Below, piece after piece: positions 1 to 33,860 of a DNA stretch of 33,860 nucleotides (the stretch's first letter is position 1; each line of letters starts with the position of its first letter). Location of the stretch: assembly GCA_017477465.1 (NCBI GenBank), contig JAFUVU010000057.1:1-33860 (forward strand), read 5' to 3'. Under the pieces are notes generated by a model that was given only the letters and a program-made list of their open reading frames with translations, was not told the origin of the DNA and did no database searches. The position numbers were made by a program, and so were the translations under genes. The DNA is from Bacteroidales bacterium (lineage in GTDB: Bacteria > Bacteroidota > Bacteroidia > Bacteroidales > UBA932).

Positions 1-32
1 AATAGAGGGAAAAACCGCTTATTCTTGCAAAA

Positions 33-458
33 CTACCCCGTGAGAATCGAAAATCTGAAGGAAAATCGAACTTCTTCACGAGGTTGCTTGAATATGCCAC
101 TCTCGACGGCCTTAAAAAATGGCCCCTTTTTCAGTGCCCTCGTGATGAACTTGCGGTATCCGCAGCGGATGTCGATTACGGTGTCTATGCCGATGGCCTT
201 CATGTAGCGGAAATCGCGGTCCCACTCCCTTTCGCCCCAGTTCTGATGGGGGATGTCATGGGAAATCTCGTCCAGGAAGGTGCCGGTGATGGGCAGGGCG
301 TTCTTCTTGGGAACGATGAGGGTGCTGTTTAGGGAAAGGTCGGGCTCTATGCCGTATTTGTCGGACTTTTCCGCCGCTTTGCAGGCCGATGAAGCCAGAA
401 TTGGGGCGGCGGCAGCGGCAAGAGCGCCTTTTTTGAGGAACGATCTTCTGTTTTCCAT
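33..458 (-). pseudogene. DUF4434-family Tat/lipoprotein, 3'-truncated
   Basis: The predicted protein has 141 residues and starts at the ATG at 458, one base after the ROK stop codon, so the two genes are probably co-transcribed. Residues 3-9 (NRRSFLK) form a twin-arginine motif, followed by an Ala-rich hydrophobic stretch and a lipobox-like LASSAC, so export and perhaps lipidation are likely. Residues from about 57 to 104 (beginning ITGTFLDEISHDIPHQNWGE and running to GYRKFIT) resemble the start of DUF4434, a TIM-barrel glycoside-hydrolase-like family found in Bacteroidota sugar loci. Homology stops abruptly after FIT (near base 135). The last ~35 residues are basic and Phe-rich and do not look like DUF4434, and neither other minus-strand frame restores it. 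Family members are usually 300 residues or more, so this is a broken or rearranged copy, or the window edge lies in an inserted element. The family call is from memory of motifs. Confidence 0.7.
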
Positions 459-459
459 A

Positions 460-1656
460 TCAGTCAATGTTGTTTAGAAGTCTGTTTTTAGAAAGGAGGC
501 TTGCTCCGATGGCTCCGGCTTTGTTGCCAAGGCGGGAAACTTTGATTATGGTGTCGTTGTTGGCAAGATTCAGGGAATACTTGTTGACTGCCATCTTTAG
601 CTGCGGCATCAGGTAGCGCTCCGTCACGCAGAGGCGGCCGCCTATGATTACCATGTCGGGGTTGAATATGTTGATGAGGCCGGCAACGGCCTTGCCGAGC
701 GTAGCTCCAATGCTTTCCACACATTCGATGGCCGTGACGTCTTCTTTGCGCACGGCTTCGAGGATGTCGTCGAGGGTGATGCTGTCCTCGGCCCTTCCGC
801 TCAGAAGGGAGGGGTGTCCGTCCTTGAGTTTCTCGAGAACCAGGCGGTGCAGGGCCTGCCCGGACGCTCCAGTCTCGAGACAGCCGATTTTTCCGCATCG
901 GCATATCTGGTGATTGTCAAGGAGAGGGAAGTGGCCGACTTCTCCGGCGAAGCCCGATTTTCCGAGGAAGAGCTTGCCGTTGAGCACCATGCCCATGCCC
1001 AGCCCCCAGCTTACGTTCAGGAAAAGCACCGTGCCGGCATCGGCCGCCGTGCCGCTCATGTATTCGCCGAAGGCCATGCCGCGAGAGTCGTTGTCTATGC
1101 TTACCTTCCTGCCGAAGCCTTCCTCGAAGACTGTGCGGATGGGTTTTCCCTCGCTGATATAATAGGAGTAGCTATATCCGGCACTATGGTCCACCCTGCC
1201 GGTGAGATTGACCCCGTACGAGCGTACCTGCTGCCGGTCGATTCTTAGTTTGTCAAGCTCCTTCAGTACTGTATGGCAGAACTCCATGGCCGATTTTTCG
1301 CTTCCTTCAAGGCTGAAGGGAATCTTGTCAATGAATTGAATTACGCGGCCTGTGAAGTCTGTAACTGCTATGGAGATGGTCTGGGGCTCTACGTCTATGC
1401 CCACAAAATACCCTGCGTCAGGATTGAGCCCGTAGATGCTTGGGCGCCTTCCTCCGGCCGATTCTTGTTTGCCAAGTTCGGCCAGATAGCCTTCCGACAG
1501 CATTTCGTTCACGATGCGCGATGTCCTGGGGATGCTGGTCTCCAGTTCTTTTGCCAGATCGTTAAGGCTGTAGGCCATGCCTTTTTCGCAAAGAAGCAGG
1601 ATTGCTCTTTTCTCCCAGGCATACTGGCCGTTGATGTCGCTTAGGAAAGTACTCAT
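460..1656 (-). CDS. ROK-family transcriptional regulator (NagC/XylR type)
   Basis: The 398-residue protein has an N-terminal winged helix (about residues 15-65; SLNDLAKELETSIPRTSRIV is the helix-turn-helix) joined to a ROK sugar-kinase-like domain. The phosphate loop reads GIDVEPQT at 86-93 instead of the kinase GIDIGGT, which is usual for regulators rather than kinases. The ND pair of the kinase active site remains at 189-190. The ROK zinc site is complete: His242, Cys252, Cys254 and Cys259 in the GH...CRCGKIGC signature. ROK regulators normally bind a sugar or sugar phosphate and release operator DNA. It is divergent from the epimerase-SusC operon across a 170 bp intergenic region, so it probably controls that operon. 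This is notable because SusCD loci are more often run by hybrid two-component, SusR or ECF/anti-sigma regulators. The start sits only 4 bp from a consensus -7 box. The amino-sugar ligand is inferred from the neighbouring epimerase. Confidence 0.9.
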   Translation of the reverse strand: MSTFLSDINGQYAWEKRAILLLCEKGMAYSLNDLAKELETSIPRTSRIVNEMLSEGYLAELGKQESAGGRRPSIYGLNPDAGYFVGIDVEPQTISIAVTDFTGRVIQFIDKIPFSLEGSEKSAMEFCHTVLKELDKLRIDRQQVRSYGVNLTGRVDHSAGYSYSYYISEGKPIRTVFEEGFGRKVSIDNDSRGMAFGEYMSGTAADAGTVLFLNVSWGLGMGMVLNGKLFLGKSGFAGEVGHFPLLDNHQICRCGKIGCLETGASGQALHRLVLEKLKDGHPSLLSGRAEDSITLDDILEAVRKEDVTAIECVESIGATLGKAVAGLINIFNPDMVIIGGRLCVTERYLMPQLKMAVNKYSLNLANNDTIIKVSRLGNKAGAIGASLLSKNRLLNNID

Positions 1657-1660
1657 GTTG

Positions 1661-1691
1661 CAAAAATAAGATAATTGTTTGTATTTCCAAA
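1661..1691 (-). promoter_or_regulatory. Promoter of the ROK gene
   Basis: On the minus strand TTTG (1688-1691) and TATTTTTG (1661-1668) are 19 bp apart, matching the Bacteroidota -33/-7 consensus. The -7 box ends 4 bp before the ROK start codon, so transcription would begin at or next to the ATG, giving a leaderless or near-leaderless message. Confidence 0.7.
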
Positions 1692-1743
1692 ATACTTAGA
1701 GTTTGATTGTTGCGAATTCTTTCGGAGTTTTAAATAATTCGTT

Positions 1744-1754
1744 AAAAAGTTTTT
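1744..1754. promoter_or_regulatory. Candidate operator, A/T palindrome 1
   Basis: AAAAAGTTTTT is palindromic around the central G at 1749 and overlaps the -33 box (1752-1755) of the rightward promoter. It resembles the palindrome at 1811-1822. A role as ROK operator is inferred from position; such A/T palindromes can arise by chance in A/T-rich spacers. Confidence 0.35.
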
Positions 1755-1781
1755 GATAATTAAATAAAATTTGTATTTTTG
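1752..1781 (+). promoter_or_regulatory. Promoter of the epimerase-SusCD operon
   Basis: TTTG at 1752-1755 and TATTTTTG at 1774-1781 are separated by 18 bp, close to the Bacteroidota consensus. The predicted start near 1788 leaves a leader of about 40 nt before the epimerase ATG at 1827. It is the only clear promoter seen ahead of the nine-gene operon. Confidence 0.7.
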
Positions 1782-1810
1782 TCCTTGATGAATTGAAAAT
1801 AATAACCGAT

Positions 1811-1822
1811 TAAAACGTTTTA
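1811..1822. promoter_or_regulatory. Candidate operator, perfect 12-bp palindrome
   Basis: TAAAACGTTTTA is a perfect palindrome in the predicted leader, between the -7 box and the epimerase start. Its core resembles the palindrome at 1744-1754. A repressor bound here would block elongation or initiation. Assignment to the ROK regulator is inference. Confidence 0.45.
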
Positions 1823-1826
1823 TAAT

Positions 1827-3014
1827 ATGCAAGATATAAACTTTGCGGCTCTTTCTCAAAAGTATCATAAAGAATTGTACGATAATGTATTACCCTTCTG
1901 GTTGGAAAAGTCTCAGGACCTTGAGTACGGCGGTTACTTCACTTGCCTGAACCGCGACGGCAGCGTCTTCGATACAGACAAGTTTGTATGGCTTCAGGGC
2001 AGGGAAGTGTGGATGTTCGCCATGCTTTATAATAAAGTGGAAAAGAATCCCGCTTGGCTCGCCTGCGCCAAACAGGGAGCGGATTTCCTGGAGAAGTTCG
2101 GCCACGACGGCAACTACGACTTCTATTTCTCACTCACGCGTGAGGGAAAGCCCATTATCGCCCCGTACAACATCTTCTCCAATACTTTCGCCTGCATGGC
2201 CTTCGCACAGCTTGCTGTCGCTACAGGAGATGAGCATTATGCCGATGTCGCCCGCAAGACCTTCCAGCGCATACTTGAGCGCCGTTCCAACCCCAAAGGA
2301 AAGTGGAGCAAAGGCGTTCCCGGCACGCGTCCTATGAAAGATTTCGCACTGCCGATGATCATCTGCAACATGGCTCTGGAGATTGAGCCTATCATCGCAG
2401 ATAAATCTCTGCTTGACAAGACCATAGAGGAAGCCCTCCACGAAGTGTTCGACGTTTTCTACCAGCCGGACCTTGGCGTAATGGTGGAAAATCTCGCCCC
2501 GGACGGTTCCCTCATCGACTGCTTCGAAGGCCGCAAAGTCAATCCAGGCCACGATCTGGAGGCGCTCTGGTTCATGATGAACCTTGGCCTAAGGCTCAAT
2601 CGGCAGGATATAATTGACAAGAGCATGGAGATTGCCCTCCGCGTGATCGACTACGGCTGGGACAAGGAGTACGGCGGCATTTTCTATTTCATGGACCGCA
2701 AGGGCTATCCCACACAGGAACTTGAATGGGACCAGAAACTCTGGTGGGTCCACTTCGAGAGCGCAATCACCATGATTAAAGGCTACCAGCTCACCGGCAA
2801 CGAAAAAGCCCTTGAGTGGTTCCTCAAACTGGATGACTATCTCTGGACACGCTTCAAGGATCCCGAGTATCCCGAATGGTTCGGCTATCTGAACCGCCGC
2901 GGCGAAGTCCTCCTCCCGCTCAAGGGCGGCAAGTGGAAAGGCTGCTTCCACGTGCCCAGAGGCCTGTATCAGATAGGAAACATACTTGAAGAAATAGCAA
3001 ACCAACCTAAATAA
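1827..3014 (+). CDS. N-acylglucosamine 2-epimerase (AGE/RnBP family)
   Basis: The 395-residue cytoplasmic protein has no signal peptide and matches the AGE (alpha/alpha)6-barrel family over its full length. Conserved features include Arg59 in QGREVWMF, His242 in NPGHDLEALW and His375 in GCFHVPRG; the two histidines correspond to the catalytic pair known from AGE enzymes. The family interconverts GlcNAc and ManNAc, though some members act on cellobiose or mannose. In Bacteroides nan systems such an epimerase feeds ManNAc into GlcNAc metabolism. It is the first gene of the PUL operon, 23 bp ahead of susC and divergent from a ROK regulator. The context suggests amino-sugar processing after import, but no neuraminate lyase, sialidase or sugar kinase is in the window. 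The exact sugar is therefore unproven. Confidence 0.85.
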   Translation: MQDINFAALSQKYHKELYDNVLPFWLEKSQDLEYGGYFTCLNRDGSVFDTDKFVWLQGREVWMFAMLYNKVEKNPAWLACAKQGADFLEKFGHDGNYDFYFSLTREGKPIIAPYNIFSNTFACMAFAQLAVATGDEHYADVARKTFQRILERRSNPKGKWSKGVPGTRPMKDFALPMIICNMALEIEPIIADKSLLDKTIEEALHEVFDVFYQPDLGVMVENLAPDGSLIDCFEGRKVNPGHDLEALWFMMNLGLRLNRQDIIDKSMEIALRVIDYGWDKEYGGIFYFMDRKGYPTQELEWDQKLWWVHFESAITMIKGYQLTGNEKALEWFLKLDDYLWTRFKDPEYPEWFGYLNRRGEVLLPLKGGKWKGCFHVPRGLYQIGNILEEIANQPK

Positions 3015-3037
3015 TCAATTAACTAAAAACCACAAGA

Positions 3038-6000
3038 ATGAAACCCATTTTCCGTCATTTGACCGCCCTTCTGGCAGGACTTGTCCTGATCCAGGGGAGC
3101 GTGTTTGCTCAAAGAATTGTGCGGGGGGGTAAGGGATTCTAATGGTCAGCCCCTGGTCGGTGTAACCGTCATGATCCAGGGAACTTCTGTCGGTACCATC
3201 ACCGGTGCCGACGGTTCCTGGTCTCTGCAGGTTCCCGAAGGTTCTGTCCTGGAATTCTCCTCTCTGGGTATGACTACGGTCGTACGTCCCTACAAAGGGG
3301 AATCCCGCGTGGACGTAACCATGGACGAAGACACCCTCTATCTGGAAGATGTCGTCGTAGTAGGTTACGGTACTGCCAAGAAAGAAACCTTGACGGCCGC
3401 CGTGTCGGCCATCAAAGGCGAAGAACTTCTTAAATCACCCTCTACCAATGTTTCGCAGGTGCTGGCCGGCAAACTCCCCGGCCTGTCCTCCGTGCAGGAA
3501 TCCGGTGAACCCGGCCTGGACCAGGCGTCGCTGAGAATCCGCGGCTCCGTTTACGGCGTCTCCTACGTTGTAGACGGCTTCCCCGTGGACAATATCAACG
3601 ACATTGATCCGGCCGACGTAGAGAGTGTCTCCGTCCTGAAGGACGGTGCTTCCGCTGCCGTGTACGGCCTGAAAGCCGCCGGCGGTGTGATCATCATCAC
3701 CACCAAGAAAGGTACTCGCGGCGACGTGCACATCACCTACAACGGCTCCGTGGGTGCTTCCATGAATGCCAATTTCCCTAAATTCATGGACGGCCCCCAG
3801 TTCGCCTATTACTACAATGTGGCGGAGATGATGGACCAGCTGGCCAACGGCGCCATTGCCGATGCCAGCGAGTACACCCCGGCCTTCACTCAGGAAAATG
3901 TGGCCGCCATGACCAACGGCGACCCTACAGACGGCTGGGACAATGTAGACTACATCAAAAAGGTTTTCGGCACCGGTATCACCAACAAGCACAATGTGAC
4001 CGTTCAGGGCGGCAATGAAAAGAGCCGTTATTTCGTGGGTGCAGGCTACATGGGCCAGAAAGGTAATATCGACGGTTTCACTTACCGCCGGTTCAACCTG
4101 AGAGCCAATGTGGAATCCAAGATCGGCCAATACCTCACTTTCACCGCCGGTTTAAGCGGTACCGTGGGGAACCGCCGCACTCCCAGATTCGCTTCCGGCG
4201 GCTCCGACGCTGCCGGCATGGGCTATGAGAGCGGCTATTATTCCATCGCCAAACAGACTATCGGAATGATGCCTTATCTCCCGGAAAAGATGGGAGATTA
4301 TTACACCGGCGTATATTCCCATAATGCCCAGGATGCTCCTTACAGCCCCTTGGCTGCCCTTTACGAATCCGGTAACAAGCTCACCAAGAGTTTCTCTGCA
4401 CAGGCCAATGCCTCCCTTGCCTGGGATTTCCCCTGGGTAAAGGGTCTTCAGTTCAAAGTGAGCGGTGCCTACGACAATTCCAATTCCTATAACAAGAATC
4501 TGGATATCCCTTACTATGTCGTGACTCCTGTAAGAAATGCCGACGGCAACTGGTCCTGGTCCACCCCGAAGGTGGATATCAACGGCGCTGCAGACGGCAC
4601 CAAGCTGGGAGAAGGCGCAGTGTTCTCCGAGTCCCTCACCGGACAGGCCAGCATCTCCTACATCAACAGCTTCGGCAAGCACAATGTCGAAGGTCTCCTG
4701 CTCGCGGAACTCCGTGACTACAAGACCAACAACCTGAGCGCCTATGTGAAGAACCTTCCTTTCGCCCTTCTTCCCGAACTGAACAACGGTGTTCCCGCAG
4801 TGGATCCCGTGAGCGGTTCCAGCGCCGAATCCCGCAGCGCCGGCTACGTAGGAAGAATCCGCTACAACTACGATGAAAAATACCTGGCCGAATTCACGGG
4901 CCGTATGGACGGCTCCTATAAATTCGCCGGCATGACCAGCACCCGCTGGGGCTTCTTCCCCTCGGCCTCCCTGGGCTGGAGGATCTCCAAGGAAGACTTC
5001 ATGAAAGAAGCCACGTTCCTGGACGACCTGAAGTTCCGCGCCAGCGTGGGCCTGCTGGGAAGTGACAACGTGACCGCCTTCATGTTCCTGAGCAAATATG
5101 CAGAAGGTGGCAAGGTGATCTATCCCGGAACCGGCGTAACCCCGTCCTACTATACAGACGGCGTCCCCAACCGCGACCTCAGCTGGGAGAAGACCCTCTC
5201 CTATAACGTAGGTACCGATTTCTCCCTCTGGGAAGGTCTCCTGGGCGGTGAAATCGACGTGTTCTACAACTATACCTACGATATCCTTACAAGCAACAGC
5301 GGTGGCAAGCCTTCCTCCATGGGCGGCTACTACCCTTCCTATGTGAACAAGAATGCCATCGACGCAAAGGGTATCGATATCCTGCTCACCCACAGAAACC
5401 ATTTCAACTTGGGCGGCAAGCCGTTCTTCTATGAACTGGGCGCCACGCTCACCTGGTCCAAGACCCGTTGGCTGGTCTATCAGGACCAGCCCAACATCGT
5501 AGAATGGCAGAAGAGAACGGGAACCACCGTTGGAGCCCTCCAGGGCTGGATTGCTGAAGGCCTGTACCGCTTCGAAGAAGAGATTGACAATTCCGCCTGG
5601 TTCGGCACCCGTCCCAATGTGGGCGATATCAAATACAAGGACCTCAACGGCGACGGCAAGATCGACTGGGAGGGAGACCGCGGTATCTTTGGCAAGAGCA
5701 ACCGTCCGGAACTCACCTATGGCCTCAACGTCAATATGACCTGGAACGGTTTCGACATGAATCTGCAGTTCACCGGCGGCGCCCTGTTCATGGTGTCCAT
5801 GACCGGTAACTATTACAATGGCTATGATGACAACACTATCTGGACCCAGACCTTCAAGGAAGGGTGCAACTCTCCGTTGTTCCTGGTGGAAGGTGCATAT
5901 AGTGTGTACAACCCCAATGGAGAATGGCCCCGTCTGACCCTTGCCACTACCGGCCACGGCGGTGACAACGGCCTGGCCTCCAGCTTCTGGTGGAGAGACG

Positions 6001-6221
6001 GCAAATACGTCCGCCTCAAGACTGCACAACTGGGTTATACCCTTCCAAAGAACATCACCAAGCGCTTCGGCGCAGAGGCGCTCCGCCTCTTCGTGGAGGG
6101 TAACAACCTCTTTACCATAGACGGTCTGCCGGAGGGTATCGACCCGGAATCCCCGGGCGTGAACAACGGTTACTATCCGCAGCAGCGTTACATCATGGGT
6201 GGTATTTCTTTAACCTTCTAA
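3038..6221 (+). CDS. SusC-like TonB-dependent outer-membrane receptor, frameshifted after signal peptide
   Basis: The gene encodes a SusC/RagA glycan transporter. The ATG at 3038 begins a good signal peptide (MKPIFRHLTALLAGLVLIQG, then SVFAQ), but that frame reaches a stop at 3140-3142 after 34 codons. The rest continues in another frame from the G7 tract at 3123-3129. A tract of six G would give a continuous 1060-residue protein, and nine would also restore the frame. Order: carboxypeptidase-regulatory-like domain (VRDSNGQPLVGVTVMIQGT), TonB-box/plug region (LEDVVVVGYGTAKKETLTAA, then LAGKLPGLSSVQ, VVDGFPVD and VLKDGASAAVYG), then the beta-barrel ending in GGISLTF. A TTG at 3105 opens the downstream frame but would yield a receptor without a signal, so I do not accept it as the real start. 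The frameshift may be a sequencing error, a true null allele or phase variation. It pairs with SusD 13 bp downstream. Confidence 0.93.
3123..3129 (+). repeat. G7 homopolymer at the susC frameshift
   Basis: Seven consecutive G residues follow gtgc directly after the signal-peptide coding region. Six or nine G join the signal peptide to the mature receptor; seven does not. This is the one place where the reading frame fails. Confidence 0.9.
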
Positions 6222-6234
6222 AACAGACAGCATC

Positions 6235-7893
6235 ATGAAAAAGAACATTCTGGCTCTTGCAGCTGCAGTTGCGATGCTCTCTGCCACCGCCTGCAACAAA
6301 CTTCTGGACCTGACTCCGACCGACAGCATCTCGGACAAGGTCATGTGGGCCGAAGTACCATCGGCCGAATATGCGGTAAATTCCATTTACACGTATCTGT
6401 ATAGCATTTATGCCACTTATCCCTGCGCGGCCGGCATGACCGAAGCCCTCACGGATGAACTCAAGTATGGCTCCTATCTGTACAATGCCATGAATCGCAT
6501 CCCCAGTGAGATAGCCTATGGCGGATCCACGCTCACGGCCAACTATGTGGATGTGTATATGGGTGCCTGGGACGGCCTGTACAATTGCGTACGCCGTACC
6601 AACGAGGCCCTCTATAACCTGAAAACCCTGGGAACGGGGCTTCCGGAGGCGGACAAAACCCGTCTGGAAGCAGAACTCCGCCTGATGCGCGGCTGGCTCT
6701 ATTTCGAGCTGATCAAACGATACAAGGATGTAATCCTCTACGATGAGGACCTCACCGCCATCGTCAAGGATAAAGCCGTCTCCTCGGAGGCCGAAGGCTG
6801 GCAGATGGTAAAGGACGATCTGGAGTTCGCAGAAAATAACCTCCCCGTCAAGGCCGATGCCCGTGGCAGGCTGGACAAAGGCGCAGCATACGCGTTCGCA
6901 TCCCGTGCCCTTCTCTACGCCAAGGATTACGATGGTGTCATCACCGCTGCCAATGAGGTGGAGAAACTGGGCTATGGCCTGGAGGATGATTATGCCGGCA
7001 TTTTCAGCGGAAACGGAAAAGAGACCATCCTTAAGTACTGCTTCTCCGAAAGCGACAATGTCCTTCACTCCTTCGACTACTATTACACCCCGGGCGGAGA
7101 CTTTGCCCTCATAGATCAGCAAGGCGGCGGCTACGCCACTCCCACCCAGGAAATGGTAGAAAGCTACGAACTGGCCACCGGCGGTTTCCCCGACTGGACG
7201 CCCTGGCATGACCAGACGACGGAAGAACCTCCTTACAAGCAGCTGGAACCCCGTTTCCAGGCCACCATCCTCTATAATGGCGCATCCTGGAAAGGCCGTA
7301 CCATCCAGCCCTACATTGACGGCATAGACGGTTGGGCCGAATGGAAAAAGGACGCTCAGCCCCAAGGCAGGACCACCACCGGTTACTATCTGCGCAAAGG
7401 CGTCGATGAAAACCATAATCTGGCCGAGCGTGACGCCTCCCACGGTACCCAGCCCGCTATCCTCCTCCGTTATGGCGAGGTCCTGTTAAACAAGGCCGAG
7501 GCCTGCTTCCGCAGTAACGATCCTGCCGGTGCAAATACTGCCGTACGTGCCATCCGCGGCCGTGTGGGCCTTCCTTACACCGACCTTTCCGGAGATGAAC
7601 TCTGGGCCGCCATCCGTCAGGAACGCCGTGTAGAACTGGCATTCGAAGGATTGTGGTATTGGGACCTGCGCCGCTGGGAAGATGCTGCAAAGCCCTATCC
7701 TACAGGTCTTAACGGCTATCAGGTACATGGCCTGAGGATCGCTCCCGGCGCTGTTTCCGGCAAGTTCGAGTATACCTATGTCTCGGTTGACGACAAGGAC
7801 CGCAACTTCCCGGCCAAGATGTACCGCTTCCCGATGCCTTCATCGGAACTCAGCAGCAATGCCCTTGCAGAACAATATGCCGAATGGAAATAG
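6235..7893 (+). CDS. SusD/RagB-family nutrient-binding lipoprotein
   Basis: The 552-residue protein begins with a lipoprotein signal (lipobox SATAC, Cys20), followed by the SusD N-terminal signature NKLLDLTPTDSISDKVMW. Mid-protein RLEAELRLMRGWLYFELIKRY is the TPR-like helix typical of the family. The C-terminal part has LLRYGEVLLNKAEACFRSND, IRQERRVELAFEGLWYWDLRRW and a final RFPMPSSELSSN, all usual in SusD proteins. SusD caps the SusC barrel at the cell surface and binds the glycan. It follows susC by 13 bp and is 4 bp ahead of the DUF5018 gene, so one transcript is likely. The ligand cannot be told from sequence. Confidence 0.95.
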   Translation: MKKNILALAAAVAMLSATACNKLLDLTPTDSISDKVMWAEVPSAEYAVNSIYTYLYSIYATYPCAAGMTEALTDELKYGSYLYNAMNRIPSEIAYGGSTLTANYVDVYMGAWDGLYNCVRRTNEALYNLKTLGTGLPEADKTRLEAELRLMRGWLYFELIKRYKDVILYDEDLTAIVKDKAVSSEAEGWQMVKDDLEFAENNLPVKADARGRLDKGAAYAFASRALLYAKDYDGVITAANEVEKLGYGLEDDYAGIFSGNGKETILKYCFSESDNVLHSFDYYYTPGGDFALIDQQGGGYATPTQEMVESYELATGGFPDWTPWHDQTTEEPPYKQLEPRFQATILYNGASWKGRTIQPYIDGIDGWAEWKKDAQPQGRTTTGYYLRKGVDENHNLAERDASHGTQPAILLRYGEVLLNKAEACFRSNDPAGANTAVRAIRGRVGLPYTDLSGDELWAAIRQERRVELAFEGLWYWDLRRWEDAAKPYPTGLNGYQVHGLRIAPGAVSGKFEYTYVSVDDKDRNFPAKMYRFPMPSSELSSNALAEQYAEWK

Positions 7894-7897
7894 CCTT

Positions 7898-9586
7898 ATG
7901 AAAAGATTACTGATTATATTATCCCTGGTTGCCGTGGCAGTATCCTGCCATCAGCCGGAATATGTGCTGCCCACAGCCAACAGGCAGGGCATCACCTCTT
8001 TGACGGCCTATTTTACCTTCGGCCCCTTTGTGGACCAGGAAATGGCCAAACTGGATATTTCGGATCCGGAGCAGACCCGCTTCGTGATTCCCGTACCCTA
8101 TTATTATCCGGAAACCTCCGATGACGAGACTGAAATCTACATGATCAAGGCCCGCATCATGGCAGAATTGCAGCCCAACTGCAAGATAGAACCCGCACTG
8201 ACCATCCTGGACCTTACGGAAGAGAACCATTTCACCTACACCGATGCAACGGGAGCTTCCCGCAAAATCGTAATCACGGGCGAGCGTGTATTCTCCTCCA
8301 GGGCGGAACTGCTCACCTTCGAGATTGTGGATCCTTACATCAGCGGTATTGTGGACGAGGCTCAGCACAAGGTCTCCCTCGTAACAGCCGAAGACCTGTC
8401 GTCCGTTGTGGCCAATGCCAGCGTCTCGGCACATGCCACGATCTCTCCGGATCCTGCCGAGCCGCACGACTATAACAATGGTTTCACCTACACCGTCACC
8501 GCTCCCGACGGCGTGACAAAGGTTGAATATACCGTAACGAAGGAAGTCCCCGAAAAGATCGAGTACGGCTTCAACGCCTCCAGCGTGAAACAGCTGTACA
8601 ACTTCGATCCGGTGGGGAACCTGGGCTTGCCTGCCTACACGGAGAAGGTTTACATCTCCATGGGCGTTACGGGTAACAACCTGGTAATCTGCACCGGTGA
8701 CGGATCGGCCCCGATGTATCTGAACAAGCTCACCGGTGTGAAACTGGGCAATATCAACCTGGGCGACGCTCCGGCTGCCGGCATCACCTCCGACGAAGGC
8801 GGGAACTTGCTCCTGACCAGCCACGCCGACGCAGGCGGAGAAATCTCCATCTGGACAACGGCATCCGTGGATACCGCCCCCGAGCTCTTCTACAGCTTTA
8901 CCAACGACTGCGACGTTCCTGTCGGTTATCGTATCCGTGTAATCGGCGACATCAAGGCCGATGCCCAGATTGTCCTGACAACCGAAGGCGTAGACAACCT
9001 TACTTCAACCAATAAGTTCTGGGTCCTGGAAGTCAAGTCCGGCGAGGTCGTTTCCACCAGTCTGAAGACTTCGGGTGCAACCAACATGGCCTGGGGCAGC
9101 GCACCTGTGAACAACACCGCCATTTGCGGCGCCAGCGTAAATCCTGCCGACGGCTGGTACGGTGCCGTTTATGATGCCAATGTCATCCATTGGATCAAGG
9201 CCGACGGTTCGGACGGCTCCGCAGCCGGCACCTCCGACGGAAACAGCTGGGGCTGGAATGTGAACTGCTTCGACAGCAAGCGCTTCAACAATGCCAATTA
9301 CCTGGCAACCCTGTCGGTGAGCCACTTCCCGTCATGGGGTATCGGCCCTCGTCTGTACCTGTACGACATCACCACGCCGGGCGCCCTGTCCGGAGACTTC
9401 GAATCCGCTTCGAACCTGGTCATGTCCAACACCGGTATCAGCTGGTATCAGCAAGGCGGTTATGCCATCGCAACCGGCGATGTCCTCATCGCTCCCACTC
9501 CTGACGGCTTCATGCTGTACGTATACTATTATGACCATAACTCCCAGGTTCTGGGTGCCTATACGGCGGATTGTATCAAAAAGTAA
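7898..9586 (+). CDS. DUF5018-type surface lipoprotein with propeller-like C-terminal half
   Basis: The 562-residue lipoprotein starts at ATG 7898, 4 bp after susD, with lipobox VAVSC (Cys17). The N-terminal ~240 residues hold Ig-like beta-domains (ITSLTAYFTFGPFVD and a pair of FTYT/VEYTV strands), recalling DUF5018 proteins that often sit after SusD. The C-terminal ~320 residues look like repeated beta-blades (NNLVICTGDG, YLNKLTGVKLG, GITSDEGGNLLLTSH). They resemble the C-terminal half of the BACON protein at 12038, which has LYNKANGTELS and GIANDDAGNLIVTTG in the same order. It probably serves as a surface glycan-binding or scaffold protein. Its stop codon shares one base with the ATG of the next gene, so translation is coupled. 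The DUF5018 label is from memory; the lipoprotein call is firm. Confidence 0.75.
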   Translation: MKRLLIILSLVAVAVSCHQPEYVLPTANRQGITSLTAYFTFGPFVDQEMAKLDISDPEQTRFVIPVPYYYPETSDDETEIYMIKARIMAELQPNCKIEPALTILDLTEENHFTYTDATGASRKIVITGERVFSSRAELLTFEIVDPYISGIVDEAQHKVSLVTAEDLSSVVANASVSAHATISPDPAEPHDYNNGFTYTVTAPDGVTKVEYTVTKEVPEKIEYGFNASSVKQLYNFDPVGNLGLPAYTEKVYISMGVTGNNLVICTGDGSAPMYLNKLTGVKLGNINLGDAPAAGITSDEGGNLLLTSHADAGGEISIWTTASVDTAPELFYSFTNDCDVPVGYRIRVIGDIKADAQIVLTTEGVDNLTSTNKFWVLEVKSGEVVSTSLKTSGATNMAWGSAPVNNTAICGASVNPADGWYGAVYDANVIHWIKADGSDGSAAGTSDGNSWGWNVNCFDSKRFNNANYLATLSVSHFPSWGIGPRLYLYDITTPGALSGDFESASNLVMSNTGISWYQQGGYAIATGDVLIAPTPDGFMLYVYYYDHNSQVLGAYTADCIKK

Positions 9587-10638
9587 TGAAATCCCTTTCC
9601 AGCATATGGATCATGGCAGTTCTCTCTCTCGCCTGCACGCCCAAGGCTGCGGGCGGGAGTGAGGAGTGGCCGTGGACGGAACCTTCCAAGCCGGAAGTCC
9701 CGGAAAGCACGGAGCAGAACCCTGCCATCGTAGAGAAAGGCTGGACCAATGTCTCGTCTTCCTACACAGGCCTTATCGACGGAATCCAGCTGTACCGAAG
9801 CCCGGAAAAGATGCAGAATGTCAAATCTGTGGCTTACGTAGCCGTCGCCGATGTTTCGAAGGTAAAATGGGACGTCTGGAGCATCAGCGACCCTAAAACC
9901 CAAGGAACCGACGACGCACTCAAAACGCCTCTTCAGGTTTTTGAGAGCACATCGGCACCTGTCGTTATCAACGGGGGATATTTCTTCTCGGAAGGCGGCA
10001 AGCGCTACAATGCTTCGGTCGTGGTTAGCGGAGGAAAGACCTTCGGGGTCAATCTGAACTATGCTTCCCAGGACTGGGTTACATATTATTATCCCACCCG
10101 CGGTGTCTTCTACGAAAAAGACGGCGCATTCTCCTGTGGCTGGACTTATTACACTACCTCCGGCCAGCATTACCTCTACGGTAATCCGGCTCAGAATGCC
10201 TGGGATCAAGCACCTTTGCAGGCTCCGGATGCAAACTATCCGGAAAAAGCCAAGACGTTTGACGCCGTCACCGCTATCGGCGCCGGCCCTGTGCTGGTGC
10301 ACGGGTCCAAGGTAGTGGACAGCTGGAAGGCCGAACTCTTCTACGGAGACGGTTCCGACGACAAAATGCCCGAGGCCCGTCATCCCAGGACCGCCATCGG
10401 CTATGGAAACGGCCGCCTGTATCTGTTTGTCTGTGAAGGAAGACAGATGACCGAAGGCGTTCCAGGCCTCACAACGGCCGAGGTGGCCCAGGTGATGAAG
10501 GATCTGGGCTGCACGGAGGCGCTGAACCTGGACGGTGGCGGATCCACCTGCATGCTTGCGGGCGGAAAGTCCACGGTCAAGGAATCGGATGGTTCCCTCC
10601 GTCCGGTAGGAAGTGCTGTGATCCTAAAGAAAAAATGA
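9586..10638 (+). CDS. Phosphodiester glycosidase family (NAGPA domain) lipoprotein
   Basis: The 350-residue protein has a short lipoprotein signal (VLSLAC, Cys17) and a Pro/Glu-rich linker to about residue 48. A NAGPA-type domain follows: VVINGGYFFSEGG (126-138), AIGAGPVLVHGSK (230-242), EARHPRTAIGYGNGRLYLFV (263-282) and ALNLDGGGSTCML (312-324). These are the family's hallmark blocks. The human member (uncovering enzyme) hydrolyses the GlcNAc-1-phosphate to mannose-6 phosphodiester; bacterial members are thought to cut sugar-phosphodiester links, with few defined substrates. The start overlaps the DUF5018 stop by one base and the end overlaps the GHL10 start by 4 bp, so it is translationally coupled on both sides. 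This is the main clue that the locus acts on a phosphodiester-bearing glycan. The substrate is inferred. Confidence 0.9.
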   Translation: MKSLSSIWIMAVLSLACTPKAAGGSEEWPWTEPSKPEVPESTEQNPAIVEKGWTNVSSSYTGLIDGIQLYRSPEKMQNVKSVAYVAVADVSKVKWDVWSISDPKTQGTDDALKTPLQVFESTSAPVVINGGYFFSEGGKRYNASVVVSGGKTFGVNLNYASQDWVTYYYPTRGVFYEKDGAFSCGWTYYTTSGQHYLYGNPAQNAWDQAPLQAPDANYPEKAKTFDAVTAIGAGPVLVHGSKVVDSWKAELFYGDGSDDKMPEARHPRTAIGYGNGRLYLFVCEGRQMTEGVPGLTTAEVAQVMKDLGCTEALNLDGGGSTCMLAGGKSTVKESDGSLRPVGSAVILKKK

Positions 10639-12032
10639 AAAAAATCAGTCTGATATTGCTTTTGGCAACCCCGCTGCTGCTTGCCTGTACTCCGGAGAAC
10701 GATCATCCCTGGAATCCGGAATGGGGCGGTGGTGATGGCGGTGTAACGCCGGAGGTTCCCGATCCTGTAGAGCCTCAGGCCAAACCCCGCTACGTGTGGA
10801 TTGACGCAGCCGCCAATTTCGACGACTACGGCAACAGCCGTGAGAATATCCGCAAAGACTGCAAACGGATTGCCGAAACCGGCTTCACCGATATTGTCGT
10901 CGATGTCCGGCCCACGACGGGAGACGTCCTTTTCAAGTCTTCCGTAGCCCCAGCCCTGAAGCGGATAGACCGCTGGCAAGGCAGCACCTACTCTTGGGCA
11001 GAAAGGACGGAAACGTTCGACTATCTGCAGGCCTTTATCGAAGAAGGCCATGCCGCGGGTTTGAAAGTCCATGCCGGCATAAACACGCTGGTAGGCGGCT
11101 ATCTTTGCCCCTATGGCCTGGGAACGGAAGGCATGGTATATTCGGACGAGGAAAAACGCTCCTGGTGTACCGTGCAGAACCGCCCCGAAGGGCTGCAGAA
11201 CTGCCTGGACGTTGCGGATGACTATGGTGCCCGCTTCCTGAATCCTTCCAATCAGAAGGTGCAGGAGTTCGTGCTCACCCTTATCGGGGAGCTAGCATCC
11301 TACAAGGATCTGGACGGCATAGTCCTGGACCGTTGCCGATACGATGACAGCGGCCTGATGAGCGACTTCTCGGAAGACAGCCGGAAAGCCTTTGAGCAGT
11401 ATTGCGGCCGAAGCTTCAGCTCCTTGGAATGGCCGTCGGCTATCTTCGCCCCCGGTACGGAGTATCTGGGAAGCAGTATCTCCACCCTCCAGCGTCAATG
11501 GCTCACTTTCCGTGTCAAAACCATCCACGACCTGGTGGAAAAGGCGGCTCAGAAGGCGCACTCAGTCAACCCGGACATCCAGTTTGGCGTATATGTGGGC
11601 GCCTGGTATTCCTCCTATTACACTTCAGGAGTGAACTGGGCCAGTTCCAAGTATAACTGCAAACAGGAGTACACCTGGGCCGGAAGTGAGTATCAGGCCG
11701 CAGGTTTTGCCGATCTTCTGGACTACATTTTCCTTGGAGCCTATGCTTCCGCATCGAATATCCACGGCTCCGGAGAATGGACCATGGAAGGCTTCTGCCG
11801 GCTGGGCGCCAAACGTCTCGCAGGTGCAGTTCTCTTCGCGGCGGGCCCGAATATCGGCAATGGAAGCGGCTTTGAGAATGGCGGTCAGGGGAGCCTGATG
11901 CCGGAAATCGTGAAAACCTGCATCGGCAACGCGGACGGCCTTTTCATTTTCGACCTGTGCCATATCAAGATGTTTGACTATTGGTCTTCTCTCAAAAGCG
12001 CTATAGACTCTTATCTGAAAACTGTAAACTAA
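10635..12032 (+). CDS. GHL10 (DUF187-like) glycoside-hydrolase-like lipoprotein, copy A
   Basis: The 465-residue protein has a lipobox (LLLAC, Cys18) and a Gly/Pro-rich linker to about residue 50. A TIM-barrel GHL10-type domain begins at RYVWIDAAANF, with CKRIAETGFTDIVVDVRPTTG (76-96), FDYLQAFIEEGHAAGLKVHA (128-147) and DGIVLDRCRYDD (227-238). The acidic strand end around Asp232 lies where these families place functional carboxylates. GHL10/family-10-like proteins are annotated as glycoside hydrolases, but few have proven activity. The gene starts with an ATGA overlap on the phosphodiester glycosidase gene. It is paralogous to copy B at 15097, sharing TDIVVDVRPTxGDVLFKS and DRCRYDD, so the pair probably arose by duplication. 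Activity and bond specificity are unknown. Confidence 0.8.
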   Translation: MKKISLILLLATPLLLACTPENDHPWNPEWGGGDGGVTPEVPDPVEPQAKPRYVWIDAAANFDDYGNSRENIRKDCKRIAETGFTDIVVDVRPTTGDVLFKSSVAPALKRIDRWQGSTYSWAERTETFDYLQAFIEEGHAAGLKVHAGINTLVGGYLCPYGLGTEGMVYSDEEKRSWCTVQNRPEGLQNCLDVADDYGARFLNPSNQKVQEFVLTLIGELASYKDLDGIVLDRCRYDDSGLMSDFSEDSRKAFEQYCGRSFSSLEWPSAIFAPGTEYLGSSISTLQRQWLTFRVKTIHDLVEKAAQKAHSVNPDIQFGVYVGAWYSSYYTSGVNWASSKYNCKQEYTWAGSEYQAAGFADLLDYIFLGAYASASNIHGSGEWTMEGFCRLGAKRLAGAVLFAAGPNIGNGSGFENGGQGSLMPEIVKTCIGNADGLFIFDLCHIKMFDYWSSLKSAIDSYLKTVN

Positions 12033-12037
12033 TAAAT

Positions 12038-13936
12038 ATGAAAAAGTTATTTGCAATCCTCCTTTGCGCGGGCGCCCTTGCCGCCTGCACCAAGCCGGTT
12101 GACAACGCAACCCAACTGGAGGTGAGTGCTCCGGAGTTGATAGTTCCTTCGAAGCCCAACGTTGCACAATTCACCATTACGACGGACGCTTCCTGGCATG
12201 CGGAGGTCTCCGAAAAGTGGGTGGTAGCTTCCAAGGTCAGCGGCAGCGGCAACGATGTCATGAAGCTGGCCGTCATGGCAAATCCCGATTATTCGGCCAG
12301 GGAGGCGCTCATCACCTTAAGCGCCGGGAACCTGGTAAAAACGGTCAGACTCATCCAGAACCAGCTGGACGGCATCTTCATCGACGGCACGGATGTGTCC
12401 GTTTCTTATGAAGGCGGCGAGTTCGAACTCCCCATCCAGTCCAATGTCACCCTCACGGTAGAATCCGATGCGGAATGGCTTACGCTGACCCCGCCCTCCA
12501 AGGCGCTGGAAGAATCGGTCTTTGTCTTTAGCGTAGAGTTGAATGCTGGCCGGGAAGACAGGGTGGGCCACATCACTGTAAGCGGAGAGGCCCTTGAGCA
12601 AGTCTTTACCGTCACCCAGGGTGCGTTCGAGCCCTATTTCGACCTGGAAGACGAACAGGGCGTCGGCCCTTGGGGCACCTTGATGGTTCCCCGGGAAGGT
12701 ATCACCTATACCTTTACGGCCGTCACCAATATGGACTTCTACGCAGAGGCCCCGGATGCCGACTGGATTACCCTGACTAAAGAGGGGAACGTAGTTACGG
12801 TAACCATCCCCGAGAACGCGGACAGTCCCCGTGCGGAATACATCTATATGGGCTGCTCCGTGGGCGATGAAGATTACAGCGACTACGGTGCCATGATCCA
12901 GATCCAGCAGAAAGGTACGGCCGATATCGTCCCTGACTGGAATATGGATTTCTATTGGGGTATCTTCCCGCAGGGCACGCGTGTTTCCATTGCTACCATC
13001 GGCGAATATCTGGCCATTTATTCTCCGAGCGCCATTACTCCCGGTATCCACCTTTACAACAAGGCGAACGGAACGGAATTGAGTGTGGTGGATGCTCCCG
13101 TGGAGAACATCACCGGCATCGCCAACGACGATGCGGGGAACCTCATCGTCACAACGGGTGGCAACTACCCGATCAGTGGGGAAGACCAGATTCCTTTGAA
13201 AGTGTATGTGGCAACTCCCGAAGAGGCCCTGGCCGGCAACCTGGGAAGCCCCATCCTCACCTATTACGACGGCTTCTATGGCTATGGCCTGGACAATGCC
13301 CGTATTACCGGAAATGCGAAGGAAGATGCTCTGCTGGTGATGACTTCCGGTGCTGCAGGAGGCGGAACCGCCTGCGTCGCCTGGGAAATCCGCGGCGGTG
13401 CCACCACCAACGATCCCACTGCCTATGTCACGGCAGAAACGGGCGGGGGAGACCTGTGGAACTCCTTCAGTTCTGTCTCCATCGGCCGTGGAACTGCCGT
13501 GAACCAGGGTGTGTATTTCGCCGGATACGCCGGAGACTACAATCTCCACTTCAATCCCGATTTCGCCTCCGACTGGACCACTTCTTTCGAAACGGGGTAC
13601 ACCTGGGAGGGCGCCGTCACTTCCGGTGATGCATTCACCTATGAAGGCGTTAATTACCTGGCCATTATCGGTATGAACTATTTCACCTTCGCCGATTGGG
13701 ATGGTGACGGGACAATTGACGACTATCTGCCCTGCACTTTGTGGCTGTTCAAGGTGGCCGACGATGGCTCCCTCTTGCTGATGGCATCAGAGAGATATTA
13801 TGCCACAGAGTCAGAAGAGAATTGGCAGTATGGAAACACCAGCGATATCCATGTCGCATATGAAAACGGAACCCTGTATGCTTATGTGATGGATGCTGCT
13901 GCGTCCACTTATCGCAGGTTCATCTTAGATCTTTAA
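12038..13936 (+). CDS. BACON-domain lipoprotein with propeller-like C-terminal half
   Basis: The 632-residue protein starts 5 bp after the first GHL10 gene, with lipobox ALAAC (Cys17). Three successive Ig-like BACON-type domains are visible at about residues 22-108, 113-193 and 197-288. Each shows a 'D-A-x-W' strand (TTDASWHAEV, ESDAEWLTL, APDADWITL), and the repeats end in IQNQ, VTQG or IQQKG. BACON domains are thought to bind mucin-type or other carbohydrates, or to act as spacers. From about residue 300 onward a beta-propeller-like region resembles that of the DUF5018 protein, so both may be surface glycan-binding proteins. The gene is followed by a 66 bp gap with a hairpin, the largest gap in the operon. 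No catalytic motif was recognised. Confidence 0.8.
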   Translation: MKKLFAILLCAGALAACTKPVDNATQLEVSAPELIVPSKPNVAQFTITTDASWHAEVSEKWVVASKVSGSGNDVMKLAVMANPDYSAREALITLSAGNLVKTVRLIQNQLDGIFIDGTDVSVSYEGGEFELPIQSNVTLTVESDAEWLTLTPPSKALEESVFVFSVELNAGREDRVGHITVSGEALEQVFTVTQGAFEPYFDLEDEQGVGPWGTLMVPREGITYTFTAVTNMDFYAEAPDADWITLTKEGNVVTVTIPENADSPRAEYIYMGCSVGDEDYSDYGAMIQIQQKGTADIVPDWNMDFYWGIFPQGTRVSIATIGEYLAIYSPSAITPGIHLYNKANGTELSVVDAPVENITGIANDDAGNLIVTTGGNYPISGEDQIPLKVYVATPEEALAGNLGSPILTYYDGFYGYGLDNARITGNAKEDALLVMTSGAAGGGTACVAWEIRGGATTNDPTAYVTAETGGGDLWNSFSSVSIGRGTAVNQGVYFAGYAGDYNLHFNPDFASDWTTSFETGYTWEGAVTSGDAFTYEGVNYLAIIGMNYFTFADWDGDGTIDDYLPCTLWLFKVADDGSLLLMASERYYATESEENWQYGNTSDIHVAYENGTLYAYVMDAAASTYRRFILDL

Positions 13937-13956
13937 TACTGTGCTATTTACGCATC

Positions 13957-13983
13957 TTACCCCTGGGGCCTTCCCGGGGGTAA
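13957..13983 (+). terminator. Intra-operon hairpin before the metallophosphoesterase gene
   Basis: TTACCCC (13957-13963) pairs with GGGGTAA (13977-13983) around a 13-nt loop that can itself fold. Only a few A/T follow, so it could be a weak or partial terminator, an RNA-processing site or an mRNA-stabilising stem that sets the level of the last two operon genes. It fills the 66 bp between the BACON and metallophosphoesterase genes. Confidence 0.45.
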
Positions 13984-14002
13984 AATGTTTAAGTGAGTCA
14001 AG

Positions 14003-15100
14003 ATGATGAAACGGAGATCTTTTCTGAAAAATGCCGCCTTTTTGACGGGCGCTGCGGCTGTGGCTCCGGCCGTTGTTTCCTGTGAACGCAAGGCCTCCGG
14101 GCCGGACCTCAGCATCGCTAAGGACCTGGCTTTCCGCACGGACGGAACGTTTACCCTCCTCCAGTTTACGGACACGCACTACATTACGGGAGACCCGCGG
14201 TCGGCCCGGGCTCTGGACTGTGTGAAAGAAGCGCTGGAAGCTGTTAAGCCGGACCTGGTCATCCACACCGGGGATATCCTTTTCGGAAAACCGGATCTGG
14301 ACAGTGCCCGGGAAATCCTGCAGCCGCTTTCGGACAGCGGCATTCCATGGGCAGTGGCCCTTGGGAATCACGACTCGCAGTTTGGCAGCACCCGGGAGGC
14401 TGTGTTCAAGTTGATAAGGGCAATGCCAGGAAATGTGAACCTTCCGCCCAAGGACGGGGTTTATGGCTGCTCGAACGATGTTATCACCCTGTCCGGAGCA
14501 AAGGGCGTAGAACGGGTGTTTTACCTCTTCGACTCCATGGATGCAGTAGTGCTGAAAGGGGAGGAGGACATTCACTGCTACGACTACATCCGCCATAACC
14601 AGATCGCCTGGTATCGCTCTCTGAGTGAAAAGTTTAAGGCCGATAATAACGGCACACCCGTGCCATCGCTTGCGTTTTTCCATATCCCTTTGTGCGAACT
14701 TCAGGAGGCTCTCTCTGCAGGAGTGCAGCCGCTGTGTGGCAATAACGGGGAACCCCCGTGCCCTTCGAGGCTCAATTCGGGCCTTTTTGCCCAGTTCCGC
14801 GAGATGGGAGACGTGCAGGCCATCGTCACAGGACATGACCACGACTGCGACTATGTCCTTCAGTATGGCGGCATATATTTCATCTATGGGAGATTCTCCG
14901 GAGGCGACACCATCTACAACCACCTTGGTCCTCAAGGCTACATCCCTTCCGACGGCCCCACAGCCCCAGGAACAGTTTCCGGCTGCCGTGTATTCAAATT
15001 CCGGGAGGGTACCGAAGGCTTTGAAACATGCGTCCGCCTGCAAGGCGGTCAAATTCAGCAGCTGCTTGGCTTGAAAAACCATCAAATCAAGCGTTTATGA
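14003..15100 (+). CDS. Calcineurin-like metallophosphoesterase, Tat/lipoprotein type
   Basis: The 365-residue exported protein begins with a twin-arginine motif (KRRSFLK) and has a lipobox-like VVSC (Cys27). A full metallophosphoesterase metal site is visible: Asp57/His59 (FTDTHY), Asp91 (HTGDI), Asn122/His123 (GNHD), His227 (FFHIP) and His278/His280 (GHDHD, 277-281). Such proteins hydrolyse phosphomonoesters or diesters using two metal ions. ATG codons at 14003 and 14006 are both possible. Its stop overlaps the start of the second GHL10 gene by 4 bp (ATGA), mirroring the NAGPA-GHL10 junction upstream. In context it may remove phosphate exposed by the phosphodiester glycosidase or act on another phosphate substituent; this is inference. 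Confidence 0.9.
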   Translation: MMKRRSFLKNAAFLTGAAAVAPAVVSCERKASGPDLSIAKDLAFRTDGTFTLLQFTDTHYITGDPRSARALDCVKEALEAVKPDLVIHTGDILFGKPDLDSAREILQPLSDSGIPWAVALGNHDSQFGSTREAVFKLIRAMPGNVNLPPKDGVYGCSNDVITLSGAKGVERVFYLFDSMDAVVLKGEEDIHCYDYIRHNQIAWYRSLSEKFKADNNGTPVPSLAFFHIPLCELQEALSAGVQPLCGNNGEPPCPSRLNSGLFAQFREMGDVQAIVTGHDHDCDYVLQYGGIYFIYGRFSGGDTIYNHLGPQGYIPSDGPTAPGTVSGCRVFKFREGTEGFETCVRLQGGQIQQLLGLKNHQIKRL

Positions 15101-16377
15101 AAAAAACACTCCTGTTTTTAAGTCTGCTTGGCGCGCTCTCCTGTACGGCTAAAGTTCAGGAAAAGCCATCCTTCCTTTGGATAGAGGCATCGGCAAATTT
15201 CGGGTCTTATGCCTCAGATGCGGATTCTATGGCAAGGGACTGTAAGCGCATTGCCGCGATGGGCTTTACAGATATTGTGGTCGATGTGCGTCCTACTTCC
15301 GGTGACGTCCTTTTCAAGAGCCGCGTGGCTCCGCAGTTAAGGCAAATACCGGGATGGAGTCCCAATGGCTACGTGCTGCGGGAACGCACGGCAGATTTTG
15401 ACTATCTTCAGGCATTTATCGATGCCGGTCACAAGGCGGGCCTTAAGGTGCATGCCGGAGTGAACATGATGGTCGGCGGTTGGAAGGGCCCGGGAATAGA
15501 GCACGGTATGGTATATGACAAGCCAGAACTGCAACGCTGGTGTGCCGTGGACTTAAAGGCCGACGGCAACCTTCTCAATCATGCGAAGGACAGTTCTACT
15601 CTGGGCGGCCGTTTTCTTGACCCCGCGAACCCCGAGGTTCAGGACTTCCTTCTCACCATGCTGGAAGACCTGGCTTCCTATAAGGGCCTTGACGGTATAG
15701 TGATGGACCGTTGCCGATACGACGACTACGCAATGGACGCCGGATACAGCGAGGAGGCCCGCAGGCAGTTTGCAGCTTACATCGGCCATGAGCCGGAGCG
15801 CTGGCCCGTTTTCACCGAGCCCGGTCACATCTTCCTGGACAAAGAACCTGATACTCTGGAAGTTCAGTGGCTCACCTTCCGCTGCAAAGTGATTCACGAT
15901 TTCGTGGCCCGCTGCGTGGAAACCGTGCACAACACGCAGAAAGACCTGCCCCTTGGTATCTATGTGGGCGCTTGGTTCTCAGAATATTACCGCAGCGGCG
16001 TCAACTGGACCAGTCCGTCCTACGACCTTGCCAAAGAAGAGCCCACCTTTGCCTGGGCAACACCCGAATACCAGGCCACCGGTTTTGCCGACCTTGTAGA
16101 TTTCATGCTTCTTGGAGCCTATTGCCCTGCTGCAAACGTTCATGGCGACACCGAAAAGACAATGGAGGGATATGCCAAACTCGGCCGCAAACGTCTCTGC
16201 GGCGACGTCAAGTTCTACTGCGGCCCCGACATCGGCAACGAAAAGGGCTTTGAAAAAGGCGGCAGGGGAGACTTGCTTCCCGAAATCAAGGAGACCATAA
16301 TGAAAGAGGCCGACGGATTCTTCCTCTTCGACCTCTGCCACATAAGAGCATTCGACTATTGGGATGCGCTGAACTAG
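15097..16377 (+). CDS. GHL10 (DUF187-like) glycoside-hydrolase-like lipoprotein, copy B
   Basis: The 426-residue protein has a short lipoprotein signal (GALSC, Cys16) and then directly the GHL10-type barrel: FLWIEASANF, CKRIAAMGFTDIVVDVRPTSG, FDYLQAFIDAGHKAGLKVHA and DGIVMDRCRYDD (199-210), with Asp204 equivalent to Asp232 of copy A. It lacks copy A's Pro-rich linker. The two copies align with few gaps and share many identical blocks through to the C terminus (ADGFFLFDLCHIRAFDYW here, ADGLFIFDLCHIKMFDYW in A). The start at 15097 makes an ATGA overlap with the metallophosphoesterase gene. This is the last gene of the operon; its stop overlaps by 4 bp the stop of the convergent DUF5009 gene. 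Substrate unknown. Confidence 0.8.
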   Translation: MKKTLLFLSLLGALSCTAKVQEKPSFLWIEASANFGSYASDADSMARDCKRIAAMGFTDIVVDVRPTSGDVLFKSRVAPQLRQIPGWSPNGYVLRERTADFDYLQAFIDAGHKAGLKVHAGVNMMVGGWKGPGIEHGMVYDKPELQRWCAVDLKADGNLLNHAKDSSTLGGRFLDPANPEVQDFLLTMLEDLASYKGLDGIVMDRCRYDDYAMDAGYSEEARRQFAAYIGHEPERWPVFTEPGHIFLDKEPDTLEVQWLTFRCKVIHDFVARCVETVHNTQKDLPLGIYVGAWFSEYYRSGVNWTSPSYDLAKEEPTFAWATPEYQATGFADLVDFMLLGAYCPAANVHGDTEKTMEGYAKLGRKRLCGDVKFYCGPDIGNEKGFEKGGRGDLLPEIKETIMKEADGFFLFDLCHIRAFDYWDALN

Positions 16378-17540
16378 ATTTTAAGCTTGATTCCAACTTT
16401 TGTGAGCCCCCATGCGCAGGCGATATAGACGGCTGCCATGAGGGCGCATTTTGCAACCCCGACCCAGCCGGTGAGCCAAGGTGCAGGAGTAGGGCCGACT
16501 GCCACCCATAGCGCAATGAAAAGGTAGGGAATCATGTACACGGTCAGCGTAGCTATTCCGGCAGGGGTAAGCGGTTTGAACCAGGCTGTCCAGCCTTTCC
16601 TTTCGAGGAAGCGGAGAATGGTGTATAGCGCCACCGAGATGGCGGCCACGAAGAGGCACCAGGGAAGGGTGCCCAAGTTCTTGGAGACAATCCAGCCCGT
16701 GTGGGTGGCCATCCCGAGTATCAGGAGCACTGCCGCAGCGGCAAAGCCAAGGCCGATGCGCTTAGCCACAGGCCACTCTTTTAGCTGCCAATCGGCAAGA
16801 GTGAGCATCATGCCGGCCAGTCCCATCACCGGGCCGTAGCCTACTCCAAGCTGCAGTGCACTGCCTAAATCGGCAAGGATATTGGGGCCGATCAGCTCGC
16901 TTCCATCTCGCATTGGCACTACGCTAAGGTTCATAAGGCATATCGCCAGCCACATCAAAGGAAGAATCCACTTCTTCTCACGGCACAGCAGGAAGGCGAT
17001 GGCGCAGAACAGATACATCCAGCCAATCTGGCCAAGGATGCCCCACCAGAGGCCCTGGAAGAGCTCTCCGTCGGCCGATCTGTAAAAGACCGCAAGGCCG
17101 CAAAGCAGCAGGGCGCCGGCATATTTAAGCCAGCGTGCGGGCTTCCAGTCCTTAGGATATTGGTTCCAGACAAGGAAAAAGCCAACGATCATAAAGAACA
17201 CCCAAATGGCCCGGTTGCCCTCCATGGGACGCGATTCCTGATTGCAGATGAACGCACCCATGACAAGGAGAGCCAGAGTTCGCCCGAAGATATGCTTAAG
17301 GGTGCTTTCTGTACTGTAGCCCTTGGCTATCCTGCGCTCCAAAGCGTAGGGAATGGACATGCCCATGGCGAAGAGGAACATGGGAAAGACAATGTCGGAA
17401 AGGCCCATTCCGTCCTCCAGGGTGGCATAATGCTCCAGCCAGTGAGGGACGTTGAAGACTTTCCAAAATTCGTTTACAAACACCATCAGGGTCATTGTCA
17501 GGCCCCGGAAGATGTCGATGGCTAGGTTTCTGTTGTTCAT
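16374..17540 (-). CDS. DUF5009 / HGSNAT-like membrane acetyltransferase
   Basis: The 388-residue polytopic protein has about ten hydrophobic segments. The start (NLAIDIFRGLTMTLMVFVN) and the following WLEHYATLEDGMGLSDIVFPMFLFAMGMSI match the heparan-alpha-glucosaminide N-acetyltransferase (HGSNAT/NagX/YeiB-like) family. His37 lies where the family keeps its acetyl-accepting histidine. HGSNAT passes acetyl from cytosolic acetyl-CoA across a membrane to terminal glucosamine. The gene is common in Bacteroidota glycan loci. It ends convergently with the second GHL10 gene (4 bp overlap) and follows the FAD oxidoreductase by 19 bp on the same strand. A role in acetylating a free amino sugar would fit the epimerase/ROK theme but is inferred. 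Confidence 0.82.
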   Translation of the reverse strand: MNNRNLAIDIFRGLTMTLMVFVNEFWKVFNVPHWLEHYATLEDGMGLSDIVFPMFLFAMGMSIPYALERRIAKGYSTESTLKHIFGRTLALLVMGAFICNQESRPMEGNRAIWVFFMIVGFFLVWNQYPKDWKPARWLKYAGALLLCGLAVFYRSADGELFQGLWWGILGQIGWMYLFCAIAFLLCREKKWILPLMWLAICLMNLSVVPMRDGSELIGPNILADLGSALQLGVGYGPVMGLAGMMLTLADWQLKEWPVAKRIGLGFAAAAVLLILGMATHTGWIVSKNLGTLPWCLFVAAISVALYTILRFLERKGWTAWFKPLTPAGIATLTVYMIPYLFIALWVAVGPTPAPWLTGWVGVAKCALMAAVYIACAWGLTKVGIKLKI

Positions 17541-17541
17541 A

Positions 17542-17573
17542 AGAGATTCTTCACTTCGTTCAGAATGACAAAG
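17542..17573 (-). repeat. Dispersed short repeat (TCATTCTGAnCGnAGnGnAGAATCT type) at FAD gene stop
   Basis: The minus strand reads TTGTCATTCTGAACGAAG followed by TGAAGAATCTC. This closely resembles a short repeat with ATTCT/AGAAT hairpin arms that I recall from intergenic regions of many bacteria. Here it supplies the TGA stop of the FAD oxidoreductase (17560-17562) and fills the whole 19 bp gap before the DUF5009 ATG. Recognition is from memory; the imperfect hairpin is seen directly. Confidence 0.6.
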
Positions 17574-19074
17574 GCGGTGTGTTTACCCAGGTTTCGTTGG
17601 CCCAGCCAACGCTGCGGCCTGTGCCGCGGACTTCTCCGCGAACGCCCTTTTCCTGCAGCTCCCTGAAACCGGGGTCCGATGGCTTGAGGTCAAGGAAGGG
17701 AAGCAGGTAGCAGCCATGGTCCAAAAGGACGGACTGGACTTCTGATGCAGGCACTTCGTGCGGATGCCGGTCCGTTTTGACCGCTGTTGCAGCAAGTGCT
17801 CCTGCAGCCTGGCCGAGCTCCATCACAACCGGCTGCAGGCGCGTTCCGCCGTTCATTTCCCAGGATGTGGAGATGGCTTTGTCGGCAACCAGGAAGTCTT
17901 CCATTTTTACGGGAATTAGCACGCCCATGGGCACGCTGAATGAGGGAATGCGGCCCCACCAGAGGTGGCTCAGCTCTTCGCGGCGTGGGTTCTGGACGTG
18001 GTGATGGTCCACCGGATAATCGCCCACGGCTATCGCGCGGGTGTAAAGGTCGTAATCGTAGGGGCGTTTGGCGGCGTCAACGGTCATGGTATCGCGTCCC
18101 GCTATGCGGCGGGCTTCACGCCAGTAGGGGAAAAATGGCAGTCCGTCGGCTGTGGGGAATACATCGTCGGCAATGCCGATGTTCTTGAATCCCAACTCAG
18201 TCTGCAGAAAATAAATGTATCCGAGCGTGCGCTGTTTGGCTTTTATAATCACCGAGTCCCTCTGGGATGCGCTCATGTCCAGATATTCGGCGAAATAGTC
18301 GTTGGCGCATACGGGCCAGTTGAGCATCATGTACCCGTCGGGCAGGCGGCCGTATGAAAGCATCATGTCCGGGCTCCATAGCTGTTGCCCAAAAGGGTTT
18401 ATGCCGTCGGTGTTTGTGGCAAGCGGGTTGTCGCAGCAGTTGAAATAGAGTGCCCTGTCGTATCCTTCCGGCTCCTTCATCTGGGCAGGCCGGCCATAAT
18501 CCTTGACTATTGCGACGTAGGTGAAGTCCTGTGCCGATACGCGGTCTTTAAGCTCCTCGCAGCCGGCCATTTGGGCAATGTCGCCAAGCTCGGTCCCGTC
18601 TATGACGATGCGCGCTTTCACGCGGGAACCGTCCGACAAGCTAACCAGCCATCCATCGCCGGTTTTCTTAAGAGAAGAAACGGAAGTGTTGAAGCGGGTA
18701 TCGACAGACGCCTTCCGGACCATGTTCTGCAGGACTTCGTTCCCTATGGCAGGGTTGAAGAGGATATTTGACACCCAGCCGGATTTCAGCGCCTCGTAGC
18801 CGCCATATCTTGCGGCAAGCGAATCGGTGAATTCGCCGAATAAGCCGCCCCTTAGGCGGTAATTCCCGTCAATCGCGCTAACTCCTGCCGATGTCAGCAT
18901 TCCTCCCAGCCACGTAGTAGGCTCCACTATCAGCGTTTTTGCGCCGTTCCTCGAGGCCTCTATGGCTGCCGTAGTGCCGCCGGCACCTCCGCCGGCAACG
19001 AGTACGTCGTATGTCTCAGTGCAAGAAAGGGCTGTGGCGAGTGCCAGCAGCCCTGTCAGAATGCGTTTATTCAT
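17560..19074 (-). CDS. FAD-dependent oxidoreductase lipoprotein (PF12831-like)
   Basis: The 504-residue protein has a lipoprotein signal (TALSC, Cys18) and then immediately an FAD-binding Rossmann start, TYDVLVAGGGAGGTTAAIEA, with an acidic strand end (TLIVEP). Further features are the flavin-proximal WLGGMLTSAG and the C-terminal MNGGTRLQPVVMELGQAAGALAA, as in FAD_oxidored (PF12831) proteins of Bacteroidota sugar loci. The reaction is not established for most members; oxidation of a sugar or sugar derivative is plausible. Its start overlaps the end of the AMP-ligase gene by 8 bp, so it is translated from the parE-plsC-ligase transcript. The last residues (NTPPLSF and the stop) come from a dispersed repeat, so the original C terminus may have been altered. 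Confidence 0.85.
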   Translation of the reverse strand: MNKRILTGLLALATALSCTETYDVLVAGGGAGGTTAAIEASRNGAKTLIVEPTTWLGGMLTSAGVSAIDGNYRLRGGLFGEFTDSLAARYGGYEALKSGWVSNILFNPAIGNEVLQNMVRKASVDTRFNTSVSSLKKTGDGWLVSLSDGSRVKARIVIDGTELGDIAQMAGCEELKDRVSAQDFTYVAIVKDYGRPAQMKEPEGYDRALYFNCCDNPLATNTDGINPFGQQLWSPDMMLSYGRLPDGYMMLNWPVCANDYFAEYLDMSASQRDSVIIKAKQRTLGYIYFLQTELGFKNIGIADDVFPTADGLPFFPYWREARRIAGRDTMTVDAAKRPYDYDLYTRAIAVGDYPVDHHHVQNPRREELSHLWWGRIPSFSVPMGVLIPVKMEDFLVADKAISTSWEMNGGTRLQPVVMELGQAAGALAATAVKTDRHPHEVPASEVQSVLLDHGCYLLPFLDLKPSDPGFRELQEKGVRGEVRGTGRSVGWANETWVNTPPLSF

Positions 19075-20779
19075 CTTTCTTCTCCTCCGAAGGTTTCTCC
19101 GGCTCGTCGCCGTGGGAGTCCTTGTACTTGAAGCGGCGGATTTTCTGGGTGGCGGTCTTCTCGAAAGGTTCCTTCATCGCATCGACTTCTCCAATCTTGG
19201 AATTCTTGCCGACAGTCTTGTTAACCCATTCGAGGACGGCTTTCTTCCTGGCTTCCAGGTCTTCGAAGAACTTGTCTTCCGACGCCTGGTCCCAGTCGAG
19301 GGCGTTGTCCTGGAACTTGACCAGAGCCACCAGCTTGCCGTCGCGCTCCATCACCAGGGATTCCTCCACGCCTTCGATATTGTTGATGACCTGCTCGATT
19401 TCCTCCGGATAAATATTCTCTCCGGAAGGGCCCAGGATGGTGTTGTTCAATCGGCCTTTTATGTAATAGTGGCCGTCACTGTCCATTGTGGCGACGTCGT
19501 TGGTGTGGAACCAGCCTTCGTCGTCAAGTACTGCACGGGTGCGTTCCGGATCCTTATAGTAGCCCAGCATGACATTGTTGCCGCGCACCACGATTTCGCC
19601 TTCGCCGGTTTCGGGATTCACGTTGTCAAGCCGGATGTCGACTTTGTATGTGGCCACGCCGATTGAGCCGATGCGCTTGGGCTTTTTGACCATGACGTTG
19701 CACACCAGGGGCGAGGTCTCGGTGAGGCCGTAGCCGACAGCGTAGGGGAAATGGCACTCCTTGAGGAACTGCTCAATGGCAGGGTCCAGTTTTGCACCTC
19801 CCACTCCGAAGAAGGTAAGCTTTCCGCCGAAGGTCTTGATAATCCGCTTGCCGATGAACCAGTGCAGCTGTTTGGGAATGTGCTTGTCGGCCCAGGAAAG
19901 AACGCGGCTTTTCTGAATCGTTGGCCAGACGCTGTTCTTGACTACCTTTTCGATAATCAACGGCACCGAGCATATAATGGTGGGCTTTACCTTCTTCATG
20001 GCCGGAATAAGGACGGCCGGAGCGGCAGGTTTCTGCAGCGTGTAGCAAGTGGCGCCCACATAGAACGAGTACAGCGTGGAGACGTTCATCTCGTAAACGT
20101 GGGCTGCGGGAAGGATGCTCAGGAAGCGGTCCTTCTTGAAGGCCGGCTCTGCCTTGAACGAGGCTGCCAGGTTGGCGCAAATATTTCTGTGACTGAGCAT
20201 TACGCCTTTGGCATTGCCCGTTGTGCCGGATGTGTAGATGATGGCTGCCAGATCGTCCGGCTGAGGGTCTTTCACCCAGCCGTTGCAGCGGAAGTCTTCG
20301 TTGTTCTTTTTGATGAATTCGAAGGTTTCGATATCTATCACGAGCGTCAGCTTGTTGCGGCATTCCTCGCTCAGCTTGCCCATCATCCTCTGGGATATGA
20401 AGAGCACTTTTGAATCCGAATGGGTGAGGATGTTGGTGACCTCGTTTTCGGAGACATCGGCCAGCATGGGGACTACAATTCGTCCGTAGGCCGTTGCGGC
20501 GAAGAAGGCCACTACCCAGTTGGGCATATTCTGGGACAGGATGGCCACGCGGTCTCCGTGACGGATGCCGTAGCGCGAAAGGCGCTGGGAGAGCCGTTCG
20601 ACCTTTGTGCGGAATTCTGCGTAAGTATATTTCTGGCCGCCGTCCACATACTGGTAGGCAACCCTCTTTGCATAATTGGTTGTGGAGTAGTCAAAAACCT
20701 TGTGCAGAGTGGTGCAGGTTTCTTCGCGGTTGCGGTACTTGCGCCATGCTTTGTATGGACTTTTGATTTTCTTTGCCAT
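19067..20779 (-). CDS. Long-chain acyl-CoA ligase-like AMP-forming enzyme
   Basis: The 570-residue adenylate-forming enzyme shows the A3 motif YTSGTTGNAKG at 182-192, A5-like VGYGLTETSP, A7/A8 region GWFHTNDVATMDSDGHYYIKGR and GENIYPEEIE, as in FadD-type fatty acyl-CoA or acyl-ACP ligases. It lacks a signal peptide and has a hydrophilic, highly charged tail (DEPEKPSEEKKDE). The C-terminal lysine region (TATQKIRRFKYK) is present. It activates a carboxylate, probably a fatty acid, using ATP. The gene begins 2 bp after the acyltransferase gene and overlaps the FAD gene by 8 bp. The pairing with a PlsC-like acyltransferase supports a role in recycling or incorporating fatty acids into phospholipid or lipid A-like products. 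The exact substrate is unknown. Confidence 0.88.
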   Translation of the reverse strand: MAKKIKSPYKAWRKYRNREETCTTLHKVFDYSTTNYAKRVAYQYVDGGQKYTYAEFRTKVERLSQRLSRYGIRHGDRVAILSQNMPNWVVAFFAATAYGRIVVPMLADVSENEVTNILTHSDSKVLFISQRMMGKLSEECRNKLTLVIDIETFEFIKKNNEDFRCNGWVKDPQPDDLAAIIYTSGTTGNAKGVMLSHRNICANLAASFKAEPAFKKDRFLSILPAAHVYEMNVSTLYSFYVGATCYTLQKPAAPAVLIPAMKKVKPTIICSVPLIIEKVVKNSVWPTIQKSRVLSWADKHIPKQLHWFIGKRIIKTFGGKLTFFGVGGAKLDPAIEQFLKECHFPYAVGYGLTETSPLVCNVMVKKPKRIGSIGVATYKVDIRLDNVNPETGEGEIVVRGNNVMLGYYKDPERTRAVLDDEGWFHTNDVATMDSDGHYYIKGRLNNTILGPSGENIYPEEIEQVINNIEGVEESLVMERDGKLVALVKFQDNALDWDQASEDKFFEDLEARKKAVLEWVNKTVGKNSKIGEVDAMKEPFEKTATQKIRRFKYKDSHGDEPEKPSEEKKDE

Positions 20780-20781
20780 AG

Positions 20782-21372
20782 TTACGGAACTAGATATTTA
20801 TCTTTGTGGTAACCTTGGATATCCATGTGCCGATAGTGCTCGTAGATGCGCTGCATGTCGGCCTTTGGATCGTCTGTCAGTTCGAAGGGTTCTCCAACGC
20901 TGATGCGTTTGTGACCCCAGTCATAGTAGCCCAGATAGACGGTCGCCCCGGTTTCGCGGGCAATCAGGTGGTAGCCGCTTTTCCAGTTTTTGGTGGCTTT
21001 GCGGGTGCCTTCAGGGGCTATCGCAAGGTGAAATTCCGGGGCATTGTCCATCTGATGTATGAGGCTGCGCACCATGGCTGCGGCCGATGTACGCTCTACC
21101 GGTACTGCACCGCAGGCGCGAAGGATGGGACCGACCGGCCAGAAGAAAAACTCCTTCTTGATCATGATATGGGCCACTTTCCCGAACTGTGTGTAGAACA
21201 AGTAGCAGACTATGAAGTCTTTAACTGTAGTGTGAGGTACGCCAAGGACGATGGCCTTGGTCTCTTTCATGGGGCCGCCTACAGAGGTCCAGCCCATTTT
21301 CCCAAGCAGCCAGCCGCAGAATTTGGCCCAGCGCGGGCCTACTGTGCTTTTGACTTTATTTTTCTTTGCCAT
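20782..21372 (-). CDS. 1-acyl-sn-glycerol-3-phosphate acyltransferase family (PlsC-like)
   Basis: The 196-residue protein, started at the ATG 4 bp after the parE stop, carries the acyltransferase HX4D motif as HTTVKD, and the EGTR block in APEGTRK, with hydrophobic stretches around FIVCYLFYTQF. It is shorter than many PlsC proteins (about 240 residues). PlsC-type enzymes move an acyl group to lysophosphatidate or related acceptors at the inner membrane. The first codons (MAKKNKVKS) are basic. It sits between parE and an acyl-CoA ligase, all co-directional with 2-4 bp gaps. The exact acceptor cannot be read from sequence. Confidence 0.85.
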   Translation of the reverse strand: MAKKNKVKSTVGPRWAKFCGWLLGKMGWTSVGGPMKETKAIVLGVPHTTVKDFIVCYLFYTQFGKVAHIMIKKEFFFWPVGPILRACGAVPVERTSAAAMVRSLIHQMDNAPEFHLAIAPEGTRKATKNWKSGYHLIARETGATVYLGYYDWGHKRISVGEPFELTDDPKADMQRIYEHYRHMDIQGYHKDKYLVP

Positions 21373-21376
21373 ATTG

Positions 21377-23284
21377 TTAGATATTGACGTCTTCGAGTTC
21401 TTTTTCGCTGCGCAGGTTATCCATGATGAAATGCTGGCGTTCGTATGTGTTGATACCCATGTAGAACTCCATGATTTCGGGGATGGATTCCTCGTCGGCA
21501 AGTTTTACGGTGTCCAGGCGCATGTTGTCGCCTATGAAATCTACGAATTCGTTGGAAGAGATTTCGCCAAGGCCTTTGAATCGGGTTATTTCGACGCCCG
21601 TCTTGAGCTCTTTTACGGCTTTGTCCCTTTCTTCGATGCTGTAGCAGTAACGGCGCTCTTTCTTGTTGTGGACGCGGAACAGGGGAGTCTGGAGTATGTA
21701 CACGTGACCGCGGCGGATGAGCTCCGGGTAGTATTTCATGATGAAGGTGAGTACGAGCATGCGGATGTGCATACCGTCGTCATCGGCATCGGTTGCAACT
21801 ATGATATTGTTGTAGCGGAGATTGTCCAGGTCTTCCTCTACTCCGAGGGCGGCTATGAGGAGGTTAAGCTCTTCATTTTCGGCCACTTTCTTGCGGCTTT
21901 CCTTGAAGCAGTTGATGGGTTTGCCGCGGAGCGAGAACACTGCCTGGTTGTTGGCGTTGCGCACTTTGGTGATGGTACCGGATGCGGAGTCGCCCTCCGT
22001 TATGAAGATAGAGGTCTTTTCACGCTCGTCTTCATGGCCTTTGGGGAATTTGTTGTCGGAGAAGTGGTAGCGGCAATCCCTTAGTTTGCGGTTGTAAACG
22101 GCTGTTTTCTTGGCCCTTTCGCGGGATTTTTTCTGGACGCCGGCTATTTCTTCCCTTTCGGCCTGGGAGGCTTTGATTTTTTCCTCGATTACCGGGACTA
22201 TCTCCATGTGCATGTGGAGGTAGTTGTCCAGGTTCTTGGTTACGAAGTCGTTTACGAAACTGCGGATGGTGGGACCCCTGTCAACCGTAGTTGCGCCGTC
22301 CTTCTTCACTTCCTTCTCCCACATGAAAGTGGAGCCGAGCTTGGTCTTTGTCTGGCCTTCGAAGATCGGCTCCTGAATCTGTATGGCGATGGCTCCTACT
22401 ACGCCCTGACGGATGTCTTCGGGTTTATAGTCTTTCTTGTAGAAGTCCTTGAAAGTCTTGGCTATGGCTTCCCTGTAGGCTGCCAGATGCGTGCCGCCGT
22501 CGCGGGTGTTCTGGCCGTTTACGAAGGTGGTTATGTTTTCTCCGTAACTGTTGCCGTGGGTGAGCACTATCTCAATGTCTTCACCTTCCAGATGGATGAG
22601 CGGATAGAGGGGAGTCTCGCTCATGTTTTCCGTTACCAGGTCCAGGAGGCCGTTTTCGCTCTTGTAAGCTACGCCGTTGAGGTTGAGCGTAAGACCTTTT
22701 TTGAGGTAGGAGTAATTCTTGACCATCGATTCCACGAATTCCATGTGGAAGGAATAGTCGTTGAATTTCTCTTCGTCGGGGGTGAAGCGGATGAGGGTGC
22801 CGTTCTTTTCGTCGGACGGGACTATGTCGTTTTCCAGCAGATTGCCTCTTGAGAAGCGTGCGTAGGAGCACTGACCTTCGCGGTATGACGCTACGTAAAA
22901 CTCTGACGACATGGCGTTTACGGCCTTTGTGCCTACGCCGTTCATGCCGACTGACTTCTTGAAGTTGGTATCGTCGAACTTGCCGCCGGTGTTTAGTTTC
23001 GAGGTGGCATCGACAACCTTGTTAAGAGGAATACCACGGCCGAAGTCCCTGACGGTGACGGTCTTGTCTTCGATTGTTATGTCTATCCTTTTGCCGAAGC
23101 CCATGGAGAACTCATCGATTGAGTTGTCGATGATTTCCTTAAGGAGGACGTATATGCCGTCTCCCTGCCTGTCGCCGTTACCAAGGCGGCCGATGTACAT
23201 GCCGGCACGGCGGCGGATATGTTCGTTCCATTCGAGGGTTTGGATGGAATCGTCGTTGTAGGTGGTATTTATGATTTCTGCCAT
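21377..23284 (-). CDS. parE: DNA topoisomerase IV subunit B (ParE/GyrB family)
   Basis: The ~635-residue protein has the GHKL ATPase features (EIIDNSIDE, VRDFGRGIP, KSVGMNGVGTKAVNAMS), a transducer domain and a TOPRIM domain with ITEGDSASG and ATDADDDGMHI. It ends in the usual C-terminal RFKGLGEISSNE...FIMDNLR region. The length and lack of a GyrB insert fit ParE of Bacteroidota. It pairs with ParC to decatenate chromosomes; parC is not in the window. ATG at 23284 is preferred over an upstream in-frame TTG at 23290 because a promoter ends just before it. It is the first gene of the leftward operon continuing to 16374. GyrB remains an alternative but is less likely. Confidence 0.9.
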   Translation of the reverse strand: MAEIINTTYNDDSIQTLEWNEHIRRRAGMYIGRLGNGDRQGDGIYVLLKEIIDNSIDEFSMGFGKRIDITIEDKTVTVRDFGRGIPLNKVVDATSKLNTGGKFDDTNFKKSVGMNGVGTKAVNAMSSEFYVASYREGQCSYARFSRGNLLENDIVPSDEKNGTLIRFTPDEEKFNDYSFHMEFVESMVKNYSYLKKGLTLNLNGVAYKSENGLLDLVTENMSETPLYPLIHLEGEDIEIVLTHGNSYGENITTFVNGQNTRDGGTHLAAYREAIAKTFKDFYKKDYKPEDIRQGVVGAIAIQIQEPIFEGQTKTKLGSTFMWEKEVKKDGATTVDRGPTIRSFVNDFVTKNLDNYLHMHMEIVPVIEEKIKASQAEREEIAGVQKKSRERAKKTAVYNRKLRDCRYHFSDNKFPKGHEDEREKTSIFITEGDSASGTITKVRNANNQAVFSLRGKPINCFKESRKKVAENEELNLLIAALGVEEDLDNLRYNNIIVATDADDDGMHIRMLVLTFIMKYYPELIRRGHVYILQTPLFRVHNKKERRYCYSIEERDKAVKELKTGVEITRFKGLGEISSNEFVDFIGDNMRLDTVKLADEESIPEIMEFYMGINTYERQHFIMDNLRSEKELEDVNI

Positions 23285-23308
23285 TAGCAAGCCATATTGT
23301 CTAACTTA

Positions 23309-23340
23309 CAAAGATAAATAAAATTGGGCGGATAAACAAT
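23309..23340 (-). promoter_or_regulatory. Promoter of the parE operon
   Basis: On the minus strand ATTG (23337-23340) and TATCTTTG (23309-23316) are 20 bp apart, a good Bacteroidota match at the -7. The predicted leader is about 18 nt before ATG 23284. The box abuts the rightward promoter at 23342. Confidence 0.65.
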
Positions 23341-23341
23341 T

Positions 23342-23373
23342 TTTGTCTGTTCGTCAGATAATTGTTAATTTTG
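23342..23373 (+). promoter_or_regulatory. Promoter of the hypothetical lipoprotein gene
   Basis: TTTG (23342-23345) and TAATTTTG (23366-23373) are separated by 20 bp, a strong Bacteroidota consensus. The start codon at 23407 gives a leader of about 27 nt. It lies back to back with the parE promoter. Confidence 0.65.
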
Positions 23374-23406
23374 TATCCTGTAAAACAGAAATGGTATTAT
23401 ACTACG

Positions 23407-24288
23407 ATGAAAAAGATTTCTTTACTTGTAGCGTTGGCTGGCCTTTTTGTATTTGCCGGCTGTAATAAAGGTTCCAAAGCAAGTTCGGACCCCACATTTA
23501 CATGGGACAGCAATTCAAAATTTGCCGAGATGGAAATCGGCAAGAATATGGATGGCGTTATTTCTGTATCCATCCCTGGCGGCCTTACTGCCTTCACAGT
23601 CACTGCAACCATCCCCAACAAATTGGTCGGCATGGCAGAACAGCTTATAAGCATTTCGTCCAACAAAGCCAATGAATCTCAGCTGGTTTTCGATTTCATC
23701 CAGGATGCCAAGACCGTTAGCTCATTGAAGAGTTTCGCCAGCGTAACCGCCGGCACCAAAGGCTTCAAGATGGACTTTTCCAAGTTCTTGGATGCTCTGA
23801 TCGGCACGGCCGACGTGGCGAACGCTTCCAGATTTGTGTTCAAGCTTCATGTCGAAGATGCCGCCGGGCTCAAGAAAGACTGCCAGGTTTCATTCAAATG
23901 GACATCGGCCCCCAGCTTTACTGTAAGCGGCAAATCCACTTATGAGCTTGGCTCCAAAGAGGATCTGGTGGTGAAGATTACGGCTCCGGGTAAAGTGGAA
24001 AAACTAACGTTGACTTTTGCCGGTTCCACGGAAGCCCTTGATTATCTGAGAAAGCGCATCGACAATTCCAACTCGGCCGAGATTGCCGGCAATGCCAATT
24101 ATGCAGAAGCACTGGGCTTCAAGAACTTGACTATTGCGAATCAGACAGCCGTCAATCTTGATTTCAAAGATCTGATTGACGATTTGACTTACGAGGTTAC
24201 AAAGGCTTCTACAACAACCGTCACCATCAAAGTCGATGATGTGCTTGGAAAGAGCGGTGAGCAGGTTATTACGTTTGTAAAGAAGTAA
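23407..24288 (+). CDS. Hypothetical lipoprotein with two related domains
   Basis: The 293-residue protein has a clear lipoprotein signal (lipobox FAGC, Cys19) and no family that I recognise. Two similar ~110-residue beta-rich units follow (about 50-180 and 190-293). Each begins with TxTx strands (FTVTATIPNKL and LTLTFAGSTEAL), contains a Ser/Asn-rich middle, then a hydrophobic stretch (KMDFSKFLDALIG and NLDFKDLIDDLT) and a final Ig-like strand (VSFKW and ITFVKK). This looks like an ancient tandem duplication. ATG 23407 is chosen for the signal peptide. It is divergent from parE and convergent with DUF1573 (3 bp between stops). Function unknown; a cell-envelope role is likely. Confidence 0.7.
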   Translation: MKKISLLVALAGLFVFAGCNKGSKASSDPTFTWDSNSKFAEMEIGKNMDGVISVSIPGGLTAFTVTATIPNKLVGMAEQLISISSNKANESQLVFDFIQDAKTVSSLKSFASVTAGTKGFKMDFSKFLDALIGTADVANASRFVFKLHVEDAAGLKKDCQVSFKWTSAPSFTVSGKSTYELGSKEDLVVKITAPGKVEKLTLTFAGSTEALDYLRKRIDNSNSAEIAGNANYAEALGFKNLTIANQTAVNLDFKDLIDDLTYEVTKASTTTVTIKVDDVLGKSGEQVITFVKK

Positions 24289-24291
24289 CGC

Positions 24292-25446
24292 CTACCGCAC
24301 CTCGCCCGCTACAAACAGGTTCACAAGTGGCCTTAGCGGGGAATTGGTGGTGAGAGTTACCATAATTACCATATCCCCTTTGGGGAGCAGGGAAGTGTCC
24401 AGCGTAAAGCGGACACTTTCTTTTTGTCCCGGGGCGATATCGGTGACTGAGAGGGGCTGCAGGGCGGGGGATTCTGCATCGGCCTTGTAGAAATGGAGGG
24501 GCTGTTTTCCGCGGTTGGTGCAGGTGAAGCTGACATCGGCCTTGGAGCCTTTGGAGATGAATCCAAGATTTGCGGTGCTTGTCTCGAAGACAGGAAGAGC
24601 CGCTTCTATGCGCTGCTCATTTGTCCACGCGCCGAAGTTTTCCTGCGTCCAGGCTGTGATTTCCAGCGTCCCTGAGGCTTTTTTGCCGTTAAGGACGGGC
24701 GTTGCGCTGTAGATATTCTTGCCGTAGAGCTCTTTGCAGGCCGATACAGTGTAGGCAAGGGTGGCGGTGCTGCCGGCGGGGATAGGGTTGGGCGTAACGC
24801 TGATGGCAAGGTTTTCTGAGACATCGGCAAAGCTTACGCTGAGGGGTTTTCTGCCGAGATTGGCGACGGTGGCCGTTTCGCTTTGGCTGAGGCCCTGTTT
24901 CAGCGTCCCGGTTTTGAGCGTGCGGCTCTTTATGCCAAAATCCCCGAGCTTTTCTGCTCCGTAGAGCTCGCTCAGGGATTTTTTCTTTTCGTGGACTACG
25001 CCTCTAAGCCTCAAGACCACCGGCCGCTTGACTCCGGAGATGTAAACCGTCAGCGTCTTGTCAAAAGGCATGGCCCCGTCTTCGTTCTTGTAAGTGGCCG
25101 ATATAGTGGCGCTTTTGCCCGGCTGGACCGGCTCCCTGCTCCATTGGACATTTGTGCAGCCGCAGGAGGAAACCACCTCGAAGATGGCTATGGCCTCATT
25201 GCTTACGTTGGTGAGTGTGAAGGTGCAGTTCAGGGGACCGTCGGAGACGGAGACGTCGCCGAAGTCGTGGACTGTTTTGTCCCAGCTTACCACTGCGCTT
25301 TGCTCTGCAGGCTCCTGCGCATTAAGGCTGGCGGCCAGTTCGTCCACCGGAGCGGTGAACTGCTGCTGTGGTACGCTGTTTGCTTTGGGATTGCCGCAAG
25401 TGGCCAGGGCAAGAAAGAATATGACGGATGCAAAACTCATTTTCAT
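24292..25446 (-). CDS. DUF1573-domain lipoprotein
   Basis: The 384-residue protein begins MKMSFASVIFFLALATC (lipobox, Cys17) and contains the DUF1573 signature HDFGDVSVSDGPLNCTFTLTN...VVSSCGCTNVQWSREPVQPGKSATISATYKN in the first 140 residues. At least two further Ig-like repeats follow, with similar proline/glycine-rich ends (NPIPAGSTATLAYTV, DIAPGQKESVRFTL). Such proteins are common in Bacteroidota and of unknown function, probably periplasmic or surface adhesins or structural factors. The start lies 5 bp from a -7 box, so translation from a leaderless message is possible; the ATG at 25440 is an alternative. The gene is convergent with the lipoprotein at 23407 and divergent from the ferredoxin gene. 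Confidence 0.85.
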   Translation of the reverse strand: MKMSFASVIFFLALATCGNPKANSVPQQQFTAPVDELAASLNAQEPAEQSAVVSWDKTVHDFGDVSVSDGPLNCTFTLTNVSNEAIAIFEVVSSCGCTNVQWSREPVQPGKSATISATYKNEDGAMPFDKTLTVYISGVKRPVVLRLRGVVHEKKKSLSELYGAEKLGDFGIKSRTLKTGTLKQGLSQSETATVANLGRKPLSVSFADVSENLAISVTPNPIPAGSTATLAYTVSACKELYGKNIYSATPVLNGKKASGTLEITAWTQENFGAWTNEQRIEAALPVFETSTANLGFISKGSKADVSFTCTNRGKQPLHFYKADAESPALQPLSVTDIAPGQKESVRFTLDTSLLPKGDMVIMVTLTTNSPLRPLVNLFVAGEVR

Positions 25447-25451
25447 GTGCA

Positions 25452-25483
25452 CAAAGTTAGTTACAGTTCTTTTCAAAATCAAA
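25452..25483 (-). promoter_or_regulatory. Promoter of the DUF1573 gene
   Basis: On the minus strand TTTG (25480-25483) and TAACTTTG (25452-25459) lie 20 bp apart. The box ends 5 bp before ATG 25446, giving an almost leaderless transcript. Confidence 0.65.
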
Positions 25484-25492
25484 TTTAATGCC

Positions 25493-25500
25493 TACATTTG
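25493..25500 (+). promoter_or_regulatory. -7 box of the ferredoxin promoter
   Basis: TACATTTG matches TAnnTTTG; the upstream element is only TTTC-like (25471-25474). The divergent DUF1573 promoter lies just to the left. The leader to ATG 25543 is about 35 nt and A-rich. Confidence 0.55.
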
Positions 25501-25542
25501 CGTTCGGAAAAAAACAACACAACAATAAAAGCTTTTATAACT

Positions 25543-25716
25543 ATGCCTAGAATCATCAATCCAGACCTTTGTGTCTCCTGCGGCTCCTGCGCCGATGTAT
25601 GCCCTGTGGGCGCCATCACCGCCGGCGAAGCAGCCTACCAGATCAACCCCGACGAATGCATCGACTGCGGCGCCTGCGAAGGCACCTGCCCCAACGAAGC
25701 AATCAGCGAGGCTTAA
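25543..25716 (+). CDS. 2[4Fe-4S] ferredoxin
   Basis: This 57-residue protein has two CxxCxxCxxxC clusters, CVSCGSCADVCP and CIDCGACEGTCP, the clostridial-type 2[4Fe-4S] ferredoxin pattern. ATG 25543 (MPRIINPDLC) is the natural start. It is a small cytosolic electron carrier, the likely partner of the pyruvate:ferredoxin oxidoreductase at 29111 in the same window, though not in the same operon. It is a single-gene unit, bounded by its own promoter and a strong bidirectional terminator at 25731-25774. Confidence 0.95.
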   Translation: MPRIINPDLCVSCGSCADVCPVGAITAGEAAYQINPDECIDCGACEGTCPNEAISEA

Positions 25717-25730
25717 GTTAAATCAAAAAA

Positions 25731-25774
25731 ACAATAAAATAAGCTGTGACAAGCGTCACAGCTTATTTTATTGT
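25731..25774. terminator. Strong bidirectional terminator, 20-bp perfect stem
   Basis: ACAATAAAATAAGCTGTGAC (25731-25750) pairs perfectly with 25755-25774 around loop AAGC. A/T-rich outer arms give a T-rich tail on both strands. It separates the ferredoxin gene from the convergent M16 gene. Confidence 0.9.
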
Positions 25775-25790
25775 ATGGCAGCGGCCGGGA

Positions 25791-28655
25791 TTATTCGGCT
25801 TCTGCGGTGTTTGCGGGACGCATTACCAGTTCCGCGAAGTTGTCCTGGGACAGGATTTCCTTCAGGGTGTTCTGGATGAGTTCCTTGCTGAGGCCATCGA
25901 CTGCCTGGGCGTAGCTGGCGTCGCGGTCTTCACCTCTGAGGAGGAAGATTTCGATATTGTTCTTCCACCAGTTGTTGCGCTGACGGCTTTCAGGAATGTT
26001 CTTCTGGAGGTTCAGCTTGGCCATGTTGACTTCTTCGTCTGTGGGGCCTTCCTCGGCAAGTTCCTTGATGCCTTTGACTGCGAGTTCACGCAGTTTGTCG
26101 CAGAGGGCGGGTTTGCAGTCGAAGTATGTCTGGATCACGGCGCGCTCCTTGGGACGGCGGCTGAGGCTGGCGTTGGTGCTGGCTCCGTATGTGCCGCCTT
26201 CTTCCTCGCGCAGGGACTCGACATAGCGCATGTCAAGGATATAGGAGATGGCCTCCATAGCCGCTGACGTTGCGTATGAATAAGGCATGTCGGCAGAATA
26301 GACCTGCAGGACGGTGCTCTTGGGAGTCTGCATGTCGGCTTCGAAGATGTTCTGGACTTCACCCTTGACGATATCTACGTTGCGGTCGATCCAGTCGGTG
26401 GCTTTCTTGCCCTTGGGCAGTGAGCCGATGTACTTCTCTACCAGAGGTTTCAGTGCTTCGGGATTGACGTCGCCTACGATGACTACGCTTGCTCCGGCAG
26501 CATCGGCGAAGAGTTTGCGGTAATTCTTTTCGACTGTTGCGAGATTTGCTTTGGCGAGAACGTCGGCCGAAAGCATCTGGCGACGGGGATTGTCACCGTA
26601 GAGGGTCTTGTAAAGCTGGGTCTGGAGCTTGTAGTTGGGCTGATTTACGAGGTTGGGGAGGATGGCTTCGATCTGGTCGATGCCGTTCTGCCACTCTTCG
26701 CTGTCGAAGCGGGGATCGGTGAACTGCAGGTACAGCAGCTGGAATGCAGTCTCAAGGTCTTTGACGGTGCTGCGGCCGGTGATGCCATGCTCTACGCCGT
26801 CGATGAAGGGGCTCACGGAGACATTCTTGCCGGTGAGCATCTTGCTGAGGATGGTGCCGGAGAATGCGGAAACGCCGCTGTTGCTCTGGAACAGGGAGAA
26901 GATATTGCTGTCGAAGCTTGCGAGGTCTTCAGTGGGGATGAGGCTTTCACCGCCCTGTTTGGTGAGGGTGAACAGGATCTGGTCTTTCTGAAGGTCGGTG
27001 GGATAGACGACAACTTTTACGCCGTTCTTGAGGGTCCATTCGGTAGCGCCGTAGATGCTTGCGGCGGTCTTTTTGATCTTGGAACCTTTGAGCTTGGCGG
27101 GGTCGAGAAGGGCTTCGGGGATGTCTTCGCCTTCCGGTGCGGAAATGTCGGAAGCGTTGACTTCATTGATGACCTGGAGAATCTGCTCTGCGGTAGGAGT
27201 GGCGATGCCTTCCTTCTCAGGACCGCTGTAGAGGATTACCAAATTCTCGTTGCTGAAGAGCTGTGATGCAGCCTGGCTGATAGCGGCGGCGTTCATCTGG
27301 CCGAAGAGGGTTTCGATGAGCTCTTTTTCGTCGGCAGGCTCCATGATGGGCTCCTTGTCGAAGAAGTTTGACAGGATGGGATATACGAATTCCGGGTTCT
27401 GACGGGTGGCGGCGCGGTTTACGCGGGAATCCAGCATTGAGATGTAGTCGGTCTTTACGCGGTTGAATTCTGCGTCGGTGATGCCGTATTTCTTAAGACG
27501 GACAAGTTCGGTGTAGAATTCGCGGAAGCCGGGGAGGATGTTGTCTTCGCGGAGGGATACATCGCCCATCACAGCGTCGATATCTTCATAGATAAGGCTG
27601 CTGACGCCGAAGCTGCCGCCAAGATAAGGGGAACCGGGCTTGGAGGTGATGTCGGTGAAACGTTCGCGCATTACCATGCCGAGGACGCTCTCGATGAGGT
27701 CTGTAGCCTGGCCGAGGACGGTGGCGTTTGCAATCTCCGGAAGAGCTTCGCTGTGCCAGATGAGCTCGATGGAAGGCGAGGTGGTCTCAGGATCCGTTAC
27801 GATGCCAACGCGGGGTTCTGCATGGTCGGCAATTGTCTGGATGGGCTTTTTGAGGGGATTCTCCTTGGCGGGAATGGCACCGAAGAGAGCCTTGATCTGG
27901 GCCTCGGTGCGGTCCACGTCAACGTCTCCCACTACTACGACGGCCTGGTTGCCGGGATGATACCATGTGTGGTAGAAATCGGTGAGGCTTTCGTATTTGA
28001 AGGTCTCAAGATGCTCCTGCAGGCCGATGAGGGTGCACTGGGCGAGGGGAGAGTCGGCCCCGAAATAGTAGGGGAGACTGCGCTCCATGGTGCGCCACTG
28101 GGCGTTGCGGCGCTGACGGCGTTCCTCGATGATGACACCGCGCTCTGCGTCGATTTCCTTGGGTTCATTGATTACATAGTGGGAATAGTCCCTGAGGATC
28201 ATCAGGCAGCTGTCAACTACGCTTTCCCTTTCGACGGGGATGTTGTTGAGCATGTACTGAGTCTCTTCAAAGCCGGTGGAGGCGTTGATGTTGCGGCCGA
28301 ATTCTGCGCCGATGGAACGAAGGTAGTTGAGGATGCTCTTGCCGGGGAAATTCTGGGTGCCGTTGAAGCACATGTGCTCCAGGAAGTGGGCGAGGCCGTC
28401 CTGTTCGGGCTGCTTTTCCTGAATAGCGCCCACGTTGGTTGCCAGATAGAATTCCGCGCGGCCTTTGGGCAGCTCGTTGTGGCGGATGTAATAAGTGAGG
28501 CCATTGTCTAGATGTCCTACTCTGACCAGATCGGTTGAAGGGAGTTTGGGCATCTGGGAAAGCATTGCTTCCATCTGCTCACGCGAAGGTTGCTGTGCCA
28601 GCGCCAGCATTGTGCCAAGCGCAAGGGCTGTTAATGTAAGAAAGATTCGCTTCAT
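25791..28655 (-). CDS. M16-family zinc metallopeptidase (insulinase-like)
   Basis: The 954-residue exported protease has a signal peptide (MKRIFLTLTALALGTMLALA) cut near AQQ. The zinc motif HXXEH is HFLEH (His90, Glu93, His94) within DGLAHFLEHMCFNGT, with a downstream glutamate-rich RGVIIEERRQRRNAQWR that holds the third ligand. A second, inactive-type M16 half follows (ATEWTLKNGVKVVVYPTD), giving the two-domain pitrilysin-like arrangement. It probably degrades peptides in the periplasm or at the outer membrane. ATG 28655 is preferred over 28685 because the promoter lies between them. It has its own promoter and shares the terminator at 25731-25774. Confidence 0.92.
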   Translation of the reverse strand: MKRIFLTLTALALGTMLALAQQPSREQMEAMLSQMPKLPSTDLVRVGHLDNGLTYYIRHNELPKGRAEFYLATNVGAIQEKQPEQDGLAHFLEHMCFNGTQNFPGKSILNYLRSIGAEFGRNINASTGFEETQYMLNNIPVERESVVDSCLMILRDYSHYVINEPKEIDAERGVIIEERRQRRNAQWRTMERSLPYYFGADSPLAQCTLIGLQEHLETFKYESLTDFYHTWYHPGNQAVVVVGDVDVDRTEAQIKALFGAIPAKENPLKKPIQTIADHAEPRVGIVTDPETTSPSIELIWHSEALPEIANATVLGQATDLIESVLGMVMRERFTDITSKPGSPYLGGSFGVSSLIYEDIDAVMGDVSLREDNILPGFREFYTELVRLKKYGITDAEFNRVKTDYISMLDSRVNRAATRQNPEFVYPILSNFFDKEPIMEPADEKELIETLFGQMNAAAISQAASQLFSNENLVILYSGPEKEGIATPTAEQILQVINEVNASDISAPEGEDIPEALLDPAKLKGSKIKKTAASIYGATEWTLKNGVKVVVYPTDLQKDQILFTLTKQGGESLIPTEDLASFDSNIFSLFQSNSGVSAFSGTILSKMLTGKNVSVSPFIDGVEHGITGRSTVKDLETAFQLLYLQFTDPRFDSEEWQNGIDQIEAILPNLVNQPNYKLQTQLYKTLYGDNPRRQMLSADVLAKANLATVEKNYRKLFADAAGASVVIVGDVNPEALKPLVEKYIGSLPKGKKATDWIDRNVDIVKGEVQNIFEADMQTPKSTVLQVYSADMPYSYATSAAMEAISYILDMRYVESLREEEGGTYGASTNASLSRRPKERAVIQTYFDCKPALCDKLRELAVKGIKELAEEGPTDEEVNMAKLNLQKNIPESRQRNNWWKNNIEIFLLRGEDRDASYAQAVDGLSKELIQNTLKEILSQDNFAELVMRPANTAEAE

Positions 28656-28689
28656 ATTATAAATGAATTGTTTTGGATTTTCCAATTAA

Positions 28690-28721
28690 CAAAAATAATT
28701 AAATTTGTGACAAATTACAAG
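28690..28721 (-). promoter_or_regulatory. Promoter of the M16 gene
   Basis: On the minus strand CTTG (28718-28721) and TATTTTTG (28690-28697) are 20 bp apart; the -7 is a full match and the -33 is a 3/4 match. It lies over the leader of the divergent LysR-like gene. Confidence 0.6.
28700..28707 (+). promoter_or_regulatory. -7 box of the HTH protein promoter
   Basis: TAAATTTG fits TAnnTTTG. No well-spaced TTTG is upstream. It overlaps the opposing M16 promoter, so the two genes may compete, or the HTH protein could act on both. Confidence 0.45.
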
Positions 28722-28724
28722 AAT

Positions 28725-28979
28725 ATGCTGGAAGATAGCAAAATCCGTGCTTTTTTAACTGTTGTCGATGCGGGTTCCTTCACTGCGGCCGCAAAACGGC
28801 TGGGAATCACGCAACCGGCGGTAAGCGCCCAGATAGCTTCGCTGGAAGCCGCCGTGGGTTTTCCTCTTTTTAAACGGGTCCCATCACTTGCCCTTACCCC
28901 TTCCGGCGAGGTCTTTCTCGGCTATGCGCGCCGTATCCAACAAGCCTACGATTTAGCGAACAAGGCATTCGGCCAATAA
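28725..28979 (+). CDS. Short LysR-type HTH protein lacking the effector domain
   Basis: This 84-residue protein consists of the LysR winged helix-turn-helix only: LEDSKIRAFLTVVDAGSFTAAAKRLGITQPAVSAQIASLEAAVGFPLFKR, then LTPSGEVFLGYARRI and a short linker-helix start. LysR proteins are normally ~300 residues with a periplasmic-binding-like effector domain. Here the gene ends cleanly at TAA and a terminator begins 3 bp later, so this is not a frameshift with the remainder downstream. Stand-alone LysR-like HTH proteins do occur and would need ligand-independent control. It is divergent from the M16 gene, its likely target. A degraded full-length regulator is the alternative. Confidence 0.85.
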   Translation: MLEDSKIRAFLTVVDAGSFTAAAKRLGITQPAVSAQIASLEAAVGFPLFKRVPSLALTPSGEVFLGYARRIQQAYDLANKAFGQ

Positions 28980-28981
28980 AA

Positions 28982-29006
28982 AACGGCAGCCGGGAAGGCT
29001 GCCGTT
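28982..29006 (+). terminator. Terminator of the HTH protein gene
   Basis: AACGGCAGCC (28982-28991) pairs with GGCTGCCGTT (28997-29006) around GGGAA, with a T-rich run following. It begins 3 bp after the stop codon of the HTH gene. Confidence 0.85.
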
Positions 29007-29023
29007 AATTGTTTGGAAATTGT

Positions 29024-29102
29024 AAAAATAGCCTGCTTCAACGCTCCAGTCGCTTCGCGACCCTATTCCGGGCAAATGTCGCTTATGAAGCAGGCTATTT
29101 TT
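29024..29102. repeat. Variable-stem/conserved-loop element, copy 1
   Basis: AAAAATAGCCTGCTTCA (29024-29040) is an exact inverted repeat of 29086-29102. The 45-nt interior carries GTCGCTTCGCGACCCT (29049-29064) and TCCGGGCAAATG (29067-29078), separated by 2 nt; GTCGC-TTC-GCGAC is a small hairpin. Both blocks recur identically at 32709-32737, while the outer arms there are different. It lies 8 bp past the nifJ stop and on the minus strand ends in T5, so it can also terminate nifJ. Confidence 0.85.
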
Positions 29103-29110
29103 GATGATAA

Positions 29111-32100
29111 CTATTTGCCAGCCAGGCGCTTGTAGGTGTTCAGGCGCACTTTGGCAAACTCTTCCGTCTTCTGGAGGAGCTCCTGGGCGCTGTCGGGGAA
29201 CATCTTGTACAGGGAGGCAAAACGAACCTCACCTTTCAGGAAGTCCTGGAACTTGCTCCAGTCGGGCTCTTTGCTGTCGAGGCTGAACGGGTTCTTGTCT
29301 GTGCCTTCAAGAGCGGGGTTGTAGCGATACAGGTGCCAGTAACCGCACTCTACGGCCAGTTTCTCTTCCTTCTGGCTCAGGCCCATGCCGGCTTTGAGGC
29401 CGTGGTTGATACAAGGGCTGTAAGCGATGATGAGGGACGGGCCGTCGTAAGCTTCGGCTTCCTTGATGGCGTTGAAGAACTGTACGGGAGATGCGCCCAT
29501 AGCAACCTGTGCAACATACACATAGCCGTAGCTGATGGCCATCATGCCCAGGTCTTTCTTGCGAATCTTCTTACCGGAAGCGGCAAATTTGGCGATTGCG
29601 CCGATCGGGGTTGCCTTGGAGCTCTGTCCGCCGGTGTTGGAGTAAACCTCGGTGTCAAGGACAAGGACGTTCACATTCTCGCCGCTGGCAAGGACGTGGT
29701 CCAGACCGCCGTAGCCGATATCGTAGGAGGCACCGTCGCCGCCGAAGATCCACTGACTGCGGGAAGGAATGAAGTGCTGGTACTCAACCAGTTTCTTGCA
29801 GGCTTCGCAGTCGCAGTCTTTTGCGAGAGGGACAATCTTGTCGGCTACTTCGCGGGTGGAGGCGGCATCCTGAGGAGCCTCGAGCCACTTGGCTGCAAGG
29901 GCTTTGATGTCCTGGGAGCAGCACTCGCACTCAAGGGCTTTGCGCATTGCGCCGGCAACGGTTTCACGTGCACGGTCGGAACCTAACTTCATGCCGAGGC
30001 CGAATTCGCAGAAGTCCTCGAACAGGGAGTTGGCCCATGCGGGACCGTGACCTGCGGCATTTGTGCAGTACGGGCTGGCAGGGAAGGATGCGCCGTAGAT
30101 GGAGGAGCAACCGGTAGCGTTGGCAATCATCATGTGGTCGCCGAAGAGCTGGGTGATGGTCTTGATGTTAGGAGTTTCACCGCAACCTGCGCAGGCGCCG
30201 GAGAACTCGAACAGAGGCTGGGCGAACTGGCTGTTCTTCATGTTGGCCTTCTTGTCAACATACTCCTTGTAGCCCACTTTCTTGTTCAGGTAGTCGAATG
30301 CTGCCTGGTCTTCCTTGTCGTTGATGTAAGGAACCATGCTGAGGGCTTTGTCCTTTGCAAGGCAGACATCTACGCAGTTGCCGCAGCCGGTGCAGTCGTC
30401 AACTGAGATGGCGATGGCGTACTTGTATTCCTTGAGGTTGGCCTTGCCCTGGGCAAGTTTCACATTTGCAGGAACCTTGGCGGCCTCTTCTTCGGTGAGG
30501 AGGAAAGGACGGATGGCGGCGTGAGGGCAGACGAATGCGCAGGTGTTGCACTGGATACATTTTTCTGCATCCCAGGTGGGAACGTTCACGGCCACTCCGC
30601 GCTTCTCGAATGCTGCGGTGCCGGCGGGCATGGTACCATCGGCATAAGGCATGAAGGCGCTTACGGGGAGGGTGTCGCCGGCCTGGGCGTTCACGATGTC
30701 GGCAATGTCTTTGACGAAGGCAGGGGCCAGACGGTCCTTGTTCGGATTTTCGAACTTGGCAGTGAGGTTTGCCCATTCTGCGGGGACGTGGAGCTCTGTG
30801 TACTCGCCGCCGCGGTCAACGGCTGCGTAGTTCATGTTCACTACGTTTTCGCCCTTCTTGCCGTAGGACTTGACGATTGCGTCCTTCATGTATTTTACTG
30901 CATCCTCGTAGGGGATGATGCCGGTAATCTTGAAGAAGGCGCTCTGGAGAATGGTGTTGGTACGGTTTCCAAGGCCGATTTCAGCGGCAATCTTGGTAGC
31001 GTTGATGATGAACACGCGGATGTGCTTGCGGCCGATGATGGCTTTCACATTGTCCGGGATGTTCTTGATGGTCTCTTCTTCGTCCCAGAGGCTGTTCAGG
31101 AGGAGGGTGCCGCCTTCCTTGATGCCCTTGAGCACATCGTATTTCTTAAGGTATGAAGGGACGTGGCAGGCTACGAAGTCGGGGGTGTTCACCAGATAGG
31201 GAGCCTTGATGGGCTGCTGGCCGAAGCGCAGGTGAGAGCAGGTGTAACCGCCGGATTTCTTGGAGTCGTAGTCAAAGTAGGCCTGGCTGTAAAGGTCTGT
31301 GTGTGAGCCGATAATCTTGATGGTGTTCTTGTTGGCACCTACGGTACCGTCGGACCCCAGGCCATAGAACTTGCATTCGGTGGTGCCGGGCTTCACGATG
31401 GAAACTTCGCTCTTGATAGGGAGGCTCTTGAAGGTGACATCGTCCACAATGCCGATGGTGAAGTCGGCCTTGGGCTCCTTGGCGTCCAGGTTGTCAAAGA
31501 CGGAAACAATCTGGGCGGGTGTGGTGTCCTTGGAGGACAGGCCATAACGGCCGCCGATGATAAGGACGTTGTCGCGGCCCTGGAAGAGGGCTTTCACGTC
31601 GGTGAAAAGGGGTTCGCCCACGGCGCCGGGTTCCTTGGTGCGGTCCAGCACCGCAATGCGGCGGACGCTCTTGGGGAGCACGGAGAAGAAGTATTTCTCT
31701 GAGAAGGGACGATACAGGTGCACGGTTACCAGACCGTACTTCCGGCCGCGGCCGGCGAGGTAGTCGATGGTTTCCTTGATGGTTTCGGTGACACTGCCCA
31801 TGGCCACGATGATGTTCTCGGCGGTGGGGTCACCGTAATACTCGAAGGGACGGTAGCTGCGGCCGGTGAGCTCGGAGATTTCACCCATGTAGCGGGCTAC
31901 AATGTCCGGAACGGCTTCGTAGGCCTGGTTGCGGGTTTCCACGGCCTGGAAATAGACATCCCCGTTCTGGGCGGTACCGCGGGTAACAGGGGCGTCCGGG
32001 TTCAGGGCACGCTCGCGGAAACGGGCAAGGGCTTTCTCGGAAACCATGGCCTTGAGCTCTTCCTCGGGCAGGGCCTCAATCTTCTGGATTTCGTGGGAGG

Positions 32101-32632
32101 TGCGGAAACCGTCAAAGAAATGCAGGAACGGAATGCTGCTCTTGATGGTGGACAGATGGGCCACGGCGGCAATGTCCTGGGCTTCCTGTACGGAACCGGA
32201 GGCAATCATGGCAAAACCGGTCTGGCGGCAGGCCATCACATCCTGGTGGTCACCGAAGATGGAAAGGGCGTGGGATGCCAGGGCACGGGCGCTCACGTGG
32301 AACACGGTGGGAAGCATCTCGCCGGCAATCTTGTACATGTTGGGAATCATCAGCAGAAGTCCCTGGGAAGCGGTGAAGGTAGAAGTGAGGGCACCGGCCT
32401 GGAGGGAACCGTGCACAGCACCGGCAGCACCGGCTTCGCTCTGCATCTCCGTCACTTTCACGGTCTCGCCCCAGAGGTTCTTTTTGCCATGGGCGGCCCA
32501 CTCGTCGATGTTCTCGGCCATAGTGGAAGACGGCGTGATAGGATAGATGGCGGCATGCTCGCAGAACAGGTAAGCAATGTTGCTGGCGGCATAGTTACCA
32601 TCACAGGTGATGAATTTCTTTTCTTTTGCCAT
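29111..32632 (-). CDS. nifJ: Pyruvate:ferredoxin (flavodoxin) oxidoreductase
   Basis: This 1173-residue single-chain enzyme converts pyruvate and CoA to acetyl-CoA and CO2, reducing ferredoxin. The order is standard: domain I (CDGNYAASNIAYLFCEHAAIYPITPSS), the CoA and gamma-domain region, two [4Fe-4S] clusters (CIQCNTCAFVCP near residue 691; CTGCGNCVDVC near 752), then CAGCGE near 814 and the thiamine-diphosphate fold with GDGASYDIGYGGLDHVL (near 966) and VYSNTGGQSSKATP. The length matches the homodimeric NifJ type. ATG 32632 begins MAKEKKFITCDGNYAASN. It lies 25 bp behind fabD on the same strand. The short ferredoxin at 25543 is a likely electron acceptor. Confidence 0.97.
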   Translation of the reverse strand: MAKEKKFITCDGNYAASNIAYLFCEHAAIYPITPSSTMAENIDEWAAHGKKNLWGETVKVTEMQSEAGAAGAVHGSLQAGALTSTFTASQGLLLMIPNMYKIAGEMLPTVFHVSARALASHALSIFGDHQDVMACRQTGFAMIASGSVQEAQDIAAVAHLSTIKSSIPFLHFFDGFRTSHEIQKIEALPEEELKAMVSEKALARFRERALNPDAPVTRGTAQNGDVYFQAVETRNQAYEAVPDIVARYMGEISELTGRSYRPFEYYGDPTAENIIVAMGSVTETIKETIDYLAGRGRKYGLVTVHLYRPFSEKYFFSVLPKSVRRIAVLDRTKEPGAVGEPLFTDVKALFQGRDNVLIIGGRYGLSSKDTTPAQIVSVFDNLDAKEPKADFTIGIVDDVTFKSLPIKSEVSIVKPGTTECKFYGLGSDGTVGANKNTIKIIGSHTDLYSQAYFDYDSKKSGGYTCSHLRFGQQPIKAPYLVNTPDFVACHVPSYLKKYDVLKGIKEGGTLLLNSLWDEEETIKNIPDNVKAIIGRKHIRVFIINATKIAAEIGLGNRTNTILQSAFFKITGIIPYEDAVKYMKDAIVKSYGKKGENVVNMNYAAVDRGGEYTELHVPAEWANLTAKFENPNKDRLAPAFVKDIADIVNAQAGDTLPVSAFMPYADGTMPAGTAAFEKRGVAVNVPTWDAEKCIQCNTCAFVCPHAAIRPFLLTEEEAAKVPANVKLAQGKANLKEYKYAIAISVDDCTGCGNCVDVCLAKDKALSMVPYINDKEDQAAFDYLNKKVGYKEYVDKKANMKNSQFAQPLFEFSGACAGCGETPNIKTITQLFGDHMMIANATGCSSIYGASFPASPYCTNAAGHGPAWANSLFEDFCEFGLGMKLGSDRARETVAGAMRKALECECCSQDIKALAAKWLEAPQDAASTREVADKIVPLAKDCDCEACKKLVEYQHFIPSRSQWIFGGDGASYDIGYGGLDHVLASGENVNVLVLDTEVYSNTGGQSSKATPIGAIAKFAASGKKIRKKDLGMMAISYGYVYVAQVAMGASPVQFFNAIKEAEAYDGPSLIIAYSPCINHGLKAGMGLSQKEEKLAVECGYWHLYRYNPALEGTDKNPFSLDSKEPDWSKFQDFLKGEVRFASLYKMFPDSAQELLQKTEEFAKVRLNTYKRLAGK

Positions 32633-32657
32633 AATTAGTTAGAGTTTATGTAATTAG

Positions 32658-33602
32658 TTATTGTATTCCTTCGATGATCACGGCGGAAGGGGATACCCTT
32701 TCCTCCGCGTCGCTTCGCGACCCTGTCCGGGCAAATGCTCCGGAAAGGGGATCCCCTTCCGCCGCGACGATGCGGGAAACAAGGCCTTGTAAGACTGTTC
32801 CGGGGCCCAGTTCTACAAAGCGGGTGGCACCGTCGGCGAGCATCCTTTGCACGGTGGCGGTCCAGCGCACCGGGCTGGTGAGCTGTGCAAGGAGGTTGGC
32901 CTTGATAAGCTTAGGGTCTGTTTCCGGGAGGGCGCTTACGTTCTGGTAGACAGGGCAGCGGGGCGCCTGGAAGGGCGTGGCCTCGATGGCCTGGGCCAGT
33001 TCTACGCGGGCCGGCTCCATGAGCGGGGAGTGGAAGGCGCCGCTTACAGGCAGCTTGAGGGCGCGCTTGGCGCCGGCGGCCTTCAGGGCCTCGCAGGCTT
33101 TGTCCACTGCGGCTTCTTCGCCGGAGATGACCACCTGGCCGGGAGAATTGTAGTTGGCGGGCACTACGCCGGGGATATCGGCACAGATGCGCTCAATGGT
33201 TTCATCGTCCAGCTTGAGGACGGCGGCCATGGTGCCGGGCACAGCCTCGCAGCATTTCTGCATAGCGCCGGCACGGAGCGCCACCAGGCGCAGACCGTCC
33301 TCGAAGCTCATGGCGCCCGCGGCTACCAGGGCGGAGAATTCTCCCAGGGAATGTCCGGCCACCATGTCCGGCTGCATGGACTGGCCAAGGGCCAGGACCA
33401 CGCTGTGCAGGAAAATGGCGGGTTGGGTAACCCGGGTGGCTTTGAGGTCATCGGCACTGCCATCGAACATGATATCCGTGAGGCGGAAGCCCAGGATGTC
33501 GTTGGCGCTTTCCATGAGGTCTTTGTGGGTGGGATACAGTTCCCGGCCCATTCCGGGATATTGGGACCCCTGTCCGGGGAAGATATAAGCGGTTTTGGTC
33601 AT
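32658..33602 (-). CDS. fabD: Malonyl-CoA:ACP transacylase with palindromic element in its C-terminus
   Basis: The 314-residue protein carries GQGSQYPGMG (10-19), the nucleophile motif GHSLGE with Ser85, Arg110, His191 in AFHSPLM and the ELGPGTVLQGL block, so the malonyl transfer site is complete. It loads malonate onto acyl-carrier protein for fatty-acid synthesis. Residues ~280-307 (AEGDPLSGAFARTGSRSDAE and the following ~7) are encoded by the palindromic element at 32681-32764, read in frame without a stop; the protein then ends AVIIEGIQ. This stretch lies beyond the folded core and looks like an added tail. It begins the fabD-nifJ pair. A -7 box lies at 33621-33628. Confidence 0.95.
   Translation of the reverse strand: MTKTAYIFPGQGSQYPGMGRELYPTHKDLMESANDILGFRLTDIMFDGSADDLKATRVTQPAIFLHSVVLALGQSMQPDMVAGHSLGEFSALVAAGAMSFEDGLRLVALRAGAMQKCCEAVPGTMAAVLKLDDETIERICADIPGVVPANYNSPGQVVISGEEAAVDKACEALKAAGAKRALKLPVSGAFHSPLMEPARVELAQAIEATPFQAPRCPVYQNVSALPETDPKLIKANLLAQLTSPVRWTATVQRMLADGATRFVELGPGTVLQGLVSRIVAAEGDPLSGAFARTGSRSDAEERVSPSAVIIEGIQ
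32681..32764. repeat. Variable-stem/conserved-loop element, copy 2 (inside fabD)
   Basis: Arms 32681-32703 and 32742-32764 are 23-bp inverted repeats with one mismatch (outer part CGGCGGAAGGGGAT). The 38-nt interior holds GTCGCTTCGCGACCCT (32709-32724) and TCCGGGCAAATG (32726-32737), identical to copy 1 except for one fewer base between the blocks. The arms are unrelated to those of copy 1. On the minus strand it is translated as part of FabD. Confidence 0.88.
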
Positions 33603-33620
33603 TATACAATTAACAGTTTA

Positions 33621-33628
33621 CAAATATA
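33621..33628 (-). promoter_or_regulatory. -7 box of the fabD-nifJ promoter
   Basis: On the minus strand TATATTTG fits TAnnTTTG, 18 bp before ATG 33602. No clean TTTG was found at the right spacing upstream. Confidence 0.5.
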
Positions 33629-33701
33629 AGCATTTTGCTTGAAATTCGAAAAATAAAACGCCCTTGTTTCTGACAAAATTAATGCCGATATTTGTGCTGG
33701 T

Positions 33702-33731
33702 ATGAAAACACTCAGATTCTCGGTAGTTTAA
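33702..33731 (+). CDS. Possible 9-residue leader peptide
   Basis: ATG at 33702 opens a 9-codon frame (MKTLRFSVV, stop TAA) just after a TATTTG box (33689-33694) with TTG 22 bp before it. A terminator follows 30 bp downstream. It could be a leader or small RNA, or chance. No amino-acid bias indicates a known attenuator. Confidence 0.25.
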   Translation: MKTLRFSVV

Positions 33732-33760
33732 CAGTTTGATTTTGCGATTTTTTTGATAGA

Positions 33761-33783
33761 AGGCCCTCCAGGGTCTTTTTTTT
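33761..33783 (+). terminator. Rho-independent terminator
   Basis: AGGCCC (33761-33766) pairs with GGGTCT (33771-33776) around loop TCCA, with one G-T pair, followed by a T-run to 33783. No normal gene lies immediately upstream on the plus strand, so it ends either a small RNA/leader starting near 33700 or belongs to the end of a mobile element. Confidence 0.7.
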
Positions 33784-33798
33784 GTCAATTATATTTCT

Positions 33799-33806
33799 TA
33801 TATTTG
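33799..33806 (+). promoter_or_regulatory. -7 box before the partial gene at the right edge
   Basis: TATATTTG fits TAnnTTTG; the ATG of the partial gene follows 26 bp later. No well-spaced TTTG is seen upstream (T-rich terminator tail there). Confidence 0.45.
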
Positions 33807-33832
33807 TAGCATTATATAGCATTGTTACAAAT

Positions 33833-33860
33833 ATGAAGCTTAATATCGTCAAGTCTAAGA
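33833..33860 (+). CDS. Partial gene at right edge, possibly IS1634-type transposase
   Basis: Only nine codons are inside the window (MKLNIVKSK). This start resembles, from memory, that of Bacteroidota IS1634/IS4-like transposases (MKLNIVKSKNA...). With so few residues it is a weak call; any gene could begin this way. If right, the window ends in an insertion sequence, and the terminator and A/T-rich segment at 33735-33830 may be its end region. Confidence 0.35.

Follow-up and report, generated by a model that had tools for sequence, protein, structure and literature searches.

Palindromic repeats inside protein-coding genes are known from Rickettsia and Wolbachia, whose palindromic elements (RPE and WPE) lie in frame in conserved genes as well as between genes and occupy the same sites in related species (PMC2229807, PMC3767692). 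RPE sites hold different palindrome groups in different Rickettsia species (PMC3767692), and RPEs are said to lose their repeat identity over time (PMC6649704). GTAG- and CGTC-tagged REPs are short palindromic repeats, some of them inside genes; the CGTC class, reported from Bacteroidetes among other phyla, has stems of 8-9 bp, loops of 4-5 nt and an end tag (PMC3733652). Inverted repeats are kept perfect in coding genes of Nematomorpha mitochondria (PMC6649704), and template switching at such repeats is documented in yeast coding DNA, where it makes the two arms homogeneous and inverts the spacer between them (PMC8604942).

The palindromes described here come from a Bacteroidales genome and are filed as a variant among protein-coding palindromes. 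Judged from sequence comparison, they probably form a family of protein-coding elements that live like the Rickettsia RPEs. As with RPEs and WPEs, they are inserted in frame into conserved protein genes, lie also between genes and share sites among related species, and the sites in tyrA and a class I tRNA synthetase gene carry other palindromic repeats in relatives, as RPE sites do (PMC3767692); we read these other repeats as CGTC-like. They are not classed as RPEs because they measure ~80-90 nt rather than 105-146 bp and their host is a Bacteroidales rather than Rickettsia or Wolbachia, a separation made by description and not by sequence. Further differences from RPEs are a nearly invariant core between arms that are free but paired, the occurrence of both core orientations in the same arm phase and the homogenisation of the core per genome. 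The elements resemble GTAG and CGTC REPs as short palindromic repeats found partly in genes, but their ~20-bp stems and ~38-nt loop depart from the short stem, small loop and end tag of those classes; and their arms, which differ between copies, are not the conserved terminal inverted repeats of a MITE. With the Nematomorpha palindromes they share perfect inverted repeats within coding genes; those repeats, however, are mitochondrial, and the relevant excerpt of PMC6649704 describes no common core of a dispersed element. No description of the family was found among open-licence PMC papers, in line with the first-pass annotation, which knew of no named family with this layout, although the way of life is that of the Rickettsia palindromic elements.

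The window, the whole 33,860-nucleotide stretch of DNA analysed, contains two copies (Table 1). That two palindromic units here share a near-identical interior had been noticed before and is confirmed, and both are part of a dispersed family. The core of each reads GTCGCTTCGCGACCCT, then AT or G, then TCCGGGCAAATG (29049-29078 and 32709-32737). Copy 1 starts directly beyond the pyruvate:ferredoxin oxidoreductase stop codon, and a short LysR-like ORF ends on its other side; its left arm (29024-29040, AAAAATAGCCTGCTTCA) pairs perfectly over 17 bp with 29086-29102. In copy 2, arms at 32681-32703 and 32742-32764 pair over 23 bp with one mismatch, and pairing can be extended to 26 nt at 92% (32678-32703/32742-32767). 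The main point, absent from the first-pass annotation, is that copy 2 lies in frame inside fabD; in relatives FabD without the element has a C-terminus such as ...GLVKRIAGDLEMTIEGIQ. Copy 1 is best read as an intergenic relative of this in-gene family. No tRNA or tmRNA was found in the window, and hence no link of such genes to the palindromes.

Table 1 Palindromes and neighbouring features, in positions of the window
Feature	Position	Strand	Description
Terminator-like hairpin	28982..29006	not assigned	Ordinary hairpin on both strands, distinct from copy 1
Copy 1 (type A)	29024..29102	+	Intergenic palindrome, 17-bp A/T-tipped arms; core 29049-29078
Pyruvate:ferredoxin oxidoreductase gene	29111..32632	-	TIGR02176, 1173 aa; between copies 1 and 2
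fabD	32658..33602	-	Acyl transferase domain PF00698, 314 aa; C-terminus lengthened by copy 2
Copy 2 (type B)	32681..32764	-	Palindrome within fabD, 23-bp arms, one mismatch
Conserved 38-nt core of copy 2	32704..32741	-	GGAGCATTTGCCCGGACAGGGTCGCGAAGCGACGCGGA (minus strand), inside SGAFARTGSRSDAEE in the fabD frame

Within its own genome (2.42 Mb), the exact core occurs at 6 places and a looser core at 11, with no match to either reversed control pattern; a covariance model gives 13 matches. The 11 looser-core copies fall into two kinds, eight of type A (including copy 1) and three of type B (including copy 2). Type A arms are A/T-tipped (CYGCTTCA/TGAAGCRG); type B arms are longer and different in sequence, and across copies the in-gene kind retains a weak arm consensus, roughly GGAAGGGGATACCCTTTCC. 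The earlier statement that the arms share no sequence therefore stands for copies 1 and 2 and fails for the family as a whole. Compared with ORFs of at least 90 aa, three of the eight type A copies are free of any ORF (L010, L016 and copy 1, L013), three (L009, L011, L015) are touched by an ORF at one end only, by up to ~22 nt, and two overlap an ORF further (L008 near the ORF start, L017 with a short antisense ORF); several adjoin a stop codon. The three type B copies each lie in frame in a gene, for FabD, a dihydropteroate synthase and an M20 peptidase, and their peptides all read GAFARTGS(R/Q)SDAEE.

The covariance model, built from 18 copies (three found by core pattern in the own genome, the others from a FabD search), finds members in 56 of the 200 genomes of the genus (E 0.001); across 295 genomes of the order, matches are limited to the own genome (E 1e-5, strict filters). 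Likewise, among 99 family genomes, including six other genus members, the exact core pattern is present in the own genome only. In GTDB contigs a core pattern occurs in at least 114 stretches, and the 80 listed are Bacteroidales or Bacteroidia by name; most of the named records derive from metagenome assembly, and each species is represented by a single genome in the searches. Many of these 80 records carry ruminant sample names. A phage origin was rejected, viral contigs giving no exact-pattern match. It is likely, on the sequences compared, that a palindrome family has spread within one Bacteroidales genus, mostly in conserved genes and in frame. Dispersal in genomes and empty sites in relatives support the suggestion of a mobile palindromic element, one of those made in the first-pass annotation.

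We gathered 158 copies from the fetched loci and scored both flanks with a codon score trained on phase-0 ORFs from the same copies. In 95 of the 158, both flanks are coding and a single open frame runs through the element; 92 of these use two mirror-image frames, with the core antisense (SASLRDPVRANAPE) in 55 and sense (GAFARTGSRSDAEE) in 37, and three use another frame. The 63 copies outside this clean class comprise 32 with differing frames, 26 with one coding flank and five with neither; many are near gene ends or in ORFs that other species share, roughly ten seem to be intergenic, and L116 is in another frame. The subset from the core-pattern scan, which was not chosen by gene, has 26 clean copies of 54, 25 of them in the two frames. 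Across 127 copies, C/W/Y/F/H/I/M/L/V residues make up 0.13 and 0.16 of the used frames versus 0.26-0.33 of the other four, and stops 3% versus 7-16%. Stop codons in the used frames are naturally selected against. As the used frames are poorer both in these residues and in stops, peptide-level selection suffices to explain the frame use.

In-frame copies are found in fabD, cysS, metG, polA, uvrA, ligA, dnaX, atpB, atpG, murE, tyrA and other genes. Known families are still matched by 26 of 30 scanned host proteins (10/10, 7/10 and 9/10 in three sets); no family match was found for the other four (L089, L219 and L235 by NCBIfam, L112 by Pfam). Scores exceed NCBIfam cut-offs for prephenate dehydrogenase, DNA polymerase III gamma/tau, ATP synthase a and gamma, CysRS, MetRS, DNA polymerase I, UvrA, LigA, IF-2, Fmt, MurE and RsmH, and are below cut-off for L139 (YfmH-like) and L082 (beta-ketoacyl synthase). 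By Pfam, L076 is a class I tRNA synthetase, which we take to be IleRS. Family profiles span the insert in cysS, polA, uvrA, metG, atpG, dnaX and murE. Copies recur at common targets: 35 of 68 target clusters hold at least two copies, usually inserted at one site or close to it, in a clustering that excluded copies <30 nt from a locus end and duplicate sequences, and that allowed up to three ORFs per copy, antisense included, such that some joins may be wrong. A FabD search gave matches in 50 of 61 genus genomes, most aligning only to about residue 279-288; the FabD of G117 also carries the element, and the inserted FabD peptide occurs elsewhere in the own genome and in five genus genomes (G103, G117, G126, G135, G142).

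Each element consists of two ~20-bp arms around a 38-nt core, for a total of ~80-90 nt. In the 18 model copies, 97.6% of cells are paired and both sides have changed in 17 of 18 arm pairs, a count that used the structure set on the same 18 sequences and that was reached in none of 500 shuffles, with all slid controls far lower. The description of a conserved centre inside freely varying self-complementary arms was accordingly right, both for this covariation and for the compensated changes at single sites. Long paired arms are seen in most of 100 forward matches, and L007, L117 and L127 are among the decayed ones; paired variation extends to the inner hairpin GTCGC-GAA-GCGAC (GTTGC..GCAAC). 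Only 8 of ~315 paired arm cells in the model copies are G-U pairs, fewer than expected of an RNA helix, so arm pairing is probably maintained at the DNA level.

Copies at the same site in different genomes were compared in 181 pairs; the set is without pairs with an ORF <150 aa or <60 aligned flank bases, and includes one tandem-copy pair from one genome. Arm differences were compensated in 838 cases, one-sided in 430 and otherwise in 133, as counts of non-independent events from overlapping pairs and from fetched copies that are mostly best-scoring model matches, which biases them toward well-paired arms. Compensated changes exceed one-sided ones (813 versus 394) at flank identity <0.9, but among the closest pairs (flank identity >=0.9) they are the minority (25 versus 36 one-sided), a trend that fits mutation first and later copying onto the other arm. 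Core orientation differs in 79 of the 181 pairs, and some flips occur between near-identical arms (L054/L233, 18/18; L066/L077, 17; L107/L138, 16), of which L107/L138 is seen in the alignment as a clean flip of the core in place. A recombination or attachment site, as once proposed, is not supported as such, but inversion of the core in place is seen.

Core and arms follow different patterns across genomes. For 102 of the 158 copies (genome known, <=8 core mismatches, labels assigned manually), two cores from one genome differ on average at 1.80 of 38 positions (394 pairs), those from different genomes at 3.11 if they share a site (113 pairs) and at 3.15 if they do not (4643 pairs), and the corresponding arm differences, of 18, are 8.43, 6.27 and 8.74; the within-genome core effect was unmatched in 1000 label permutations. 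Core sequence tracks the genome; the arms, quick to change yet mutually matched, track the site. This core homogenisation could also be explained by loss and re-insertion at favoured sites, because the tyrA and class I tRNA synthetase sites bear other palindromic repeats in relatives. A nested insert of ~39 nt, lying within the core, is common to the tRNA synthetase copy of G117 (L105) and a second copy (L106) in another gene; a 21-nt piece of it, searched with <=2 mismatches in 200 genomes, gave two matches, both in G117. The two cores differ at 5/77 positions, the left arms at 14/26 and the right arms at 15/26, and the arms of each copy are paired at 20/20. Both sites are filled in other species too, making transfer of the core between existing sites the simplest reading of these sequences; the alternative is transposition of a composite with new arms.

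Measured against element-free relatives, the net insert is ~57-92 nt overall, or roughly 19-26 residues in FabD and TyrA, and five insertions compared with empty relatives gave no clear target-site duplication, with blurred junctions. Shortened states lack 51 nt (an alpha-2-macroglobulin-like gene), 57 nt (tRNA synthetase) and 54 nt (a relative of L059, from match coordinates only), all multiples of three. The alpha-2-macroglobulin-like gene and the tRNA synthetase site of G280, which resemble empty sites, more probably represent in-frame deletions.

Insertion of the core might create an inverted copy of neighbouring host sequence, as the earlier idea of arms forming at the target would have it; at L146 one arm does match native sequence of G117 (8 nt exact, with similarity beyond), and in dnaX the left-arm sequence of G276 recurs in G280 and G221, which lack the element there. 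A more distant relative (L262, flank identity 0.84) nevertheless has that dnaX site filled, and slippage at a GCTCCCG repeat could have deleted the element, so that losses may have occurred in G280 and G221 and the dnaX case is ambiguous. At L134, L120 and L224 the arms are missing from the empty sites, as they are less clearly at L101, where some relatives have longer linkers, indicating that in four of the five insertions the arms came in with the element. Target-made arms are therefore weakly supported, by part of one arm at L146, and we regard them as rather unlikely. A classical MITE or REP would account for a dispersed palindrome with empty sites; its transposase would recognise either the arms, as terminal repeats, or a hairpin tag (RAYT/IS200-like), and in other bacteria RAYTs are presumed to mobilise GTAG REPs (PMC3733652). 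Yet the arms, needed for transposase binding, are the least conserved part, the five insertions lack clear duplications and viral contigs lack the exact pattern. Y1 transposases (PF01797, E 1e-10), the one family searched for, are present in 11 of 200 genus genomes and absent from the own genome, and the 56 genomes with the element include just one of those 11, G241; a Y1 link is not supported, and mobility of this kind seems distinctly improbable.

Strong covariation, the A/T-tipped type A arms and the several copies adjoining gene ends would suit a functional structured RNA or regulatory hairpin under selection (for mRNA stability, termination or translation pausing), a possibility also raised in the first-pass annotation. 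Against it, in-gene copies lie in unrelated genes in both orientations (37 sense, 55 antisense), G-U pairs are few, most FabD orthologues lack the element, and Rfam gave no match at gathering score in the window and, for eight loci, one chance-level hit (32 bits against a gathering score of 100), leaving this explanation highly improbable. The orientation differences and the clean flip would also be expected if a dedicated recombinase inverted the core; recombination would then act in the arms, however, which vary from site to site, and we hold such an invertible site to be very improbable indeed. Template switching accounts jointly for flipping and arm matching, and is favoured over separate causes because it explains both together and is documented in yeast (PMC8604942). 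The yeast case involves the same two changes at fixed sites, with small spacers and 2-5 changed bases versus the flip of a 38-nt core here (PMC8604942). Arm homogenisation and spacer inversion at fixed sites, the pattern of template switching, are both found in these elements; the pattern fits, and from it we infer the process.

The features that emerge from the comparison are dispersal, in-frame position, two mirror frames, covarying arms and core inversion at fixed sites, along with core homogenisation within a genome, empty sites and frame-keeping shortened states. We suggest that an element would be tolerated because the frame used encodes a small-residue peptide. Template switching between the arms during replication would copy one arm onto the other, pairing mutations, and the same switching would flip the core. 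Gene conversion, or again hairpin-driven switching, may then carry a copy of the core from one element site to another within a genome, each site retaining its arms. More tentatively, and with some doubt on our part, the core could be a transposase-free cassette: hairpin-driven template switching would copy it, in either orientation, from one palindrome to the next in a genome, and each site would keep its own arms and re-perfect them.

Were the cassette reading true, this would be selfish DNA in genes carried by the replication machinery alone. To our knowledge, how Rickettsia-type coding palindromes spread is still open. In this genus of gut bacteria, many related species have copies at common housekeeping-gene sites, where empty, filled, flipped, nested and shortened states occur together, so that arm matching, core flipping, core exchange and loss become measurable by comparison and testable in the laboratory. 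Annotators should be aware that an insert of ~25 residues in a protein of this kind from these bacteria can stem from a repeat. The family offers a tractable case for the life of selfish DNA inside genes.

Other palindromic repeats occur at sites that the element occupies elsewhere. In relatives, the tyrA loop carries differing palindromic repeats (fetched loci L304, L305 and L306, from the same-genus genomes G221, G173 and G154, respectively), as does the loop at the tRNA synthetase site (L355, L359 and L362). Some of the repeats in these two loops, as judged by reading the sequence, resemble CGTC-tagged REP repeats (GATGCCCGGTCAAGCCGGGCATGACG), and one is GAGATTTCTCGACTTCGCTCGAAATGACA-like.

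The element itself also varies. At two genes of G117 (L105 and L106), an insert of ~39 nt is nested within the core, and a further core variant, RPFARIGSRSDR / SLSLRDPIRANG, was found at both genic and intergenic positions (L097, L174, L188, L234 and others). The fabD gene of G587 (L246:835-1000) contains a tandem pair of element copies, in frame, one of them degenerate.

Among peptidase genes, the M20 peptidase of the window's own genome (L007:570-1793) seems to hold a second, unlike insert around ITSGGTPFASLSPAPPTGLQPAGPSPYPCAGVHMSSEGDILRK. At L350 (G276), an element-free relative of the YfmH-like peptidase of L139 has an apparent frameshift close to a run of A, reflecting either an assembly error or a broken gene.

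Two further features of the window are tabulated; the LysR-type ORF is possibly a truncated gene.

Additional features of the window, with positions
Feature	Position	Description
LysR-type ORF	28719-28976	Only ~86 codons; HTH part present
Inverted repeat, 24 nt	33619-33642 and 33785-33808	Upstream of fabD; 79% complementary, spacing 142 nt
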